Origin: Candidatus Eiseniibacteriota bacterium
GTDB lineage: Bacteria; Eisenbacteria; RBG-16-71-46; CAIMUX01
Reading direction: 5' to 3'
Assembly (NCBI GenBank): GCA_903844735.1
Contig: CAIMUX010000022.1
Coordinates: 62,001-126,000, forward strand
DNA: 64,000 nt
The position numbers were made by a program, and so were the translations under genes. The notes beneath the pieces were generated by a model that was given only the letters and a program-made list of their open reading frames with translations, was not told the DNA's origin and did no database searches. Of the stretch, positions 1 to 64,000 are shown piece after piece; position 1 is the stretch's first letter; each line of letters starts with the position of its first letter.

Positions 1-32
1 CGGTCGTGTGGGGCAAGAGTCACCCATCGCTT

Positions 33-112
33 GGCCACCGGATGGCCGTGGGGATGGCCGTTGGGATGCACACTGGATGGTCGTCGGGGCCGGCCAACGG
101 ATGGCCGCCGGA
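33..112. repeat. degenerate 12-bp tandem repeat
   Basis: About six imperfect copies of a 12-bp unit close to GGCCGTTGGGAT lie upstream of the DinB-like gene. No coding region covers them convincingly. The same kind of repeat (unit a multiple of 3, usually 12) recurs through the window. Confidence 0.6.
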
Positions 113-230
113 TATTCACCGGGTCCCTCGCCGCACCCGTTAGCTCCTGTCCCGGTACATGGCGGGATGCTAAGATGCTCAAACGGAAGCAGCGTTTGGG
201 GACTCGACACTGGAACTGGGAGGTGTCCGC

Positions 231-716
231 ATGTACACGAAAGAGGCGCTCCTGGACCTTCACGACCGCGGCCATCGGAGCTTGCGGAAGCTGCTGACCC
301 ACTGCGCACAGCTCTCCGCCGAGTCCCTGGACCACAAGCTCGAGGGATTCGGCTACCCGACGGTGCGTCTGCAACTCCACCACGTGATCGGCGCCGAGGA
401 GTACTGGATCGGAGTGCTGCAGGGGAAGATCCTGGCGGAGGACAACGACGCCGATTTCCCGACGGTCGCCACCCTGGAAGCGTATCGCGAGCGGGTGGCA
501 GGCGCGACCTGTGCGTACCTCGAGACCGCTCCGGCAGCCGAGCTGAACACGGCGCGGGAGATGGTCACGTGGCAGGGAGCGACGCGTCGGCTTGTCCCGG
601 CGCTCGTCGTTCTTCGTCCGATCACCCATCTCTACCAGCACCAGGGTCAGGTGCTGGCGATGTGTCGCTTGCTCGGGATGCCCGGCCCGGATGGACTGGA
701 TTTCCCGCTCGACTAG
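231..716 (+). CDS. DinB/YfiT-like four-helix protein
   Basis: This 161-residue protein has the length and helical layout of the DinB superfamily, a metal-binding four-helix bundle that includes stress-induced proteins and thiol-dependent transferases. Supporting features are a histidine pair near residues 50-51 (LHHVIGAEEYW) and the C-terminal HLYQHQGQ segment. In the family these positions supply the metal-ligand histidines. The start is supported by GGGAGG seven bases upstream of ATG. The substrate cannot be told from sequence. It stands alone, 130 bases before the next gene. Confidence 0.75.
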   Translation: MYTKEALLDLHDRGHRSLRKLLTHCAQLSAESLDHKLEGFGYPTVRLQLHHVIGAEEYWIGVLQGKILAEDNDADFPTVATLEAYRERVAGATCAYLETAPAAELNTAREMVTWQGATRRLVPALVVLRPITHLYQHQGQVLAMCRLLGMPGPDGLDFPLD

Positions 717-846
717 CGTTTCCCGACGTCGGCTACCCGAGCCGCGTGCCAGGGATGACTCCGCTGGGGCGTAGGAAGGAGCAATCAGGCTGCGCAGTCA
801 AGCGACGGACGTCCGGGGCCATCGGCGGAAACGCCTGCCCGGCATC

Positions 847-2094
847 ATGAAGCGGTCCCTGGCTCTTGTTCCGGGGCTGCTGGTCCTCGCGCTCGCAGCT
901 TTCGGCAGGCCCGACGCGCCGGACGTTCCGGATATCCCCTACACGGTGACGCGCTTGAGCAAACGGGTGGTCGTCCTGGACTGCCAGGATGTCAACGTGA
1001 CCGCGATCGCGGCGAAGTCGGGCCTGATCGTGATCGACACGAACCGTTCTCCAGCCGTCATGCAGCGTCTTCGCCGCGTGATCGAAGAAGAGTTCGGAAG
1101 AAAGGATTTCATCTATCTTGTCAACACCCACGGCGATCCGGATCACTCCTCCGGCAACCCGGTGTTCCCATCCGTCCCTCTGATTGCGCATCGGGACTAT
1201 GCGGCGTTCATTACCCACGGCAAGGCACTCGCGCTACGCAATCGGTGGAGCCGGAGATCCAGGCTGGAAGACGCGCAAGCCAAGCTTACGGGGATGAACC
1301 CACAGAGCCCGAAGGCGGAGTCACTCCGCGTGAGAATCGCGACTCTGGAGTTGATGAGCGCAGATCTTCACGACGGGCGGTCAGCGAGAGTACCGACGGT
1401 CACCTTCAAAGACAGTCTGCATCTGGATCTTGGCGATCTGACCCTGGAGCTGCGCTTCTGCGGCGAGGCGCATACGAACCACGACCTGGTTGTCTATGTT
1501 CCGGAGGAGAAACTCCTTCTGGCCGGGGACCTGATCTGTTCTCCATGGAGTCCGTGCTTCTCGATCAACGCCATGGCCGATGTTCCGAGGCTCGTGCGCG
1601 AGCTGGAACGGCTGCTGCAGCAGGAGGCGGGGATCGAGACGGTCGTGCCGGGACACGGAAAGGTCCTCACGCGGGCTGACCTGTCGACCTTCTGCCGGAC
1701 CCTCGCGGAGCGATATGGCGAGGTCAGAATCGAAAGCTCCGCCGCTCGCATCGTGAGTCAGACGATCGAAAGCGAGGGAATGCAGGCCGCGCTGCAGCGA
1801 TGCCCTTGGCCTGCCCGGGGCGGCCAGGGGACGCTCGATTGGTCCGTGTGGGAGTTCGGTACGTTGGGCGTCCGGCTGATGCGCAGGGGGAAGGTCGATG
1901 AGGCGATTGGCGTCCTGCAACTCGCCATCCGCGCGCAGCCCCAGTCGGCATACCTTTACGATTGTCTCGGAGATGCCTGTCTGGAAAACGACGACCGCGC
2001 AGCGGCGGCCGTTGCCTATGAGAGATCGCTCGTCCTGATGCCGGACGGCCGGCACGCCGAGGAGATGTTGAAGACCCTTCGCGGTGAGAAGTGA
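847..2094 (+). CDS. secreted metallo-beta-lactamase-fold hydrolase with C-terminal TPR
   Basis: The 415-residue protein begins with a typical signal peptide (charged MKR, then a Leu/Ala core to about residue 20). The metallo-beta-lactamase core follows. The metal site is HGDPDH at 95-100, then GEAHTNHD, AGDL and VPGHGK. The usual second His of HxHxDH is Asp here, so metal preference may differ from typical members. The last ~70 residues look like a tetratricopeptide helix pair (GVLQLAIRAQPQSAYLYDCL). It is likely periplasmic or extracellular. The substrate is unknown; it could be a beta-lactamase-like or quorum-quenching-type hydrolase. Confidence 0.8.
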   Translation: MKRSLALVPGLLVLALAAFGRPDAPDVPDIPYTVTRLSKRVVVLDCQDVNVTAIAAKSGLIVIDTNRSPAVMQRLRRVIEEEFGRKDFIYLVNTHGDPDHSSGNPVFPSVPLIAHRDYAAFITHGKALALRNRWSRRSRLEDAQAKLTGMNPQSPKAESLRVRIATLELMSADLHDGRSARVPTVTFKDSLHLDLGDLTLELRFCGEAHTNHDLVVYVPEEKLLLAGDLICSPWSPCFSINAMADVPRLVRELERLLQQEAGIETVVPGHGKVLTRADLSTFCRTLAERYGEVRIESSAARIVSQTIESEGMQAALQRCPWPARGGQGTLDWSVWEFGTLGVRLMRRGKVDEAIGVLQLAIRAQPQSAYLYDCLGDACLENDDRAAAAVAYERSLVLMPDGRHAEEMLKTLRGEK

Positions 2095-2201
2095 CTGGCC
2101 AGTATGCCCGCAATGTCTGGACGTACTGCGGTGATTGCGGTAATTCCGGACATGGTAACGGCCACGGAGATCCGGGATCAGGTTCGGACCGACGTGCCGG
2201 A

Positions 2202-2429
2202 CTACCAGCAACGGGTCTTCTGCCGGTGTGGCTGTTCCAAGCCGTGCGATCGGATCATATCGCTCAGCGTCAAGTCGAGCTTCTGCGGTGCCCGTTTCGC
2301 TTCCTCCCGAGCCGCCTGCGCCGACTCCAGATCCTTGCAGAGGACCACGAAGTCATCTCCCTAGCGAACCAGCCGATACGCCTTGCCGGGACTGCTGACA
2401 GCGAACCCACGGAGCCCTTTCAGACCACG
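2202..2429 (-). pseudogene. group II intron-type reverse transcriptase fragment (dead)
   Basis: Read on the minus strand, this stretch encodes AYRLVR, then an in-frame TAG and Gly, then DDFVVLCKDLESAQAAREEA and KLDLTLS. That matches the catalytic palm region of group II intron/retron-type reverse transcriptases, where RLVRYADDFVVLC is standard. The YADD box at 2352-2363 has become stop-Gly-Asp-Asp. Nothing recognisable remains of the rest of the protein. It is a short relic of a retroelement. Confidence 0.6.
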
Positions 2430-3127
2430 TGGGCGCCGACACTCGAACGTGGATCGATGGTTTCGTTCGGACTTGCCGCGGCCGCTGCGCATCCGGGGGA
2501 CTCATGGCAAAAGGCGGGCCAAACGTGGAGACCGCGTGCCTGTGAAAGGCAAAAAGGCGGATGGCTGCGGTAACTGACGCTGCCGCAAGCGCCGAAGATC
2601 CGATAGCGACGTTCGGCGGGCGATCCGTCGGAAGCGGAACACGGAACGGGTGGCTCGATATGCGTGACTGTGGGTCACGCCTCCGCATGGATGTTCCGTG
2701 TTCTTACGGCACAGCAGCGGCCTCCGCTTGCGGGCGATAGGTCCGAACGGGAAGAAGGTCGGATGCATCCGTGGTCCGACCCCGGGAAAGAATCAGGATG
2801 TGAAGCGCAATCCTCGGCGAACCGCTCGGGAAGCATGGGCGGTCCGTTCGGCGCCGATCCTGCCACTCCCGCTGCTCATGGACGTTCTTTCGATATCTGC
2901 GGGCGTGGGCGGGAAGGGCAAACGGAACGCGTAACCTGATTGGCAGCGGGGCATTCGCGTCTTTCGGATACTACGGGAGCAGGGCATACGGAATCGCCGT
3001 GTCTGGAATCACCATGGGGAACGCACGCGTGAGCGCGCCACCGTATCATTGGTGTGGCCGGTCGTGCGCATGTGCGCGGGGGGGGGGCCGGCGTGCCGGT
3101 GGTCCACTTGCATGCGAGTGAACCACC
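2430..3127. other. non-coding stretch, nothing recognisable
   Basis: Between the reverse-transcriptase relic and the preT relic I see no gene-like reading frame, RNA or promoter I can support. Open frames here lack family resemblance and a ribosome-binding site. It reads as degenerate sequence in a decayed segment. Confidence 0.5.
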
Positions 3128-3380
3128 ATGCAACTGTCACCAAGGTCCTCTACCTGGCACACCAGGGCGCAGGACCAGCCCGGTAGGTTGACGTTGAGGA
3201 TCGCCCGTGCCGCGCCCGCCACGTTCTCTACTGCGATCTTGCGGATGACGAGGGTGTGTCAATGGCGGTCGGGCACGCCTTGACACGCGGTGCGTCGAAG
3301 CAGTAGAGGCAGCGATGAGCCTCGGCCACGGCTTCGGCTCGCGTGTAGAGCGGCTTCCGGTCCGCAAATCTCTCGTTGAT
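3128..3380 (-). pseudogene. preT: preT fragment (NAD-dependent dihydropyrimidine dehydrogenase, N-terminal Fe-S region)
   Basis: Minus-strand translation gives FADRKPLYTRAEAVAEAHRC, LYCFDAP, VKACPTAID, then IRKIAVENVAGAARAIL and CALVCQVEDLGDSC. This is the N-terminal 4Fe-4S region (Fer4_20/GltD-type) of PreT, which feeds electrons to PreA for uracil/thymine reduction. Two lesions are visible: a one-base loss near 3248 breaks the frame, and a cluster Cys is Arg (codon 3285-3287). The FAD/NAD domains and preA are absent downstream. It lies just after the aminotransferase on the same strand and is the tail of a broken pyrimidine degradation operon. Confidence 0.7.
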
Positions 3381-3437
3381 CCAGGCCCGAGGGCAGTGGG
3401 AGCTCCAGGGTCATCCATCCCCCAAAGTGGGGCAGGC

Positions 3438-4736
3438 TCATCCGACCCCCAACGCGGAGAGGGAATCCTCCAGGATAGAGAGCCCCTCTTCCACTTCGCC
3501 TTTGCTGATGTTGAGTGCCGGAGCAATCCGGATGGCGTTGTTGTACAAGCCTCCCTTGCCGATCAGAAGTCCGCGCTTCTTGGTCTCCTCGAAAAGCTGA
3601 AGGGTGGCCTCGACATTCGGGGTGCGATCCTGGACCGTTTCGTCGACGACGAGCTCGACGCCCTGCATCAATCCCATTCCCCGGACCTCGCCGACCGTCT
3701 TCGGGTGTTTCTTCTGGATCCTCATCAGCCCCTCACGAAGCAATCCGCCCTGTTGGGCGGCGTTCTCCACTAGCTTCTCCTGCAGAATGGTTTCGATCAC
3801 AGCCAACGCGGCGGTGGAGCAAATCGGGTTGCCGCCGTAGGTGGAGATGTTGCCGCTCTTGTACGCGTCGCCGATGACCGCCGTGCAGAGCGTAGCGCCG
3901 AGTGGAAAGCCGTTGGCGATCCCCTTGGCCATGGTCATGATGTCCGGCTCGACGTTAAACTGCTGCGCGCCCCACATCTTCCCGGTGCGGCCGAAGCCGG
4001 TCTGGACCTCGTCGATGATCATGACGCCACCGTACTTGCGGACAATGTCCGCGGCGATCTCGAAGTAGTTCGCCGGTGGGGTGATGAAGCCGCCCACACC
4101 CTGGATCGGCTCGGCGAGCATCCCCGCGATCCGACCGGCGGTGGTGGTCTTGATGAGCTCTTGTAGATCTGTGGCGCAGGCTGTGCCGCAGGTACGCGCC
4201 TCTAGCTTCATCGGGCAGCGGTAGCAGTACGGCGAAAGGCCGTGCTTGATCCCGGCGATCTGGGTGGGAACCGCGCGGTAGGCGCCGTGACCCACCAGCG
4301 ATTGGGCGAGCATGGAGCGGCCGGCGTAGCCGTGCCGCAGAGCGATCAGCTCGGTTGAGCCTGTGAAGACCTGGGCCAGCGCTACCGCGGTCTCGTCGGC
4401 CTCGGTGCCGGAAGCGGTAAAGAATGCCTTCTTCACCTTTCCCGGGGCGATCGCGACCAGCTTCTCGGCGAGTTCCACCATCGGCTGCGTCGGGTAAAAC
4501 GTGGAGACATGCCCCAGTGTCTGCATCTGGGCGATCACCGCGGCGTTTACCTTGTCGTGGCACTGCCCCAGCGAGTTCGTGAGGATGCCGCCGAAGAAGT
4601 CGAGGTAGCCCCTGCCGTCAAGGTCCGTGACTCGCGATCCCTTGCCCGAGGCGAGAACCACCGGCTCCTCGTAGTAGTTGGCGACGGATGGGAGGATGAA
4701 CTCCTTGTGCCTCGCTCGGACTGTCTTGCTGTCCAT
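3438..4736 (-). CDS. class III (PLP) aminotransferase, likely beta-alanine/3-aminoisobutyrate-pyruvate type
   Basis: This 432-residue class-III aminotransferase resembles the AGXT2/3-amino-2-methylpropionate-pyruvate branch. Visible features are the PLP phosphate contact SGTEADE, the Asp of IIDEVQTGFGRTG, and the PLP lysine in MTMAKGIANG. The start is ATG at 4736, five bases after the hydA stop, with GAAGGG inside the end of hydA as ribosome-binding site. Longer frames upstream overlap hydA and are not real. In reductive pyrimidine catabolism such an enzyme removes the amino group of beta-alanine or 3-aminoisobutyrate, the products downstream of dihydropyrimidinase and ureidopropionase. The role is inferred from family and operon. 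Confidence 0.85.
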   Translation of the reverse strand: MDSKTVRARHKEFILPSVANYYEEPVVLASGKGSRVTDLDGRGYLDFFGGILTNSLGQCHDKVNAAVIAQMQTLGHVSTFYPTQPMVELAEKLVAIAPGKVKKAFFTASGTEADETAVALAQVFTGSTELIALRHGYAGRSMLAQSLVGHGAYRAVPTQIAGIKHGLSPYCYRCPMKLEARTCGTACATDLQELIKTTTAGRIAGMLAEPIQGVGGFITPPANYFEIAADIVRKYGGVMIIDEVQTGFGRTGKMWGAQQFNVEPDIMTMAKGIANGFPLGATLCTAVIGDAYKSGNISTYGGNPICSTAALAVIETILQEKLVENAAQQGGLLREGLMRIQKKHPKTVGEVRGMGLMQGVELVVDETVQDRTPNVEATLQLFEETKKRGLLIGKGGLYNNAIRIAPALNISKGEVEEGLSILEDSLSALGVG

Positions 4737-4741
4737 TTGGA

Positions 4742-6148
4742 TTATCCCTTCACCGCTGTCGGAGACGGAGTGGAGAGCCTGCGTGGCAGAAACCGCCCGG
4801 CCCCGCGTTCTACATCGAGCGTGCCGTCCTTGCACTGAACCCGTCCGTTGACGATCACGTGGCTCGGTCGCCCTTTGATCGCGAAACCCTCGAAGATGTT
4901 GCGATCGCAACGATGGTGGTGGGTCTTGGCGGAGATCGTCGAGCTCGCATGGGGGTCGAAGACGACCAAATCGGCATCGGCCCCCGGCAGAATCGAACCC
5001 TTGCGCGGGTAGAGGCCGAAGATCTTCGCGGGTTGCGTGGCGAAGATATCCACGAACCGGTGGATGTCGATCCGGTTCTCGACAACTCCGTAGGTGTAAA
5101 GCAGACCGAGACGGTTCTCGATTCCCGCGGCGCCATTCGGAATCTTCGTGAAATTGTCCTTGCCGATCGTCTTCTGCCCATCCTGGTTGAACGGGCAGTG
5201 ATCCGTGCCAACGGTCTGGATCAAGCCGGAGGCGATGCCGGCCCAAAGCGCGTCCTGGTGACCTTTCGGCCGGATCGGCGGGCTCATGACGTAAGCGGCG
5301 CCCTCGAAATCCGGTTTGTCGTAGACCGTGTCGTCGAGAAGCAGATACTGCGGGCAGGTCTCGGCCATCACCATCTGGCCTCGCCGACGCGCCTCGGCGA
5401 CCGCATCGAGGGCCTCCCGGCACGTGAGATGCACGATGTAGATCGGCGCACCGGTCAGCCCGGCGAGCATCGCGGCCCGTCCCGTCGCTTCTCCTTCCAC
5501 CGGCGAGGGACGCGACTGGGCGTGGTACTTTGGCGCCGTCTTGCCCTGCGCGACGAGCAGTTTCTGCAGCGCGACCACGGCCTCTCCGTGCTCGCAGTGG
5601 ATCGTAACGAGGGCGCCGAGCCCCCGGGCCGTCTGCATCACCGAGATGAGCTCGCCGTCGTCGATGCCGATCGCGCCTTTGTACGCCATGAAGGTCTTGA
5701 AGGAGGGGATCCCCTCTTCCTCCACGCAGGCGCGCATCTCCTCCGGAATCCTGTCACCGAACCAGGTGATCGCCATGTGGAAGCCGTAGTCACAAACCGC
5801 CTTCTTCGCCTTTTCGTTTCCAATGGCCAACCCTTCGAGCAGGCTCTGGTTTCGCGCCGGGATCACAAAGTCGATGATCGAAGTGGTGCCCCCGGCGATG
5901 CCGGCGGCGGTGCCGGTCTCGAAATCGTCGGCGCTCTCGCTGCCCATGAACGGCAGCTCCATGTGTACATGCGCGTCGACGCCCCCGGGAAGGACCAACT
6001 GGCCCGAAGCGTCAATCACGGTGTCTTGTGCGGACGGTTTGTCGAGTCCCGGTCCCGTCGCCTGGATCTTGCCATTGGCGCAGTAGATGTCGCCGACATA
6101 GCGGTCGGAGGCGGTGATGATCTCACCGTTCTTGATCAGGATTCCCAT
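4742..6148 (-). CDS. hydA: dihydropyrimidinase
   Basis: This 468-residue cyclic amidohydrolase opens 5,6-dihydrouracil or dihydrothymine to N-carbamoyl-beta-amino acids. The metal centre is present: GVDAHVH near residue 57, the carbamylated lysine in FKTFMAYKG, further metal histidines in IHCEHG and YIVHLTC, and the catalytic Asp in GTDHCPF. MSPPIR and AAGIENR match D-hydantoinase/dihydropyrimidinase. An AAGGAG site sits six bases before ATG. It is the first intact gene of a minus-strand pair with the aminotransferase. Both neighbours expected for a complete pathway survive only as fragments, so the pathway is probably incomplete here. Confidence 0.93.
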   Translation of the reverse strand: MGILIKNGEIITASDRYVGDIYCANGKIQATGPGLDKPSAQDTVIDASGQLVLPGGVDAHVHMELPFMGSESADDFETGTAAGIAGGTTSIIDFVIPARNQSLLEGLAIGNEKAKKAVCDYGFHMAITWFGDRIPEEMRACVEEEGIPSFKTFMAYKGAIGIDDGELISVMQTARGLGALVTIHCEHGEAVVALQKLLVAQGKTAPKYHAQSRPSPVEGEATGRAAMLAGLTGAPIYIVHLTCREALDAVAEARRRGQMVMAETCPQYLLLDDTVYDKPDFEGAAYVMSPPIRPKGHQDALWAGIASGLIQTVGTDHCPFNQDGQKTIGKDNFTKIPNGAAGIENRLGLLYTYGVVENRIDIHRFVDIFATQPAKIFGLYPRKGSILPGADADLVVFDPHASSTISAKTHHHRCDRNIFEGFAIKGRPSHVIVNGRVQCKDGTLDVERGAGRFLPRRLSTPSPTAVKG

Positions 6149-6186
6149 GTTTGGCTCCTTGCTGGAATGGCCGGGCCACTCGCTGA

Positions 6187-6247
6187 CCAGGCCGACAGGC
6201 TTCGGGCTTCGGGTTTCAGGTTCCAGGCTTCGGGCTTCTCCGACTCT
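6187..6247. repeat. dispersed GAAGCCC-type repeat, copy A
   Basis: On this strand the copy reads as repeated GGCTTCG/GGGCTTC blocks, the reverse complement of the CCCGAAG heptamer. Four more copies occur at about 44837, 53410, 53905 and 59789, always between genes. Confidence 0.55.
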
Positions 6248-6253
6248 TAGCTC

Positions 6254-6463
6254 GACCTATGGCAGTTGCTTTGTCATATCCTCGTAGGTCTCCGGCCGGC
6301 GATCCCGGTAGAAGTGCCAGGTGCGCCGCACTTCCTCGATCCGATCGAGGTCCACCTCCGCCATCACCGGCTCGTCTACGTCCTGGCTTCCGACCGCGAG
6401 CATGGTCCCCCGCGGATCGCGGAAGGAGGACGTCCCGTAGAACGTTCCTATGTTCCATTAAGG
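6254..6463 (-). pseudogene. C-terminal fragment of N-carbamoyl-beta-alanine amidohydrolase (beta-ureidopropionase)
   Basis: Minus-strand translation after a TAA runs WNIGTFYGTSSFRDPRGTM, AEVDLDRIEEVRRTWHFYRD and RRPETYEDMTKQLP to a stop. This is the conserved C-terminus of beta-ureidopropionase (nitrilase superfamily), which hydrolyses the product of dihydropyrimidinase. About 66 residues remain. The catalytic Glu-Lys-Cys part is missing and sequence homology stops abruptly at about 6463. It lies directly upstream of hydA on the same strand, so it marks the lost 5' part of the pyrimidine operon. Confidence 0.72.
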
Positions 6464-6574
6464 GCCCATCGGCGTTTCCCGTGATTGGGCGGAGGGTAGC
6501 CGAGCCCCGGCCGGTGGGAAACGCGAGACGGCTTTCCCCTATGACCAGAACGGTTCTGGATGGAATTTCAGGGT

Positions 6575-7855
6575 TCACTTCTGCGAAATCCCAGCGGTTT
6601 GGTACTCAACCGCATTCAAGTCGAACAGATGCATTTTTTGATAAAGAGTTAGTTGAATGAATATAAGCACCATTGTTCCTATAGTGACACAAGAAGCCGT
6701 TTCAAGTATACGTGAGAAATGCCACCCAACTATTCCTTGAGCCGAGAGCGTTGTAAGAACAATGGAACACAGAAACAAAGATCGCAGAAATTTCATGTTC
6801 ACTCGTTCTATCTGATTGTCTGTCCTGTAAAGATATACATAAGTAAGCAAGTATGGGAACCAAAGAAAGATGAAATATGCCTTCCATGCAAGCGGTGATA
6901 ACAGTGGGACGATCGAAAACACAAATGAATATTCCATGACGGCTTTCCGGTTCGATTTGTCCGCTAGTCTCTTCCTGAAGAGATATGCTGGGAAGATGGA
7001 GGCCAAGATGACAGAGCCATAGGTTATGTACTTGACGGTTTCTGACTTTAGGCTTAGTATACTTGCGGACAAACCATCTCCGGAATTTTCAGAAGTAAGA
7101 AATCTGAGCATGAAACCAAAAATAGATTGATTCTTGTGATGCGCGGTTGGTGAAGCGGATGCGATTTCAACATACCAGTGCCGATAGTACGAAACGGCCG
7201 TCTCAAATCCAAAGACGAAGAAGGCAATCGAGTTGAGTACGAACAGGAACGCAATTGTCCATATCGTTGCCTTCGACTCTCTCTTATAAATGAAATAGAA
7301 CAAAATGAAAACTGTGTACACCTTCAATGAAATACTTAGTGCAAGTACAAAACCAAGAAGAATGCTCCTTTTGTTGACAAAATAAGACATTGCAAGACAG
7401 GACAGCAAGAGCATGTAGACATTGATTTGCACATTGGCGAGATTTTCCAACAGAAATCGAAGCATTATCAAGACAGGAACCAGAACTAGGTTGTCTTGGA
7501 GCATGATATCGCTACCCTTGTTCCTCCAGCTCAGAGTCCTGTCGAGGAGCATCTTGATGGTCAGCCTGACAACAAAATACATGGAAAGTACGCTGCCTGC
7601 GAGCCATAGGAATCTAGTAAGTATACCACTTACCTTGTCTCCAAGTGCCAGTATGGCGCTGAAGACGGAAAAAAGCGGAGGCCAGGTATTCGTGGCATCT
7701 GCGTAGATGTTCTTATCCTCGAGTACGAGGTTTCCGGCACGAACATAGCCGGAAAAATCTCCATTCTTTAGTGAATCTCTGATCAATTCAAATGAAAGAA
7801 TCAATCCGATAATGACAAGAATGGAATTTGCTATGATGTGTCGCCGTCTTGTCAC
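6575..7855 (-). CDS. GT87/DUF2029-like membrane glycosyltransferase
   Basis: This polytopic membrane protein of about 426 residues has 9-11 hydrophobic segments. It resembles glycosyltransferase family 87 (PimE-type mannosyltransferases that use polyprenyl-phosphate sugars). Family-like parts are ADATNTWPPLFSVF after the first loop, KVYTVFILFYF, HKNQSIFGFMLRFL and PLLSPLAWKAYF. I chose GTG at 7855, with GGAG 11 bases upstream; an upstream TTG at 7924 is possible, but the added residues have a different composition. The gene is clearly AT-richer than everything around it, with many AAA/TTT codons, which suggests acquisition from another genome. Confidence 0.7.
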   Translation of the reverse strand: MTRRRHIIANSILVIIGLILSFELIRDSLKNGDFSGYVRAGNLVLEDKNIYADATNTWPPLFSVFSAILALGDKVSGILTRFLWLAGSVLSMYFVVRLTIKMLLDRTLSWRNKGSDIMLQDNLVLVPVLIMLRFLLENLANVQINVYMLLLSCLAMSYFVNKRSILLGFVLALSISLKVYTVFILFYFIYKRESKATIWTIAFLFVLNSIAFFVFGFETAVSYYRHWYVEIASASPTAHHKNQSIFGFMLRFLTSENSGDGLSASILSLKSETVKYITYGSVILASIFPAYLFRKRLADKSNRKAVMEYSFVFSIVPLLSPLAWKAYFIFLWFPYLLTYVYLYRTDNQIERVNMKFLRSLFLCSIVLTTLSAQGIVGWHFSRILETASCVTIGTMVLIFIQLTLYQKMHLFDLNAVEYQTAGISQK

Positions 7856-8064
7856 TTGATATAGTCTCCAAATCGTGAACGACGTTGTCCGGTAGACGAC
7901 GGATCCGAGCCGCTCCGCCCGCAACGGAACACTCAGCTACTCGGCGCAGTGCCGGGCGTGGCCTTTCCCTCTGTTGAGGTCCTGATCTGACCGCCCTTCC
8001 TGGCCCGGGTCGGCACTTTTGTCGACCCGGGGCCTCTTCGAGAGCGCGACTGCCGCTGCCGCCG

Positions 8065-9069
8065 TCACCGCGTTCTCTGCACCCCCAAATTGCAGCGCTC
8101 GACACAGATCCGCGGATGTTGTGCGCGATCGAGCAGCGTTTCCCGCCACTGCGTCATCGCGGTGCCATGCCAGACCGCTCTGAGTCCGTCCTGCAGGACG
8201 TTTCCCATCAGTGCCTCGGAATGGATGCGACAGCAAGGGGTGGCGTTGCCGCGAGCGTCGAGGTAGAGCCTTCGCATCGGGTCGCGGCAGCGGCGTCGAT
8301 CCCAGCGCAGGTACATCTCCAGGACCACCCCGTGCTCTTGCGCCGCCCGGCGCATGGCGGCCAGCGTTCGTTTCCGCACGACCTTCGGCAACGAGGCGAA
8401 CTGGTACTCTCGCCGGTCGTGAACCGCGCGCTCGGTCGAGCTGTCGCGAAACGGAACCGTCTCGGTGGCGCGGATTCGCCGGATCCCTGCCCCCGCGGCC
8501 AGCGCGGGCAACAGCGGCATTGAGGCGTGGTTCATCCGGTTCAGGATCGAGTACAACGCGACCGGAGTGGACGACCGACGCGCGAAGGCGGCCGCGTTGC
8601 GGAGCACGCGCGCTAGGTCGACGCCATCGCGCAGATACTCTACCTCGACGGCCGTGCCGCCATCGACCGACACATTGAGCTCCCCGAGTCCGGCGTCGGC
8701 CAACTCATCGAGGACGCGTCCTTCGAGATGCATGCCGTTGGTGTGGAGCACCGTCCCGGTCAGACCACGCTCCGTGCAGAGGCGCACCATCCGCGGCAAC
8801 TCAGGGTGGAGCAGCGACTCGCCCTGCCCGGCAAGCCAGAGCCGGTCGACCGGACCCAGCATCGCCACGATCCGCGCGAAGTCGTCGAACGCCATGTCGC
8901 CGTAGTCGGGGAGCTTCTGTCGCGTGCAAGTGCGGCAGAAGAGGTCGCAGCGGTTGGTCACCTCGACTTGCACCAGGCGGGGCAGACCGAGCAGGCGGGA
9001 ATCGAGGCCGCCGAACTGCCAGGCCAGCTCCCGCGCCCGCATCCGCTGCCTCGGCAAGAAACTCAGCAT
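8065..9069 (-). CDS. radical SAM/SPASM-domain protein
   Basis: This 334-residue protein has the radical SAM cluster motif CDLFCRTC near residue 40, then GQGESLLHPEL and a C-terminal SPASM-like region (RLYLDARGNATPCCRIHS, CVERCN). Such enzymes use S-adenosylmethionine and Fe-S clusters for radical chemistry. Relatives in glycan or peptide-modification loci are common, but the substrate here is unknown. Its ATG lies just ahead of the stop of the upstream DegT gene (stop 9063-9065, start 9067-9069), so the two are probably translated together. The longer open frame upstream is out of frame with DegT and not real. Confidence 0.82.
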   Translation of the reverse strand: MLSFLPRQRMRARELAWQFGGLDSRLLGLPRLVQVEVTNRCDLFCRTCTRQKLPDYGDMAFDDFARIVAMLGPVDRLWLAGQGESLLHPELPRMVRLCTERGLTGTVLHTNGMHLEGRVLDELADAGLGELNVSVDGGTAVEVEYLRDGVDLARVLRNAAAFARRSSTPVALYSILNRMNHASMPLLPALAAGAGIRRIRATETVPFRDSSTERAVHDRREYQFASLPKVVRKRTLAAMRRAAQEHGVVLEMYLRWDRRRCRDPMRRLYLDARGNATPCCRIHSEALMGNVLQDGLRAVWHGTAMTQWRETLLDRAQHPRICVERCNLGVQRTR

Positions 9070-10271
9070 TGGGCTGCGCACAACACCTTGTGCACCCCGT
9101 CGATGACATCCCGTGCGTCCTCCTCGGAGATGCGCGTGGAAAACGGGATACTCAAGGTGCGTTGGCTGAGAAACTCGGCGTTGGGAAACATCTCCGGCCG
9201 GTAGCCGAAGGTGTCCCGGTAGTACGGGTGCAGATGCACGGCGCGGTAGTGGACGCCGGTGCCGATGTTCTCGGCTTGCAGCGCCCGCAGCACGCGGTCG
9301 CGGGTCCAACGGAGCCGATCCAGGTCGAGGATCAGCGTGAACAGGTGGTAGGCGTGACGGTCGCCTTCGGCCACCGGCGGCGGCAGGAAAACCGGGAGGT
9401 CGGCGAACGCTGTTAGGTACTGCTGCCAGAGCGCTGCGCGGCGCGTCCAGTTCTCCTCGACCCGCCGCAACTGCGGCACGCCGAGCGCGGCCTGCATGTC
9501 GGTGAGGTTGTACTTGAAACCGGGAAACGAGACCTCGTAGTGCCGGTATCCTTCGTCGGAGTAGCGCTTCCAGGCGTCCTTGCTCATTCCGTGAAGACCG
9601 GCCACCTTGATCCAAGAGGCGATCTCCTCATCACCCGTGGTGACCATGCCACCCTCGCCGGTGATCACGTTCTTGGTTACGTAGAAACTGAACGCGGCGC
9701 AGTCGCCCATGGTACCGGCCTTGCGTCCGCGATGGATCGTCTCCACCCCGTGGGCGGCGTCCTCGAGCAGACGGATCCCGCGTGGGCGGGCAATCGCCTC
9801 CAGGGCGGTGAGGTCGGCCGGGCGGCCGGCGAAGTGGACCGGCACGATGGCCCGCGTGCGCGGCGTGATGGCGCGCTCCACCGCGATCGGATCGATATTC
9901 ATCGTCTCCCGCTCGCAATCGACGAGAACCGGCCTGGCCCCGACATGAACCACGGCGTTGGCGGTGGCCACGAAGGTCATGCTCGGCACGATCACCTCGT
10001 CGCCCGGCTTCACGCCGAGGGCGATGAGGGAGAGGTGCAGTCCGGCCGTGCACGAAGAAACCGCCACGGCGTGCGCCGTGCCGAGGTAGCGGCGGAACTC
10101 CTCCTCGAACTCGGCGACCTGCGGTCCGGTGCCGATCCAGCCGCTCTCGAGGGTGCGGACCACCGCATCGATTTCCTCGCGGCGGATGTCGGGGGCACCG
10201 AAGACCAGGAAGCGGTCGCGGATCGCGCGGCCGCCTTCGATGGCCAGCGGTTCTCGGGCGCGGTCGGTCAT
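9063..10271 (-). CDS. DegT/DnrJ/EryC1/StrS family aminotransferase
   Basis: This 402-residue PLP enzyme belongs to the nucleotide-sugar aminotransferase family. Features in order are the GSGWIGTGPQ-like start of the fold (LESGWIGTGPQ), SSCTAGLHLSL, the Asp of LLEDAAHG, the PLP lysine in SFYVTKNVITGEGG and the C-terminal IGTGVHYRAVHLHPYY. It probably makes an amino-sugar for a surface glycan. An AGGAGG site lies five bases before ATG at 10271. It leads a minus-strand pair with the radical SAM gene, next to glycosyltransferase-like genes on both sides. Confidence 0.9.
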   Translation of the reverse strand: MTDRAREPLAIEGGRAIRDRFLVFGAPDIRREEIDAVVRTLESGWIGTGPQVAEFEEEFRRYLGTAHAVAVSSCTAGLHLSLIALGVKPGDEVIVPSMTFVATANAVVHVGARPVLVDCERETMNIDPIAVERAITPRTRAIVPVHFAGRPADLTALEAIARPRGIRLLEDAAHGVETIHRGRKAGTMGDCAAFSFYVTKNVITGEGGMVTTGDEEIASWIKVAGLHGMSKDAWKRYSDEGYRHYEVSFPGFKYNLTDMQAALGVPQLRRVEENWTRRAALWQQYLTAFADLPVFLPPPVAEGDRHAYHLFTLILDLDRLRWTRDRVLRALQAENIGTGVHYRAVHLHPYYRDTFGYRPEMFPNAEFLSQRTLSIPFSTRISEEDARDVIDGVHKVLCAAQC

Positions 10272-10819
10272 CGATGCCTCCTGTCGGTGCGGCCGGTGCC
10301 GGTCACGCGTCCGTGGGTGATCGCGTCCGGTCCGAGCCGGTCCGTCATGGTACGCCGCGAGAGTCGTGGCGAACAAGTAGCGCCACTTCGAATCTCAGCC
10401 CGGAAGGTGCACCTTGGCACCTATGACGAGCGCTTGCTCGCGGCGGTGCGTCGCCTGAAGATCCCACTCGCCCGGATCTCAGCCGGCCGGCCGCGGCTCG
10501 ACCGGATGCAGTGAGGCGCTCGATGGCGATGGAGTTTCCTTGGGCTTTGATGCATTCTCTCCTCTTGATCGCTCGCTTATGCACAGCGCGAGCGTAAGCG
10601 TTGCACCCCGAGCCGGGCTTGGCTATGCTCGCTCGCGGTCAGGCAAAGGGCGGGAGCGGCGTCCGCCGGCGATCAGTTTTATAGTCAGTCGGGTTGATCG
10701 GGATTGAGGCTCCGGGGCGCGGCGGGCGCTCGGGTACGCTGTGGAGCCTCCGAGAGCCGCCGGGCTCCCGGCGAACGGGACGCGCTCGGCGGGACTTACT
10801 GAGACTACGGGGAGGAAGG
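10272..10819. other. divergent intergenic region
   Basis: This 548-bp gap separates the minus-strand DegT gene from the plus-strand GT-C gene. I support one promoter inside it (10600-10628). The remaining open frames are short and unconvincing. Confidence 0.5.
10600..10628 (+). promoter_or_regulatory. sigma70-type promoter for the GT-C gene
   Basis: TTGCAC and TATGCT are separated by exactly 17 bases. The predicted start of transcription is near 10635, about 185 bases before the chosen GTG. Confidence 0.4.
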
Positions 10820-12475
10820 GTGCCGGGACGTCAGCCTGATCGCGGGCAGCAGGGTCACCCACGCTCGCACCGGCCCGGCCCGCCGTTTGCGCCGCCGCGT
10901 GTGTCAGGACTTGTTTTCTGGCTGGCTGCCGCGCTCCTCGCTGCGACCGGCCTCTACCACGCCCGCGCTTTCTGCCACGATGACGCGTTCATCACGCTGC
11001 GCTACGTCCATCGTCTGGTTACCGGACACGGTCTGACCTGGAACGAGGGCGAACACGTCGAGGGGTTCACGCACCCACTGTGGCTGGGTCAGGTCGCGCT
11101 GCTGCACGGGTTCGACCTGGATCCGGTGGCGGTGGTGCGAGCGCTCGGTCTGGCCTACGTGGCGGCGATCTTCCTGCTATGGTGGCGTGCGCGCGTCCGG
11201 CTGGCACCCCTCCTGCTTGTCGCGACGCAGCCCGGACTTCTGCTTTGGGCACGTAGCGGGCTCGAGACGGCCAGTTTCTGCTTCTGGATGATGGCGGGGG
11301 CTTATCTGGCCCTAGGCGCGAGCGAGCGCGCTCGGGCGGGCGACGCCCGGGCGACGCGCACGGCAGCACTCACCGGAGCAGCATTTGCGGCGGCGGCGCT
11401 CACGCGGCCGGAGGGATTCGGCGCCGGCCTCATCGCGCTGCTCTGGATCTCGCGGGCAAAGCGTCCACGTGTGCTCCTGGCCGCGGCCGCTCTCCTCGTC
11501 GTGCCTCTGGCAGCGTATGGCTTGTTCCGCCTGGCCTATTTCGGCGACGTTCTGCCCAACACGGCCCGCGCAAAGATTGGCGGACTGCACCTGGGCACGC
11601 AGCTGCAACTCGGCTGGTTCTACCTCGCCAGCCAGTGGACGAGCTGGCTCCCGGGCACCGCCGGCGCCGCGATCGCCTTGGCCCTCACCGGGTCTGCCCG
11701 GTCGATGTGGATCGTCGCCCTGTCGCTCCCGGTCTGGATCTCGCTCTTCGCAGGCGGCGGAGATTACATGCCCGGGGCGCGTCTGGTGATCCCGGCCACC
11801 GTGCTCGCGGCGTTCGCCGTCGCGATCTCCCGGCGGCCGGGCACGCGCCGTTCCCACGTGGCGCTGATCGTGCTGTGTGCGGGAGCGGTGTGGCAGGCAG
11901 GAACGGCCCTCACCCAATTGGCGGAGCGTGATGCCGCTCTGACCGTCGGCGAGCCGATCGGGCGCTATCTCGAAGCGCATCTTCCGGCCGGCGCCGTCGT
12001 CGCGACCGCAACCGCGGGCTCGACGCCCTACTATGCACCGTCCCTGCGCTTCATCGACACGCTGGGCCTGAACGACCGCGAGATCGCCCGCCGCAAGATC
12101 GTGTCGATCGAGACGGGCGGCCAGTCGGCTCCGGGGCACGCGAAGGGGGACGGTGCCTACGTGCTGCGCCGGACGCCGGATGTGATCATCCTGGGCCCCG
12201 CCGAGGGGTATCTCGGCCAGGATCCCCGCACGTGGTTCCTGACGGATTTCGAGCTGTTGTCTTCCCGGGAATTCCGCGAGCGGTATCGGCCGTATCAGTT
12301 CCCCGTGAGCGTGTCTCCGGAGGAGGTCGCGCAGCCTCCTCTCGCCCGCATGGCTGATACCTCGAGACGGTTCGTTCCGCTCACGGCGTACCTGCGCATC
12401 GGATCCGTGGCGGCAGAACGGCTCTCGTCCCTCGGAAGACCCATGGTCCCCCCTGGCAGTTCGCCACCGAGGTGA
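10820..12475 (+). CDS. GT-C-type membrane glycosyltransferase (AftB-like)
   Basis: This membrane protein has about ten hydrophobic segments, followed by a soluble C-terminal part of ~150 residues. The first periplasmic loop holds HDDAFITLRYVHRLVTGHG, then VEGFTHPLWLG. That matches the DD-containing loop of GT-C enzymes related to arabinofuranosyltransferase AftB, which use a polyprenyl-phosphate sugar donor. I chose GTG at 10820 because GGAGG lies four bases upstream. A TTG at 10694 would add 42 Arg/Gly-rich residues, and GTG at 10901 would start at the first membrane helix. It probably acts in cell-surface glycan assembly with the neighbouring DegT and GT87-like genes. Confidence 0.75.
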   Translation: MPGRQPDRGQQGHPRSHRPGPPFAPPRVSGLVFWLAAALLAATGLYHARAFCHDDAFITLRYVHRLVTGHGLTWNEGEHVEGFTHPLWLGQVALLHGFDLDPVAVVRALGLAYVAAIFLLWWRARVRLAPLLLVATQPGLLLWARSGLETASFCFWMMAGAYLALGASERARAGDARATRTAALTGAAFAAAALTRPEGFGAGLIALLWISRAKRPRVLLAAAALLVVPLAAYGLFRLAYFGDVLPNTARAKIGGLHLGTQLQLGWFYLASQWTSWLPGTAGAAIALALTGSARSMWIVALSLPVWISLFAGGGDYMPGARLVIPATVLAAFAVAISRRPGTRRSHVALIVLCAGAVWQAGTALTQLAERDAALTVGEPIGRYLEAHLPAGAVVATATAGSTPYYAPSLRFIDTLGLNDREIARRKIVSIETGGQSAPGHAKGDGAYVLRRTPDVIILGPAEGYLGQDPRTWFLTDFELLSSREFRERYRPYQFPVSVSPEEVAQPPLARMADTSRRFVPLTAYLRIGSVAAERLSSLGRPMVPPGSSPPR

Positions 12476-12542
12476 CGTCTGATGGACCTGGGTCACCGCC
12501 TGTACCACGAATTCGGGGAAGACAGCATCGCTCCGACATCGC

Positions 12543-13646
12543 TCACGCCCCGGGTCGTAGCCGATGCAGCCCCCCGCGCCGGGTCCAGATCGGAAACGGC
12601 GTGCGCCGCCCGCCGAGACCTTCCTTGAATGCCTCGACCGAAGCGTGTCCCCCGCTCGGGAGGAAGTCGTACCAGCGATAGCCGTCCCGGATGGCCCGAA
12701 GGATCGACTCGATTTGTAAAAGTGCGGTCGGGCGCAGCGCGCGAGCCTCGCGGTCGAAGTAGCCCGCGAGGTAGTGGGCCTTCCCGTTCCAGCGCAGGAC
12801 GAGGCAACCACCCGCGAGCCTCCCCTTGTGGCGCACCACGGTGAGCCGCACCGCATCGCCTCCGTGCGCCAGGAGTGCCCGGTAGAAGCCCCGAGGGTTG
12901 GCGAAGCGCGGCTCGCCTCCCCAGTGGGCGAAGGAGGTCCGGTAGAGCTCGTACACAGCGTCGGCGTCGCGCTCGGCCCGGGTTTCCTCCACGGTCACCC
13001 CCTTCTTGGCCAGACGCCGCCAATCGTTGCGCTGGGCGGTGGTGAGCACGCCGCCCCAATAGGCCGCCTCGGTGGCGGGAAGGGCGAGCAGGTGCGTGGC
13101 GTCCTGTTCGGCAGTGAAACCGGGCGGTGGCGTGGGATCCGCCTCTACCCGAGACGGAGAGATCTCCGCCGGCCGAGACGGTGACAGGTTTGCCGACCGA
13201 GACCGGGACGTGTTCGCCGACGGAGACCGGGAGGCGATCGCCTGGCCGGCGTCGACGAACGGGTTTCCGGTGACCCGCCAAGAGCACAGCAGGTGTCGCG
13301 GCCGCGGCAGGAGCCGGCAGGCCAAGTCGGCCCCGGCGTCGTCACGCGACGGCACCGGCCCACCGTAGGCGAAAGGAAACGAAGAGTGTAGAGTGCGGAA
13401 GAGGCCGCCTGCGCGTGACCAGGTGAACAGCGGGAGGATGCAGGGGGTATCGTCGCCGGAAACGACGAGGGATGCGTCGCGCAGCCGGGGAAAGGCGGTC
13501 AGAACAATCCGCGCCCAGGTGCGCGTGTGAAAGATCGTTCCCTCGGGATGCGCGGCGACGAAGGCGTCCCAGCCGGTCTCGTCGTCGCGCGAAGCGGGCG
13601 GCCCGGGCCGCCCGCCCCCGTCGGCGCCCGGTCGGGGGGCGCACAT
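12543..13646 (-). CDS. GNAT/FemAB-like acyltransferase
   Basis: This 367-residue protein resembles the FemAB-related GNAT group. Two halves share the pattern: WARIVLTAFPRLRDASLVV plus LHSSFPFAYGGPV in the first, and VVRHKGRLAGGCLVLRWNG plus WYDFLPSGG in the second. Relatives transfer acyl or aminoacyl groups to sugars, peptidoglycan or lipids. Between the halves sits a low-complexity Ser/Arg segment encoded by four 24-bp tandem repeats (13149-13244), which looks like an insertion. It starts ten bases after the PpiD-like gene, so it may be co-transcribed, but I see no strong ribosome-binding site. Confidence 0.65.
   Translation of the reverse strand: MCAPRPGADGGGRPGPPASRDDETGWDAFVAAHPEGTIFHTRTWARIVLTAFPRLRDASLVVSGDDTPCILPLFTWSRAGGLFRTLHSSFPFAYGGPVPSRDDAGADLACRLLPRPRHLLCSWRVTGNPFVDAGQAIASRSPSANTSRSRSANLSPSRPAEISPSRVEADPTPPPGFTAEQDATHLLALPATEAAYWGGVLTTAQRNDWRRLAKKGVTVEETRAERDADAVYELYRTSFAHWGGEPRFANPRGFYRALLAHGGDAVRLTVVRHKGRLAGGCLVLRWNGKAHYLAGYFDREARALRPTALLQIESILRAIRDGYRWYDFLPSGGHASVEAFKEGLGGRRTPFPIWTRRGGLHRLRPGA
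13149..13244. repeat. four 24-bp tandem repeats inside the GNAT gene
   Basis: Four consecutive units close to CCGAGACCGGGACGTGTTCG keep the reading frame. They encode a Ser/Arg-rich linker on the minus strand. Confidence 0.7.
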
Positions 13647-13656
13647 CGCCGGTGTC

Positions 13657-15465
13657 TCAGCCGTCGATTTGGCCGAAGCGGTAGTCCTTGACGTCCGCCT
13701 GCTTCTTCAGGGTAGCCAGCCACTCGGTGAAAACCTGATTCTGGCGGCGTTGCATCAGGGCCTTCCGCAGTGACTCCTTCTGGGACTGGAAGGCCTCCCG
13801 GTCCGCCGGGATCCGCTGCACGACCTTGACCACGAAGGCCGATGTGCGCCCGCGCAGCACCTCTTGTTGAACGCCCTCGCCGCCGGCGAAGAGCGGCCCG
13901 ATGACAGCCGGGTCCGCGCCGATCCCCTTGGGAAAGCCCGTCCGGGCAAACGGCTCGGTGGTGTCAAAGACAACGCTGCCATCGGGGCGTGCGAGCGAGG
14001 CGAGCGGCGTGCCGGCCTGGGCCTGCGACACCAGGCTTTGCGCCATCTGCGCGGCCTGGGCGACGCGCATGGAGTCGGCAGCCTCTGTGCGCACGCGATC
14101 CAGGATCTGTGCCAAGTCGGGGATGCCGGGTTCGCGCCGCTCCTTCAGCCGGGCCACTACCCAACCATCGGGGAGTTCCGTCGGCGGGCTCACGGTGCCG
14201 GGAGCGGCCTTGAAGGCGAATGCCTGGAGGTCGGGGGCACTGCCCAATCCCGGGATGAAGCCTCCCTCGCCGAACGGTGCGGTTTCTTGCACCCGGAGTT
14301 GCATCTCGCTTGCCACCTGCTCGAAGGGGCGCTTAGCCGTGTCCTGGCGGAACTGCGAGATGGTGTCCCGGATCTGGCCGTAGGTGTCGCCGGAGGGGCG
14401 CAGAGTCAAGAAGATGTCGGCATACTTCACCTGTTCGCCCGCCGGGTCGACCTTGCGGTCGAGCACTTTGATCACGTGTACCCCCGTCGTTCCGCCCAGC
14501 ACGCCGCTGACCTCGCCCACACCGATGGAGAAGGCCGCCGCCCGCACGTCCGGGTCGGCGATCTGCGAAGCCGTGAGATAGGCGCCGGCGTCGCCACCAA
14601 GCAGTTGCAGTGGCGCCTCGGAGAAGTCGCCGGCGAGAAGGAGGAAATCCTCGCCGTTGCGATACTCTTGCAGGATCCCGCGCGCCTGCTCCACGAGGTT
14701 GAGCGAGTCGTTCTGAGTGGGCCGGATCGGGACGCTGACGAACTGCAGGACCGCCTGGGCGGGGGCCTGATACGACTGTCGGTGGGCCCGGTAGTAGGCG
14801 TCGAGATCGGCCTGCGAGAGGGTGTTCGCATCGACCGGGAACTTCGACCCGGGAACCATCAGGTACTCGACCTTGATTCGCTCGTTCTGGATCTGGAAGG
14901 CATCCCACAGTTCGCTGTCCGAGACCGAGACCGTTCCCGCCACGAGCATCTGAAGCTTCTGTAGCGGCAGGTTCTGGCGGTACTGCTCTTCCAGCATCTG
15001 CGTCGGGGTGTTCGGATCCTGAAGATAGGCCCGGTACTTCGCCTGGTCGAACTGCCCGTTGGTCTGAAACATCGGACTCTGCGTGAATTCCTGGGGCGGC
15101 TGGGAGAACACAGCTTCCACGATCTCGGGGTCGGTGACGCGGATCTTTCGGCGATCCGCCTCCTGGCGGAGAATCATCTCCTGCACCAGGTCGTTCCAGG
15201 CCTGGGTGCGCATCTGGATGTCGGTGCGCTCATCCGGGTCACGGCCCGCTTGCCGCTTATAGTTTTCTCTCGCTCGTTGCACGACCATGTCGTAGGCGCG
15301 CCCGTCGATCGGTTTCCCGTTGACGAGACCGATGGTGCCCTGAGCGATCTGGGCCTTGCCCCCGAAGCCGGAGCTCAAGCCCCAGCCCAGGAAGCCGAGG
15401 CCGATGAACGCCACCACCGTGATCCAGAGGATCAACTTGGTATTCTTCCGCAACTGTTCGAACAT
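13657..15465 (-). CDS. PpiD/SurA-like peptidylprolyl isomerase, membrane-anchored
   Basis: This 602-residue protein starts with a short cytoplasmic end and one membrane helix (LILWITVVAFIGLGFLGWGL), then a large periplasmic part. Residues ~60-260 form a SurA-type N-terminal chaperone helical domain. A parvulin-type rotamase follows (GDFSEAPLQLLGGDAGAYL, GVGEVSGVLGGTTGVHVIKV), then a second rotamase-like segment (FGEGGFIPGLGSA, LPDGWVVARLKE). This is the PpiD layout, a periplasmic folding factor for exported proteins. Start ATG at 15465 has GGAG ten bases upstream. Confidence 0.85.
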   Translation of the reverse strand: MFEQLRKNTKLILWITVVAFIGLGFLGWGLSSGFGGKAQIAQGTIGLVNGKPIDGRAYDMVVQRARENYKRQAGRDPDERTDIQMRTQAWNDLVQEMILRQEADRRKIRVTDPEIVEAVFSQPPQEFTQSPMFQTNGQFDQAKYRAYLQDPNTPTQMLEEQYRQNLPLQKLQMLVAGTVSVSDSELWDAFQIQNERIKVEYLMVPGSKFPVDANTLSQADLDAYYRAHRQSYQAPAQAVLQFVSVPIRPTQNDSLNLVEQARGILQEYRNGEDFLLLAGDFSEAPLQLLGGDAGAYLTASQIADPDVRAAAFSIGVGEVSGVLGGTTGVHVIKVLDRKVDPAGEQVKYADIFLTLRPSGDTYGQIRDTISQFRQDTAKRPFEQVASEMQLRVQETAPFGEGGFIPGLGSAPDLQAFAFKAAPGTVSPPTELPDGWVVARLKERREPGIPDLAQILDRVRTEAADSMRVAQAAQMAQSLVSQAQAGTPLASLARPDGSVVFDTTEPFARTGFPKGIGADPAVIGPLFAGGEGVQQEVLRGRTSAFVVKVVQRIPADREAFQSQKESLRKALMQRRQNQVFTEWLATLKKQADVKDYRFGQIDG

Positions 15466-15694
15466 GGGAATGGGTCTCCACCGTGAACCCGCCGCAGGAC
15501 GCCCCATGCGCCCCACCCCGAGCACAAAAAGCTACTCTAGCAACTTTGGCGCCGATTCTCAACCTTGATCGCGGCGCATCAGCGATTCTGCGGGACGCCC
15601 CTGCGACCGACGACGGGCCAGGCGTCGGATGAGTCACCTCCTTGACCGTCCTTTCCGGGGCACCTAGACTGTGCCCCGGAGACTCCACGAACAT

Positions 15695-16954
15695 ATGTCG
15701 GCATTGCTTCTCGTCGTCCTTGGTTTGTTGCTCGTTGCCTCGGCTTTTTTCTCAGGCACCGAGACCGCGTTTTTCGCTCTTAACCGGTTGCAGGTCCGCC
15801 GGATGGAGCGGGATGGGCACTCGCGGGCCCGCCGGGTGCTCGCCGTTCTAGCCCGACCCCAGGATCTCCTCAACACCGTTTTGGTCGGCAACACCCTGGT
15901 CAACATCGCGCTTTCCGTGGTCGTGACCACTCTCCTGATCGATCGTTTGGGGCGCGGGGGGGTGGAGGTCGCCATCGCCGTTTCCACCGTCGCCGTTCTC
16001 CTTCTCGGCGAGGTGACGCCCAAGACCCTGGCCATGAACCATCCCGAGGCCGCCAGTCGATATTTCGTCGATCCGTATCGGCTGGTGCGTGCCGTTCTCG
16101 CGCCGCTGGTTTCTTTCGTGTCGTTTCTGGCCGGGTTGGTCCTGGCGGTTCTGCGGATCAAGCCGATCGCGGTGGGACAAGGGGGGCTCTTTTCCCGCAG
16201 CGAGTTGGGGAGCCTCTTTGAGGGAGCGGATGAAGAAGGGGTGATGACGGCCCGAGAGTCGCGACTGGTGCAGCGCATCCTCGGCCTTTCGTCCCTTACC
16301 GCCGAGGAGATCATGACCCCGCGGGTCGACGTGGTGGCGGTGCCCGAGGGGATCGATCGCGACCATCTCTTGGAGATCGTGATCGAGGCCAAGCACTCGC
16401 GCATCCCGGTCTACGATCGGACCATCGACGAGATCCACGGCTACCTCAAGGTGCGCGACTTCCTGCTCGACCCCAATCGCCGCATGGCCGACCTGGTGCG
16501 TCCGGTCGCGATTTTTCCGGAGCGGGCTCCCGCTTCCCGCGTCTTCTACGAGATGCAGCGGCGCCGGACGGCGCTGGCGGTGGTGGTGAACGAGTACGGC
16601 GAGACCACCGGCCTGCTGACCCGTGAGGACCTGATCGAGGAGGTCGTAGGCGACATCTACGACGAGTATGAGTCGGTGCGCGAGTCGTTGGTGCGGACCG
16701 GGCCGGGAGAGTGGCTGGCTGAGGGGAGCTTGCGTCTCGAGGAGTTGAACGAGTCTTTGGCGACCGACCTTCCGCTGGATGGCGCGGTGACGCTCAGCGG
16801 GTTTCTTACCGGGATCTTCGGACGGCTGCCGGGACGAGGCGAGACGACCCGCTGGGACGGGATCGAGTTCACGGCCCTCGAAGTGTCGCGGCACCGGATT
16901 CAGCGGGTAAGGATCGGCCTGGCGCGTGCCGCCGCGGAAGCCGGGCGGTCGTGA
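15695..16954 (+). CDS. CNNM/CorC (HlyC/CorC) family protein, copy 1
   Basis: About 419 residues: an N-terminal DUF21/CNNM membrane domain of four helices starting with SAFFSGTETAFFALN, a cytoplasmic CBS-domain pair (~residues 205-320, with EEIMTPRVDVVAVP and REDLIEEVVGDIYDEYE) and a C-terminal CorC_HlyC domain. The family is linked to Mg2+/Co2+ homeostasis. ATG at 15695 is preferred over an in-frame GTG at 15671, because membrane homology starts there. Its stop overlaps the start of a second, related gene by four bases. Confidence 0.88.
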   Translation: MSALLLVVLGLLLVASAFFSGTETAFFALNRLQVRRMERDGHSRARRVLAVLARPQDLLNTVLVGNTLVNIALSVVVTTLLIDRLGRGGVEVAIAVSTVAVLLLGEVTPKTLAMNHPEAASRYFVDPYRLVRAVLAPLVSFVSFLAGLVLAVLRIKPIAVGQGGLFSRSELGSLFEGADEEGVMTARESRLVQRILGLSSLTAEEIMTPRVDVVAVPEGIDRDHLLEIVIEAKHSRIPVYDRTIDEIHGYLKVRDFLLDPNRRMADLVRPVAIFPERAPASRVFYEMQRRRTALAVVVNEYGETTGLLTREDLIEEVVGDIYDEYESVRESLVRTGPGEWLAEGSLRLEELNESLATDLPLDGAVTLSGFLTGIFGRLPGRGETTRWDGIEFTALEVSRHRIQRVRIGLARAAAEAGRS

Positions 16955-18228
16955 CCGGCGCGATCCCGCTCGAGGCGGGACTTTTCCTCCTCGCTGTGCT
17001 CGCCTCGGCCTGGTTCTCCGCGGTGGAGATCGCCCTTGTTTCGGCCAGTCCTTTGCGTCTGCGTCGGCAGGCGAAAGGCGCGCGCGCCGCCACCGGACTT
17101 GCCGTCGGCCTCCTGGAAGACCGCGAGCGGGCCCTCGCCACCACCCTTGTGGGGATCAACCTCTCCAATCTCACCGCCGCGGCCGTCGCCACGCAGATCC
17201 TGTCCTCGCTCCTCGCCGATCGGCTCGGCTCTTGGCAAGTGAGTGCCATCACCACCGGTGCCGTGACCCTCGTCCTGCTCGTTTTTGCGGAGATCGTGCC
17301 CAAGGTGTACGGCAAGCAGCGGGCGGAGGGTCTGGTCGCGGCCGCGGCTCGTCCGATCGTCTTCACGGAGCAGCTCCTGCTGCCGCTGAGTGCCCTGGTT
17401 CGCGGTTGGCTGTATCTGCTGACGCGGATCCTGCGCCGGGCCCCGCGGCGACCGGCGGTCACCCGTGACGAGCTGAAACTCCTCGTGCATGAGGTGCCGG
17501 GGGAGACCGGGCCGGGGCGCAAGGAACGGAAGATGCTCCGCTCGGCCCTCGACTTTGCCGAGACCAGCGTGCGCGAGGTGATGGTCGCGATGCCGGAGAC
17601 AGTGGCCATAGAGCAGGACAGCTCCTGTGACCTGCTGCGAGCGCTCGTGCGTCGCTACGGCTTCACCCGCCTGCCGGTCTACGAGCGCCGGATCGACAAG
17701 ATCATCGGCCTCGTGAATGTGTTCGACCTGCTGTTCGATCCAAAGCCGGCCGAGGTGATCGGGAAGTACATCCGCGAGGCTCCTTTGGTGCCCGAGACCA
17801 AGCGGATCGAGAGGCTGCTGGCCGAATTGCAGCGCGACCGGCAGACCATGGCGGTGGTGGTTTCCGAATTCGGTTCCTGTGTCGGCATTGTCACCCTCGA
17901 GGACATCGTGGAGGAGATCTTCGGGGAGCTGGTGGAGGAACACGAAGTCTCCACCCGCAAGTTACGGCGCATGGGGCCGCGCACCTGGATGGTGGACGCC
18001 CTGACCGACATCGACGATGTGAACGAGGATCTCGGGCTGGAACTGCCGAAGGGGAGGTACGACACCGTCAACGGGTTCGTCTTGCGTCGGCTGGGGCGCA
18101 TCCCGCGCGAAGGGGAGTCTTTCGAGTACCATGGGATGGAGTTCAGGGTGGTGGACGCCCACCGCTACGGGGTCAGGACGGTCATGCTGATTTTGCCGGA
18201 AGGGAAGCGTCGGGAAGATCCGGAGTGA
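16951..18228 (+). CDS. CNNM/CorC (HlyC/CorC) family protein, copy 2
   Basis: A 425-residue paralogue of the preceding gene with the same order of domains: CNNM membrane helices (ASAWFSAVEIALVSAS), CBS pair (REVMVAMPETVAIEQ, LEDIVEEIFGELVEEHE) and CorC_HlyC domain. It starts with GTG overlapping the upstream stop (GTGA), which implies coupled translation. Tandem CNNM genes suggest a heteromeric transporter or divided roles in divalent-cation homeostasis. The sequences have clearly diverged from each other, so the duplication is old. Confidence 0.88.
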   Translation: MTGAIPLEAGLFLLAVLASAWFSAVEIALVSASPLRLRRQAKGARAATGLAVGLLEDRERALATTLVGINLSNLTAAAVATQILSSLLADRLGSWQVSAITTGAVTLVLLVFAEIVPKVYGKQRAEGLVAAAARPIVFTEQLLLPLSALVRGWLYLLTRILRRAPRRPAVTRDELKLLVHEVPGETGPGRKERKMLRSALDFAETSVREVMVAMPETVAIEQDSSCDLLRALVRRYGFTRLPVYERRIDKIIGLVNVFDLLFDPKPAEVIGKYIREAPLVPETKRIERLLAELQRDRQTMAVVVSEFGSCVGIVTLEDIVEEIFGELVEEHEVSTRKLRRMGPRTWMVDALTDIDDVNEDLGLELPKGRYDTVNGFVLRRLGRIPREGESFEYHGMEFRVVDAHRYGVRTVMLILPEGKRREDPE

Positions 18229-18251
18229 CGATGTCGGCAGGGAGGTTGCGC

Positions 18252-19364
18252 ATGCACACAGGTATCGGCACGGGGGGATGGCAGACGCGGGGCTTGGCGA
18301 GGGGAACCGTGTCGCTGGACCCGACAAGAGGGGTGTCGGTGCTCGGGGCCGCGGCGGCGGTCAAGGTCGCGTGTCTCGTGATCGCGGGGTTGGCCGCTGC
18401 GCCGTCGTCGGCGGTGTCGGGTCTCGCCGCGCGGGTCTCGGCCGCCGGGGCGCTCCGTGCGGTCGCGGGGGATGCGGGAACGGGCGTGGCCGCCGGGGCC
18501 GGCGTGCTCTGGTGGTCGACGCCTACGCACCTGGTGTGGCACCCGGCCCTCGGCGTTGACAGCGCCCTCACCTACACGGCCGTGGTGAAGGCCGGTGGCC
18601 GGTATCTCGCTTCGGCCGAGGATGGCTCGGTCTGGATCTCGGCCGACGCGGAGGGGAAGAGCTTCTCTCGTCGCGCTACCGCTGCCGCGCATCCTCTGCG
18701 AGCCGTCGCCCAGGTTGTGGGGGGCGCGGCCCTCGTCGCCGTGGGGGACAGCGGCACGATCGCGCGCTGTGCAGATCTCAACGGCGTGATCTGGACGACG
18801 CTTGTCTCACCGGTCACGGCCCACCTTCGGGGCATCGCCTTCAACGGGATGAGTGCGGTCGCGGTGGGCGACAGCGGCACCGTGCTGCGCGCCGGTTCTC
18901 CAGGAACCGAGTGGAAGGTGGTTGCCATCGACGAAACAACCGACCTGCTTGCGGTCACCACGGATCCGCCGCCGGGGCTCGTGGGCCGCTACCTCGCCGT
19001 GGGGCGGGATGGGGCCGTGTGGCGCGGCGAGGGCGATGGCCTCACCTGGACCCGGCTCGATGGCTTCACCACGGGCGCACTCCACGGAGCCGCGTGGATC
19101 GGACCGAGCGCGGTGGTCGTGGGCGAAGCGGGAGCGATCTACTGGTCGCCGGGAGCCTTCGAGAGCTGGGTTCCGGTGGTGTCCGGCGTGACGACGAGCC
19201 TTCGCGCCGTGGCCTTGGCCGGTGCTGAGCTTCTCGCGATCGGGACCGACGGCACGGTCCTGTGGAGCCCCAAGCTCGACGGCCGCGAGTGGCGACGCGC
19301 CGAGGTGCCGGTGCCGGTGCGTCAGGTTTCCTGGGGAGGGGTGAAACAGATGTTCCGCCGCTGA
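18252..19364 (+). CDS. beta-propeller (BNR/YCF48-like) repeat protein
   Basis: About 370 residues. After a hydrophobic N-terminal segment (residues ~20-60) the protein consists of six or seven repeats of ~45 residues with a core like LVAVGDSGTI or VVVGEAGAIYW. This is typical of WD40-like/BNR and YCF48-type propellers. No catalytic motif is seen. I chose ATG at 18252, where AGGGAGG lies six bases upstream; a GTG at 18225 overlaps the CorC stop. It is probably in the envelope and may bind a partner. The function is unknown. Confidence 0.65.
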   Translation: MHTGIGTGGWQTRGLARGTVSLDPTRGVSVLGAAAAVKVACLVIAGLAAAPSSAVSGLAARVSAAGALRAVAGDAGTGVAAGAGVLWWSTPTHLVWHPALGVDSALTYTAVVKAGGRYLASAEDGSVWISADAEGKSFSRRATAAAHPLRAVAQVVGGAALVAVGDSGTIARCADLNGVIWTTLVSPVTAHLRGIAFNGMSAVAVGDSGTVLRAGSPGTEWKVVAIDETTDLLAVTTDPPPGLVGRYLAVGRDGAVWRGEGDGLTWTRLDGFTTGALHGAAWIGPSAVVVGEAGAIYWSPGAFESWVPVVSGVTTSLRAVALAGAELLAIGTDGTVLWSPKLDGREWRRAEVPVPVRQVSWGGVKQMFRR

Positions 19365-19378
19365 TCGCGGGGATCGGA

Positions 19379-19582
19379 TCAGCCGGAACCGGGCTGCTTC
19401 AGTTCGAGAATCTCCTCGATCGTCGTGACGGCCTTTTCCAAAGCGGCCAGTTGCTCCCGGCCGTCGTCTCCCTCGAATCGCTCGCCCGCACCCCACGCCT
19501 CGATCGCGAAGCGGACCGTGCGGACGGCGCCCTGCAGGTCATGGCGCTTTCGCGGCTCCAACTGGCCCAGAATCGAACTCAC
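19379..19582 (-). CDS. small hypothetical protein (weak call)
   Basis: A possible 67-residue minus-strand protein starting at GTG 19582 (VSSILGQLEPRKRHDLQG to KQPGSG), rich in Glu/Ala and predicted helical. The region fills the gap between the propeller gene and the ABC transporter on the transporter's strand. No family or ribosome-binding site is visible, so it may not be real. Confidence 0.25.
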   Translation of the reverse strand: MSSILGQLEPRKRHDLQGAVRTVRFAIEAWGAGERFEGDDGREQLAALEKAVTTIEEILELKQPGSG

Positions 19583-19652
19583 CGCTGGGATCCCCCCCGT
19601 CCTACTTGAAACTCGCGCCCGTGGATCGGGCTCTTCGGCCGACACGCTTCGC

Positions 19653-22600
19653 TCACGCGATCGACTTCGGTCGTTCGAACTCACCCGAAGGATCGTGGAA
19701 GGGGTGTTCGAGAACGCCCTCCCACACTGTCCGGGCCGCCTGGGGTGATCGTACGACGTCGGCTGGCCGCAGCTCCTTCCCGGGTGTCGGCTGATACTGC
19801 CGAACGACGATCCCATCGGCCAGCTCCACGATCTGGTCGCAATCGGCCAGGGTCTCCGTGCGATGCGCGATGATGAGCCGCGAGATACCCCGGCACTCGT
19901 GGTTGATCGCGCGCTGGATCAGCGAGTCGGTCTCGACGTCGACACTGGCCGTCGCCTCGTCGAGCACGATGATCTTCGCCCGGGCGAGCAGCGCGCGGGC
20001 CAGGCAGAAGAGCTGCCGCTGTCCCTGGCTGAAGTTGTGGCCGTTTTCCTGTACAACCGTGTCGAGTTGACCCGGCAGACCGGTGATGAAGGCGTTCAGG
20101 CCGAGGCGCCGCAGCGCTGCCCGGATCTCTTCGTCGGTGTAGATGGCGAACCGATCGAGGTTCTGCCGCAGCCTGCCCTGGAAGAGGATCGGATCCTGCG
20201 GAATGATCGCGACCGAACGCCGCAACACTTCGAGGGGCACCGAGCGGATATCATGCCCATCGATCAGAATGCGCCCGCCGGACAGGTCGATGAGACGGAA
20301 CAGCACCTGAAACAGCGTGCTCTTGCCCGAGCCGGTGCGCCCGACGATCCCCATACTCGTGCCCTGCGGTACCCTGAACGTCACGCCACGCAGGATTTCC
20401 GGCAGGCCCTCGTCGTAACGCGCGCGCACCCGGTCGAAGACGATGTCGCCCGCGAGCGGCCAGTGGTGGGCCTCGGACACCGAGTTCTCCATGAGCAGAC
20501 GCGGCTCCGGTTCGAGCGCCGCATAGCGCGACAACCGCTCCACGGAAGTCAGGCGAGACTCCGCCTCGCTGAACGCGCGGATCGCCCAGTTCAGCGAGCC
20601 CCAGAAGTGAAGCGTGTAGGTCAGGACCAGCCCCACCGTGCCCGCTCCCATGGCACCCCGGCGAGCCGCCCAAGTCAAACCCAGCACCACGCCCAGCGAG
20701 ACTAAGGAGCTGAGCAGCGGGATGCGAATCGAAAACCAGCGGTTCACGCGGCACATCGCGTAGAACATCCGCTGGTTCTCGGCCAGCGTCCGGAGGAATT
20801 CGTCGCGGAACATCTCCTGCTTGCTGAACGCCCGCACTACCGTCAGCCCTTGCAGCGTTTCCTTGAAGTGGGCGAAGCGAGGCGACCGGGTGATGGAATG
20901 CAGGCGCTTGGTCTCCCGCGCGGTGGCGCGGTACGACGCCTGCAGGCGGTGATAGAGCAGCAGCGTCGGCAAGATCAGCGCGATCGTTCCCGGGAGGACG
21001 GCGATGATCACCGCGAGGCAACCGATGGTCCAGAGCACGGCGCGAACCGCCTCGGCGAAACTCCACGCCAGGTCGCGCTCGACCGAGTCGACGTCGCGGG
21101 AGAACCGGTTCAGGATGCGGCCAGCCGGGGTCGCGTCGAAGAAGCGGATCTTCGTATGCAGCATTCCGGCCAACGCCCGATCGTGGAAGTCGCGAGCGCT
21201 GGAGATCGCTCGGAACGCCCAGAAGAGGAACTGGGTGAAGATCATCGCCACCGCGGTGAAGCCGATCGCCCCGTAGATGGCGAGGCCCCATCCCTGTCCC
21301 GGAGGGAGCGTCCATCCGAAGAGGGCGACCCTCAGCGGACCTGACCCGGCGGAGGAAATCGCGTTCGTCCAACGCGCCAGCCACGAATTCTCCAGGATCG
21401 ACAGTGCCGGCAGCGCGAGGGTCGTCGCTACCAGCAACGCCAGGATCCACCTGGCTCGCCGGGGGTTGCGGCCGCCCAGGGCCTTGAAGTAATCGAGGTA
21501 GACGGACAGGCGGACGGCTCCGGCCTCGCGGTCCTCATCATCGGTGATGCGCGTCGCGGCGGCGGGCAGCGGGCCTGCTCCGAGTTCGGCGGTCGGCGTC
21601 GGCGCCCCGGCCTTCACCGCCCGCCCGGCACCCGAGCGTCTTTCGTTCTCGGCCAGGAAATCGCGGAACCTCGAGCAGTCGGCATCCAGCTCATCGAAGG
21701 GACCGTCATCGACGATCTGACCCGCCTCCAGGAAGACAATCCGGTCGAACGCCCGCAGGTTGCCCAGGCGGTGTGTGGTCATGACGAGGGTGGTCCCGGC
21801 GAACGCGCCGCCGATCAGGCGCTCGATCAATAGATCCTCGGTGGTCTCATCCACGGCGGAGAGGGGGTCGTCGAGCAGCACGAGATCCGGCTTGCGCAGG
21901 ACGGCGCGGGCAAGGCTGACGCGTTGGCGTTGGCCTCCGGAGAGGTTCACGCCGTTTTCGCCGATCTCGGTTTCCAGGCCGGCGGGGAGCAGGCTGAGGT
22001 CGTGCCGCAGCGCGGCGGCGTCGATCGCCGCCTCCAGATCACCCTCGGTTTCACCGAAGGCGATGTTGTGGCGCAACGTCCCGTTCAGGATGAAGGGATC
22101 CTGGGGGACAAAGGCGAGACGCGGCTTGCAGGTCAGTCCCTCTGGCCCGAGGAACCGCATCTCGCCTGCGGTCGGTTCCAGCTCACCCAGGATGGTCGCC
22201 AGCAACGTGGTCTTGCCGCAACCTACCGGGCCCACGACCGCTAGCTTCTCGCCGGCCCGGATCGTCAGCGACACGCCATGGAGTGAGTCGTCCTGCGCAC
22301 CCGGATAGCGGATGTCCACGCCGGCGAACCGGATCGACACTCGACCGGGCCCGTACGTGGTCGTGCGATCGGTCGGGACGTAGGTTTCTTTGGCGAAAAA
22401 CTTGATCAGCCGATCCGCCGAGACGCGGGCGGTCACGATCGCCGAAACGAGATTGGGGAAGCTGCCGAAGGGGCGCTCCAGAAGCGAAAATAGGAACACG
22501 CAGGAGAAGACGAGAGGTGCATTCAGCTCGTGACCCAAGAGGACGTAGGTGCCGAAGGAACCCAACGCCATGACGATCGTGGTACCCGCATAGAAGAGGA

Positions 22601-23501
22601 GGGAAAGGCTTTCGGTGACCACGAGCCGGCGGCGAGCCGCTATCTCGTGACCGCGGATCGCCCCGATCTCGGAACAGAAGCGCGTCTCCCACACGAAGTA
22701 CTTGACGATGCGAATACCGGCCACGGCCTGCGAAACGAGGGAGACGCGCTCGTCCCTCTTGGTCATGATCGTCTCGTCGAGGGTCACCACCCGCCGAGCG
22801 ACGATCCTCGTCACGGGCCCGAGAACCACGAGCACGCCCAGCGCCACAAGGCCGGCGGCCCCCAGTTGCCAGACTAAGAGGGCGACCACGCAGATCACCG
22901 TGAGGACGCCGATGACGAGCTCACAAGCATAGATGGGCAGCTCCGCGATGGCGTCGGTGTCCGTGCTCATGTGATTGACGAGATCACCCACGGGGGTGGC
23001 GGTCCGTGCGTTGCGGGTCAGGCGCAGGGCGTGGTGATAGATGCGGACATTCAGGCCATTGGCGGCCCGCTGCTCGGCGTGCAACCACCGGTCGTACACG
23101 TGCTGCTGCGTGATGGCGGAGGCGAGACTGGCGAGACACAGGCCGGCAGCGGCGGCCAGTACGACGAGGGACGAGGTCGGCCCGGCCGCCGTAGGAACGA
23201 GCGAGGTCAGCAGTTGCCGTACGAGGAGGGGCGAGGCGAGGTCGAAACCGAGAACGATCAACGCGAGCGCGAGGATGACCAGGAACTCGCGACGCATCGC
23301 CCGGATGAGACCGACGAGAAACCGCCGCGGATTGGCGCAGCTCAAGGAGGACAGATCCGGCCGGCCGCTCGCGGGATCAAGGTGGGGCGGCAGGGCCGGC
23401 AGGTCATCGGGTCCGATCACCTTCCTCCGGCCGGTGGCGACCACGGGCCCCATGTCGGCGAATAACAGAGCATTCCATCGCTTGCGGATTGATGCGAGCA
23501 C
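19653..23501 (-). CDS. ABCC/MRP-type full ABC transporter (TMD-NBD-TMD-NBD)
   Basis: A single ~1,282-residue polypeptide holds two membrane domains and two ATPases, as in eukaryotic MRP/ABCC exporters. NBD1 has Walker A GPVGCGKTT, signature LSGGQRQR and Walker B LVLLDDPLSAVD, with Asp in place of the catalytic Glu, the classic asymmetric ABCC site. NBD2 has GRTGSGKST, signature FSQGQRQ and a canonical IIVLDEATASVD. The first membrane domain includes GDLVNHMSTD and the second has GRILNRFSRDVD, both typical exporter coupling segments. GTG at 23501 has GGAGGA seven bases upstream and is preferred over GTG 23522. It follows the two-component genes by 82 bases on the same strand, so it may be their output. 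The exported substrate is unknown. Confidence 0.88.
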   Translation of the reverse strand: MLASIRKRWNALLFADMGPVVATGRRKVIGPDDLPALPPHLDPASGRPDLSSLSCANPRRFLVGLIRAMRREFLVILALALIVLGFDLASPLLVRQLLTSLVPTAAGPTSSLVVLAAAAGLCLASLASAITQQHVYDRWLHAEQRAANGLNVRIYHHALRLTRNARTATPVGDLVNHMSTDTDAIAELPIYACELVIGVLTVICVVALLVWQLGAAGLVALGVLVVLGPVTRIVARRVVTLDETIMTKRDERVSLVSQAVAGIRIVKYFVWETRFCSEIGAIRGHEIAARRRLVVTESLSLLFYAGTTIVMALGSFGTYVLLGHELNAPLVFSCVFLFSLLERPFGSFPNLVSAIVTARVSADRLIKFFAKETYVPTDRTTTYGPGRVSIRFAGVDIRYPGAQDDSLHGVSLTIRAGEKLAVVGPVGCGKTTLLATILGELEPTAGEMRFLGPEGLTCKPRLAFVPQDPFILNGTLRHNIAFGETEGDLEAAIDAAALRHDLSLLPAGLETEIGENGVNLSGGQRQRVSLARAVLRKPDLVLLDDPLSAVDETTEDLLIERLIGGAFAGTTLVMTTHRLGNLRAFDRIVFLEAGQIVDDGPFDELDADCSRFRDFLAENERRSGAGRAVKAGAPTPTAELGAGPLPAAATRITDDEDREAGAVRLSVYLDYFKALGGRNPRRARWILALLVATTLALPALSILENSWLARWTNAISSAGSGPLRVALFGWTLPPGQGWGLAIYGAIGFTAVAMIFTQFLFWAFRAISSARDFHDRALAGMLHTKIRFFDATPAGRILNRFSRDVDSVERDLAWSFAEAVRAVLWTIGCLAVIIAVLPGTIALILPTLLLYHRLQASYRATARETKRLHSITRSPRFAHFKETLQGLTVVRAFSKQEMFRDEFLRTLAENQRMFYAMCRVNRWFSIRIPLLSSLVSLGVVLGLTWAARRGAMGAGTVGLVLTYTLHFWGSLNWAIRAFSEAESRLTSVERLSRYAALEPEPRLLMENSVSEAHHWPLAGDIVFDRVRARYDEGLPEILRGVTFRVPQGTSMGIVGRTGSGKSTLFQVLFRLIDLSGGRILIDGHDIRSVPLEVLRRSVAIIPQDPILFQGRLRQNLDRFAIYTDEEIRAALRRLGLNAFITGLPGQLDTVVQENGHNFSQGQRQLFCLARALLARAKIIVLDEATASVDVETDSLIQRAINHECRGISRLIIAHRTETLADCDQIVELADGIVVRQYQPTPGKELRPADVVRSPQAARTVWEGVLEHPFHDPSGEFERPKSIA

Positions 23502-23583
23502 GGCCGTTCCTCCACTGATCACACGACGAGAGCGTTACCCGCATTGTCCATCAGCGCTCCACTGCGACAGGCAAAGATCGAGT

Positions 23584-26500
23584 TCATGCCCGGAGCCGCT
23601 CCAGCATGTCCCGGATCTCGCGCCACGGGATCGGACGCTTCTCCATCCGCGCATCGATCAACCCTGCGAGCACGGTCGAGTCGCAGTTGTCCGAACAGAG
23701 AATCACCGGACCCTCGTACGCCGTGGCCTTGAGCTTGCGGAGAAACTCCTCCACGGGTTCGGTCTCGCCGGCCCCGAAGTGGTAGTCCGTGACGAGGCAA
23801 TCGATGTTCGCCATGTCCGTGTCGTCGGCCGGGTGGTTCGACCAGAACTCCAACGGTCCTCGATAGGCTAAGACACGGGCGTCCGGCACGCGCCGGACCC
23901 AGGCCCGGCGCATGAATATATCGTCGTCGACGACCACGATGAGCGGACGCTGTTCTGCGACCGACGTATCGACCGGCGGCTCGACCGGCGCTTCATCCGG
24001 CGCCTCTATCGGCGACTCAGGATCGATCTCGCGGGGCGGTCGGTGTTCTGCGACCGGCGCCTCATCCGGCGGTTCGGGCTCGGCCTCGCGGGGCGCGGTC
24101 GCGCACTCTCGGGTGGTCTCGTCGAGCAGTCGCACGAGGTGCGGACGACTCATCGGTTTGGGCAGGAAGGCATCGGCCCCGACTTCGATCGCGTGACGAT
24201 AGTCCTGCGACACGCTTCGATTGGAGTGGATGTAGATGACCGCCCGAATGCCCCGGCGGCGCAGTTCGAGGGTCACGGCGAAGCCGTCCGGAGATTCCGC
24301 CCCAAGGTCGATGTCACAGATGCAGGCGTCGGGTCGGCCATGTGCGAGCGCCTCGTACACCATCGCTTCATCCCGCAGCGAGACGATCTCCACATTGTCC
24401 TCAAACCATGGAGCGTCCTTGATCAGATTACGGATACCCTCCGCGTAGATCGCCTCGTCGTCGATTACCCAGATCCGCAGGCGACGTCGGTGAGTCTGGC
24501 GAAACGCGACCAGGTTCCCGGCCAGCAATTTCTCCCGTTCGAGCGCTCTGCGCTCGTCCTCGCTCAGGGAGAGAGCCGTGCGCTGCTGGTAGTCCTCCAC
24601 GATCTCGCGGCTGCTCGGCGGCAGGACCAGCGACGACCGGCTTTCGGTTTCGTGGGCCGGCAGCGTGAAACAGAACCGCACGCCCCGGGTGCGATCCGAG
24701 ACGCACCAGATGCGTCCCTCGTGGGCTTCGATGACCTTCTTGGTGATGGCGAGTCCGAGGCCTGTCCCGCCCCGCTTTCCCTTCGAGAAAAACGCGTCGA
24801 AGATGCGGGGGAGATCGGCGGGTTCAATGTACGAACCGGTGTTGCCGATGCAGACGCGAACGAACGGCTGCCCACCCGCGATGACATCCTCGGTTTCGCA
24901 GCGGATCTCGCCACGGTTCTGCATGGCGTCGGCGGCGTTCGACAGGATGTTGGCGAAGACGCGGTGGACCTGGTGGGGGCAGGCGTGAAACGGCCGAGTA
25001 TGGGACAGATGATAGGCGAATCGCACGGCGGCATGGGCCCTCGTCTCGAAGACTTCCCGCAGTCCGGCGTCTAACGCCCCGTCCGGGGTCACGACCTCGC
25101 GCACCGGTTCGCGGGCGGTGCCGATTTCCAGGATGTCCTGGATCATCCCGTCGACCGCGCCCAGCGCCCGTTCCACTTCCGGCAACATGCGTACGGCCAT
25201 CTCCCTGACCTCGGCGAGACTGCCGGCATTGCGGATCATGTCCAGCAGGATCCGGACCATCGAGAACGGGCGGCGGACGTCGTGGGCGAACATCTGCGTG
25301 GCCGCGCCCAGCGCGGTGAGCATCGCCTGGTTCAACTCGGCCTGGTCGAACCGGGCGGACCTGCGATGCAGCGAGGCGAAGGAGGTGAATCCAGCCGCCG
25401 AGGTGAGGGACTCCCGATCGATGCGGCGATCGACAAGCAGGCCGACGGTCGCCTGGAACAACGGTACAATGCCGAGTTCCGGGCCGATTTCCCCGGCGAG
25501 CCGGCGAATCGCGTCGGTCCGGGCGATACGGGAGGACGCCCGCCGGGCCGCCAGGAGCGCTGCCGAATAGGACCGCCCGCCCGCCCGCCCGGCCGATTCG
25601 GACTCCACGGCCAGGTGCTGGAAGAAACCGAGTTCGTCGACGCTATGGCCGACGAAGATGGCGCGCAGGTGGGCGTGACACTCGGGCGTCTCCGCCCCGA
25701 GCGGGACCGAGGCTCCGCTCACGAACCGGACGGTCGCGCCGCGCGCGCGGCACTCGGACGCGACGGCGTCCAGGAAATCGGCGCGCAGGCTTCCTTCGTC
25801 GAAGGCCACGCTGAAGGTGGGTATGCCCCGGGAACGCGGGGCGGCCGACGCGCGGTCGGCCGGTCCGGCGGGGCATGCGGGAATCGCGGGGATGAAGGTG
25901 GGCGGTCTCAGACCGAAGAACGCCTTCTTCAGGCCGGCGGCGTCACAGGCCTGTTTCAAGATCCGAACCGAATTGTCGGTCGGGGAGATGTCGGGCCGCA
26001 GCCGCAGGTAGAACAGGCGTTCACCGGGGAGGCGGGCCAGGCGTTCGGTGAATCCCCCCGGGGACTTCTGGGGAGCCGGGAACGGCTCGCCGAAGACTAC
26101 CACGGTAGGGTCGTGCGGGCTGAGACTCCCGGTGGATCTCGGCACCGGTCCGCCCTGGGCGTGCCCGGCAACGTCCAGCGGCGCGCCGTCGGGAGTGGGG
26201 CCGTGGACGAGGATTCGCGCGAACGATCGGGGGCGAGCCGCCGGGTGATCTTTCTCGATGGAGAGCTCCCACTCCGTCGGATCAGAACGCTCCACGCGGT
26301 AGGGACCGCTGAATCCGTCCACCGATCCTTCGGTGGCTCGTCGCGATCGAATCGAATTGCACGGGAGCGCCAAGTAGTGCAGGAGATCGTCGCAGCGGTC
26401 CTTCAACTGCACTTCGAACCGGTATCGTGAGATCCGGCGGAGGCCGCTCCCCACAGCCGCTCCTCGCGCGGCCGGGTGCTCCAGCAGGTCGAGGAGCCGG

Positions 26501-26898
26501 GACCCCTCCGGGTGAGTGGCGGCGGCGGTGGCCAGCGATTCCATGACGTCGTCGGACGTAACTTCGTCCCCGTTGTGAAACCGGCGCTCGGACTGGATCT
26601 GGAACCGGTAGATCGTCCCGTTTCCCGAGACGGCATAGGACGAGATCAGGTTGGGATCGGGGGCTCCGCGCTCGTTCAGCTCGAACAAACGATCGGAAAT
26701 GCTCACCAGCACGCACCAGGCGATGGGCGAAAGAGGTTCGCGGGCACAGCACGAGTCGATCCCCTCGATCGGACCGGACGCGAGGACGTGCAGCGTGTCG
26801 TCGGCCTCTTGTCGCCGAGTCGCGTCGGCCTCACGGCGTGGAGTCGTTTCGACGTCGTGGAGCCGAGTCGTTTCGGCCTCGTGGAACGGATTCGTCAT
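23584..26898 (-). CDS. cytosolic hybrid histidine kinase with family-5 solute-binding-protein-like sensor and two receiver domains
   Basis: A 1,104-residue protein without signal peptide or membrane helix. Residues ~35-500 resemble family-5 (oligopeptide/dipeptide) solute-binding proteins: ISDRLFELN, YRFQIQSERRFHNGDEVTSD and GFSGPYRVER. The kinase core follows: H-box FAHDVRRPFS (H539), N-box ANILSNAADAM (N650/N654) and G-box GGTGLGLA (709-716). Receiver 1 has VIDDEA (D813/D814), acceptor D862 or D864, and K914. Receiver 2 has VVVDDD (991-993) and acceptor D1038. The linker at 935-985 and the N-terminal 35 residues come from 12/24-bp repeats. Its ATG overlaps the upstream partner's stop (ATGA). 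It probably senses a peptide-like ligand in the cytoplasm; no DNA-binding output is seen. Confidence 0.8.
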   Translation of the reverse strand: MTNPFHEAETTRLHDVETTPRREADATRRQEADDTLHVLASGPIEGIDSCCAREPLSPIAWCVLVSISDRLFELNERGAPDPNLISSYAVSGNGTIYRFQIQSERRFHNGDEVTSDDVMESLATAAATHPEGSRLLDLLEHPAARGAAVGSGLRRISRYRFEVQLKDRCDDLLHYLALPCNSIRSRRATEGSVDGFSGPYRVERSDPTEWELSIEKDHPAARPRSFARILVHGPTPDGAPLDVAGHAQGGPVPRSTGSLSPHDPTVVVFGEPFPAPQKSPGGFTERLARLPGERLFYLRLRPDISPTDNSVRILKQACDAAGLKKAFFGLRPPTFIPAIPACPAGPADRASAAPRSRGIPTFSVAFDEGSLRADFLDAVASECRARGATVRFVSGASVPLGAETPECHAHLRAIFVGHSVDELGFFQHLAVESESAGRAGGRSYSAALLAARRASSRIARTDAIRRLAGEIGPELGIVPLFQATVGLLVDRRIDRESLTSAAGFTSFASLHRRSARFDQAELNQAMLTALGAATQMFAHDVRRPFSMVRILLDMIRNAGSLAEVREMAVRMLPEVERALGAVDGMIQDILEIGTAREPVREVVTPDGALDAGLREVFETRAHAAVRFAYHLSHTRPFHACPHQVHRVFANILSNAADAMQNRGEIRCETEDVIAGGQPFVRVCIGNTGSYIEPADLPRIFDAFFSKGKRGGTGLGLAITKKVIEAHEGRIWCVSDRTRGVRFCFTLPAHETESRSSLVLPPSSREIVEDYQQRTALSLSEDERRALEREKLLAGNLVAFRQTHRRRLRIWVIDDEAIYAEGIRNLIKDAPWFEDNVEIVSLRDEAMVYEALAHGRPDACICDIDLGAESPDGFAVTLELRRRGIRAVIYIHSNRSVSQDYRHAIEVGADAFLPKPMSRPHLVRLLDETTRECATAPREAEPEPPDEAPVAEHRPPREIDPESPIEAPDEAPVEPPVDTSVAEQRPLIVVVDDDIFMRRAWVRRVPDARVLAYRGPLEFWSNHPADDTDMANIDCLVTDYHFGAGETEPVEEFLRKLKATAYEGPVILCSDNCDSTVLAGLIDARMEKRPIPWREIRDMLERLRA
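23957..24110. repeat. 12-bp tandem repeats in the kinase linker
   Basis: About ten degenerate 12-bp units (TCGACCGGCGGC-like) encode the Pro/Glu-rich linker between the two receivers. A larger ~95-bp duplication is also visible, since TGTTCTGCGACCG occurs twice. Confidence 0.65.
26799..26894. repeat. four 24-bp tandem repeats at the kinase N-terminus
   Basis: Four exact-length 24-bp units encode 8-residue repeats (ETTRLHDV, ETTPRREA, DATRRQEA) right after the start codon on the minus strand. Confidence 0.75.
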
Positions 26899-28661
26899 GG
26901 AGCACTCTCCAGCTTCCCCTCGGAGGGAAGGGCGAAGCGGGCCAGGGGATCCTCGCCGGGTTCGCGCAGGCGCGACCAGTCCGGGGGATCCTTGCCGATG
27001 ATCCCCCGCAGCCACGGCATGGGGCTGAAGCGATCGGCATCGAAACCGGTGGCGAGGTAGATCTCCGTGAACCCGGCGTCAAACATGCTCCACGCAAACT
27101 GCTCACCGGGCAACTCGTCACATAGATCCGAGTCGATGAACAAGACGGTGGACCGGTCAAGATGCGGTTGCACGGCGAGGAATTCCCGCATGGACTTGCA
27201 GGTCAGCAGCCGCTTTCCGGCTCGCGCGGCCGAGAGCTCCCATCCCTTGCGGATCCAGATGTGGTCGTCCACCAATACGGCGTCGGGCCGGCCCTGGAGG
27301 GTAATCGGTCGCCCGCCGATCCCGCTCACGATCGGAATGCGCGTGACGAGGTTCTTCGGCAGGAGCCGCAGTCCGAGCCCCAGGGAGCGGCTGCGCACCT
27401 GCGGCTCCTCCCAACGGCCGGTTACCAGCACGGAGCGCGGCACGACCTCTCGGAACCGTTCCAGCACGTCGAGCCCGGATCTTTCGCTACCTACGTAGCC
27501 GTCATCCACGAGGAGCAGCCCGACCTGCGCCAGAGGGCCGTCTTCCCGGAGCCGGCTTTCAAGTTGGTCGAGGCTGTGGAGGTGGACGATTTGCGGGAGC
27601 GAGAATTCCGGAACCGTGCGGAACGCCCTCTCCCACATCTGGTGTACCCAGTCATCGTCATCGACCACAAGCACCGGCCGGTTGAGCGGCAGGTCAATCT
27701 CGGGCAAGAACCAGGACGGGGGTGGCGTCAGCGGGGCTGTGATCTCGACGGCGATTTCGCTGCCCCGGCGCGACACCGTTCCCCCCACGGGGATCAGAAT
27801 GTCCTGCAGCTTGGCAATCCCTTCGATCAACGCCGAAGGTTTTCCAGGGTCCGCGATCGGCCTGCTGAACAGTTGCCCGGTGACCGGACGCACAAGTTCG
27901 ACGCGGCAGGTCAGGACGTCGGCCGCCGTCCCCACCGAGAAGCGCAGGATTCTGTCGCCCGCTCCGCTCGCCTGCGCGAGCATGCTCAGAGCCAGATCCT
28001 CCAGTCCCCGGCGAAAGGGCCGTTGCGGGACATGGATGAACAGACCGTAAGGAACCATCTCCTCGTCGAAGTCGATCTGACTGGAGAGAAAACCGGGTCG
28101 CAGGCGAAGGGCGGAAACCATCGCCTCGATGACCGCGGACAGCAGGGCCGGCTGCGGCTCCGCCTCGCCGGGCAGAAGGAACGTGGTCGGGTCCGGGTGG
28201 GGCACCGCCAGAACCTCGTGGGCCCATCGTTCACTGGTCAACAGACCCGCAATGCCGCGCAACCGAGACAGGGCCGGCTTCAGCACCTGGAGGCGCGTCT
28301 CGGGCGAGATCCGGCCTGCGGAAAGGAAGACATCGAGTGCCGCCAGCGGTGAGCGGATGTCGTGGGCCAGCCGCGCGGAGGCGCCCTGCAGACGGCCGGC
28401 CGTCTCGGCCCGGAACGTTTCCCGATCGGCCTCGCGCATCGTGGCGCGGCCCTTCTCGATCGCCTCCGCCAGCCGGGCCAGGTCGGCGGGCAGCCGTTCG
28501 CGCTCTGCGGGATCCAGCGTGAGCGTACGCTCCAGTGCCTCACGCAGGCGGCGTACGGCGCGCCGGGACGTCCGACGATCGATGATCCGTCCCAGCACAA
28601 GTCCGACCAGCGCCGCGCCGATCGCCGGCCCGACCCCCATGACCACCTGCGCCAGCTCCAT
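26895..28661 (-). CDS. membrane-anchored histidine kinase-like protein with degenerate ATPase and two receiver-like domains
   Basis: This 588-residue protein begins with one membrane helix (GPAIGAALVGLVLG), then a helical stretch and the phosphoacceptor box RLAHDIRSPLAAL (H100). The following ~200 residues sit where the ATPase domain should be. The Asn of the N-box is missing (EDLALSML), and no DxGxG or GTGLGL is seen, so ATP binding is probably lost. A receiver (VLVVDDDDW, LLLVDDGYVG) and a second receiver-like unit (AVLVDDHIW, VLFIDSDLCD) follow. ATG at 28661. It is the first gene of a coupled pair with the SBP-like kinase, and may act as a phospho-relay partner. Confidence 0.7.
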   Translation of the reverse strand: MELAQVVMGVGPAIGAALVGLVLGRIIDRRTSRRAVRRLREALERTLTLDPAERERLPADLARLAEAIEKGRATMREADRETFRAETAGRLQGASARLAHDIRSPLAALDVFLSAGRISPETRLQVLKPALSRLRGIAGLLTSERWAHEVLAVPHPDPTTFLLPGEAEPQPALLSAVIEAMVSALRLRPGFLSSQIDFDEEMVPYGLFIHVPQRPFRRGLEDLALSMLAQASGAGDRILRFSVGTAADVLTCRVELVRPVTGQLFSRPIADPGKPSALIEGIAKLQDILIPVGGTVSRRGSEIAVEITAPLTPPPSWFLPEIDLPLNRPVLVVDDDDWVHQMWERAFRTVPEFSLPQIVHLHSLDQLESRLREDGPLAQVGLLLVDDGYVGSERSGLDVLERFREVVPRSVLVTGRWEEPQVRSRSLGLGLRLLPKNLVTRIPIVSGIGGRPITLQGRPDAVLVDDHIWIRKGWELSAARAGKRLLTCKSMREFLAVQPHLDRSTVLFIDSDLCDELPGEQFAWSMFDAGFTEIYLATGFDADRFSPMPWLRGIIGKDPPDWSRLREPGEDPLARFALPSEGKLESAP

Positions 28662-28890
28662 CTTCCGCCCCCCGCGGGTGTCTTGGATGCGACTTGAGCC
28701 CGGTCCAGTATACCGCGACCGCCTGCGGGGGAGAACGCCCGCGCGGCACACGCAGGCTGGACACTCCGGCCGAACACCCTGGGCACTCCGGCTGGACACG
28801 CACTCGCTGGACAACGCGCGCGCCGGACTTCCGGCGGGCATGCTATGCTCCCGAGCCTGGAACTTGCCGGAGAATAGGGGATCGCGGCTG
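28662..28890. promoter_or_regulatory. divergent intergenic region between kinase operon and Ser/Thr kinase
   Basis: This 229-bp region must hold promoters for both directions. A TATGCT box lies near 28846 without a convincing -35. The centre contains short GGCTGGACAC-type direct repeats at ~28755-28812. Confidence 0.35.
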
Positions 28891-31542
28891 ATGGACGCAG
28901 GGTCCGAGATTCCGCCCGGGACCATGATCGACGGGCTCAGAATCGAGTCGTTGGTCGGGGTGGGGGGCATGGGGACGGTCTACCAGGCTGTCGATACCCG
29001 TCTCGACCGGCTCGTGGCGGTTAAGTTCCTCACCGACGTGCGCAACCGAAACATCTCGGTGGAGAGATTTCGCCGCGAAGCCACCTCGGTCGCGCGATGC
29101 TGTCACCCGGGGATTGTGCAGATCTACGGCTGGGGCGAGTTCCGGGACACCCCGTACTTCACGATGGAGTTCGTGGAAGGCCGGACGCTTGGTGCGTACA
29201 TCAGCAAGGGCCGGTTGCTCCGCCACAAGACCGACGCGGAGGTGGAAAACCTGATTGCCGCCGGTTACCTCAACCACGACCCCGAGCAGCCGTACTTCCT
29301 GCGCGATCCCTGCCGCGATCCGATCGACTCTCCTGAGCACCTTGTGGAGGCGGCCTCCCTGGTGGCGAACGTGGCTGATGCGCTCTCGGTGGCGCATGCG
29401 CAGCAGATCATCCATCGCGACGTCAAGCCGGCGAACATCATGTTGAATCGCCGGGGGGCGGCCAAGATTGTCGATTTCGGACTGGCCCTGCAGCGGTCCA
29501 CGTCTGACCTGACGGCAAGCCAGCAGATTCTGGGCACGTTGCGGTACATGGCCCCGGAGCAGTTCAGCGGCCACCGGGAACGGATCGGCCCCACGACGGA
29601 CATCTACTCCCTGGGTGTCGTGTTCTACGAACTGGCCACGTTCGTTCATCCGATCCAAGCGGGGGAGATTGCGGCGGTCATCGGCCAGATCGTCGGCGAG
29701 AGACCGGAGTCGCCGACCGTGCACAATCCAAAGCTTCCTCGGGCCATGGCGCGGATTATGGAACGTTGCCTGGCCAAGGACCCGTCCGACCGATTCCCGT
29801 CGGCCGATGCCCTGGCCGACGAACTGCGGCTCGCCGCCGAGGGGCGTTCGTCGGGGCTGCGGGCCTGGTATTCGTTCTTTCGCTCTCCGACTCCTGGGAA
29901 AGCCGCCTCGATAACCTCTGATGCCGCGGAGCCGTTCAGAGTCCCGCCGCCGGGTCCCGATGTTCCGGCCGGGGGCGTTCACGAGGGGATCCCGGCGCGT
30001 GACGGGGCCGGCGCTTCCGCCCTGGCGCGAGCCGTCAGCACGTTTCGCCAGAGGCTCGATGTCGAGGAGGCGCTCCCGCTGCTGGAATCGGTCCTGGCCG
30101 CCCACCCCGAGTTTGTCCCGGGCCATCTGCTCGCGCTGGAGATCAAAGAGTTCCTGGACGACGAAGAGGCGTGCTTGGAGATCGTGCGGGGCCTGCAGGA
30201 GCGAGCCGGCCAATTCACCGAGAGCGGTCGCATGCTGGCCGAGGCCGTGGGGCAGCTTCGCGGGGAGACCGACTTCGAGGCGGCCCGTGCCCTCATCCGG
30301 AAGCACAACGGCAGATTTCCGTTCGCCCCGTCACTGGTCTGGCCGGAGATCGAGACGTACCTGGAGCTCGGGGAGCAGGAGCGGGCGCACCAAATGATCG
30401 GCAATCTCCTCCGACAGCGCCCGGACGATGCCCTGTGTCGTTGGTACGCGGCGCGCTATTTCCTGGTGCTGGGCCGGCTCGATGCGGCGCGGACCGTGCT
30501 GGAGACGTCCTCGGCCGAGCCGGAACTCCGGTGGCTCCACCTGCCGGCGGCCCGACTGGCTCTGGCGGTCGGGGATGTCGAAGGCGCGCGGCAGCAGATC
30601 GACCGACTTCGGCAAGAGAGACCGATGCATCCGGGGATTCTCGATACCGACATGCGGGTGGCGCTGGCGGAGGGTCACGTTGACAGGGCGTGTAAGACCG
30701 CCCGCGAGCGCGTGAGCATTGCCGGCGATGGGCTGGAGAGGGTCCGCGCGTATGCCTGGCTGGCGCGCTTGGCCCGGGCGGAGCAGCGGCAGAGCGACGC
30801 CGACAAGTATCACGAGATATCCCGCCGTCTCGGCGGCCCGAGCCGAGCCGGCACCGGAGATCCGTCGGACGCCTCGTCCGGGGGGGGGCGAGGCGCCCCG
30901 ACAACGGGGCCGATGGTCGGCTTGGTCCGCGAGGAGCTGCGGCGCTTCGGGCTCGATCGCCCGTGGTGTCGTCCGTGCGTTCACGCGTCGCTGTTCACCT
31001 TCTGTGCCGGGCGGGAGTTCTCACGCATCGACTATTTCGCCCGGACCAACGACCTTCTCATGGACTGCCGTAGCTTCCGGGTCCATCTGCCGAGCTCACC
31101 CCGCGAGCCGTTTACCACCCTGGGCGGGAAGCTGCCTATCGCACCGGTTACCACCCTCGATGGGGAGCTACCCCTCGCACCGTTCACCACCCTCGATGGG
31201 GAGCCGGCGGTCGCCCGCTACAACGCGCTGTCCACGCCCTACGGTTCGGTGCGTGCGTCGGTGCGGCTGCCGGTCGATGTCGCGCCGGAGGGGGAGATCA
31301 TCGTGCAGACCGGCTTCGAAACGGTCCTTCGGCCGCAGGGGGAAGTGACCCTGCCGCCCGAGACCGCCCTGGCCTCCGAACCGACGGCCCGTCTGGTGGT
31401 GGTGGAGGTCCCGGTGGCCCTGGCGGGTGTTGTCTCTTCGCCGGTACCCTCTGAGACGATCGACCTTCTCGACTCGCGGCTGCTGGTCTTCCGGCGACAC
31501 CTGTTTCGGGAGGAGCGGTGCAGCGTGACGCTCCAGTTCTGA
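28891..31542 (+). CDS. Hanks-type Ser/Thr protein kinase with TPR-like region and novel C-terminal domain
   Basis: An 883-residue protein starting at ATG 28891 with AGGGGA upstream. The kinase is complete: glycine loop GVGGMG (23-28), K45, HRDVKPAN (D177), DFG (195-197) and APEQF. Residues ~102-148 form an unusual insertion before the catalytic loop. A TPR-like helical region covers about 370-640. The last ~230 residues form a beta-rich domain I do not recognise, with a threefold 12-residue repeat (TTLDGELPLAPF) encoded by 36-bp units. No membrane helix is visible. It is transcribed divergently from the histidine kinase genes, so the two signalling branches may be linked. Confidence 0.82.
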   Translation: MDAGSEIPPGTMIDGLRIESLVGVGGMGTVYQAVDTRLDRLVAVKFLTDVRNRNISVERFRREATSVARCCHPGIVQIYGWGEFRDTPYFTMEFVEGRTLGAYISKGRLLRHKTDAEVENLIAAGYLNHDPEQPYFLRDPCRDPIDSPEHLVEAASLVANVADALSVAHAQQIIHRDVKPANIMLNRRGAAKIVDFGLALQRSTSDLTASQQILGTLRYMAPEQFSGHRERIGPTTDIYSLGVVFYELATFVHPIQAGEIAAVIGQIVGERPESPTVHNPKLPRAMARIMERCLAKDPSDRFPSADALADELRLAAEGRSSGLRAWYSFFRSPTPGKAASITSDAAEPFRVPPPGPDVPAGGVHEGIPARDGAGASALARAVSTFRQRLDVEEALPLLESVLAAHPEFVPGHLLALEIKEFLDDEEACLEIVRGLQERAGQFTESGRMLAEAVGQLRGETDFEAARALIRKHNGRFPFAPSLVWPEIETYLELGEQERAHQMIGNLLRQRPDDALCRWYAARYFLVLGRLDAARTVLETSSAEPELRWLHLPAARLALAVGDVEGARQQIDRLRQERPMHPGILDTDMRVALAEGHVDRACKTARERVSIAGDGLERVRAYAWLARLARAEQRQSDADKYHEISRRLGGPSRAGTGDPSDASSGGGRGAPTTGPMVGLVREELRRFGLDRPWCRPCVHASLFTFCAGREFSRIDYFARTNDLLMDCRSFRVHLPSSPREPFTTLGGKLPIAPVTTLDGELPLAPFTTLDGEPAVARYNALSTPYGSVRASVRLPVDVAPEGEIIVQTGFETVLRPQGEVTLPPETALASEPTARLVVVEVPVALAGVVSSPVPSETIDLLDSRLLVFRRHLFREERCSVTLQF
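31112..31219. repeat. three 36-bp tandem repeats in the Ser/Thr kinase gene
   Basis: Three consecutive 36-bp units share TACCACCCTCGATGGGGAG and keep the frame. The last two are almost identical over their first half. Confidence 0.75.
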
Positions 31543-31700
31543 CCCGCGCGCCGTGAGGGCAAAGGCGTCGGCCTCCTTCCCGCGATGCCGGAGTACCGGA
31601 GTCGCTCCCCTTCTGTCGGTGCCCATGCCGACGCCACGGGCACGCCAAGCCGGTTCCGTGCCATCCGGCCGGCGGCCCGCCCTGTCCTCGTAGATACCTC

Positions 31701-31729
31701 TTGACGACATGGCAAATTGGCCATACCGT
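31701..31729 (+). promoter_or_regulatory. arsR1 promoter with ArsR-type operator
   Basis: TTGACG (31701-31706) and TACCGT (31724-31729) are spaced by 17 bases. Between them lies ATGGCAAATTGGCCAT (31709-31724), an imperfect 16-bp palindrome with 14 matching positions. A repressor bound here would block RNA polymerase. Transcription would start within a few bases of the ATG at 31736, so the mRNA is nearly leaderless. Confidence 0.55.
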
Positions 31730-31735
31730 AATAAC

Positions 31736-32041
31736 ATGAAGCCGTCAAACACCAACGGGAAGGAACTGTTTCGAGCCCAGGCACGCGTCCTCAAAGCTCT
31801 GGCCAACGAGTCTCGCCTGATGATCGTGGATCGTCTGAGCCGCGGGGAGTGCAGTGCGGGCGACCTGACCCGTCTGATCGGGTCCGATCAGACGACGGTT
31901 TCGAAGCACCTTGCCGTCTTGCGCGCCCACGAGATCGTGGCGGACCGGCGGGAGGGAAGCGTGGTCATGTATCGCCTGCTGACGCCCTGCGTCATGAACT
32001 TCTTTTCCTGTGCGACGCAGGTCCTGAAGGAGACGAGATGA
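31736..32041 (+). CDS. ArsR/SmtB family repressor 1
   Basis: A 101-residue winged-helix protein: LKALANESRLMIVDRLSRGE, recognition helix around DQTTVSKHLAVLRAHEIV, wing DRREGSVVMYRL. The cysteine in GECSAGDL occupies the place of the ArsR ELCVCDL metal site, and CVMNFFSC adds two more, so thiolate sensing of As(III), Hg(II) or similar is plausible. I prefer ATG 31736, because the earlier ATG (31709) lies inside the predicted promoter. It opens the metal(loid) island and probably controls the permease gene 40 bases downstream. Confidence 0.85.
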   Translation: MKPSNTNGKELFRAQARVLKALANESRLMIVDRLSRGECSAGDLTRLIGSDQTTVSKHLAVLRAHEIVADRREGSVVMYRLLTPCVMNFFSCATQVLKETR

Positions 32042-32081
32042 CAGGCATCTTTTTGTTTGGCAAGAGTTTGTCGGCAAGGCC

Positions 32082-33200
32082 ATGTCGTCATGTGCCGGCG
32101 GGGTCGCGGCATGGGATGAAGACGTGAAAGCCGATGTTGAATGCTGCGCCCCCGCCGAGTCGCCCGCGTCCGCGCCCAGGCCGGCGCAGAGGCGGCTTTG
32201 GTATGGACTTGCGGGCGGGATCGTAGTCTGGATCGCGCTCTACCGCCTGTTGAAGCCGGCGGCCGCTCTGCTGATCTACGACACCATCGGCCTGATCCGG
32301 GGCACGCGTCTGGCAAGCAGCGTCGAGTTCTTCGTCTACGAGGTGCCCAAAGTCCTCATGCTCCTCGTCCTCGTGGTCTTCGGCGTGGGGATCGTTAGGA
32401 CGTTTTTCACCCCCGAACGGACACGCCGCACCCTGGCCGGAAAGCGGGAGTCGCTCGGCAATGTTCTCGCTGCTGCCCTGGGCGTGGTCACTCCGTTCTG
32501 CTCCTGTTCCGCCGTGCCTCTGTTTCTCGGCTTCGTCGAGGCTGGGGTACCGCTCGGCGTCACGTTTTCGTTTCTGATCTCCGCTCCGATGGTAAACGAA
32601 GTCGCCCTTGTTCTGCTCTTCGGTCTCTTCGGGTGGAAGGTGGCCGGTCTCTACCTGGCAACCGGTCTCTTGATCGCCATCGGCGCCGGATGGGTACTCG
32701 GTCGCCTGCGGCTTGAGCGCTATATCGAACCGTGGGTCCATGAGACAAGACTCGGCGTCGGCGGGCCGATCGAAGAAGACCTTACCTGGGATGATCGAGC
32801 GCAACGAGCGCTCCAGGCTGTTCGGGAGATCGTGGGAAAAGTCTGGCCCTACGTCGTCGGCGGAATCGCCGTCGGCGCGGGCATCCATGGCTACGTTCCC
32901 GAGGGACTGATGGCGGGGATCATGGGCAAGTCCGCCTGGTGGTCCGTTCCCGCCGCCGTACTCGTCGGCGTGCCAATGTACTCGAATGCCGCCGGCATCG
33001 TTCCGGTGGTCCAGGCACTTCTCGAGAAAGGCGCGGCCCTGGGGACCGTGCTTGCCTTCATGATGGCCGTGATCGGGCTGTCGCTGCCGGAGACAATCAT
33101 CCTGCGCAAGGTTCTGCGGCCACCGCTCATCGCCGCATTCGTCGGTATCGTCGCGTGCGGAATCCTCATGGTCGGCTATTTGTTCAACCTGATCTTCTAA
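32082..33200 (+). CDS. UPF0718/ArsP-like membrane permease
   Basis: A 372-residue membrane protein with about eight helices and the hallmark TPFCSCSAVPLFLGF of the UPF0718/DUF318 permeases. Known members include ArsP, which exports trivalent methylated arsenicals, and SO_0444-type metal(loid) exporters. The second signature GVPMYSNAAGIVP is present in the C-terminal half. The N-terminus carries a CCAP pair and one more Cys, possible metal-binding thiols. ATG 32082 was chosen, though its ribosome-binding site is weak. It follows arsR1 directly and shares its strand with acr3 and hgcAB further on. Confidence 0.85.
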   Translation: MSSCAGGVAAWDEDVKADVECCAPAESPASAPRPAQRRLWYGLAGGIVVWIALYRLLKPAAALLIYDTIGLIRGTRLASSVEFFVYEVPKVLMLLVLVVFGVGIVRTFFTPERTRRTLAGKRESLGNVLAAALGVVTPFCSCSAVPLFLGFVEAGVPLGVTFSFLISAPMVNEVALVLLFGLFGWKVAGLYLATGLLIAIGAGWVLGRLRLERYIEPWVHETRLGVGGPIEEDLTWDDRAQRALQAVREIVGKVWPYVVGGIAVGAGIHGYVPEGLMAGIMGKSAWWSVPAAVLVGVPMYSNAAGIVPVVQALLEKGAALGTVLAFMMAVIGLSLPETIILRKVLRPPLIAAFVGIVACGILMVGYLFNLIF

Positions 33201-33568
33201 CGCAGTTCATGGTGCTGGACTTTTCATCCTGATGATGGGACCCGGGCCGACCGTCCCGCTCCGTCGGCCCGCTACACTTCTCCATTGGATCGGCCGGCTG
33301 TCGGCCGGAATCGCTGCACTCGCGGGCATGTTGATGATGACGGACCTTTGCCGGCTTCAGGCTCCCACACGGCTCGCCTCTACCCCCCCCAAAAGGGGGC
33401 GCAGCGGTCGGCCCGCCGTGCCCCCTTGCCGATAGCCGATAGCTGCTCTTATCATCTGGGATCGGACCTTGCGCCGGCCCTCGAGATCGGCTACGGTCAT
33501 TGCGGCGTTTCGGAGACGGCGAAAGGCGCCGCGGGCGTTGGTCTTTCAAACGGGCTGGGCTGAACGAA
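33201..33568. other. intergenic gap in the metal(loid) island
   Basis: A 368-bp gap. A 67-codon frame at 33232-33435 contains one hydrophobic segment but has no family match I can recognise. A C-run/G-run hairpin lies at ~33384-33400. I support nothing further. Confidence 0.4.
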
Positions 33569-35752
33569 ATGAGAGATTCAACAGGGCCGCGGCACTCCGT
33601 CATCGAAGGACTGGCAGCCGGGTGGCGGGGCGTCAAGGCGTGGTCCACAGACTCGCCGTACATGCCCCGGCTAGTCGCCGCGGGGATGGCGACACTTTAT
33701 TGGGAGCTGCTCCTCATCCGGTGGCTCAGTGCCTGGGTTCGGATCGTCGCCTACTACACCAATTTTGTCCTCATCGCGGCGTTCTTCGGTTTGGGGCTGG
33801 GGGCGCTGCTGGCGAGGCATCGGTTTCGCCTGACCCGGTGGCTCGCACCCCTCCTGAGCCTCGGCATCTTGGCCGCCCTTGCCTTCTCCCAGTCGTTCCA
33901 TCTCAATCCTGCGAGTCCGCAAGAGCACATTTGGATCGGCGCGCCCAGCGGCATGGGTTTGGCCGGGGCCACGTACACGCACCGGATCCCCCTCCCGCTC
34001 CTTCTGGGGTTCCTTTATGTTCTGGTCGCCGCCATCTTTGCTTGCTTCGGCCAGTGGCTCGGCCTTCTCTTTGAGGGGCGCCCTCCTCTCCGTGCCTACT
34101 GCCTTCAAATTGTCGGAAACATCCTGGGAATCCTCCTCTTTGCGAGCTTCTCCTTCCTGGGCCTGAGTCCGGCTGTCTGGATCCTCGTAGGGTTCATCAC
34201 GGTTCTCGGCGCTCTCGATATGAAGCGCTCCGACAGGTTGATCGCCTCGGTTCTATTTGCGGGCGTTCTGGCGGCGGTTGTTCCCGCCGTGCGGCCTTAC
34301 GTGTGGTCGCCCTACTACAAGATTCGGATGACCCCCATCACCTCGATAGAGGACACCGAACGGAAACAGATCGTGCAATTTCCGAGCACGGTGGGCTACT
34401 CGCTGACCGTGAACAACGACTATCATCAAATGCTCCTCGATTTGCGGCCCAGCCCGCAGGAGCATCCGTTCTTTACCAGCTGGCGCCAGCTCTACGAGTT
34501 TCCCTACGCACTGGACAAGTCCCTGCCGGAAGGCCCCATTCTCGTGATCGGAGCCGGGACCGGCAATGATGTAATGGCCGCGTTGCGGGCGACGAACCGC
34601 CGGATCTATGCTGTGGATATCGACCCCGCGATCGTCGGGATCGGCCGCACCTATCATCCCGAGCGGCCCTATCAAGACCCGCGGGTGACCCTCATCGTGG
34701 ACGACGCAAGGTCCTTCATGCAGAAGACGCCCGTCCGCTTCGCCATCGTCGTGTTCGGCTTCTTGGACAGCCACACGCTCTTTTCCTCGTTCTCGTCCTT
34801 GCGGCTGGACAATTTTGTCTATACGACCGAGTCGTTCCGCCGGGTCAAGGAGATCCTCGTTCCCGGAGGCGAGGTGGCCGTGACATTTGCTTGCCCGCAG
34901 GAGTGGCTCTTCAACCGGATGAGCACGATGATGGATCAGGTGTTCGATGCCCCCACGGACCCCCATTGGCCGCCCCCCCCAGCCTTCGCCAACGGCATCG
35001 TGTTCCGGAATTTCAAGGCGCCCGTCCCCGCCGGGCTAAGGCCCCTGCGGCCATCCGTAGCGGAGGCGCGCCTTCCGACGGACGATTGGCCCTTCTTCTA
35101 CCTGCAATCGCCTCGCATCCCCTCGCATTACATCCCGTTTCTCCTCATCATCGTTGGGTTGGGGTCTCTGAGCCTTCTCGGTCTGCCCGGGTCGCAAAGA
35201 CGGCTCAACCTGCCTTACTTCTTTATGGGCGCCGCGTTCTTCCTGCTTGAGACGAGCAACGTAGTGAACCTGTCGCTGCTGTTCGGGTCCACGTGGGCCG
35301 TCAATGTCGTGGTTTTCTTGGGAATCCTATGTCTGACGCTGGTCGGCACGCTGTCGGCGTCCGGTCGGATCGGAAGGCTCCCGGCGTGGAGCCTGTTTCT
35401 GGCGCTCTTCGCCAGCCTGGCGGTGTCCTACTGGCTGCCGGCCTCGGCGCTACTCGGAATCGAGTCCATGGCACTTCGCGTGGCTGCGGCCTCCGTGATC
35501 TTCCTGGGCCCGGTGTTTTTCGCGGCCGTGATCTTCGCGCAGCTGATCCGCGGAGAGGAGCATCTGGCACAAGCCTATGGGTCCAACCTGCTCGGCGCGG
35601 TGGTCGGCGGCGCATGCGAATACCTGTCCCTTGCCTTTGGGTTCCACTTTCTGTTGCGGTTGGCGTTTCTCCTCTATTTCCTGGCTTTCTTGACCGCAAG
35701 AAACCGGGGCCGGACGAATGCAGCGCCGGCGATAACCGCCACTCCCCGCTGA
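33569..35752 (+). CDS. membrane-embedded spermidine synthase-like (SAM-dependent transferase fold) protein
   Basis: A 727-residue protein. An N-terminal block of about seven membrane helices is followed by a SpeE-type Rossmann domain (VIGAGTGNDVMAALR, YAVDIDPAIVGIGRTYHP, VDDARSFMQ) and a second membrane block of five to six helices. The aminopropyl- or methyl-transferase fold is complete at its SAM-binding site, but the substrate is unknown. Similar membrane proteins occur widely and are often only called spermidine synthase-like. Start ATG 33569; the frame stays open upstream, but there it lacks membrane character. Its position between arsP-like and arsR2 genes suggests a link to metal(loid) stress, which is inference. 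Confidence 0.75.
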   Translation: MRDSTGPRHSVIEGLAAGWRGVKAWSTDSPYMPRLVAAGMATLYWELLLIRWLSAWVRIVAYYTNFVLIAAFFGLGLGALLARHRFRLTRWLAPLLSLGILAALAFSQSFHLNPASPQEHIWIGAPSGMGLAGATYTHRIPLPLLLGFLYVLVAAIFACFGQWLGLLFEGRPPLRAYCLQIVGNILGILLFASFSFLGLSPAVWILVGFITVLGALDMKRSDRLIASVLFAGVLAAVVPAVRPYVWSPYYKIRMTPITSIEDTERKQIVQFPSTVGYSLTVNNDYHQMLLDLRPSPQEHPFFTSWRQLYEFPYALDKSLPEGPILVIGAGTGNDVMAALRATNRRIYAVDIDPAIVGIGRTYHPERPYQDPRVTLIVDDARSFMQKTPVRFAIVVFGFLDSHTLFSSFSSLRLDNFVYTTESFRRVKEILVPGGEVAVTFACPQEWLFNRMSTMMDQVFDAPTDPHWPPPPAFANGIVFRNFKAPVPAGLRPLRPSVAEARLPTDDWPFFYLQSPRIPSHYIPFLLIIVGLGSLSLLGLPGSQRRLNLPYFFMGAAFFLLETSNVVNLSLLFGSTWAVNVVVFLGILCLTLVGTLSASGRIGRLPAWSLFLALFASLAVSYWLPASALLGIESMALRVAAASVIFLGPVFFAAVIFAQLIRGEEHLAQAYGSNLLGAVVGGACEYLSLAFGFHFLLRLAFLLYFLAFLTARNRGRTNAAPAITATPR

Positions 35753-35896
35753 GTCTCCACAAGGGTGTCCGGCGCCCGCGGCGCGAACGGATCCAGGCGG
35801 TCCCGGACCGCCGCCAGAGGAAGGTTGCGCGTGCGGCGGCAAGACCCGCCTTCACCGCGTGTCACGCCGCGGCAGATTCCTTCGCTTGGTTTTCGG

Positions 35897-35925
35897 TTGA
35901 CGGCCGAGGCGAGTCAAACTACAAT
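35897..35925 (+). promoter_or_regulatory. arsR2 promoter with inverted repeat (leaderless)
   Basis: TTGACG (35897-35902), 17 bases, TACAAT (35920-35925): a near-consensus sigma70 promoter. TTGAC and GTCAA form an inverted repeat (35897-35917) across the spacer and fit an ArsR-type operator. Transcription should begin at about 35932, one base before the ATG, so the mRNA is probably leaderless. Confidence 0.65.
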
Positions 35926-35932
35926 TACCTAC

Positions 35933-36319
35933 ATGAGTACAAGCGAAACAACGAGCACAGTCAGAGCGAGACCCAGGTCTCAGGTTGACAAGATGTTCCG
36001 GGCCTTCGCGGACCGGACTCGTCTTAGGATCCTGCACCTTCTTCAGGACGGCGAGCTCTGCGTCAGCGACCTCATCACGATCCTGAGAGTGCCGCAGGCG
36101 AAGGCGTCCCACCACCTCAACTACCTGCGCCGGGCGGGACTGGTTGAGGTGCGCAAGCAGGGGCTCTGGTGCTTCTACCGTCTCCGTCCGGCCCAGACTG
36201 TCTTTCATCAGAAACTGCTCGAGTGTCTTGGGCAGTGTTTCGCCGACGTGCCCGGACTGGCCGCGGATCGGGAACGCGCGGCGAAGACCAAGGCGTCCGG
36301 CGGATGCTGTCCGAAGTGA
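35933..36319 (+). CDS. ArsR/SmtB family repressor 2
   Basis: A 128-residue ArsR protein: MFRAFADRTRLRILHLLQDG, then ELCVSDL with a single metal-ligand Cys, recognition helix KASHHLNYLRRAGLV, wing RKQGLWCFYRL. The C-terminus ends GGCCPK, adding a vicinal Cys pair, as in thiol-based As/Hg sensors. It is the first gene of a plus-strand run that goes through acr3 to hgcAB, so it is the best candidate regulator of the mercury-methylation genes. ArsR-like regulators are known next to hgcAB in other genomes. Confidence 0.88.
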   Translation: MSTSETTSTVRARPRSQVDKMFRAFADRTRLRILHLLQDGELCVSDLITILRVPQAKASHHLNYLRRAGLVEVRKQGLWCFYRLRPAQTVFHQKLLECLGQCFADVPGLAADRERAAKTKASGGCCPK

Positions 36320-36528
36320 AGGCTCAAGGAGCGACGGGCGAACGTGCCCTCACGGTCCGGGGACAGGGCCGAGCGAGGACGGGCCGCGTGGATCGCAGCG
36401 TCCTGTGCGCGTTGTCCATGGTGAAAGATGTTCCCATAGTCGCCCGCCGGGGCGGCTTCGATCCGCTGGGAGAGTCAGAGATCCCGACGGGGAGTCCAGA
36501 ACGGCACTACCATCGCAGGGAGGTCAAA

Positions 36529-37281
36529 ATGCTCGCACGCGTCCTCGGATTCCTCTTTCTGGCCCTCGGATTCTTAGCACCGTCGGCGCAAGCCTCACCG
36601 CGGCAAGATCTCGATTCGGCTGCCAAGCAGAAGAAGGTGGCGTTCGTCCTTGTCACGGACCTGGGGGCAGCAGGGGTCGATGCGGCGAGGGAAATGATTC
36701 AGCAGGCAATGCGGCAGGTCAAGAAGTCGACCCTCGTCGAGCTGGACCGATCCAGTCCGGGCAACGCTGACCTCGTAGCCAAGTTCCGGCTCGCCGGAGC
36801 CCCTGTTCCGCTCATCCTGGTCACTGCGACCACCGGCATGCTCGCAGGCGGGGTTGCTGCCGCCCAGGCGACCGCGGAACAGCTCGTCGGGATGGTTCCT
36901 TCGCCGAAGAAGGCCGAGGCTCTCGAGGCCATCCAGAACGGCAAGGCGGTTTTGATCTCCGCGAGCCGCAAGGGTATGGCCGCGCAGTCGGGAGCGAAGG
37001 CCGCCTGCGCGACTGCCTGTGGCCAGTTGGCCGACAAGTGCGTCACGGTGCAGATCGACATGGATGATCCGCAGGAAGCGGGTTTTCTCGCGGCCATGAA
37101 GGTCAATCTCGCCTCCACCGAGCCCGTCATCCTGGTGATCAACGCTCAGGGGCAGGTCACGGGGACATATGCGGGAGCGGCCGATGTAGCCACCCTCGTT
37201 CAGGCGACCACGAAGAAGGCGGGCGGTTGCGCCCCCGGGGCTTGCGGCCCCGGCGCCAAGGCCTGTGGTCCGGCAAAGTAA
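36529..37281 (+). CDS. secreted Cys-rich protein of unknown function
   Basis: A 250-residue protein with a clear signal peptide (MLARVLGFLFLALGFLAPSA, cleavage after AQA). The mature part looks like two ~90-residue alpha/beta units (KKVAFVLVTDLGAAG, then GKAVLISASRKG), possibly thioredoxin-like but without CxxC in the usual place. Cysteines cluster in CATACGQLADKC and in the tail GGCAPGACGPGAKACGP. GGGAGG lies five bases before ATG 36529. Its place between arsR2 and an ABC transporter suggests a periplasmic thiol protein that binds or hands over a metal. That is inference, and no family is assigned. Confidence 0.75.
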   Translation: MLARVLGFLFLALGFLAPSAQASPRQDLDSAAKQKKVAFVLVTDLGAAGVDAAREMIQQAMRQVKKSTLVELDRSSPGNADLVAKFRLAGAPVPLILVTATTGMLAGGVAAAQATAEQLVGMVPSPKKAEALEAIQNGKAVLISASRKGMAAQSGAKAACATACGQLADKCVTVQIDMDDPQEAGFLAAMKVNLASTEPVILVINAQGQVTGTYAGAADVATLVQATTKKAGGCAPGACGPGAKACGPAK

Positions 37282-37293
37282 GGAGTCAGCACC

Positions 37294-38514
37294 TTGAGAC
37301 TACGCACCATTCTTTGGAAGGAACTCCTGCTGCGCAAGTCCCGCATGATCTCGGGGTTGCTCGCGATCACCCTCGGCATTGCGGTCATCGTCGGGATCCA
37401 GTCCGTGTCCGACGTTTCGAAGAGGGCCGTCGCGATCAAGCTCGACAACTTAGGCTCGAACATTCTTGTCCTGCCCCAGGCGGCCTCCGTCGACGACTAC
37501 TATTCCGCCGACATCGATGCGCCGACGTTTCCTGAGGACTACGTGGAGCGGTTGGCCACGTCGATGCTGCCAAGTGTGGACAACCTGTCGCCCAAGCTCA
37601 CCAGGCGTGTCAAGGTCGGCGGCGTACCGATCATCCTCACCGGGATCCTGCCCGCGAGTGAATTGGCCTCCAAGCCGATTTGGCAGAGCGCCGGGCTGGC
37701 CGGAGACGAACTGGCCTTGGCGTGCGGGACGAGCCCCGAGATCAAAGAGGGACCTTCGTACGTCGACGAGAAGCTACAGCGCAAGGCGATCGACACGTTG
37801 GCGCCAACCGAGATTCTGGTGGGGAGCGTCGCCGCCGAGCGGTTGCGTCTTTCCGACGGGGGAACCGTCCTGATCGAAGGCCGGCAGTTCCAGGTGGCCC
37901 GGGTCCTGCCGACGACCGGCACGATCGATGACAGTCGGGTGTACGCCCATCTTCACGTGGTGCAGGAACTCCTCGGAACCGGGCCGCAGGTCAGCGCCAT
38001 TGAAATCATGGGCTGTTGCGCGGCCATTTCAGACGGACTCCTCGGCAAGCTCCGCAACATCCTGCCTGACACCCGGATCGTGACCATCGGGCAGATCGTC
38101 AGCACGCAGATCGAGACCAACCGGTTGATGGCCAAGGTGTCGGTCATCCTGCTGGTCCTGATCGCCATGATCGGCTCCATCTCCATCGCCAACTACATGT
38201 GGGCGAACGTAGAGGAACGCCGGAGGGAGATCGGGACCTTTCTCACACTTGGGGCGACCCGGGGGAGCATCTACCGGCTCTTCTTCGCCAAGGCCGTCAT
38301 CCTCGGCTTGCTCGGCGGCATCTGCGGCTACGTTCTCGGCACCGCCTCGGCCATGGTGCTCGGCCCACAGCTCGCGCGGCTCTCCGTGGAGCCGGTACCC
38401 ATCTATCTCCTTTGGTCACTCGGAATCGCCGTCGCCATTGCTCTCCTGGGGAGCTGGTACCCGACGTACCGGGCCACTCGCCTCGACCCGGCGTCGATCC
38501 TGCAGGAGGTGTAG
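37294..38514 (+). CDS. FtsX/MacB-type ABC transporter permease
   Basis: A 406-residue protein: one N-terminal membrane helix (ISGLLAITLGIAVIVGIQSV), a large periplasmic MacB-core domain (~residues 40-250) and three C-terminal helices with the FtsX pattern (EERRREIGTFLTLGATRGSI). It starts with TTG after AAGGAG. Together with the ATPase encoded four bases downstream it forms a MacB/LolCDE-type mechanotransmission complex. Such complexes usually drive periplasmic substrates through an outer-membrane partner. Its position in the island suggests a metal(loid)-related substrate, but no outer-membrane partner is seen here. Confidence 0.85.
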   Translation: MRLRTILWKELLLRKSRMISGLLAITLGIAVIVGIQSVSDVSKRAVAIKLDNLGSNILVLPQAASVDDYYSADIDAPTFPEDYVERLATSMLPSVDNLSPKLTRRVKVGGVPIILTGILPASELASKPIWQSAGLAGDELALACGTSPEIKEGPSYVDEKLQRKAIDTLAPTEILVGSVAAERLRLSDGGTVLIEGRQFQVARVLPTTGTIDDSRVYAHLHVVQELLGTGPQVSAIEIMGCCAAISDGLLGKLRNILPDTRIVTIGQIVSTQIETNRLMAKVSVILLVLIAMIGSISIANYMWANVEERRREIGTFLTLGATRGSIYRLFFAKAVILGLLGGICGYVLGTASAMVLGPQLARLSVEPVPIYLLWSLGIAVAIALLGSWYPTYRATRLDPASILQEV

Positions 38515-38518
38515 CCCC

Positions 38519-39211
38519 ATGTACGTCCTGGAAAGCGCTGACAAGGCCTATACGAGTCGTCGGGGAACCGTCCATGCCTTGCGTAGCGTGTCCCTGGAGA
38601 TTCCCAAGGGAAGCTGCGTGACCATCACCGGTCCGTCGGGGTCCGGCAAGACGACACTGCTTCTGACGCTGGGGGGGCTGATCCGCCCGACGTCCGGGCG
38701 TGTCTTGTTCCACAGCGTCGACCTAGGTGGTCTCAGCGATGCGAGGCTTGCCCAATATCGGAATCAGAAGATCGGTTTCGTCCTGCAGACATTTAATCTT
38801 GTTCCCTACTTGAGCGCGCTGGAAAACGTCATGGTGCCGATGATGTTCATGCACCGATCGAAGAACGGCCTGGCCGGACGGGCGCGGGATCTGCTCGGAC
38901 GCCTCGGCTTGGGCGATCGTGCGGATCACCTTCCCCGGGAGCTTTCGGTCGGACAGCAGCAGCGCGTGGCGATCGCGCGGGCTTTGGGAAATGATCCGGA
39001 AGTGATCCTAGCCGACGAGCCGACGGGCAACCTCGATCCGCGTCTCGCCACGGAGGTTCTGGATACCCTTCGCGAGCTGAACGAGAAGGATGGCCGTACC
39101 GTGATCATGGTCACGCACAGTCCGGAGGCTGCACGGATCGGAAACCGAAAGCTGCATCTGGTCGAAGGAACCTGCCAGGACGGAGCGCTACCGGGCACGG
39201 TTGCGGTCTGA
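38519..39211 (+). CDS. ABC transporter ATP-binding protein (MacB/LolD-type)
   Basis: A 230-residue ATPase with Walker [11 protein letters not shown]-loop [18 protein letters not shown], signature [15 protein letters not shown], Walker [13 protein letters not shown] and the H-loop VTHSPEAA. The signature has V for the second G of LSGGQ. AGGAGG lies nine bases before ATG. It pairs with the upstream FtsX-like permease. Confidence 0.93.
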
Positions 39212-39233
39212 GACTAGAGGGAGGGGTCCCGAA

Positions 39234-40340
39234 TTGAAGGGGACAAGTGGCGAAAACGCGCTGCGACCAAGGGGCGTGAGTGCGGGGGCGGCTGCCCCCG
39301 GGAGGCTTCCGTTCCTCGACCGCTACTTGACGATCTGGATCTTCGTGGCCATGGCGATCGGGGTCTGCCTCGGAGCGGTAGCGCCCCAGGCCGTCCGCTT
39401 CATCACGCGTTTCCAGGTCGGCACGACATCGATACCGATCGCGGTCGGGCTCATCCTCATGATGTACCCGCCGCTGGCCAAGGTGAAGTACGAGGAACTG
39501 GGCGGGGTCTTCCGCAACTTCCACGTGCTCGGCCTCTCCCTCGTGCAGAACTGGATCGTTGGGCCGATCCTGATGTTCGGCCTCGCCGTGCTCTTCCTGC
39601 ACGACAAGCCTGAGTACATGGTCGGCCTGATCATGATCGGGCTCGCCCGCTGCATCGCCATGGTCATCGTCTGGAACGATCTCGCGAAGGGAGACACCGA
39701 GTACTGTGCTGGGCTGGTCGCGTTCAACTCGATCTTCCAAGTGCTCTTCTATTCGGTCTACGCCTACGTCTTCATCACCGTGCTGCCGACCTGGTTCGGG
39801 CTCGAGGGTGTGGCGGTCAGCATCACCATCGGCGAGATCGCCAAGAGCGTGTTCATCTATCTCGGCATCCCGTTTCTGGCTGGGATCATCACCCGGTTCA
39901 CTCTGATCAAGGTGAAGAACAAGGAGTGGTATCACGGGAGATTCATCCCGAAGATCAGCCCGATCACGCTGATCGCGCTTCTCTTCACCATCGTCGTGAT
40001 GTTCTCGCTCAAGGGCAAGACCATCGTCCAGCTTCCGTTCGATGTCGTGCGGATCGCAATCCCTCTGCTCATCTACTTCGTGCTGATGTTCTTCGTCTCT
40101 TTCTTCATGAGCAAGAAGGTCGGGGCAACGTACGGCCAGGCGGCGACGCTTTCGTTCACGGCTTCATCGAACAACTTCGAGCTGGCCATCGCGGTGGCGG
40201 TGGCTACGTTCGGCATTCACCACGGTGCGGCCTTTGCCGCGGTCATCGGGCCACTCGTCGAGGTCCCGGTGCTTATCGGACTCGTCAATGTCTCCCTTTG
40301 GCTGGGGCGCAAGTACTACGGGAGGCGTGAGGTCGCATGA
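39234..40340 (+). CDS. acr3: ACR3 family arsenite efflux permease
   Basis: A 368-residue protein with ten membrane helices, typical of ACR3. [17 protein letters not shown] opens the first helix, [14 protein letters not shown] follows helix 2, [16 protein letters not shown] carries the conserved Cys needed for As(III) transport, and [16 protein letters not shown] is the second signature. It exports arsenite from the cytoplasm. I chose TTG 39234, preceded by AGGGAGGGG; an upstream TTG (39201) overlaps the ATPase gene. The stop overlaps an ATG of the next small frame, which leads into hgcA. Confidence 0.95.
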
Positions 40341-40622
40341 TGGCACGGAATCGGATGGCGGAGACGGCGAAGGTCGAAGCCCTCAAAGCCGGGTGGCATC
40401 CTGTATCTCTTGACGAAAGCCCCCGGCATTCATTCGTGGAGGAAGAAATGGAATCGAAGTGCGGTGACGGAAGCCACGGCGTTCCTTGTTGCGGGGGTGG
40501 CCCGGACAAGGGCACGGGTTCGAGTGGATCCGCGGCGAACTGCGATTGCGGTGCCCCCGATGCAGATGGGCTCAGGCGTGCTGCTCATCGGCGCGGGTTT
40601 CTACCTGTCGGCCAAAGGGTAA
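40337..40622 (+). pseudogene. small Cys-rich ORF, possible frameshift (or 5' extension of hgcA)
   Basis: Starting at an ATG that overlaps the acr3 stop, the frame encodes a Cys-rich segment (ESKCGDGSHGVPCCGGG, ANCDCG). After a run of five C (40554-40558) the plausible continuation is in another frame (MQMGSGVLLIGAGFYLSAKG), a hydrophobic tail ending at TAA 40620-40622. That TAA overlaps the hgcA ATG as TAATG. Read this way, it is a small Cys-rich membrane protein broken by one base. In the original frame there is no stop before hgcA, so a longer HgcA with a Cys-rich N-terminus cannot be excluded. Confidence 0.4.
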
Positions 40623-41719
40623 TGGGTGAGGGGCAATGGCGAGGCGATATGGCGAGAGGTGACCTTTCCTGGACGGACGGCACCCTAGACACCGAAGCCG
40701 GCTCCGTCCCACGGGCGCGCACCCGCCTTGATCTCCGTGACCGCCTGGGTGCGGTCAAGGCCCGGTGGGGCATCGGACGAATGGACTATTCCGTGTCGCC
40801 GGGCCTATACGCGGTAGGTAGCCCGGGGGCTCCGTCGCCGGTTCTGGTCTCCGCGAACTACAAACTGAGCTTCGACGGCTTGCGCGGGGTGTTGTCCGGC
40901 CGTGACGCCTGGATCCTCGTGCTCGATACCCACGGCATCAACGTCTGGTGCGCAGCCGGCAAGGGCACGTTCGGCACCGACGAGATCGTGCGGCGGGTGC
41001 GGGGCGCGGCGCTCGATCGGGTCGTCCACGATCGCGTTCTCGTGGTTCCGCAACTCGGTGCGCCGGGAGTGAGTGCACACCTGGTGCGACAACGATGCGG
41101 GTTCCGCGTGGTCTATGGGCCCGTTCGAGTCGAGGACCTTCCCGCGTTTCTGGATGCGGGCATGACGGCCGGACCCGAGATGCGGCAGGTGCGCTTTTGC
41201 CTGCGAGACCGTGCGGTGCTGATCCCTGTCGAGTTGGTCATGGGGGCGAAGTATGCCCTGTTGCCGGCGGCAGCCATCCTCTTGCTCGGGGGCCTCGGTT
41301 CGGACGGATACTCTCTGGCGCGAGTTCGTGCGACGGGCTTGCCGGGCGCGGGCCTCATTCTGGGTTCGTTTCTTTGCGCAGCGATTCTCGGGCCGACGCT
41401 GTTGCCCTGGTTGCCCGGCCGGGCCTTTGCGATCAAGGGCGCCGCGCTGGGCCTGGCGCTGGTTGGCGTGTGGGCGATCCTGGGGTGGCCGGGGATGAGC
41501 GCTCCGGTCTCCTGGCTGCACGTGGCGGCGTGGACGCTGATCGTGACCGCCATGAACAGCTTCGTCGTGATGAACTTCACGGGCGCGTCGACCTACACGT
41601 CACTCAGTGGGGTGCTGCGCGAGATGCGCTTCGCCGTGCCTGCGCAAATCTCGGGGGCGGTCGTCGGCATCGGTCTTTGGCTGACCGGCCTCTTTGTCAG
41701 AGGCGGGGGAGGCACATGA
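40622..41719 (+). CDS. hgcA: HgcA, corrinoid protein of mercury methylation
   Basis: A 365-residue protein made of a soluble corrinoid-binding domain (~1-200) and five membrane helices (~205-360), the HgcA layout. The diagnostic cap-helix motif NVWCAAGKGTF carries Cys110, the proposed lower cobalt ligand. ANYKLSFDGLR, DAWILVLDT and RWGIGRMDYSVSPGLYAVG also match the family. HgcA passes a methyl group from its cobalt to Hg(II), giving methylmercury. I chose ATG 40622, since TAATG overlap with the preceding frame implies coupling. Its stop overlaps hgcB (ATGA). It lies downstream of acr3, an ABC pair and arsR2 on one strand. Confidence 0.93.
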   Translation: MGEGQWRGDMARGDLSWTDGTLDTEAGSVPRARTRLDLRDRLGAVKARWGIGRMDYSVSPGLYAVGSPGAPSPVLVSANYKLSFDGLRGVLSGRDAWILVLDTHGINVWCAAGKGTFGTDEIVRRVRGAALDRVVHDRVLVVPQLGAPGVSAHLVRQRCGFRVVYGPVRVEDLPAFLDAGMTAGPEMRQVRFCLRDRAVLIPVELVMGAKYALLPAAAILLLGGLGSDGYSLARVRATGLPGAGLILGSFLCAAILGPTLLPWLPGRAFAIKGAALGLALVGVWAILGWPGMSAPVSWLHVAAWTLIVTAMNSFVVMNFTGASTYTSLSGVLREMRFAVPAQISGAVVGIGLWLTGLFVRGGGGT

Positions 41720-42003
41720 GGTATCTCGAGGAAGTCGCGACCTTGGAACTCGACGTGACCCGATGCAACGGCTGCGGCATGTGCATGCGGGTCTGTCCGC
41801 ACGCGGTGTTCCGCCTGGAGAACAGGCGGGCCGTCGTCGCCGACCGCGGAGCCTGCATGGAGTGCGGAGCCTGCGCGAGGAACTGCGAGCCGGAGGCGAT
41901 CCGGGTTCGCGCCGGGGTCGGTTGCGCGGCGGGTGTGCTGACCGGCCTGCTGAGGGGTACCGGGCCGACCTGCGACTGCTCGGGAAAGTCGGCCTGCTGC
42001 TGA
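41716..42003 (+). CDS. hgcB: HgcB, 2[4Fe-4S] ferredoxin of mercury methylation
   Basis: A 95-residue ferredoxin with CNGCGMCMRVCP (C17, C20, C23, C27) and CMECGACARNC (C47, C50, C53, C57). ECGAC is the HgcB hallmark. The C-terminus holds C70, CDC (86-88) and a terminal CC pair (94-95), as in known HgcB proteins, where these thiols are thought to bind Hg(II). HgcB reduces the HgcA corrinoid and may deliver mercury. It overlaps the hgcA stop by four bases and ends 11 bases from a convergent gene, so it is the last gene of the island. Confidence 0.94.
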   Translation: MRYLEEVATLELDVTRCNGCGMCMRVCPHAVFRLENRRAVVADRGACMECGACARNCEPEAIRVRAGVGCAAGVLTGLLRGTGPTCDCSGKSACC

Positions 42004-42014
42004 TCCGTCCCGCA

Positions 42015-44537
42015 TCACTGGATCTTCACCAGCCGCCTGATCGCATCACCGGAGGCGCCGGTGAGCCGGACCAGGTAGATTCCGGTGGGCGTGTCGCGAC
42101 CGGTGCCGTCCCGGCCGTCCCACTCCAGCGGCGCGCTGCCGTCGGCCCGCGCCAGCGTCCGTACAAGCCTTCCGGCCGGGTCGAAGATCTCCGCGCGTGC
42201 CGGGCCTGCCCCGGGGGGCGTCAGCCGTGCCGAGCCGCGAAACGGAGTCGGACCGACCGACCAAGCTAGCGCCGGCGGGTCCCACCGAGCTTCCACCGAA
42301 CCGATGAATTCGCTGCGAGCACCGTTGACGCTCATCTCCAGGAAATAGCGAACCGTGGCCCCGCGAGGAGCCCCCGGGTCCACGATCTCGATGATCCCTT
42401 CGGGAGATGCTGTGATCCACGCGGATGACACAAGCGTCGCCTCAGGCGTAGGGGTGAGATCGTGCGGCCCGGCCGCCGGATCGCGCCAGACTCGATAAGA
42501 GCCGCCGGTCGCGCCGACCGGTATCTCCCAGCGGATCTGCAGCCCCTCAGCGAGTGACGCCACCGCCCGCGACTCGAGAAGAACCGGGGTAATGGGACAC
42601 AGATTCGGCATGCATGGTATACCCGCACCCAGCCAGGAATTCGGTGACTCGCACTCTGCTTGGAGGGTGAGTGTGCAGGCGGTGTCCGGGCGGCAACAGG
42701 CGCCGGCGGGAGGGCCCAGCAGACCGGCGCTGTGATACCCGCCTGCCGCGATCGTCGCGAACGCGGCGTCGGGCGAGAGCGCCGTGCACTGGCCCAAGTC
42801 GTCGGATCCCCACGCAACGATCACGCCGCCGGTCTTCAGCGCAAGGCTGTGTAAGGTGCCTCCCGCAATCGCCGTGAACCCGGTATTGGGCGCAGGGACA
42901 TTGCACTGCCCGAAGTCGTTGTATCCCCACGCCACGACTGCACCGTCGGCCCTCAGGCCCAGGCTGTGGAGGTAGCCTCCCGCGATCGCCGTGAACCCGG
43001 CGTTGGACTCGGGCACGACACACTGGCCGGATGCGTTGTCGCCCCACGCCACAATCGCGCCGTCGACCTTCAGACCAAGGCTGTGCCCCAAGCCCCCGGC
43101 GACGGCGAGGAAGTCGGTATTGGGTCCAGGCACGTTGCACTGGCCGAAGCCGTTGTACCCCCAGGCGACGATCCGGCCGTCGGTCTTCAGGCCAAGGCTG
43201 TGGATATTGCCGGCCGCAACCGCCGCGAAACCGGCGTTGGGTGTCGGTACGGCGCATTGGCCGTACGTATTGTCCCCCCAGGCCACGATCACACCGGCGG
43301 AGGTGAGAGCGAGGCTGTGCCGTCCGCCGGCCGCGATGGCCGTGAACCCGGTGTCGGGCGCCGGCACGTTGCACTGGCCGCCGCCGTTATCTCCCCACGC
43401 GATGATGACACCGTCGGACGTGAGACCGAGGGTGTGCCACGAGCCGGCCGCGACCGCCGTGAACCCGGTGTCGGGCGCCGGCACGTTGCACTGGCCGCTG
43501 GTGTTGTAGCCCCACGCCAGAATGGAACCTGCGCTCGGCTCAGGGCACGGATTCGCGTCGCAGGTGAGCCAATCGGAGCGCCAGACGCTCGGCGCTGCGC
43601 AGTCATCCTGCGTGGTCACCGTACAAGAGCCTGTCGGCGTGCAGCAGACGCCACGCACGAGGCACGGATTCGGGACGCAGACCGTGAGGTCGCCCCGGTA
43701 GGTGCCGCTGTCCTCGGGGCACCGCGTCTCCACGGTGACCTCACAGAGCCCGCCTTCGTAGCAGCAGGCGCCGGTCGGCGGCGGACATGGATTCGCGTCA
43801 CAGGTCAGCCATTCGGGGCGCCAGACGTCCGGCGCGGAGCAGTTGTTCACCGTCGTCACGATGCAGGTGCCTGCCGGATCGCAGCAGACCGCGTTGGGAT
43901 TGCGGGTTGGGCACGGCGTCGTGCCGGCCTGCCCGAAACCCAGAGAGCCGTAGCCCATGATCGGGTCGGCGTTATGTGGCGTGGCGTCATCGGTGAAGAA
44001 CCGGTTGGCCGCGTCGGCGTAGGGCACGGTGCCGAACGACTGGGGCGTGCGGCTGAGGCCGCCGTAGCCATAGCCGCTGAAATAGTATAGCTCGACCACG
44101 GTCGTGGTTCGGGGGCCGGTGGGAAAGAACTGTTCGATCATGCCGCCATCGGTGCTCGGCCAGCCGCCACGAGTGCCTGCGAGATCGGTGCCCGGGCCAT
44201 CCGCATTCGGGAGACCGCAACCTCCGAGGTCGATGGAGACGTACCCGCCGCCAACCGAGGAGATGGCCAGACCCCAACTGACGCCCTTCAATCGCGGGCG
44301 GCCTCCCGCCGGAAACGCGGCGTAGACCTTCCAGACCGCCTTGATCTCCTGCAAGTCTTGCTGATTGTCGACGCCGGAGCAGTCGGTGGGCGCCGGACTC
44401 ACGGGCGGCCCGGGCGGATCGGTCGAGTAGATCAGACCGGTGTCGTGGACCCAGAGCACGCCGCCCGCGTTCGGCCCGGCCATCGTTGTCGAGGCGGTAC
44501 ACCACAGCACCGCCAGAAGCCATCGTGCCTGCTTCAT
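42015..44537 (-). CDS. secreted RCC1-repeat protein with GACC Cys modules and FlgD-like C-terminal domain
   Basis: An 840-residue secreted protein: signal peptide (MKQARWLLAVLWCTASTTMA), an ~190-residue N-terminal domain, three Cys modules (GACCYEGGLCEVTVETRC type, each ending NPCP), seven RCC1-type repeats of ~36 residues (AWGDNGGGQCNVPAPDTGF, AAGGRHSLALTS), a fourth Cys module, a fibronectin-like region and a FlgD-type Ig end (WDGRDGTGRDTPTGIYLVRL). ATG 44537 has GGAGG ten bases upstream. It is probably a surface or exported adhesin-like protein. The Cys modules and FlgD end are common in FCB-group genomes. No enzymatic motif is seen. Confidence 0.8.
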   Translation of the reverse strand: MKQARWLLAVLWCTASTTMAGPNAGGVLWVHDTGLIYSTDPPGPPVSPAPTDCSGVDNQQDLQEIKAVWKVYAAFPAGGRPRLKGVSWGLAISSVGGGYVSIDLGGCGLPNADGPGTDLAGTRGGWPSTDGGMIEQFFPTGPRTTTVVELYYFSGYGYGGLSRTPQSFGTVPYADAANRFFTDDATPHNADPIMGYGSLGFGQAGTTPCPTRNPNAVCCDPAGTCIVTTVNNCSAPDVWRPEWLTCDANPCPPPTGACCYEGGLCEVTVETRCPEDSGTYRGDLTVCVPNPCLVRGVCCTPTGSCTVTTQDDCAAPSVWRSDWLTCDANPCPEPSAGSILAWGYNTSGQCNVPAPDTGFTAVAAGSWHTLGLTSDGVIIAWGDNGGGQCNVPAPDTGFTAIAAGGRHSLALTSAGVIVAWGDNTYGQCAVPTPNAGFAAVAAGNIHSLGLKTDGRIVAWGYNGFGQCNVPGPNTDFLAVAGGLGHSLGLKVDGAIVAWGDNASGQCVVPESNAGFTAIAGGYLHSLGLRADGAVVAWGYNDFGQCNVPAPNTGFTAIAGGTLHSLALKTGGVIVAWGSDDLGQCTALSPDAAFATIAAGGYHSAGLLGPPAGACCRPDTACTLTLQAECESPNSWLGAGIPCMPNLCPITPVLLESRAVASLAEGLQIRWEIPVGATGGSYRVWRDPAAGPHDLTPTPEATLVSSAWITASPEGIIEIVDPGAPRGATVRYFLEMSVNGARSEFIGSVEARWDPPALAWSVGPTPFRGSARLTPPGAGPARAEIFDPAGRLVRTLARADGSAPLEWDGRDGTGRDTPTGIYLVRLTGASGDAIRRLVKIQ

Positions 44538-44836
44538 CGGTCCGTGACCTCCGCAGACGTTGTGCCGCCGCAAGACGGCCCTCACCGGTCCGCGTGCGGG
44601 CCCGTCGGTTGCCCAGCGATCCTTGTGCCGAGACCTCGGTGGTCCGGTGATCCCCTCACCGTGCCGGACATCGCTCCGATCGAAGTCGCCACCCCCGAGC
44701 ATAGCAGCGCCATAAGGGACTCGCCAGGGGCTTCCGGACATCTCCGGCCGCTGGGGGCGATCCAAACCACCCGTGGATGCGGCCGCCGCGAGATCTGTGC
44801 TAGTCTCTGCGAGACGGAAGGAGGATCGCCGACGCG

Positions 44837-44908
44837 CCCGAAGTCTGAAGCCCGAAGCCCGAGGCCCGAGGCCATTCGTATTCGTTCCCTATTCCGATTT
44901 TCAGGGGG
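44837..44908. repeat. dispersed GAAGCCC-type repeat, copy B
   Basis: Tandem GAAGCCC/GAGGCCC heptamers are followed by ATTCGTATTCGTTCCCTATT. The tail is nearly identical to copy E at 59789. Confidence 0.6.
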
Positions 44909-44912
44909 ATCC

Positions 44913-45119
44913 ATGGCGCTCGACATCCGTGAGTCGATGGAGCAGATGAAGGCCAAGCATCCACGCGTCCGCTGGGAGGTGCTGGAGACAGGGCAGGTAC
45001 ACCGCTTCCGGGGCAAGCTTGGGTACGAAGGGCCCTGGGATCGCTGTAAGTACGACGTGATCTACTTCCAGGAAGACGGCCGCGAAAGGGCGATGGTCGT
45101 CTGGGGCCTGGTGGAATAG
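44913..45119 (+). CDS. small conserved-looking hypothetical protein
   Basis: A 68-residue acidic protein (MALDIRESMEQMKAKHPR, YDVIYFQEDGRERAMVVWG), probably alpha/beta with no Cys cluster. AGGGGGA lies just before ATG 44913. It sits 12 bases before a DedA-like gene on the same strand and may be co-transcribed. I do not recognise a family. Confidence 0.6.
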   Translation: MALDIRESMEQMKAKHPRVRWEVLETGQVHRFRGKLGYEGPWDRCKYDVIYFQEDGRERAMVVWGLVE

Positions 45120-45131
45120 CCGGGGCCCCGC

Positions 45132-45812
45132 GTGGATTTCCTTCGCACCGTCGTCGGCTTCGTCCTCCACCTGGACAAGTACTTGGACAAGGTCATGGCG
45201 GCCTTCGGCCCGTGGACCTACGTCATTCTCTTTCTCATCATCTTTTGTGAGACCGGGCTGGTGATTACGCCGTTCCTCCCGGGCGATTCGCTTCTGTTCG
45301 CCATCGGCACCTTGACGGCTCTACGGGATGCCGCGCCCCCGGCCCTGCGTCTCGAGATCGTTCTGCCGCTGCTGATCGTCGCTGCGATCCTTGGGGACAC
45401 CGTAAACTACTGGATCGGGCACCGGCTGGGGCCTCGTGTCTTCCACCGCGAGGATGTCCGGTTTCTGAACAAGCGCCACCTCGACCGCACCCACGCCTTC
45501 TACGAGAAGCACGGTGGGAAGACCATCGTGCTGGCTCGCTTCATCCCCATCATTCGGACCTTCGCGCCGTTCGTGGCGGGAGTCGGCGCGATGGCCTACC
45601 CGCGGTTCCTCGTCTATAACATCATCGGCGGCGTGGTCTGGGTGACCCTATTTCTGCTTGGCGGTCACTTCTTCGGCAATCTCCCCGTGGTGAAGCGCAA
45701 CTTCACGCTTGTCATCCTCGCGATCATCGCCCTCTCCATGCTTCCTCCCGCGATCGAAATTCTCCGGCACCGATTCGCGCGGGGGAACGGCTCCCCTCCG
45801 TCCCAACCCTGA
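45132..45812 (+). CDS. DedA/VTT family membrane protein
   Basis: A 226-residue protein with five to six membrane helices and the DedA core: ETGLVITPFLPGDSLLFAIG, GDTVNYWIGHRLG, FYEKHGGKTIVLARFIPIIR and TFAPFVAGVGAM. DedA proteins support membrane homeostasis and several act as undecaprenyl-phosphate or lipid flippases. It starts with GTG 45132, 12 bases after the small gene. Confidence 0.92.
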   Translation: MDFLRTVVGFVLHLDKYLDKVMAAFGPWTYVILFLIIFCETGLVITPFLPGDSLLFAIGTLTALRDAAPPALRLEIVLPLLIVAAILGDTVNYWIGHRLGPRVFHREDVRFLNKRHLDRTHAFYEKHGGKTIVLARFIPIIRTFAPFVAGVGAMAYPRFLVYNIIGGVVWVTLFLLGGHFFGNLPVVKRNFTLVILAIIALSMLPPAIEILRHRFARGNGSPPSQP

Positions 45813-46242
45813 CTCCGGCGAGCTTGCGCACCGAATTCCACGCCACGATGCCTTCCCCCCGGCGGGGCCCGGATCCCAAGGGGATGGCGCCCCCGATGGG
45901 GGCACGGCGGGCGCGGCCACGGTCTGCACGTCTTGCCCCCGTTGGGGGCGCCCACCAAGCGGTCCGGCCTGATTCCCGATCCATGGCCCCTACCGTCCAT
46001 GGCCATCCACGCGGGACGGCGAACACATTCGGACACATGTCACACGGTGCTCCGAGGGGTGCCGCGCGGATGAGTCCCCGCCGGGACCCGATCGGGGCTC
46101 CGCGAGGGACTGCGGTTTCGATTGCGCGACGTATCTGACGACGCCGGGTGTGGCGGTGCGCGGATCACGGCCCGGTAGTTGCCGACCCCCTAGCCGGAAA
46201 CTGGAGGCCCTCGTGGGGCACAACCTGTCAAGGGGGGGGATC
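45813..46242. other. intergenic, nothing recognisable
   Basis: A 430-bp GC-rich stretch with short G-run/C-run blocks. No gene or RNA is supported. It includes an in-frame extension (from GTG 46150) of the next gene that I consider non-coding. Confidence 0.45.
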
Positions 46243-48927
46243 GTGGTAGGAGCATCGAAAGCAGACCAACAGAAGAGCGAGGCTGGACAGATTGAGGTCG
46301 AGCGGATCGACGCTAGACGGATCGAGGTCGGGCGTGTCGAGGTCGGACAGGTCGAGGGCGGAAAGGTAGAGGTCGGGCAGATCGAAGTTAGCGGGAGGGC
46401 CGGGCGCGCCGCCTGCTCCCACACAAGGCGCGCCGCCGCGCGGGCGGTCTGGGTGCGTCGGGCTCGGGAGCTGGCCCGGGCCGGGCGCTGGACGAAGGCT
46501 GCACAGCTTCTGCGCGCGGGGATCGCCGCGGGTGGCATGAACCCCGCCGCGGAGCTCAGGATGCGTTTCCTTCTGCTCAGGTGGGATCTTGCTGCGTCGC
46601 AGTGGGACGACGTGCTGTGCAGCATCGAAGGACTCTACGGGAGGATGGCGCGGCGGGGGATCCTCGGTGGCCCGGTGGCCGGGTGGGTGTTCCTTGCCCG
46701 TGCGGTGGCCCAGTTTCAGACCGGCGAAGGAGCGAAGTACCGGCGTTCGCTCGCGCGGGTGCTGCGGGCGGCGCGGAGCAAGCGTGGCGCACGCCTGCGG
46801 GAGGTGGCGATCGGCGTCGGGGCCGCCGTGGAAACGCTCTCGCGCCTACCGGGGGAGCGGCTCCCGATTCTATCGCGCCTGGCCGAATTTCAGGCGAAAT
46901 ACGCACCGTGCTCGGCCGGGGATCTGCGTCCCGGTGTGACCGTGTCCGATAGGGTGGGATCGGCGACCGCACTCGCTGCTTGGCTGCGAGAAGGAACCGA
47001 GAGCCGGCCGGCTCATCAGCCGTTCCGTTGGATCGATCTGCCCGCGCTCCTTCTTGGTCCGCCACGCTTTCGCCCCACCTTGACTGCGGCAGGGCTTCCG
47101 GTATCGCTGCTGTCCCGCTCGACCTACGAGAACGACCTCCCGGTCGGGGAGGAGAGTGTCGGTGTGCTTCTGGTCGAAGCCTGGCTTGCGGGCGCCGCGG
47201 CGCGGCCCCGGAGGAGGCTGCCGGCCTGGACGGTGCCGGCGCTCTCGCGTCTGGCCGAAGATCGGATTCCCGAGGAGGGGGCGGAGCGACGCGGACAACT
47301 CCTGGCCGCGCTCGGAATGTTTGCTGCGCGGGCTCGCGAGCCGTGGGCGCGTGCGATGGCCCTGGAGGCGGTTGCGGATGGAAGGCTGTGGCACCTTGCT
47401 CCGGCGGAGGGTCCGGCCCCGATTCGTCGTGCCGCGGTGGCCCTGGTGGAGGCGCGGGCCGATCTGGCGCTCGCGGCGGGGCTGTTTCGCAGGGCCGGCT
47501 GGAATCTTCGTGCCGACGCGTGCGAACGCCGCTGGGCGCGCCTGGCGCTTCCGATTCTCGGGCCCCAGGTGGCAGAGACGGTGACCGTGGAGGCCCGCCC
47601 GCCTTGGATGGGGGCGGTACCGTTCGACGGGAGCCCGTCGAGCCCCGGCGGATCGATCGAAGGGAGACGGGCGGGCCACGGCGGATCGTCGGTTGCTGCC
47701 TTTGCCGAACCGGACCTCGGCTCCGTGCAGCGCGCCTTCGCGGAGGTTGGCTTCCTCACCGGCGATCGGCGCACCCTGCGGGACATAGCACCTCTGCTTC
47801 TTCTCGCCGCCGCTCCGCTCCCGGTGCTGATTCTCGGCGAGAGCGGTACGGGCAAGGAGGTTCTCGCCCGGGCGATCCATCGCTGGAGTCGCTTGCGCGG
47901 TGACCTGGTGGCCATCCACTGCGGCGCCATCCCGCGGGATCTGCTGGAGAGCGAGCTCTTCGGCTACGCTCGCGGGGCGTTCACCGGCGCGGCCGGGGAG
48001 AAGCCGGGGCTGATCGAGGCGGCCGACGGCGGCACGCTCTTCTTAGACGAGATCGGGGAGATGGGCACGGAGGCGCAGATGAAGATGCTGCGCGTGCTGG
48101 AAGGTGGCGAGGTGCGTCGGTTGGGAGAACTGCGGCCGCGGCGGACGGCGCTTCGTCTGGTGGCGGCCACGCACCGCGACTTGGAAGCGGAAGTGGACCG
48201 CGGTTCGTTCCGACTTGACCTCTTCCATCGGATCCGGGGTGTGGTCGTGCGCGTGCGACCCTTGCGTGAGCGGCGTGGCGACATCCCGCTCCTGGCCGTC
48301 AAGTTCCTGGCCGCGTCGGTTTGCGCTGGTCTGCGGTTTGCGCCGGAAGGGCTCGCCTCGTTGGTGGCTCATGGGTGGCCCGGCAATGTCAGGGAGCTGC
48401 GCACAGTGGTTCAGCGCGCAGCGCACTTGACGCGTGCTCTGGGTCACGCCGCCATCGGTCCCGCCGCGCTGGGGCTCGCACCCGCTGCGCGAGCCGCGTG
48501 GGCGGAGTCGGTCGTGTCGGCTGGGCCGGCCGCGTGGGCGGAGCCGGACCGCGCACCGACGGCATTACTGTCAGCCGCCGGACCGGTGCGTGGGTGTGGG
48601 GACTTTGCCGGAGGTGAGATCGCGGCCGTCACCGTCGGCTGGTTGGCCGGCGACGGCCAGGCCGTCGATGATGCCGATGGTCGGGTCTTTTCCGCGGGGG
48701 ACGGAGCGATTCCGGAGACGGTTCGAGTCAAGGGCCTTGACGCCTATCTGGACGGTATCGAGCGGCGGATCATCGTGCGAGCCCTCGAGGATCGCGGCTG
48801 GAACCGGACCCGCGCGGCCCGCGACCTCGGCGGTCTCTCTCGCACGACGCTCCTGGGGAAGATCAGGCGCTTGGGGATCGACGGGGACGCTTTGTTGCGG
48901 GCCGGGGCGGATCCGCACGGCGAGTGA
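46243..48927 (+). CDS. sigma54-dependent transcriptional activator with long N-terminal sensor region
   Basis: About 894 residues. The N-terminus (~20-55) is a pentamer repeat (IEVGR/VEVGQ) from 15-bp DNA repeats. A helical, Arg/Ala-rich region of ~450 residues follows and looks TPR-like. The AAA+ domain (~520-760) has Walker A GESGTGKE, the sigma54-contact loop GAFTGA, Walker B LFLDEIGEM and the arginine-finger region LFHRIRG. A Fis-type HTH lies at the end (RGWNRTRAARDLGGLSRTTL). GTG 46243 follows AGGGGGGG. It activates sigma54 promoters, probably in response to a signal read by the helical region. The target is unknown. Confidence 0.82.
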   Translation: MVGASKADQQKSEAGQIEVERIDARRIEVGRVEVGQVEGGKVEVGQIEVSGRAGRAACSHTRRAAARAVWVRRARELARAGRWTKAAQLLRAGIAAGGMNPAAELRMRFLLLRWDLAASQWDDVLCSIEGLYGRMARRGILGGPVAGWVFLARAVAQFQTGEGAKYRRSLARVLRAARSKRGARLREVAIGVGAAVETLSRLPGERLPILSRLAEFQAKYAPCSAGDLRPGVTVSDRVGSATALAAWLREGTESRPAHQPFRWIDLPALLLGPPRFRPTLTAAGLPVSLLSRSTYENDLPVGEESVGVLLVEAWLAGAAARPRRRLPAWTVPALSRLAEDRIPEEGAERRGQLLAALGMFAARAREPWARAMALEAVADGRLWHLAPAEGPAPIRRAAVALVEARADLALAAGLFRRAGWNLRADACERRWARLALPILGPQVAETVTVEARPPWMGAVPFDGSPSSPGGSIEGRRAGHGGSSVAAFAEPDLGSVQRAFAEVGFLTGDRRTLRDIAPLLLLAAAPLPVLILGESGTGKEVLARAIHRWSRLRGDLVAIHCGAIPRDLLESELFGYARGAFTGAAGEKPGLIEAADGGTLFLDEIGEMGTEAQMKMLRVLEGGEVRRLGELRPRRTALRLVAATHRDLEAEVDRGSFRLDLFHRIRGVVVRVRPLRERRGDIPLLAVKFLAASVCAGLRFAPEGLASLVAHGWPGNVRELRTVVQRAAHLTRALGHAAIGPAALGLAPAARAAWAESVVSAGPAAWAEPDRAPTALLSAAGPVRGCGDFAGGEIAAVTVGWLAGDGQAVDDADGRVFSAGDGAIPETVRVKGLDAYLDGIERRIIVRALEDRGWNRTRAARDLGGLSRTTLLGKIRRLGIDGDALLRAGADPHGE
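46291..46395. repeat. seven 15-bp tandem repeats in the sigma54 activator gene
   Basis: Seven units close to ATCGAGGTCGGGCAG encode a (I/V)EVG(Q/R) pentamer. The unit is 15 bp, unlike the 12-bp family elsewhere. Confidence 0.75.
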
Positions 48928-49001
48928 GGGAAGCCTTCTCGACAGGAACGCCGCGCTGCCCGGAAATGGACGCCCGGCCGCGGTCCCGTCGGCGCGGCCG
49001 G

Positions 49002-49466
49002 TCACTCCAGGTTGAATTCCAGGCGCAGCGCCGCCAGAGCGGTTTCGCAGCGCGCGTCCTCGATCATGCAGGTCACCGACGACACCGAGGTTGAGATCGC
49101 TTCGATGTTGACGCCCGCGCGGGAGATGGCCCCGAACATGCGGCCTGCGATCCCCGGCTCGGTCTGCAGCCCGGGTCCGAGGAGGCTGATCAGGGCCGCC
49201 TCGGCGTTGCTGTGCAGCGCCCGGGCGCCCGCATCGCGGCGGATCGCCTCCAGTGCCTCGACAATCCCGTGCGTCTGGTTCCGCGTGATGGCGATGGAAA
49301 TATCGGCCGTTCCATCCTGACCGCCGGTGGAGACCACCATCTCCACGTTAATACCGCGCCGACCCAACGCTCCGAGGATATCGGCTGCCATCCCCGGCTG
49401 GTCGGGGACCCCTACGAAGGTGACCTTCGTGGTCTTGCGGTTCGCGAGCACCCGCAGGCCTTCCAT
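49002..49466 (-). CDS. stand-alone tandem ACT-domain protein (aspartokinase regulatory-subunit-like)
   Basis: A 154-residue protein made of two ACT domains (VTFVGVPDQPGMAADILGAL, DGTADISIAI, then LLGPGLQTEPGIAGRMFGAI). This matches the C-terminal regulatory half of aspartokinase, without any kinase domain. GGGGAGGG lies five bases before the ATG, so it is a genuine start and not a truncated gene. It may act as a free regulatory subunit that binds lysine or threonine, like the beta subunit of alpha2beta2 aspartokinases, though here it is encoded alone. Confidence 0.8.
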   Translation of the reverse strand: MEGLRVLANRKTTKVTFVGVPDQPGMAADILGALGRRGINVEMVVSTGGQDGTADISIAITRNQTHGIVEALEAIRRDAGARALHSNAEAALISLLGPGLQTEPGIAGRMFGAISRAGVNIEAISTSVSSVTCMIEDARCETALAALRLEFNLE

Positions 49467-49700
49467 GCAGCCCTCCCCGCCGGGCCGTCGGCCGAGCCCG
49501 ACAACCTGAACCTATCTCGCTAGAAAAATATGGGGGATCGGTCACTTCAATCGGTCGTCCTGCCCCTTCCTTGGAGCCAAAGGCAATACCATCACCCCTG
49601 CCTTCCGCGGCTCAGGACGCCTGAGCGGGCGACAGCGACCGATCCCCATCTCTTTGCGCGCCCGGCCCCTTGTGGTCAAGCCCCGGCGTGGTCGCGCGGT

Positions 49701-50273
49701 TCATTCCTCCGTCTGCGATCCTTGAGGGGCCCCCCGTCGGGATTCCCACAGCGTGTCTGTCCCGCCGGCCAGACGATTCGCCGTTCGGGCATAGACGAAC
49801 AACCCATCCGAGAGCCGGTTCAGCCAGGTCAGTAACGGCATCCGCGCATCCTCCCCGCAGGCAGCCTCTACCGCCTGGCATTCCGCCCGCCTTGCCACCG
49901 TGCGCACTAGGTGCAGCCCGGCCGCTGCGGCGCTTCCTCCCGGCAGGATGAATCGGGTCAGCGGAGGCAGTGCCTCCTCCAGCTTGTCGATTTCGGATTC
50001 CAGCCACGCCGTCTCGGCCACGAAGAGCGCGTCACTGCCGACGGGGTCGGGCGAGGCGAGGGCGGCACCGGCTTCGAAAATGACATTCTGGATCCGGCGG
50101 AGCGGAGCCTGCAGCGGCTCGGGAACGTCGGATCCGGCCAGCACGATGCCGATCTGGGCGTTCAACTCGTCGAGGAGACCGAGGGCGCGGATCCGCGGAT
50201 CCGACTTGCGCAGGCGCCCGCCCGAAAGCGTCCCGGTGTCGCCCCGATCGCCCTTGCGCGTGTAGATCCTCAT
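49701..50273 (-). CDS. PduO-type cob(I)alamin adenosyltransferase
   Basis: A 190-residue protein with the ATP-binding N-terminus YTRKGDRGDTGTLSGGR and the helical core FILPGGSAAAAGLHLVRTVARRAE. This is the PduO/MMAB family, which makes adenosylcobalamin from cob(I)alamin and ATP. It begins 18 bases after the stop of the B12-dependent ribonucleotide reductase gene, and GGGAGAC precedes the ATG. The placement makes sense because that reductase needs adenosylcobalamin. Confidence 0.92.
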   Translation of the reverse strand: MRIYTRKGDRGDTGTLSGGRLRKSDPRIRALGLLDELNAQIGIVLAGSDVPEPLQAPLRRIQNVIFEAGAALASPDPVGSDALFVAETAWLESEIDKLEEALPPLTRFILPGGSAAAAGLHLVRTVARRAECQAVEAACGEDARMPLLTWLNRLSDGLFVYARTANRLAGGTDTLWESRRGAPQGSQTEE

Positions 50274-50291
50274 GACGACGTCTCCCGGTCT

Positions 50292-53162
<2,871 letters not shown>

Positions 53163-53193
53163 CTCTGCTTACCTCCCTGCAAACCAGGCCCCC

Positions 53194-53277
53194 GGGCGGC
53201 CCACCAAGCGGTCCATCCGCCACTCCATCGGGCGGCCTATCAACTGCTCCATCAAGCGGCCCGTCAAGCCCTTCATC
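53194..53277. repeat. seven 12-bp tandem repeats upstream of nrdJ
   Basis: Seven consecutive 12-bp units, consensus near AAGCGGCCCATC, lie 30 bp upstream of the reductase start, in its likely promoter region. Confidence 0.75.
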
Positions 53278-53409
53278 CGCGCCGGCCGGCGATGCCTGCG
53301 CTCGTCGCGAACGGACTCAAACCTGGTGTCCTTCCTACCCGAAGCACAAGATCTAGTAGGACGTTGGGATTCTAGCACTAAATCTGGGGGTGACAAGTGG
53401 AATCTCTGG

Positions 53410-53505
53410 GCCTGAGATTTGAGGTAAGAAACGAACGCGACTGGCTTCGGGCTTTGGGCTTCGGGCTTCTGAATCCTGACTTCTGTCCACTGTCTACTGT
53501 CTTCA
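53410..53505. repeat. dispersed GAAGCCC-type repeat, copy C (reverse)
   Basis: The reverse complement carries GAAGCCCGAAGCCCAAAGC followed by CCGAAGCCAGTCGCGTTCG, matching copies B and E. Confidence 0.6.
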
Positions 53506-53604
53506 GACGATGGGAGCTGATGATCCTGACGACGCCGGAAACCCTCCAGAGGCTGACCACGGGAACGGACGCCCTGATCAACGATCCTCCTGCTCGAGCC
53601 GGAT

Positions 53605-53899
53605 CCGGCCGTCACGCTCGGACTTGCCCGCCATTGCCTGGTGGGAGGCCGACGCCTATTGCCGCTGGGCGGGCAAGCGCCTGCCGACCGAGGCCGAATG
53701 GGAGAAGGCTGCCAAGGGTGGCTGCGAGACCCACGGGGATCCAGGGCAATGGGATGCTTCCGACACGCCGACGTACCCTTGGGGCGAAGGTATCAGCGGC
53801 GCGCGGGGCAACTACGAGAGCAGTGGCGACTCTAGCCCTGGCCTTGAATCTTGTCCTGGACTTGATTCAATAAGGAAGAACTCGGGACAGCCGAAGTGA
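53605..53899 (+). pseudogene. FGE-sulfatase (sulfatase-modifying factor) domain fragment
   Basis: The frame holds [30 protein letters not shown] and TYPWGEG. These are hallmarks of the formylglycine-generating-enzyme/SUMF1 domain, whose usual form is [22 protein letters not shown]. Only ~75 residues of a ~250-residue domain remain. Upstream codons are unrelated and the tail ends early. It lies between two dispersed repeats (copies C and D), so it looks like a moved and decayed gene piece. Confidence 0.65.
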
Positions 53900-53904
53900 T
53901 GACC

Positions 53905-53960
53905 GTCGATCTGAAGCCCAAAGCCCAAAGTCTGATGTCTGAAGCATGAAGCCCGCTACG
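53905..53960. repeat. dispersed GAAGCCC-type repeat, copy D
   Basis: Reads CTGAAGCCCAAAGCCCAAAG, then GTCTGAAGCATGAAGCCC. Together with copy C it brackets the FGE fragment. Confidence 0.5.
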
Positions 53961-54887
53961 CTACGACTCCTCGGACGACTCACGCAGCCGCGACGGAACC
54001 TCGAAGCCGTCCTTGCCTTGCAGGAGCGTGATGAACTTCTCCATCACGGCGGTGCGCTCTTTTCCCTTCTTCACAAGGATGCCGACCTGGCGCAGGAACG
54101 CACCACGGGGGAAATCGATAGCCAGGAGCGTGCCGTTGCGCACCTCGGCCTCCACGGTCAGCGCGGGGACGATGGCGAGACCTGCGTTGATCTCCACTGC
54201 CCGCTTAATTGTTTCCACGTTGTCGAATTCCATGACGATGTCGACGGCCACCCCCTGGCGGCGCAGCACGCGGTCGACCGCCCGGCGCGTGGGGATGTCC
54301 TTCTCGAAGGCGACGAAGCGCTGGCCGGCCAGCTTGCGGATCTCGACCCGGCGATGTTTTGCCAGAGGGTGCTCGGGGTGGACGATGAGCACCAGTTGAT
54401 CTTCGCGGAAGGGGAGGATGTCGATGCCGGAACGACGTACCGGATAGGCCACGATCCCGAGATCAACGGCGTTGGCGGCCACTGAGTCGTAGATCCGGTT
54501 CGCTCGGTCATACTCGATATGAATATTGGCCGAATGGTAGCGGCGCAGGAACTCCTTTACGAATGGCGGCAGCTCATGCAGGCCGACCGTGTAGATGACG
54601 GCTACCCGCAGCGGGCCGGCGATGGCGTTGGAGAGAACCTGTAGGCGGTTCTCCACGAGGCGAAACCGCTCGAGCAGGTCCTTGGACCCCTGGTACAGAA
54701 TCTGCCCTGCCTGGGTGGGAGCGAGACTCCGTTTACCGCGCTCGATGAGCCGCCGGTCGTATTTGTCCTCCAGTCCGCGGATCTGCTGACTCACCGCCGA
54801 CTGCGAAATGTAGTTCAGGCTGGCCGCTTTGGAGAAGCTCTGGGTCTCGATGACATCGCAGAAGATCTTGAGGGTTTCCAACTGCAT
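53961..54887 (-). CDS. LysR family transcriptional regulator
   Basis: A 308-residue LysR protein: N-terminal winged helix (LETLKIFCDVIETQSFSKAA, QSAVSQQIRGLE) and a periplasmic-binding-like effector domain (~90-300). The effector domain resembles CbbR/CysB-type members. GGAGG lies five bases before ATG 54887. An operator-like palindrome lies 33 bases upstream. No obvious target gene sits beside it other than the divergent mtaB. Confidence 0.9.
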   Translation of the reverse strand: MQLETLKIFCDVIETQSFSKAASLNYISQSAVSQQIRGLEDKYDRRLIERGKRSLAPTQAGQILYQGSKDLLERFRLVENRLQVLSNAIAGPLRVAVIYTVGLHELPPFVKEFLRRYHSANIHIEYDRANRIYDSVAANAVDLGIVAYPVRRSGIDILPFREDQLVLIVHPEHPLAKHRRVEIRKLAGQRFVAFEKDIPTRRAVDRVLRRQGVAVDIVMEFDNVETIKRAVEINAGLAIVPALTVEAEVRNGTLLAIDFPRGAFLRQVGILVKKGKERTAVMEKFITLLQGKDGFEVPSRLRESSEES

Positions 54888-54919
54888 GTGGCCTCCGCGC
54901 CCTAGTCCGGGCCTTGGGT

Positions 54920-54936
54920 GATTAGAATGCCTAATC
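54920..54936. promoter_or_regulatory. LysR-type operator
   Basis: GATTAG-AATGC-CTAATC is a perfect inverted repeat and contains the T-N11-A form of LysR boxes. It lies between the divergent lysR and mtaB genes and suggests autoregulation. Confidence 0.55.
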
Positions 54937-55113
54937 CGACTCCGGCTACGCTGTCCAGCATTCCTTCTAGCACAGAGAAGGCAGGGCCGCAATCACCGAT
55001 GCCGAGATGGGACGCGTCGGCCTCAGTCCGCCTGTTGGACGGGGCACCGCCGGTCGGGTCGAAAGCCCCGCCTCCCTATTGCCGTGGCCTTTGCTGCTGC
55101 TTATGATCCACCC

Positions 55114-56511
55114 ATGCACGAACGGTTGTCCTTTGGGGCCGGGTCCGGGACCTCAGCGCCTACGATCAGCATTGCCTCGGTCGGCTGCAAGGCCAACCGC
55201 GAGGAGATGGAGTGCCTGGTCAGCCGCCTCGTGGATGGCGGTTTCCGTCTGGTGCCGTTCGGGCAGGGCGCCGACGTCACCGTGGTCAACACTTGCACCG
55301 TGACGGCGGCCGGCGATGCCGACAGCCGCAAAGCAGTCCGCAGAGCCGCGGTGGGAGACGGTCGGCTCATCGTCACCGGGTGTCTGGCGCAGCGCGAGCC
55401 GGGTTCGGTGGCGGTGTTCGACGGCGTCAGCCTCGTCCTTGGCAACGCCGAGAAGGCGGGCCTGGCGGAACGGATTCTGCGGGAGGCCGGGTGCGCCCAC
55501 GCGACTTCGGCCGGGACTGCGGCTTCGGCTCGCACGGTGGCGTGCATCGAGGTGGGCGCGGACCCGACGCTCCCTTCGTTTCCGGAGCACGGCCGGGCCC
55601 GCGACGGGCGACGCACGCGCGGGGTGTTGAAGGTGCAAGACGGCTGCGATGGCGCGTGCGGCTACTGCATTGTTCCTTCGGTGCGCGGCGCGTCGCGCAG
55701 TCGGCCGCTCGCCGCCTGCCTTGCCCAAGCCGCGCTGCTGACGGATTCGGGGCATCGCGAGATCGTCCTCACCGGCATCAATACGGCAGCGTGGGGGCGG
55801 GATCTCCCGGGCCAACCGGTGCTGCCGGATCTGGTGGAGGCGCTGGCCGAGGTCCCGGGCTTGGCCCGCGTGCGTCTGAGCTCGATCGAGCCGCGCGAAA
55901 TCGGCCCCGGGTGGCTGGAGCGGCTCGCCACCTGCCCGCATCTTTGCCCGCATTTCCACCTTTCGCTGCAGAGTGCCGACCCGGGGGTCCTGGAGCGAAT
56001 GGGACGCCCCATCGAACGGGGCGGTCCGGAGGCGCTCGTAGCCCGGATCCAGCGGCTTCTGCCCGGTTCGGCTATCGGGTGCGACCTGATCGTGGGCCTG
56101 CCGGGCGAGACCGATGAGGCGTTCGCCCGCACGTTGCGCTTCGCGGAGGAGCAGCCGCTGGCCTACCTCCATGTCTTTGCGTTTTCGCCCCGCCCGGGTA
56201 CCGCGGCGGCGGCGATGAACGAAGCCCCGCCGGAGTCGATCCGCCGGGACCGATCCGCCCGGCTGCGCGCGGTGGGAACGCGTCGGCGGGCCGAATTCGC
56301 GTTGGCCCAGGTGGGAACCGTGCAGGATGTCCTCCCGGAGCGCCGCTGCGGGCCGGGTCGGGGGCAGGGGCTCTCCGGCAACTACGTGCGGCTGCGCTTT
56401 CCCTGGGATGGGGCGCGGCCGGAGGGGGATGAGTTTCTCAGCGTGCGTGTGTTCGCGGCGGCCGCCGACGGCTCGGCGGAGGGGATCGTCATCGGGAAGA
56501 GCCGCGTGTGA
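55114..56511 (+). CDS. mtaB: MtaB, tRNA (t6A37) methylthiotransferase
   Basis: A 465-residue radical SAM enzyme with an N-terminal UPF0004 domain (SVGCKANREEMECL, VNTCTV, TGCLAQREPG), the radical SAM motif CDGACGYC and a C-terminal TRAM-like end. It matches the MtaB branch, which makes ms2t6A at tRNA position 37. ATG 55114 was taken over an upstream GTG (55084); neither has a strong ribosome-binding site. Its stop overlaps miaB (GTGA). Confidence 0.9.
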   Translation: MHERLSFGAGSGTSAPTISIASVGCKANREEMECLVSRLVDGGFRLVPFGQGADVTVVNTCTVTAAGDADSRKAVRRAAVGDGRLIVTGCLAQREPGSVAVFDGVSLVLGNAEKAGLAERILREAGCAHATSAGTAASARTVACIEVGADPTLPSFPEHGRARDGRRTRGVLKVQDGCDGACGYCIVPSVRGASRSRPLAACLAQAALLTDSGHREIVLTGINTAAWGRDLPGQPVLPDLVEALAEVPGLARVRLSSIEPREIGPGWLERLATCPHLCPHFHLSLQSADPGVLERMGRPIERGGPEALVARIQRLLPGSAIGCDLIVGLPGETDEAFARTLRFAEEQPLAYLHVFAFSPRPGTAAAAMNEAPPESIRRDRSARLRAVGTRRRAEFALAQVGTVQDVLPERRCGPGRGQGLSGNYVRLRFPWDGARPEGDEFLSVRVFAAAADGSAEGIVIGKSRV

Positions 56512-57845
56512 AGCGCGTCTATATCGAGACCTACGGCTGCCAGATGAACGCGGCGGACAGCGCCCTGATGGAGCACCTTCTCGCCGAAGCGGGATTCGTC
56601 GCCACTCTGGATGTCGCGGAGGCGACCCTCGTGCTCGTCAACACCTGCGCCGTCCGCGAGCGCGCGACCGAGCGCGTCATCCGCCGCCTGCGCGAACTGG
56701 GGCGGCTGAAGCGGGTCCGCCCCGACTTAGTCCTCGGCGTGACCGGCTGTGTCCCGAAACACGAAGGAGAGAGTCTTCTCGCGGCCCTGCCGGAGGTCGA
56801 CCTGTTCGTCGGTCCCGATTCCTATCGTCGTCTGGCGGAACTGGTAGAGGCGGCGGCGCGACGCCCCACGATCGACCTGCGGCTCGACGGCAACGAGGAC
56901 TACGCCGGCTGCGATTCGGTGCGGGTGGAGGCCGGGCACGCCTTCGTCCCGGTGATGCGCGGCTGCGACCGCTTCTGCACGTTCTGCGTCGTGCCCCTGG
57001 CCCGTGGGCGCGAAAAGAGCTTGCCGCTGGATGAGGTGGAGCGGCAGGTCGACGCAGCCGTGGAGCGCGGAGCCCGCACCGTGACCCTTCTGGGGCAAAC
57101 GGTGAACTCCTATCACCACGGCGAGCACACCTTTTTCGATCTTCTCGACCGGGTGTCCCGAGTTCCGGGGCTTCCGCGGGTTCGCTTCACGTCGCCGCAC
57201 CCGTCGGATTTCCGAGAGGAGCATTTCCGTCTCATGGCGGAGCGGCCGGTGCTCTGCCCGCACCTGCACCTGCCGGTGCAGTCGGGTGCCGACCGGGTGC
57301 TCGCCGACATGAAGCGCGGTTACACCCGCGACGATTTTCTCCGCCTTGTCGGGACGATTCGACGGCATCTGCCGGACGTGGGGCTCACCACCGACCTCAT
57401 GGTCGGCTTTCCGGGGGAGACCGAGGACGACTTTGCGGACACTCTCTCGCTCATGCGGGCCGTCGAATTCGACGGTGCATTCCTCTTCCGCTATTCGGAG
57501 CGGCCCGGCACTTTCGCGGCGCGCAAGCATCCCGACGAGGTTCCTGATGCCGTGAAGGGAGATCGCCTCGCGCGGATGATCGCGTTGCAGGAGGAGCACG
57601 CGTGGCGGCGTTATGCGCGCTGGGTGGGACGCGTGGTGGAGGTGCAGGTGGAGGGTCCCTCGCGTCGAGACCCGCTGCGATCTATGGGGAAGACCCCCGA
57701 TTTCAAGAAGGTGGTGCTGTCATGCCTGCACTCGGTGGGCGAGACCGTCCATGTGCGTGTGGCCCGCTCCACCTCTCATTCGCTTCTGGCGGAAGGTGTG
57801 CCGATCGAGGGAGAGGATCCGGCGGCACCGGCGGTCGACGGCTGA
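56508..57845 (+). CDS. miaB: MiaB, tRNA-2-methylthio-N6-dimethylallyladenosine synthase
   Basis: A 445-residue MiaB: YIETYGCQMNAADS with the first auxiliary-cluster Cys, VNTCAVRERA and TGCVPKHEG with the other two, then radical SAM MRGCDRFCTFCVVP and LPVQSGADRVLADMKRGYTR, and a TRAM domain at the end. It methylthiolates i6A37 in tRNA. It starts with GTG overlapping the mtaB stop, so the two tRNA methylthiolation enzymes are translated together. Confidence 0.95.
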   Translation: MKRVYIETYGCQMNAADSALMEHLLAEAGFVATLDVAEATLVLVNTCAVRERATERVIRRLRELGRLKRVRPDLVLGVTGCVPKHEGESLLAALPEVDLFVGPDSYRRLAELVEAAARRPTIDLRLDGNEDYAGCDSVRVEAGHAFVPVMRGCDRFCTFCVVPLARGREKSLPLDEVERQVDAAVERGARTVTLLGQTVNSYHHGEHTFFDLLDRVSRVPGLPRVRFTSPHPSDFREEHFRLMAERPVLCPHLHLPVQSGADRVLADMKRGYTRDDFLRLVGTIRRHLPDVGLTTDLMVGFPGETEDDFADTLSLMRAVEFDGAFLFRYSERPGTFAARKHPDEVPDAVKGDRLARMIALQEEHAWRRYARWVGRVVEVQVEGPSRRDPLRSMGKTPDFKKVVLSCLHSVGETVHVRVARSTSHSLLAEGVPIEGEDPAAPAVDG

Positions 57846-57909
57846 CCCGCGGGACGCAGCGCCGTAGGCGAGGCAGAGGCGAGGTTCGCGGCGAGGTCCG
57901 CGGAACGTC

Positions 57910-58569
57910 TCAGGGCCAGAAGAAGTCCGGTTGGTTGGTCGGCACCTTGATGTACCGGTACCATCGTCGCAGGCCCGCTAGCATGAGCGTCAAGCCGAAC
58001 AACGCCTGAACCAGCAGCAGCGCGAGGTAGGTCCCGAGCAGCGACCGCAGTCGGGCCAATTCCAACGGGGCGGCGGTGGCGGTTAGTTCCGGGGCGGCGC
58101 GCAGCAGTTCCCATGCCCGAGGGGCGAGGAAGACCTGCTGTCCGGTGGAGATGGCGGTCATGACCAGGATGAGGACTACCGAGCCGAGGATCGTGCGCGT
58201 GTCGCGCAATGTAAGGAGGTGCATGAGCAGCGTGGTGAGCAGCAGGAGGCTCCCGGCTCCGCAGCCGAGCAGTCCCAGCCGGCCGAGCATTTCAAGGGAC
58301 AGGCGCACCGCCTGGCCCGCGTCGGCCAGCCCGGCGAGGAGCATGGGCACCGCCAGTGACGCCGCGAAGGCGAGCGAGCCGGTCCACAGCGATAGCAGGA
58401 CCTGGTGGGTCGCTTCCAGCACCATGGCACTCCAGCTTATCCGCCGGGTCTGCGGCAGCGAGAGCACTTTCTGCGGGTCCGGTCGCATCGCTTCGGCCAA
58501 AGTCTCCTCCCCATTGTCCTGCGCCGGTGCTGTCGTTGTTGCGAGCGGTGTGGCGCGGGTGACGCTCAC
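57910..58569 (-). CDS. small membrane protein (DUF4149-like)
   Basis: A 219-residue protein with four membrane helices after a ~45-residue soluble start. LLSLWTGSLAFAASLAVPML, then a helix pair with LLMHLLTL, resembles the DUF4149/TMEM205 group. The function is unknown. Its start (GTG 58569) lies 53 bases from the divergent cysteine desulfurase. Confidence 0.6.
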   Translation of the reverse strand: MSVTRATPLATTTAPAQDNGEETLAEAMRPDPQKVLSLPQTRRISWSAMVLEATHQVLLSLWTGSLAFAASLAVPMLLAGLADAGQAVRLSLEMLGRLGLLGCGAGSLLLLTTLLMHLLTLRDTRTILGSVVLILVMTAISTGQQVFLAPRAWELLRAAPELTATAAPLELARLRSLLGTYLALLLVQALFGLTLMLAGLRRWYRYIKVPTNQPDFFWP

Positions 58570-58622
58570 CCTTGCCAGTTATCGTCCGTTCCTGGCCGTT
58601 TGCCCAGCTCGCGATTGCTGAT

Positions 58623-59789
58623 ATGGCATCCCGGCTGATCTACTTCGACTATGCCGCGACGACCCCGCTCGACCGGCGGGCACGGGCGGCGATGCTGCCG
58701 TACCTGGGCGAAGCGTTTGGGAACCCGGATAGCCGGAGCCACGCCTTTGGTTGGGAAGCCGAGGAGGCGGTGGCTGTGGCGCGGGAGCGGGTGGCCGCGC
58801 TGCTCGGCGCAACTCCGGAGGAGATCGTGTTCACCTCCGGGGCCACGGAGTCGCTGAACCTCGCTCTCAAGGGCCTGCTGCGCGGCTGCGGCCGTCAGAA
58901 TGCTCACCTCGTCACCACGACCATCGAGCACGCCGCGGGGCGCGAGGTCGCCCGAGCCTTGGCGCGCGAAGGGCTCGGTGTCACGACGGTCCCGCCAGGG
59001 ATCGGGGGGCACCTCGATCCCGCCGCTGTGGAGGCCGCGATCCGGCCCGAGACGGTCCTCGTCTCGGTGATCCACGGTAACAACGAAATCGGCACGCTGG
59101 CGGACTTGGAAGCGATCGGCGCGGCCTGTGCGCGGCGTGGTGTGTTCCTGCATGCCGACGCGACGCAGTCGTTCGGAAAAGTGCCCCTCGACCCCGGGTC
59201 CGCGGGCGTGCACCTCCTCTCCTGTTCCTCGCACAAGATCTGCGGACCGAAGGGGGCCGGGGCGCTCTATGTGAGACGGCAGAGCCCGCGCTTGCCGTTG
59301 CGGCCGCTGGTGGAGGGGGGAGGACAGGAACAGGGCCTGCGGCCGGGGACGCTGAATGTCCCTTCCATTGCCGGGTTCGGGGAGGCGTGCCGGATCGCCC
59401 TCGACGAGATGCCGGAAGAGTCGTTGAGGGTCGCGGGCCTCCGCGACCAACTGGAGAGGGCGCTTTGTGGGGGGCTCGACGGCGTCACCGTCCACGGCAC
59501 GGAGCCACGCCTGCCGGGGATCAGCAATCTCGGGTTCGATGGCGTGGCCGCAGAGGCGATCCTTCTCGGCCTGCGTCGGGTGGCGCTCTCCGCGGGGAGT
59601 GCCTGTGCCTCCGGATCGCTTGAGCCGTCGCCGGTCCTGTTGTCCCTCGGGCTGGAGCCGAAGCATGCCCGCCGCGCACTTCGCTTCAGCCTCGGCCGCT
59701 TCACCACCGTCGCGGAGGTGGAGACCGTCATCCGGGAGCTTACGGAGCTGGTCTTGCGACTGCGTGCGGCCGGGCCGGTTGCGACGTGA
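58623..59789 (+). CDS. cysteine desulfurase (NifS/IscS-like)
   Basis: A 388-residue PLP enzyme: YFDYAATTPLDRRA, FTSGATESLNLAL, the PLP lysine in SCSSHKICGPKGAGALYV and the sulfur-carrying Cys in SAGSACASGS. It supplies sulfur for Fe-S clusters and tRNA thiolation, which fits the nearby mtaB-miaB genes. ATG 58623 starts where homology starts; an earlier frame start at 58572 overlaps the divergent gene. Confidence 0.93.
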   Translation: MASRLIYFDYAATTPLDRRARAAMLPYLGEAFGNPDSRSHAFGWEAEEAVAVARERVAALLGATPEEIVFTSGATESLNLALKGLLRGCGRQNAHLVTTTIEHAAGREVARALAREGLGVTTVPPGIGGHLDPAAVEAAIRPETVLVSVIHGNNEIGTLADLEAIGAACARRGVFLHADATQSFGKVPLDPGSAGVHLLSCSSHKICGPKGAGALYVRRQSPRLPLRPLVEGGGQEQGLRPGTLNVPSIAGFGEACRIALDEMPEESLRVAGLRDQLERALCGGLDGVTVHGTEPRLPGISNLGFDGVAAEAILLGLRRVALSAGSACASGSLEPSPVLLSLGLEPKHARRALRFSLGRFTTVAEVETVIRELTELVLRLRAAGPVAT

Positions 59790-59840
59790 GCAAGCCCGAA
59801 GCCCGAAGCCAGTCGTATTCGTTCTCTACTGCGAATCTTA
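59789..59840. repeat. dispersed GAAGCCC-type repeat, copy E
   Basis: GCCCGAAGCCCGAAGCC is followed by AGTCGTATTCGTTCTCTACT, nearly the same tail as copy B at 44837. Confidence 0.6.
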
Positions 59841-59978
59841 GGGGCCGGAAAGAACCTTGACATCCGCAGCGCGAGGCGCCCACATTCCGTAGCGGCCCGG
59901 CCGATCGGGGGGCACCCGTCGCCGGGACCGTGATGCTATCAGATCAGGGACAGCAACGAGGACCGCACCGGGGGTGGC

Positions 59979-61019
59979 ATGAGAGAAGTGGAGCGATGGC
60001 CGGCGCTGCGACGCATCATAGCCGGCGCGAATCGCTTCCTCGTGACCTCCCACGTTTTTCCCGAAGGGGATGCTATCGGGTCTGAGGTGGCGCTCGCCCA
60101 ACACCTGCGTCTCCTGGGCAAGGACGTCATCATCTGCAATGATGGTCCGCCCCCCGATCGATATCGGTTCCTCACGCGCCACCACCCGGTCCATTCTGCC
60201 GAGAGCGCTTGGCCCGAGCCTGGTTGGATCGAGGCCGCCATCTGTGTCGACGTCAGCAGTTGGGACTATCTCGGTACCGTGGCGCGGCGCCTTCGGGCGG
60301 CCCGACCGGTCATCGTCTCCATCGACCATCACCACGCGAGCGCCGGGTTCGGCGATCTCGACCTCATCGTGGAGGGCGCGGCCGCCACCGGCGAGATCCT
60401 CTACCGGTATTTCGTCGCTACCGGAGCGGAGATCACCCCGGGGATGGCCGAGGCGCTCTACGCGGCGATCCTCTTCGATACCTGGGGATTTCGCCTGCCC
60501 AACACGGGCAACGGGACGCTGCTCTTGGCGGCGGAAATCCTTGCCCTGGGGGTTGATCACCGTTCGGTATGCACCCATATCTTCGAGGCCGACTCTTTTC
60601 CAAAGCTCGATCTGCTGCGGCTCGCGCTCGGCACGCTGCGCAGCGAGTGCGAAGGACGGCTGGCGTGGCTCGTCATCCCCGAGGATCTCTTTCTTGCCAC
60701 CGGGGCCGAGTTTGCCGACGGGGATGGAATCCTCGATTTTCTGCTGAGCCTGCGCGATCTGGAGATCTGTGTGATGTTCCGCCAGCAGGGCAGTCGCGGC
60801 GTGAAGGTGACCTTCCGCTCCAAGGGATGCCACGATGTCGGTTGCCTGGCCGAGGGCCTGGGTGGGGGCGGGCGTGCCACCGCCTCGGGTGTGCTCCTCC
60901 CCATGAGCATCAGCGACGCCATGGACTGCGTCCTTCCGCGCCTGCATGCGCTGGTGGATGGACAGCCCGCGGACTTTGCGGACTCGGAGATCCTGCCCCG
61001 CGTCTCCGGCCTCTCCTGA
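59979..61019 (+). CDS. DHH/DHHA1 family phosphoesterase (NrnA-like)
   Basis: A 346-residue DHH protein: [20 protein letters not shown] (metal site; Glu at the first Asp of the usual PDGDA box, as in several NrnA-type proteins), [25 protein letters not shown] and a C-terminal DHHA1 end with [10 protein letters not shown]. The family degrades nano-RNA, c-di-AMP breakdown products or pAp. Which of these applies here is not clear. Confidence 0.88.
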
Positions 61020-61165
61020 TCCGCTCCCGGGGAAAGCTGGATGGACAGATGCCCGGTTGTACACTGGCTGAGCTCGTGCTCTGCGAGTCACGCACCAATC
61101 CTGACCGATATCGCGGGTCGGTGGCGGCGCTTGAGGACTCGGCCGGGCAGGTGGGGGAGGCGATG

Positions 61166-61819
61166 ATGGCCGAGGAAATGAGAGCCACGGAGTCTGTGGC
61201 TGGGGAGAGGGCTGGAGAAGAGGCCGGAGATATGACTGGGGACATGGAGGGCGGGGAGAGAGATCCGCTGGAACCGTTGGCTCGGCGATGGCTGTCCGAG
61301 CTGGGGGAGGATCCTGACCGCGAGGGGCTGCGCCGCACGCCCGAGCGACTGGCGCGTGCCTACCGGTTCCTCACCCGCGGTTACCACGAGAAGGTCGAGG
61401 ATGTCCTAAACGGAGCCGTTTTCGAGGAGTCCTACGATGAGATGGTGATCGTGAAGGATATCGACTTCTACTCGATGTGCGAGCATCACATGCTCCCCTT
61501 CTACGGCAAGGCCCACATCGCGTACATCCCGAAGGGGCGCATCGTCGGGCTCTCCAAGCTGCCGCGCATTGTCGACCTCTTTTCGCGGAGGCTGCAGGTG
61601 CAGGAGCGGATGACGCAGCAGATCGCCTACTGCATCCAGGAAGCAGTGCATCCGCTCGGCGTGGCCGTGGTGGTGGAGGCGTTCCACCTCTGTATCGCCA
61701 TGCGCGGCGTAGAGAAGCGGAACTCGACCACCACCACGAGCACCATGTTGGGGGCCTTCCGCAACCACCGGGAGACCCGCATGGAGTTCATGACGCTGTT
61801 GCAGCACCGGTCCATTTAG
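61166..61819 (+). CDS. folE: GTP cyclohydrolase I
   Basis: The enzyme turns GTP into dihydroneopterin triphosphate for folate and pterin synthesis. The zinc site [20 protein letters not shown] and [16 protein letters not shown] are present, with the third ligand Cys in [12 protein letters not shown] 61166 follows GGGGAGG by five bases. Residues ~10-33 are an acidic segment from five 12-bp repeats (61202-61261), which lengthens the N-terminus compared with typical FolE. It ends convergently, overlapping the next gene by four bases. Confidence 0.94.
61202..61261. repeat. five 12-bp tandem repeats in folE
   Basis: Units like GGAGAAGAGGCC and GGAGATATGACT follow each other without interruption and stay in frame in the N-terminal extension. 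Confidence 0.65.
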
Positions 61820-62697
61820 CGCACCAGCGCCAGGACCAAGGGGATGATGACGAGCGCGAGGAGCGTCCCGAGCAGGACCGCCCCGGCCACGCCCTCGTCG
61901 TCGCGCCCGGCGCTACGCACGAGCACCACGTTAATCATGGCGGGCGGCAGGAGCGCGTAGAGCACAAGGACGGTGCGCAGGAGTCCTGTGGGCTTGAGCA
62001 GCGGTAGGATCACCAGAAGCGCCAACGCCCCGCCGACGTAGCGCGCCGCCGTGATCACGAGCGCCGGGCGCAGAGCACAGAGCCGTGTTCGGGCGAGCGA
62101 GTCGCCGAAAAGGACCAACATCAGCGGGATCGCGGCAGCCGCCGCCAGACGGATCGGCGCCAGCACCGGCTCAGGAAGCCGGACCCCGGCCAACCGCAGC
62201 ACCCCCGCCGCGGCGGTCGCCCAGAGCGCCGGCTCGGCCAGCGCCCGCCGCATCTGCCCCTTTCCATGCACCAGCACGATCCCCAGGGAGTATATCGCGA
62301 CGTTGGTCACCGTGAAGCAGACCACGCCGATCGAGAGGCCATCCGGACCGTAGATGGCCAGCAGGAGAGGAAAGGGAAGGTTGGCGGCGTTGACGAACGC
62401 CACGGGAAGCAGGTACTCACTTCGGTCGCGCCAACCGGCGAGGCGGATGGCCGCGAGGCCTACAAGGACTCCGCAGCCGATCTGGATCGCGGTCGCGCCG
62501 GCGGCGGTGGCGAAGGCGGATGCGGTCAGCCGCGAGTCGAGGATCGCTTGGAAGGACAGACAGGGAACGAACAGATGCATGCCGAGACGGACGGTTGCCG
62601 ACAAGTCCGGCCGCGTCTTTCGGGCATAGAGCCACGATGCGGCGAGGAGCGCGAAGATCCCGGCGCTGGAGGCCAGGACGGTCGTTAGGTACTGCAT
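61816..62697 (-). CDS. AEC (auxin efflux carrier) family transporter
   Basis: A 293-residue protein with ten membrane helices and family segments: [49 protein letters not shown] and [17 protein letters not shown] proteins export or exchange small organic acids. Start ATG 62697 lacks a strong ribosome-binding site. It is convergent with folE and overlaps it by four bases. Confidence 0.85.
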
Positions 62698-63417
62698 GGC
62701 CCGGCATGATAGCAAAGCGGCGTGTGCCACACACGGAACCGTGGATGGCGTATGGCCGAAGAACAGGAACGAAGGCCAACCCTGCTTGGAGAGTCGATGT
62801 GATCCGGTTCGCCGAACCGATTCTCGATCGATCCTGGTAGGTGCCGAGGCCGCCTGCGGCGGCGACGTTCCATCGATGTTGATGAGGTGATGAAGGTGTT
62901 TCGGGTGTAGGGGCGGAGCGAATGACGATGTCTTCCGGTCGCTTGGGCGTGGGCCGCGATGTTCGAACTCACCCCTCCCGGCATGCTGCGCTTGTGATGC
63001 GACACATCCGAGGCTGGGTTTTCGGGACACACGCCCGGCGGACGCCTCGCTTGACCATGACCAGCCAGCCAGGGATCTTCCCCAGAGAGACGGCCAGCCG
63101 GGTCGAAGGGGCGGAGTCCACACCGGTCGAGCCAAAAGCCGGGGATTTCGCGGAAACGCCAACCGCTTTCGCGCGCCAGGCCGGGAACCACACCTGTGAC
63201 GGTCCACCCCCAATGGGGCACGACGAGTGGCCCGAAGAGACCTTGCCCTCGCCTTCGGAGCTTGGTTAGACTTTTGTCCGGCCGCTCGGGGTGGGGCGAA
63301 GGGCGCCCGAGGGCGATAGATCGGCTTATCGGCGAGTAGGGTATTTCGCTGGTGGTTTTCGCCCCTCGGGGGGCGTTTCAGAAGCGGGGGTTCCTCACGT
63401 CAGCCAGGAGGTGTCAC
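62698..63417. other. intergenic region, mostly unrecognised
   Basis: A 720-bp gap. I see no gene with family resemblance. A hairpin CGCCCCTCGGGGGGCG lies at ~63359-63374, shortly before the last gene. It may be a terminator-like structure, but no T-run follows. Confidence 0.45.
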
Positions 63418-64000
63418 ATGGAGATGTCGCCCATGCCGACGATCCGGCGCCGCGCGGTGCGTTCGGGGTTGATTGTCATCCTCTTTGCGGGGTTCGCGCT
63501 CTGGACGGCCGGGGGCGCCGCGGCCATCGCGATCTCGGACATCCGGTTCAACCCCGGGTCGCAGGCGGCCCTGTCGTGGGACATGACCGTGACGGTCACC
63601 TGGGATCACTCTCTCGGGTTCTTTGAGGATGACGGCGTGAGGATCTTCGTCCGGCCCATGACGGCCGGCGCTCTCTCCCCCCACTACGCTGCCTCCGGGG
63701 GAACGCTCTACATGCCGGGATCCACGGGCGGCAGCAGCACGTTTCGGATCACGACCGGCAACGTGGTGGTTGACGAGGTCCGGTTCCAGGCGTTCGACCC
63801 GAGCAACAATCTCAGGCTCGAGTTCTTCGTGCCGTGCCTGTTCAATTACGGCGCCTGCGCCCTCTACAACCTGGCGATGACGCCCGCCTCCACCTCGTGC
63901 GTGGCCTACGACCAGAGGATCGAGTTCACGTTCGACTACAGGAACCCCCTGACGGAAGACGTTTACGTCTTCATCCGCCCCTACAGTGGGTTCACCTCGC
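63418..64000 (+). CDS. secreted protein of unknown function (3' end beyond window)
   Basis: AGGAGG lies six bases before ATG 63418, and the frame stays open to the window edge (194 codons). The N-terminus is a signal peptide (RRRAVRSGLIVILFAGFALW, then TAGGAAA). The mature part is beta-rich (MTVTVTWDHSLGFFEDDGVR, GNVVVDEVRFQAFDP), with two similar ~95-residue units in which IRFNPGSQAA and YRNPLTEDVYVFIRP recur in spirit. It is probably an exported, surface-type protein; no family is recognised. Confidence 0.7.
   Translation, partial: MEMSPMPTIRRRAVRSGLIVILFAGFALWTAGGAAAIAISDIRFNPGSQAALSWDMTVTVTWDHSLGFFEDDGVRIFVRPMTAGALSPHYAASGGTLYMPGSTGGSSTFRITTGNVVVDEVRFQAFDPSNNLRLEFFVPCLFNYGACALYNLAMTPASTSCVAYDQRIEFTFDYRNPLTEDVYVFIRPYSGFTS

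Follow-up and report, generated by a model that had tools for sequence, protein, structure and literature searches.

A gene of a Candidatus Eiseniibacteriota bacterium probably encodes a hybrid histidine kinase that is soluble and senses through a cytosolic Venus-flytrap domain descended from the family-5 solute-binding proteins (SBP5). Domains of this family usually sit outside the membrane, where they hand peptides, nickel and other nutrients over to transporters. Cytosolic regulators with an SBP5 domain are already known, and so are sensors of the solute-binding protein (SBP) type in cytosolic signalling proteins. What is unusual here is an N-terminal family 5 domain on a soluble hybrid kinase with two receivers, an architecture seen in one genome so far.

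Domain architecture

The window in our analysis is a stretch of 64,000 nucleotides (contig CAIMUX010000022.1, positions 62,001 to 126,000). The kinase is a single open reading frame (ORF) on the minus strand, running from 26898 to 23584. Its domains and the adjacent genes are as follows.

23584..26898, minus strand: SBP5-HisKA-HATPase_c-REC-REC hybrid kinase, 1104 aa, no signal peptide or transmembrane (TM) helix
25423..26793, minus strand: SBP family 5 domain, residues 36-492 (Pfam at 80-209, above cut-off; profile-profile alignment at 59-492, probability 98.6)
26272..26661, minus strand: SBP5 N-lobe core, residues 80-209, with an R-F-H-N-G motif at 106-110 (Pfam, AF2, Foldseek)
25423..26031, minus strand: diverged SBP5 C-lobe, residues ~290-492, with F415-V-G-H418 apparently replacing W-x-A-D (shuffle test, profile alignment)
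25099..25326, minus strand: DHp/HisKA helix pair, phosphoacceptor H539 in AHDVRRP (phmmer, Pfam, motifs)
24655..24975, minus strand: HATPase_c, with N-box NILSNAAD, G1 variant GNTGSYI and G2 GTGLGLAI (Pfam, motif positions)
24124..24480, minus strand: receiver 1, with acceptor D862, S892 and K914 (Pfam, motifs)
23587..23946, minus strand: putative receiver 2 behind a Pro/Glu-rich linker, with acceptor D1038, S1069 and K1087 (motifs, similarity to the neighbour)
26895..28661, minus strand: upstream gene, 588 aa, its stop overlapping the kinase ATG; one N-terminal TM helix, H-box LAHDIRSP, two receiver-like segments
19653..23522, minus strand: full-length ABC exporter, 1289 aa, 61 nt downstream of the kinase gene; two membrane and two ATPase domains (Pfam)

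The kinase ATG at 26898 overlaps the upstream stop codon as ATGA (CTCCATGACG). An in-frame GTG would extend the protein to 27015, within the upstream gene, but this extension is charged and is therefore not a signal peptide. The third-position GC content (GC3) is 0.816 for the whole kinase gene and 0.813 for its SBP part. With a single ORF, the Pfam domains and no export signal, the coordinates, strand and architecture are those given in the initial annotation.

By profile and model comparison, the N-terminal part is a true and probably nearly full-length SBP5 domain with a strongly diverged C-lobe. SBP_bac_5 (PF00496) was matched at residues 80-209 with 43.1 bits (E 4e-11; cut-off 32.4), the solved peptide-binding protein 8upi was matched by phmmer at E 2e-5, and a profile built from SBP5s of the phylum scored 66 bits over residues 59-212. 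In the profile-profile comparison, residues 59-492 were aligned over 416 columns with a probability of 98.6%. Scored by itself, the C-lobe reached 31.8; the highest of 200 shuffles scored 27.3, their median was 14.7, and four control segments gave 13-19. The C-lobe aligns in the right order, and residues 215-345 are poorly alignable. Structure prediction with AF2 gave a mean pLDDT of 51 with an 8-row alignment, in which the N-lobe alone was confident (blocks at 70-94), and of 35 for residues 1-520 from the single sequence. The predicted N-lobe was matched by Foldseek to OppA, DppE, PrgZ and NikA with a probability of 1.00 over about 200 residues. The comparison with OppA and DppA proposed in the initial annotation thus gave a match to type II binding proteins in the N-lobe; the C-lobe lacks AF2 confidence and was recognised by profile alignment only. 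As the protein carries no export signal, we regard this part as an SBP5 domain homologue and not as a transport binding protein.

The sequence features of a hybrid kinase are present behind it: the DHp histidine, the N, G1 and G2 boxes, and a C-terminal receiver with its acceptor aspartate. HATPase_c was found at residues 642-748 (74.9 bits, E 9e-21). HisKA at 533-594 is sub-threshold in Pfam (15.1 bits), but its H-box AH539DVRRP is clear, and solved kinases were matched by phmmer across residues 517-748. The G1 box deviates, with N-T-G where D-x-G is expected. Receiver 1 is a Response_reg match at 809-924 (56.8 bits, E 3e-15). The second receiver (about residues 985-1104) did not reach the Pfam threshold and has no receiver match among PDB sequences; we assign it tentatively from its DDD991-993/D1038/S1069/K1087 pattern and from a weak similarity (E 0.008) to the neighbouring gene's final receiver.

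Neither a TM helix nor a signal peptide was found in any hydropathy window, from either the ATG or the GTG start. The Kyte-Doolittle maximum in 19-residue windows is 1.54, and it falls within the conserved strand at the C-terminal end of the SBP fold. The DHp region with H539 comes immediately after that fold, which ends near residue 492, and no TM, HAMP or PAS segment separates the two. With neither a signal peptide nor a TM helix, nor a membrane segment between sensor and kinase, a cytosolic location is the best reading of the protein. Pfam, the profile alignment and hydropathy support the initial view that a family-5 fold is joined to a kinase core and receivers within a single soluble chain.

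Relatives in the phylum and beyond

The same domain order was sought in several collections, and the genomes searched yielded no further SBP5-kinase fusion. Across 47 genomes of the phylum, which all belong to one class, the matches to the N-terminal domain are confined to stand-alone SBP5 ORFs. Nor was a fusion found among the long frames checked in 379 Myxococcota, 400 Chloroflexota and 398 Pseudomonadota genomes (about 1,180 in all), a shallow search in which three candidates per genome were scored among the matches listed and the names of the phyla are those of the records used as search centres. The long SBP5 frames considered as fusions in these phyla turned out to be over-extended or to be permease/SBP fusions, with no kinase match. 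One scan of a collection of genome contigs gave no second fusion, and the relatives from it share the kinase core only, at loci without SBP5. A scan of viral contigs with the N-terminal domain found no relative, tblastn against plasmids gave no fusion among the matches listed, and no paper dedicated to SBP5-kinase fusions was found in the open-access literature. Close homologues that are periplasmic single-chain sensors, which would have spoken against the initial annotation, were likewise not found in these searches. Because the architecture was found in a single genome, its function cannot be tested through conservation.

The SBP5s of the phylum that are closest to the window domain belong to a conserved two-gene module, in which an SBP5 gene overlaps, by 4-52 nt, a gene for a membrane kinase homologous from locus to locus. 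The pair is present at 12 of the 14 loci (L078:4740-8635 in the window's own genome, L080-L084, L086, L087, L151, L152, L154 and L155), where L151 is counted as paired although its kinase frame is over-extended, so that its overlap length is not exact. The module is spread across families f1, f2, f3 and f11 of the phylum. Of the two remaining loci, one stops at a contig edge and the other is L085. At the latter (L085:4881-6776, genome G004), the end of the SBP5 gene faces a convergent serine-recombinase-like ORF in the expected place of the paired kinase. The module SBP5s usually carry a signal or an anchor, and the kinases are of the Cache-HAMP-PAS-HATPase_c type, as found in the two that were run through Pfam.

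The best pairwise identity of the window SBP5 domain to the module SBP5s is 29%. In a tree of the N-lobes, the window domain lies on a long branch (2.34) without a firm position, and a clade joining it with the kinase-paired SBP5s was not rejected (p-AU 0.58). The core of the window kinase is distant from the module kinases and does not group with them, and Pfam finds no Cache, HAMP or PAS domain in the single window ORF. These comparisons neither establish nor reject an origin of the SBP5 domain in the module. Since relatives in the phylum pair an SBP5 with a kinase, it is plausible that histidine kinases of this lineage receive input from SBP5s.

The neighbouring genes and the possible ligand

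No ATPase domain could be recognised in the product of the upstream gene (26895-28661), and the gene has no homologue in the phylum. Its TM anchor, its H-box and its two receiver-like segments, together with the missing ATPase domain, suggest that this HK-like protein is a partner in a phosphorelay. Divergent from the kinase gene cluster, a Ser/Thr protein kinase with TPR repeats is encoded at 28129-31542 on the plus strand. At 31709-33200, also on the plus strand, an ArsR-like regulator precedes an ArsP_1 permease.

The initial annotation had described the protein as oligopeptide-sensing, which the analysis does not support. The ligands of solved SBP5 relatives are diverse, including peptides, heme, nickel chelates and opines. 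In the OppA and DppA structures, the peptide amine is bound at the aspartate of a W-x-A-D motif. In the profile alignment, which is weak in the C-lobe and thus tentative here, this motif aligns to F415-V-G-H418, so the aspartate corresponds to His418; W-x-A-D is invariant in the kinase-paired SBP5s. A peptide is not favoured as the ligand.

Discussion

We propose that a small intracellular solute would close the two lobes of the SBP5 domain. The last strand of the lobe reaches the DHp helix within about 30 residues, and closure would alter the register of this helix and hence the autophosphorylation of H539. Phosphate would then pass from H539 to D862 and possibly to D1038, and a phosphorelay could lead onward, which the overlapping, membrane-anchored and ATPase-less HK-like neighbour may join. 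The sequence itself gives the domain order in a single chain, the lack of export and membrane signals, the SBP5 homology, the conserved phosphotransfer residues and the overlap with the neighbour gene; from these we infer the cytosolic location, ligand binding, flytrap signalling, the route of the phosphorelay and co-transcription with the ABC exporter gene. It is weakened by the diverged C-lobe, which has no confident AF2 fold and leaves the cleft putative, by the apparent replacement of the ligand-site aspartate, by the variant G1 box (N-T-G for D-x-G), and by the occurrence of the architecture in a single genome.

The same divergence is what makes another explanation worth weighing: the SBP5 region may no longer bind a solute and may serve instead as a protein-docking or dimerisation platform, for instance for the HK-like neighbour or an ABC protein, with the partner controlling the kinase. 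The low best identity (29%) and the long branch (2.34), the apparent loss of a W-x-A-D motif that the kinase-paired SBP5s all retain, the poorly alignable residues 215-345 and the neighbour gene overlapping at ATGA would all fit a platform. As both lobes are still detectable in the right order, and SBP5 ligand sites vary widely among subfamilies, we consider this account unlikely, if still the strongest competitor. An assembly or frameshift artefact that joined normally overlapping SBP5 and kinase genes is suggested by how common such overlapping pairs (4-52 nt) are in the phylum, and no orthologue confirms the fusion. Against it, the SBP part is without the signal or anchor typical of most paired SBP5s, the kinase part is without TM-Cache-HAMP-PAS and has a core not close to those of the paired kinases, the spacing from SBP to DHp is only about 30 residues, and the SBP part agrees with the gene as a whole in GC3 (0.81-0.82). 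Such an artefact is very improbable. We give equally little credence to an exported or membrane sensor with the SBP5 domain in the periplasm. Most SBP5 proteins are indeed extracytoplasmic, but no hydrophobic segment was found at the N-terminus, in the reading frame ahead of it or where the SBP domain joins the kinase, and the kinase and receivers of the same chain require cytosolic ATP and partners. The soluble flytrap kinase remains our preferred reading.

A more specific version of the preferred reading is that the kinase senses the intracellular substrate of the downstream ABC exporter, with the HK-like neighbour as relay. We hold this to be distinctly improbable. If it were true, a binding domain that evolved for import would report cargo awaiting export, as a flux-type sensor.

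The kinase can be compared with several known systems. EvgS/BvgS-type kinases also carry a flytrap SBP fold and a hybrid kinase in one chain, but their Venus-flytrap domains are of family-3 type and lie outside the membrane, connected through a TM helix, whereas the window protein has a family 5 domain and no membrane segment. OppA, DppA and NikA share the fold and the N-lobe sequence; they are exported and serve transport, and the W-x-A-D of the OppA/DppA type is apparently absent from the window protein. The phylum module resembles it in encoding an SBP5 together with a histidine kinase and holds its closest pairwise SBP5 relatives, but there the SBP5 is separate from the kinase, which lies in the membrane and has a Cache domain of its own, in contrast to one soluble chain.

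On the cytosolic side, SgrR and DsvR are regulators with an SBP5 domain, DsvR being described as HTH plus SBP_bac5 (PMC13060122). Like the SgrR family, the window protein has its SBP5 domain in a regulator without an export signal, and in SgrR and DsvR too this domain is the presumed ligand sensor (PMC13060122). Their output is an HTH domain and their SBP5 is C-terminal, whereas the window protein has kinase and receiver output with an N-terminal SBP5; Pfam gave no match to the SgrR_N HTH domain in it. Pfam profiles of SBPs also match sensor domains of cytosolic signal transduction proteins (PMC9602780). A further signalling protein with an SBP5 predicted to be cytosolic is an MCPsignal chemoreceptor (L088:3231-6455) on a metagenomic viral contig of IMG/VR, with an integrase-like ORF nearby. 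Unlike the window kinase, it has a methyl-accepting chemotaxis output, an intact C-terminal SBP5 and hydrophobic N-terminal segments. The initial annotation had called the architecture unusual and not a described class. This stands for the SBP5-kinase fusion, found in one genome only, but it has to be narrowed in view of SgrR and DsvR, the L088 receptor and the sensors of PMC9602780.

With this protein, the short list of intracellular signalling proteins built on transport-type SBPs extends to histidine kinases. Its minimal connection between flytrap and DHp would offer a simple model of SBP-driven control of a kinase, and the SBP5 and histidine kinase gene pair of the phylum provides a natural comparison, in which the same fold would signal from either side of the membrane.

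Follow-up and report, generated by a model that had tools for sequence, protein, structure and literature searches.

HgcAB makes a major neurotoxin. The window, a 64,000-nucleotide stretch of a Candidatus Eiseniibacteriota contig, raises the question of its native role and regulation in a specific form: do the hgcA and hgcB genes found behind a run of arsenic-resistance genes belong to that run, and how did they come to be there? The explanation we favor, and consider probable as a whole, is that an arsenic-resistance operon controlled by ArsR2 ends, on its 3' side, in a genuine hgcAB pair, that this block was exchanged with the lineage of a second genome (G012), and that some of its genes were later lost.

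Judged from its sequence, the pair is a genuine hgcAB. The hgcA gene (40649..41719, + strand) encodes a putative corrinoid-binding membrane protein of 356 amino acids, and hgcB (41716..42003, + strand), which overlaps hgcA by 4 bases, encodes a dicluster ferredoxin. HgcA scores 426 bits against the NCBIfam equivalog HgcA_corrinoid (NF040863, cut-off 275), and HgcB scores 118.5 bits against HgcB_ferredoxin (NF040864, cut-off 99). The cap-helix cysteine motif has the form N(V/I)WCA(A/G)GK; it reads NVWCAAGK in the window and is invariant in all 11 aligned HgcA proteins. This cysteine is described as strictly conserved (PMC7305189). Kyte-Doolittle windows, merged by hand, yield five hydrophobic segments (residues 189-214, 234-252, 260-287, 290-310 and 328-352), a five-helix call for the C-terminal domain that is here a hydropathy reading of the sequence only. 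HgcB carries two Fe-S motifs, CNGCGMCMRVC and CMECGACARNC, and a C-terminal CC. Thus, the features that the first-pass annotation had reported for both proteins (the cap cysteine and five membrane helices of HgcA, the CMECGAC and terminal CC of HgcB) were all recovered.

The same annotation had allowed that HgcA might instead fall in the related CdhD/CFeSP group. The family scores, the cap motif and the HgcA tree all speak for genuine HgcAB. HgcA, the one CdhD-family match in the whole genome, does exceed the Pfam CdhD cut-off (35 versus 24.8 bits), an unsurprising result because PF03599 includes HgcA as a subset (PMC7305189). However, the CFeSP equivalog PRK04165 gives 57.6 bits against a cut-off of 306, which rejects that identity. 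A full-length CFeSP subunit is likewise rejected, because CFeSP structures align to residues 151-276 only and the cap cysteine and membrane domain are present. The published structural model of HgcAB (PMC7305189) has the same corrinoid domain with cap cysteine, five membrane helices, dicluster HgcB and C-terminal cysteines; the window differs from it in a possible Cys-rich N-terminal extension discussed below. The window also encodes a class II, B12-dependent ribonucleotide reductase (RNR), which demonstrates corrinoid use.

Upstream of hgcA, on the same strand, lie in order arsR2, a gene for a secreted Cys-rich protein, genes for an FtsX permease and a LolD-like ATPase, and acr3. The arsR2 gene (35933..36319), which opens the block in common with G012, codes for an ArsR/SmtB-family repressor by Pfam and NCBIfam and is followed by a 209-base gap. 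Next come the genes for the secreted protein (36529..37281), an FtsX/MacB-type ABC permease (37294..38514) and a LolD/MacB-like ABC ATPase (38519..39211), the latter two also assigned by Pfam and NCBIfam. The acr3 gene (39201..40340, with its start at 39201 or 39234) encodes an ACR3-family arsenite efflux permease (NCBIfam acr3, 453.9 bits, cut-off 282.8). The first-pass annotation was right about this order, and the ArsR, FtsX, ATPase and ACR3 assignments are confirmed. An ArsR-family repressor and an ACR3 pump in one same-strand run mark an ACR3-type ars operon. No arsenate reductase gene was seen in the window's run, though that of G012 has one; such genes are common in ars operons but not universal. 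The classical ArsR site is ELCVCDLC. ArsR2 has ELCVSDLI at this position and the tail SGGCCPK, retaining one of the three classical cysteines plus a C-terminal CC, and its inducer is therefore uncertain.

A second ars unit lies farther upstream. Its regulator gene, arsR1 (31736..32041, + strand), is of the ArsR/SmtB type (HTH_metalloreg, 81.6 bits, cut-off 55) and falls outside the common block, since an ArsR profile finds only one ArsR at the G012 locus (L033). A gene for an ArsP_1-family permease (32082..33200, + strand; nearest NCBIfam model SaoE, below cut-off) likewise had no counterpart at L033 in a profile search.

The secreted protein has no Pfam match at 0.001, and a sequence search for solved relatives gave a chance-level match only (E 0.82). 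Its AlphaFold2 model (mean pLDDT 82.3 from a four-row alignment) predicts two tandem thioredoxin folds and a disordered Cys-rich tail; the best Foldseek match is 1a8l (E 4.3e-7, TM about 0.3). The first-pass annotation had suggested that this protein and the ABC pair handle mercury before or after methylation. That proposal is weakened by two genomes in which the same three-gene module adjoins arsR without hgcAB, namely G015, where acr3 is also present, and G007. It is simpler to read the trio as serving arsenic, which is the more likely role of the secreted protein and ABC pair.

How closely hgcAB is joined to this run depends on where HgcA begins. The longest ORF spans 40337-41719, which would overlap acr3. 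However, HgcA matches of the five closest relatives (G012, G008, G005, L013 and L014) start at residue 102-112 of this ORF, other matches mostly at residue 92-135, and the NCBIfam HgcA model at residue 124. Translation thus probably starts at the ATG at 40649, so that 308 bases separate acr3 from hgcA. The first-pass spacing, overlaps or gaps of at most about 210 bp, stands for the ORF as first read but probably fails between acr3 and hgcA.

A promoter-like site (TTGACG-17-TACAAT, 35897..35925, + strand), a consensus match only, ends 7 bases before the arsR2 ATG. A TATAAT read by eye in G012 occupies the same distance from its arsR ATG, with a weak -35, also read by eye; in the computed alignment the two -10 boxes did not fall opposite each other. 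No inverted-repeat operator was found before arsR2. Between acr3 and hgcA, no promoter-like or terminator-like site was found, although this 308-base gap and the 209-base gap after arsR2 could hide promoters beyond the reach of a sigma-70 scan.

These observations bear on the possibility that hgcAB merely adjoins the ars operon, with a separate promoter inside the 308-base region and a neighborhood of no functional meaning. The length of the gap, which contains a deletion scar, speaks for this reading, as does the finding that 15 of 25 hgcA loci (four of them with less than 2.7 kb upstream) have no match for acr3, ArsP, ArsC, CcdA or a same-strand upstream ArsR. Yet the search of the gap was negative, the G012 genes from acr3 to hgcA are closely spaced, and five of the 25 loci carry a same-strand acr3 upstream of hgcAB. 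When the 20 loci that offer 2.7 kb or more of upstream sequence are mapped onto the HgcA tree, the distribution of this acr3 requires four changes. We consider mere adjacency unlikely. These counts leave aside five of 29 loci (L009, L011, L032, L038 and L039), also excluded from the tree, that have no ORF of at least 120 amino acids with the cap motif, and they use neighbor profiles for which some of the same loci had served as seeds; among the CcdA matches, the one in L029 is the non-seed one, and the ArsR match in L034 is weak (E 5e-11).

In the mechanism we favor, ArsR2 would repress the promoter directly upstream of its own ATG until trivalent arsenic, or another thiol-binding metal, occupied its cysteines. 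A single transcript would then supply HgcAB along with the ACR3 arsenite pump and the tandem-thioredoxin secreted protein with its ABC pair. HgcB would reduce the corrinoid on HgcA, where the cap cysteine would hold the methylated form, and the methyl group would pass to Hg(II) to give methylmercury. We infer co-transcription, this class of inducer and methylation activity for the window's operon.

The link between hgcAB and ars genes, including ArsR control, has already been published; the first-pass annotation had noted ArsR-like regulators beside hgcAB in some methylators. In diverse putative methylators, hgcAB is flanked by acr3, arsC, arsM or arsR (PMC7438021, 2020). Those loci resemble ours in having hgcAB beside or a few genes from acr3, arsC and arsR, whereas the available portion of that paper mentions no thioredoxin, ABC, CcdA-like or Cys-rich membrane module, scar or block transfer. 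In Pseudodesulfovibrio mercurii ND132, an ArsR-like regulator upstream of hgcAB is co-transcribed and arsenic-responsive (Gionfriddo et al. 2023, as described in PMC10349881, PMC12953829 and PMC13362967). An ArsR-family gene upstream of hgcAB is common to both systems, but four structural genes separate arsR2 from hgcA in the window (seven in G012). The link is not general, since two surveys of contigs or MAGs did not see arsR next to hgcAB in their own material (PMC10349881, PMC12953829). The literature searched contained no account of the window's gene set, scar or block transfer. Among the matches listed in a search for hgcA with thioredoxin or CcdA, none dealt with hgcA, which is weak evidence of absence.

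HgcAB in such operons might alternatively serve arsenic itself, for instance if it methylated a trivalent arsenical or acted reductively on thiol-bound arsenic, with methylmercury as a side reaction. The repeated placement behind acr3 would suit such a role, and four of the five acr3-hgcAB genomes, the window's own among them, have no ArsM above the NF008823 cut-off. However, an ArsM match barely above it (263.2 versus 263) occurs in G012, whose operon is the same. A single family model can also overlook an ArsM that has diverged, and drafts do not cover a whole genome. Moreover, in cap cysteine, HgcB tail and family scores the pair agrees with mercury methylators. We regard this role as very unlikely.

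The gene-order comparison proposed in the first-pass annotation shows that the arrangement is not due to chance: the order recurs in G012, where three additional genes separate acr3 from hgcA, and the shared proteins are 62-84% identical in amino acid sequence (ArsR2 84.1, thioredoxin-like protein 62.2, FtsX 83.5, LolD 71.1, ACR3 83.1, HgcA 80.5 and HgcB 82.1%). As yardsticks, rpoB is 71.6% identical and RNR 66% over its main piece. G012 falls outside the window's order in the rpoB tree (100/99) but is sister to the window in the HgcA tree (100/97). A clade of the window with G008, a member of its own order, is rejected (p-AU 0.0059), where the clades were chosen after the HgcA tree had been seen and the residue composition of G008 is atypical; in the best HgcA tree, the window, G012 and G008 form one branch (94/77, unstarred). 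Given the shared block and the conflicting trees, it was probably exchanged horizontally between the two lineages as one unit. LolD and the thioredoxin-like protein are no more similar than rpoB, so the case for transfer comes from the other five genes and the trees.

Vertical inheritance, with loss in most relatives and paralogs kept in others, is the alternative to transfer; in its favor, the comparison covers only 47 genomes of the phylum and absence from draft genomes is weak evidence. We judge it somewhat unlikely, given the conflicting topologies with their AU support and an FtsX that is 83.5% identical to that of G012 but 47% to that of same-order G007 and 48% to that of G015. The contig itself looks native, because the two best-scoring RNR matches are the two same-family genomes. 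GC content leaves no foreign signature, as 1-kb steps at 35-42 kb (0.61-0.68) lie within the range of the other steps at 28-46 kb (0.60-0.70). There is no tRNA within the window as an insertion mark, and plasmid carriage found no match (tblastn of the long HgcA ORF against 72,556 plasmid records, E 1e-5). Window rpoB was compared with 11 of 20 named genomes and none is near: identity reaches 51% across almost the full-length protein for the Planctomycetota-labelled genome behind L014 and 59-61% over the largest piece for three Acidobacteriota-labelled genomes, with no match in the genome behind L015.

The G012 genes between acr3 and hgcA encode ArsC, a Cys-rich membrane protein (also seen by eye in the ORF list of G008, L034) and a CcdA-like protein. 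Comparison with G012 reveals a deletion scar in the window (40438..40622, + strand): positions 40438-40565 correspond to the start of the Cys-rich membrane-protein gene, and the sequence from 40552 onward to the tail of the CcdA-like gene and then hgcA. The window's lineage would thus have lost all three genes after the exchange. Alternatively, assembly errors could have produced both the scar and the long HgcA ORF, with all three genes still in the true genome, as might happen in a draft of 142 contigs that is 95.8% complete. The missing piece might then be expected on some contig, but the CcdA-like query from G012 finds nothing in the window's genome, although it found G012 and G008, and the one ArsC-like match, on another contig, is weak. 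An assembly error seems distinctly unlikely.

HgcA may carry a Cys-rich N-terminal extension in the same frame (40448..40648, + strand), predicted as 67 codons from an ATG at 40448 preceded by GGAGG. It is ruled out as an old HgcA domain because it contains the scar. In one speculative scenario, which we hold to be highly improbable, HgcAB recurs as the terminal module of arsenic-thiol operons that can be transferred, and its true job concerns arsenic or thiol-bound soft metals in general, with methylmercury as a by-product; the deletion here would have joined a metal-binding, Cys-rich tail to HgcA as its own metal-delivery arm.

With hgcAB behind arsR and acr3, seemingly moving together between lineages and recurring with the same pump type in separate branches of the HgcA tree, the arsenic link can be put to a direct test. 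If our explanation is true, exposure to arsenic could act both as a selective force for mercury methylation and as the trigger that turns it on.

The hgcAB genes end a seven-gene run on the forward strand (35933-42003) that comprises arsR2, a gene for a secreted protein, genes for an FtsX/MacB-type permease and a LolD-like ATPase, acr3, hgcA and hgcB. The window is part of a 130-kb contig from a 5.4-Mb genome. The first-pass annotation identified these genes correctly and the island it described is real. HgcA, HgcB and ACR3 score 426, 118.5 and 453.9 bits against NCBIfam equivalog cut-offs of 275, 99 and 282.8, respectively. The NVWCAAGK cap-helix motif of HgcA is unchanged in all 11 aligned proteins and is accompanied by five hydrophobic segments (after merging), and HgcB carries CNGCGMCMRVC, CMECGACARNC and a terminal CC. 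A structural study describes the same cap-motif, hydrophobic-segment and HgcB cysteine features (PMC7305189). A single CdhD-family match was found in the genome, and it is this HgcA.

Two neighboring features flank the run. A convergent gene directly behind hgcB (42015-44765, reverse strand) has a large product in which, by eye, RCC1-like units recur and Cys-rich GACC segments are present. A second ars-like unit, consisting of arsR1 and a gene for an ArsP_1-family permease (31736-33200), is located on the same strand 2.7 kb upstream of arsR2, with a gene for a 750-residue protein carrying a spermidine-synthase-like domain in between. This unit lies outside the seven-gene block shared with G012, another genome of the phylum.

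An association of hgcAB with acr3, arsC, arsM and arsR was in print in 2020 (PMC7438021), and ArsR control of hgcAB in strain ND132 is reported by citing papers (PMC10349881, PMC12953829, PMC13362967). Therefore, the general idea of an hgcAB-ars link is already known. One survey gives an ars-associated gene, without arsR, on 4 of 35 hgcAB contigs, and arsR upstream within three ORFs in 14 of 31 confirmed-methylator genomes (PMC10349881); another places its arsR genes away from hgcAB (PMC12953829). The block gene set, its transfer and the scar at the acr3-hgcA joint were not found in the mostly open-access literature searched.

Two promoter-like sites occur in 35500-42300 (0.7 expected), one on each strand. 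The forward-strand site (35897-35925) has a -10 box ending seven bases 5' of the arsR2 ATG, and G012 has TATAAT by eye at the same distance from its arsR ATG, with the boxes left unpaired by the aligner. The same scan found no promoter-like site in the acr3-hgcA gap. Terminator-like sites show no excess (4 versus 3.8 expected), and none falls in that gap. The metal-site region of ArsR2, ELCVSDLI, retains one of the three cysteines of the classical ELCVCDLC site, and a C-terminal CC is present. Among solved structures, ArsR2 is closest to SmtB and a cadmium regulator.

Pfam gives no match to the secreted protein at 0.001. Its AlphaFold2 model rests on a four-row alignment, has a mean pLDDT of 82.3 and is disordered at both ends; it contains two successive thioredoxin-like units, and its top PDB hits, led by 1a8l (E 4.3e-7), are proteins with tandem thioredoxin domains. 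This relation holds for the domains rather than for their arrangement, because whole-chain TM is about 0.3 and rmsd exceeds 12. Homologues occur in 4 of 47 phylum genomes (the class-level search set is the same 47): the window's, G012, G015 and G007. In G015 the thioredoxin-like, FtsX and LolD genes accompany acr3 and arsR (order acr3, arsR, thioredoxin-like, FtsX, LolD), and in G007, a genome of the window's order, they accompany arsR (order thioredoxin-like, FtsX, LolD, arsR), with no acr3 in the 8.4 kb examined. Neither genome has an HgcA match. Thus, this trio more plausibly takes part in arsenic handling, and the earlier proposal that the ABC and secreted proteins handle mercury is weakened. 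At the G007 locus, an ORF resembling, by eye, an IS-type integrase (L053 3750-4640) adjoins arsR.

The long hgcA ORF (40337-41719, 460 residues) probably overstates the protein, because matches in the five closest relatives start at residue 102-112; the best predicted start is the ATG at 40649. The acr3-hgcA interval of G012 (locus L033) holds an LMW-phosphatase-family arsC-like gene, a gene whose Cys-rich product has about 140 residues and a single hydrophobic stretch, and a gene for a DsbD_TM (CcdA-like) protein of 234 residues. Window positions 40438-40565 align with the start of the Cys-rich gene (L033 9216-9343), and the sequence from 40552 aligns with the 3' part of the CcdA-like gene followed by hgcA (L033 10276-11711). 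Therefore, about 930 bases of G012 are missing at the joint; the arsC-like gene is absent too. An assembly error may have produced this apparent scar. In the window's genome, the only ArsC-like match is weak and located on a different contig, and the CcdA-like protein has no match. The frame is open into hgcA from ATG 40448 of the old Cys-rich gene, which is preceded by GGAGG, so HgcA could carry a Cys-rich arm, with the start at 40649 at least as likely.

The CcdA-like query that found no match in the window's genome identified relatives (E 1e-10) in 2 of the 47 genomes, G012 itself and G008, and in both the gene is directly 5' of hgcA. When four of these proteins were combined into a profile, CcdA-like genes were detected 5' of hgcA at 4 of the 25 loci (L033, L034, L015 and L029, the first three being seeds). 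Thus, a thiol-reducing relay near HgcAB is a recurrent but uncommon companion. Locus L015 (3018-11424) carries same-strand arsR, arsP, genes for two secreted proteins that resemble thioredoxin by eye, a CcdA-like gene, acr3, hgcA and hgcB, and is a separate version of the arrangement.

The 25 cap-motif loci (24 fetched plus the window) were picked by similarity to the window HgcA and are not a random sample; acr3 lies upstream of hgcA on the same strand in five of them (the window, G012, L015, L029 and L031, the last from a draft genome labelled Chloroflexi). On the HgcA tree, this trait requires at least four changes for its five carriers (20 loci with at least 2.7 kb upstream), and the CcdA-like trait at least three for four carriers (19 loci, window left out). 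A same-strand ArsR-family gene is upstream in 10 of the 25, with no such match in 15. ArsM exceeds the NF008823 cut-off in two of eight genomes searched, G012 (narrowly) and that behind L013, and was not found above it in the window's own.

HgcA with the cap motif occurs in 4 of 47 phylum genomes: the window's, G012, G008 and G005. Weaker matches in G001 and G021 (L038 and L039), like the HgcA-like proteins at L032, L009 and L011, lack the motif and may be corrinoid proteins of another kind or members of the HgcAB-like fusion family; an HgcB-like ferredoxin match is nearby in four of these five loci, and the G021 frame spans 854 residues.

Identity between the window and G012 is 84.1% for ArsR2, 62.2% for the thioredoxin-like protein, 83.5% for FtsX, 71.1% for LolD, 83.1% for ACR3, 80.5% for HgcA and 82.1% for HgcB; the reference values are 71.6% (rpoB) and 66% (ribonucleotide reductase, main piece). 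The contig appears to belong to this genome, because the two same-family genomes give the best-scoring matches to its ribonucleotide reductase. The ten-row rpoB tree joins the window's family to G005, G007 and G008 in a clade that excludes G012 (100/99), and the AU test rejects a grouping of that family and G012 (p-AU 0.001). A clade of the family with G008 alone is rejected too, because G008 groups with G007 and G005. The tree placement suggested in the first pass, carried out with 25 rows, upheld the HgcA assignment and made the window protein sister to that of G012 (100/97). Clades named after this tree had been seen, namely window plus G008 (0.0059), these plus G005 (0.00019) and all four phylum members (0.0145), are rejected. 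The window, G012 and G008 form one branch (94/77, unstarred), and the G008 protein has an odd residue make-up. The best reading is that the block, arsenic genes and hgcAB together, was transferred as one unit.
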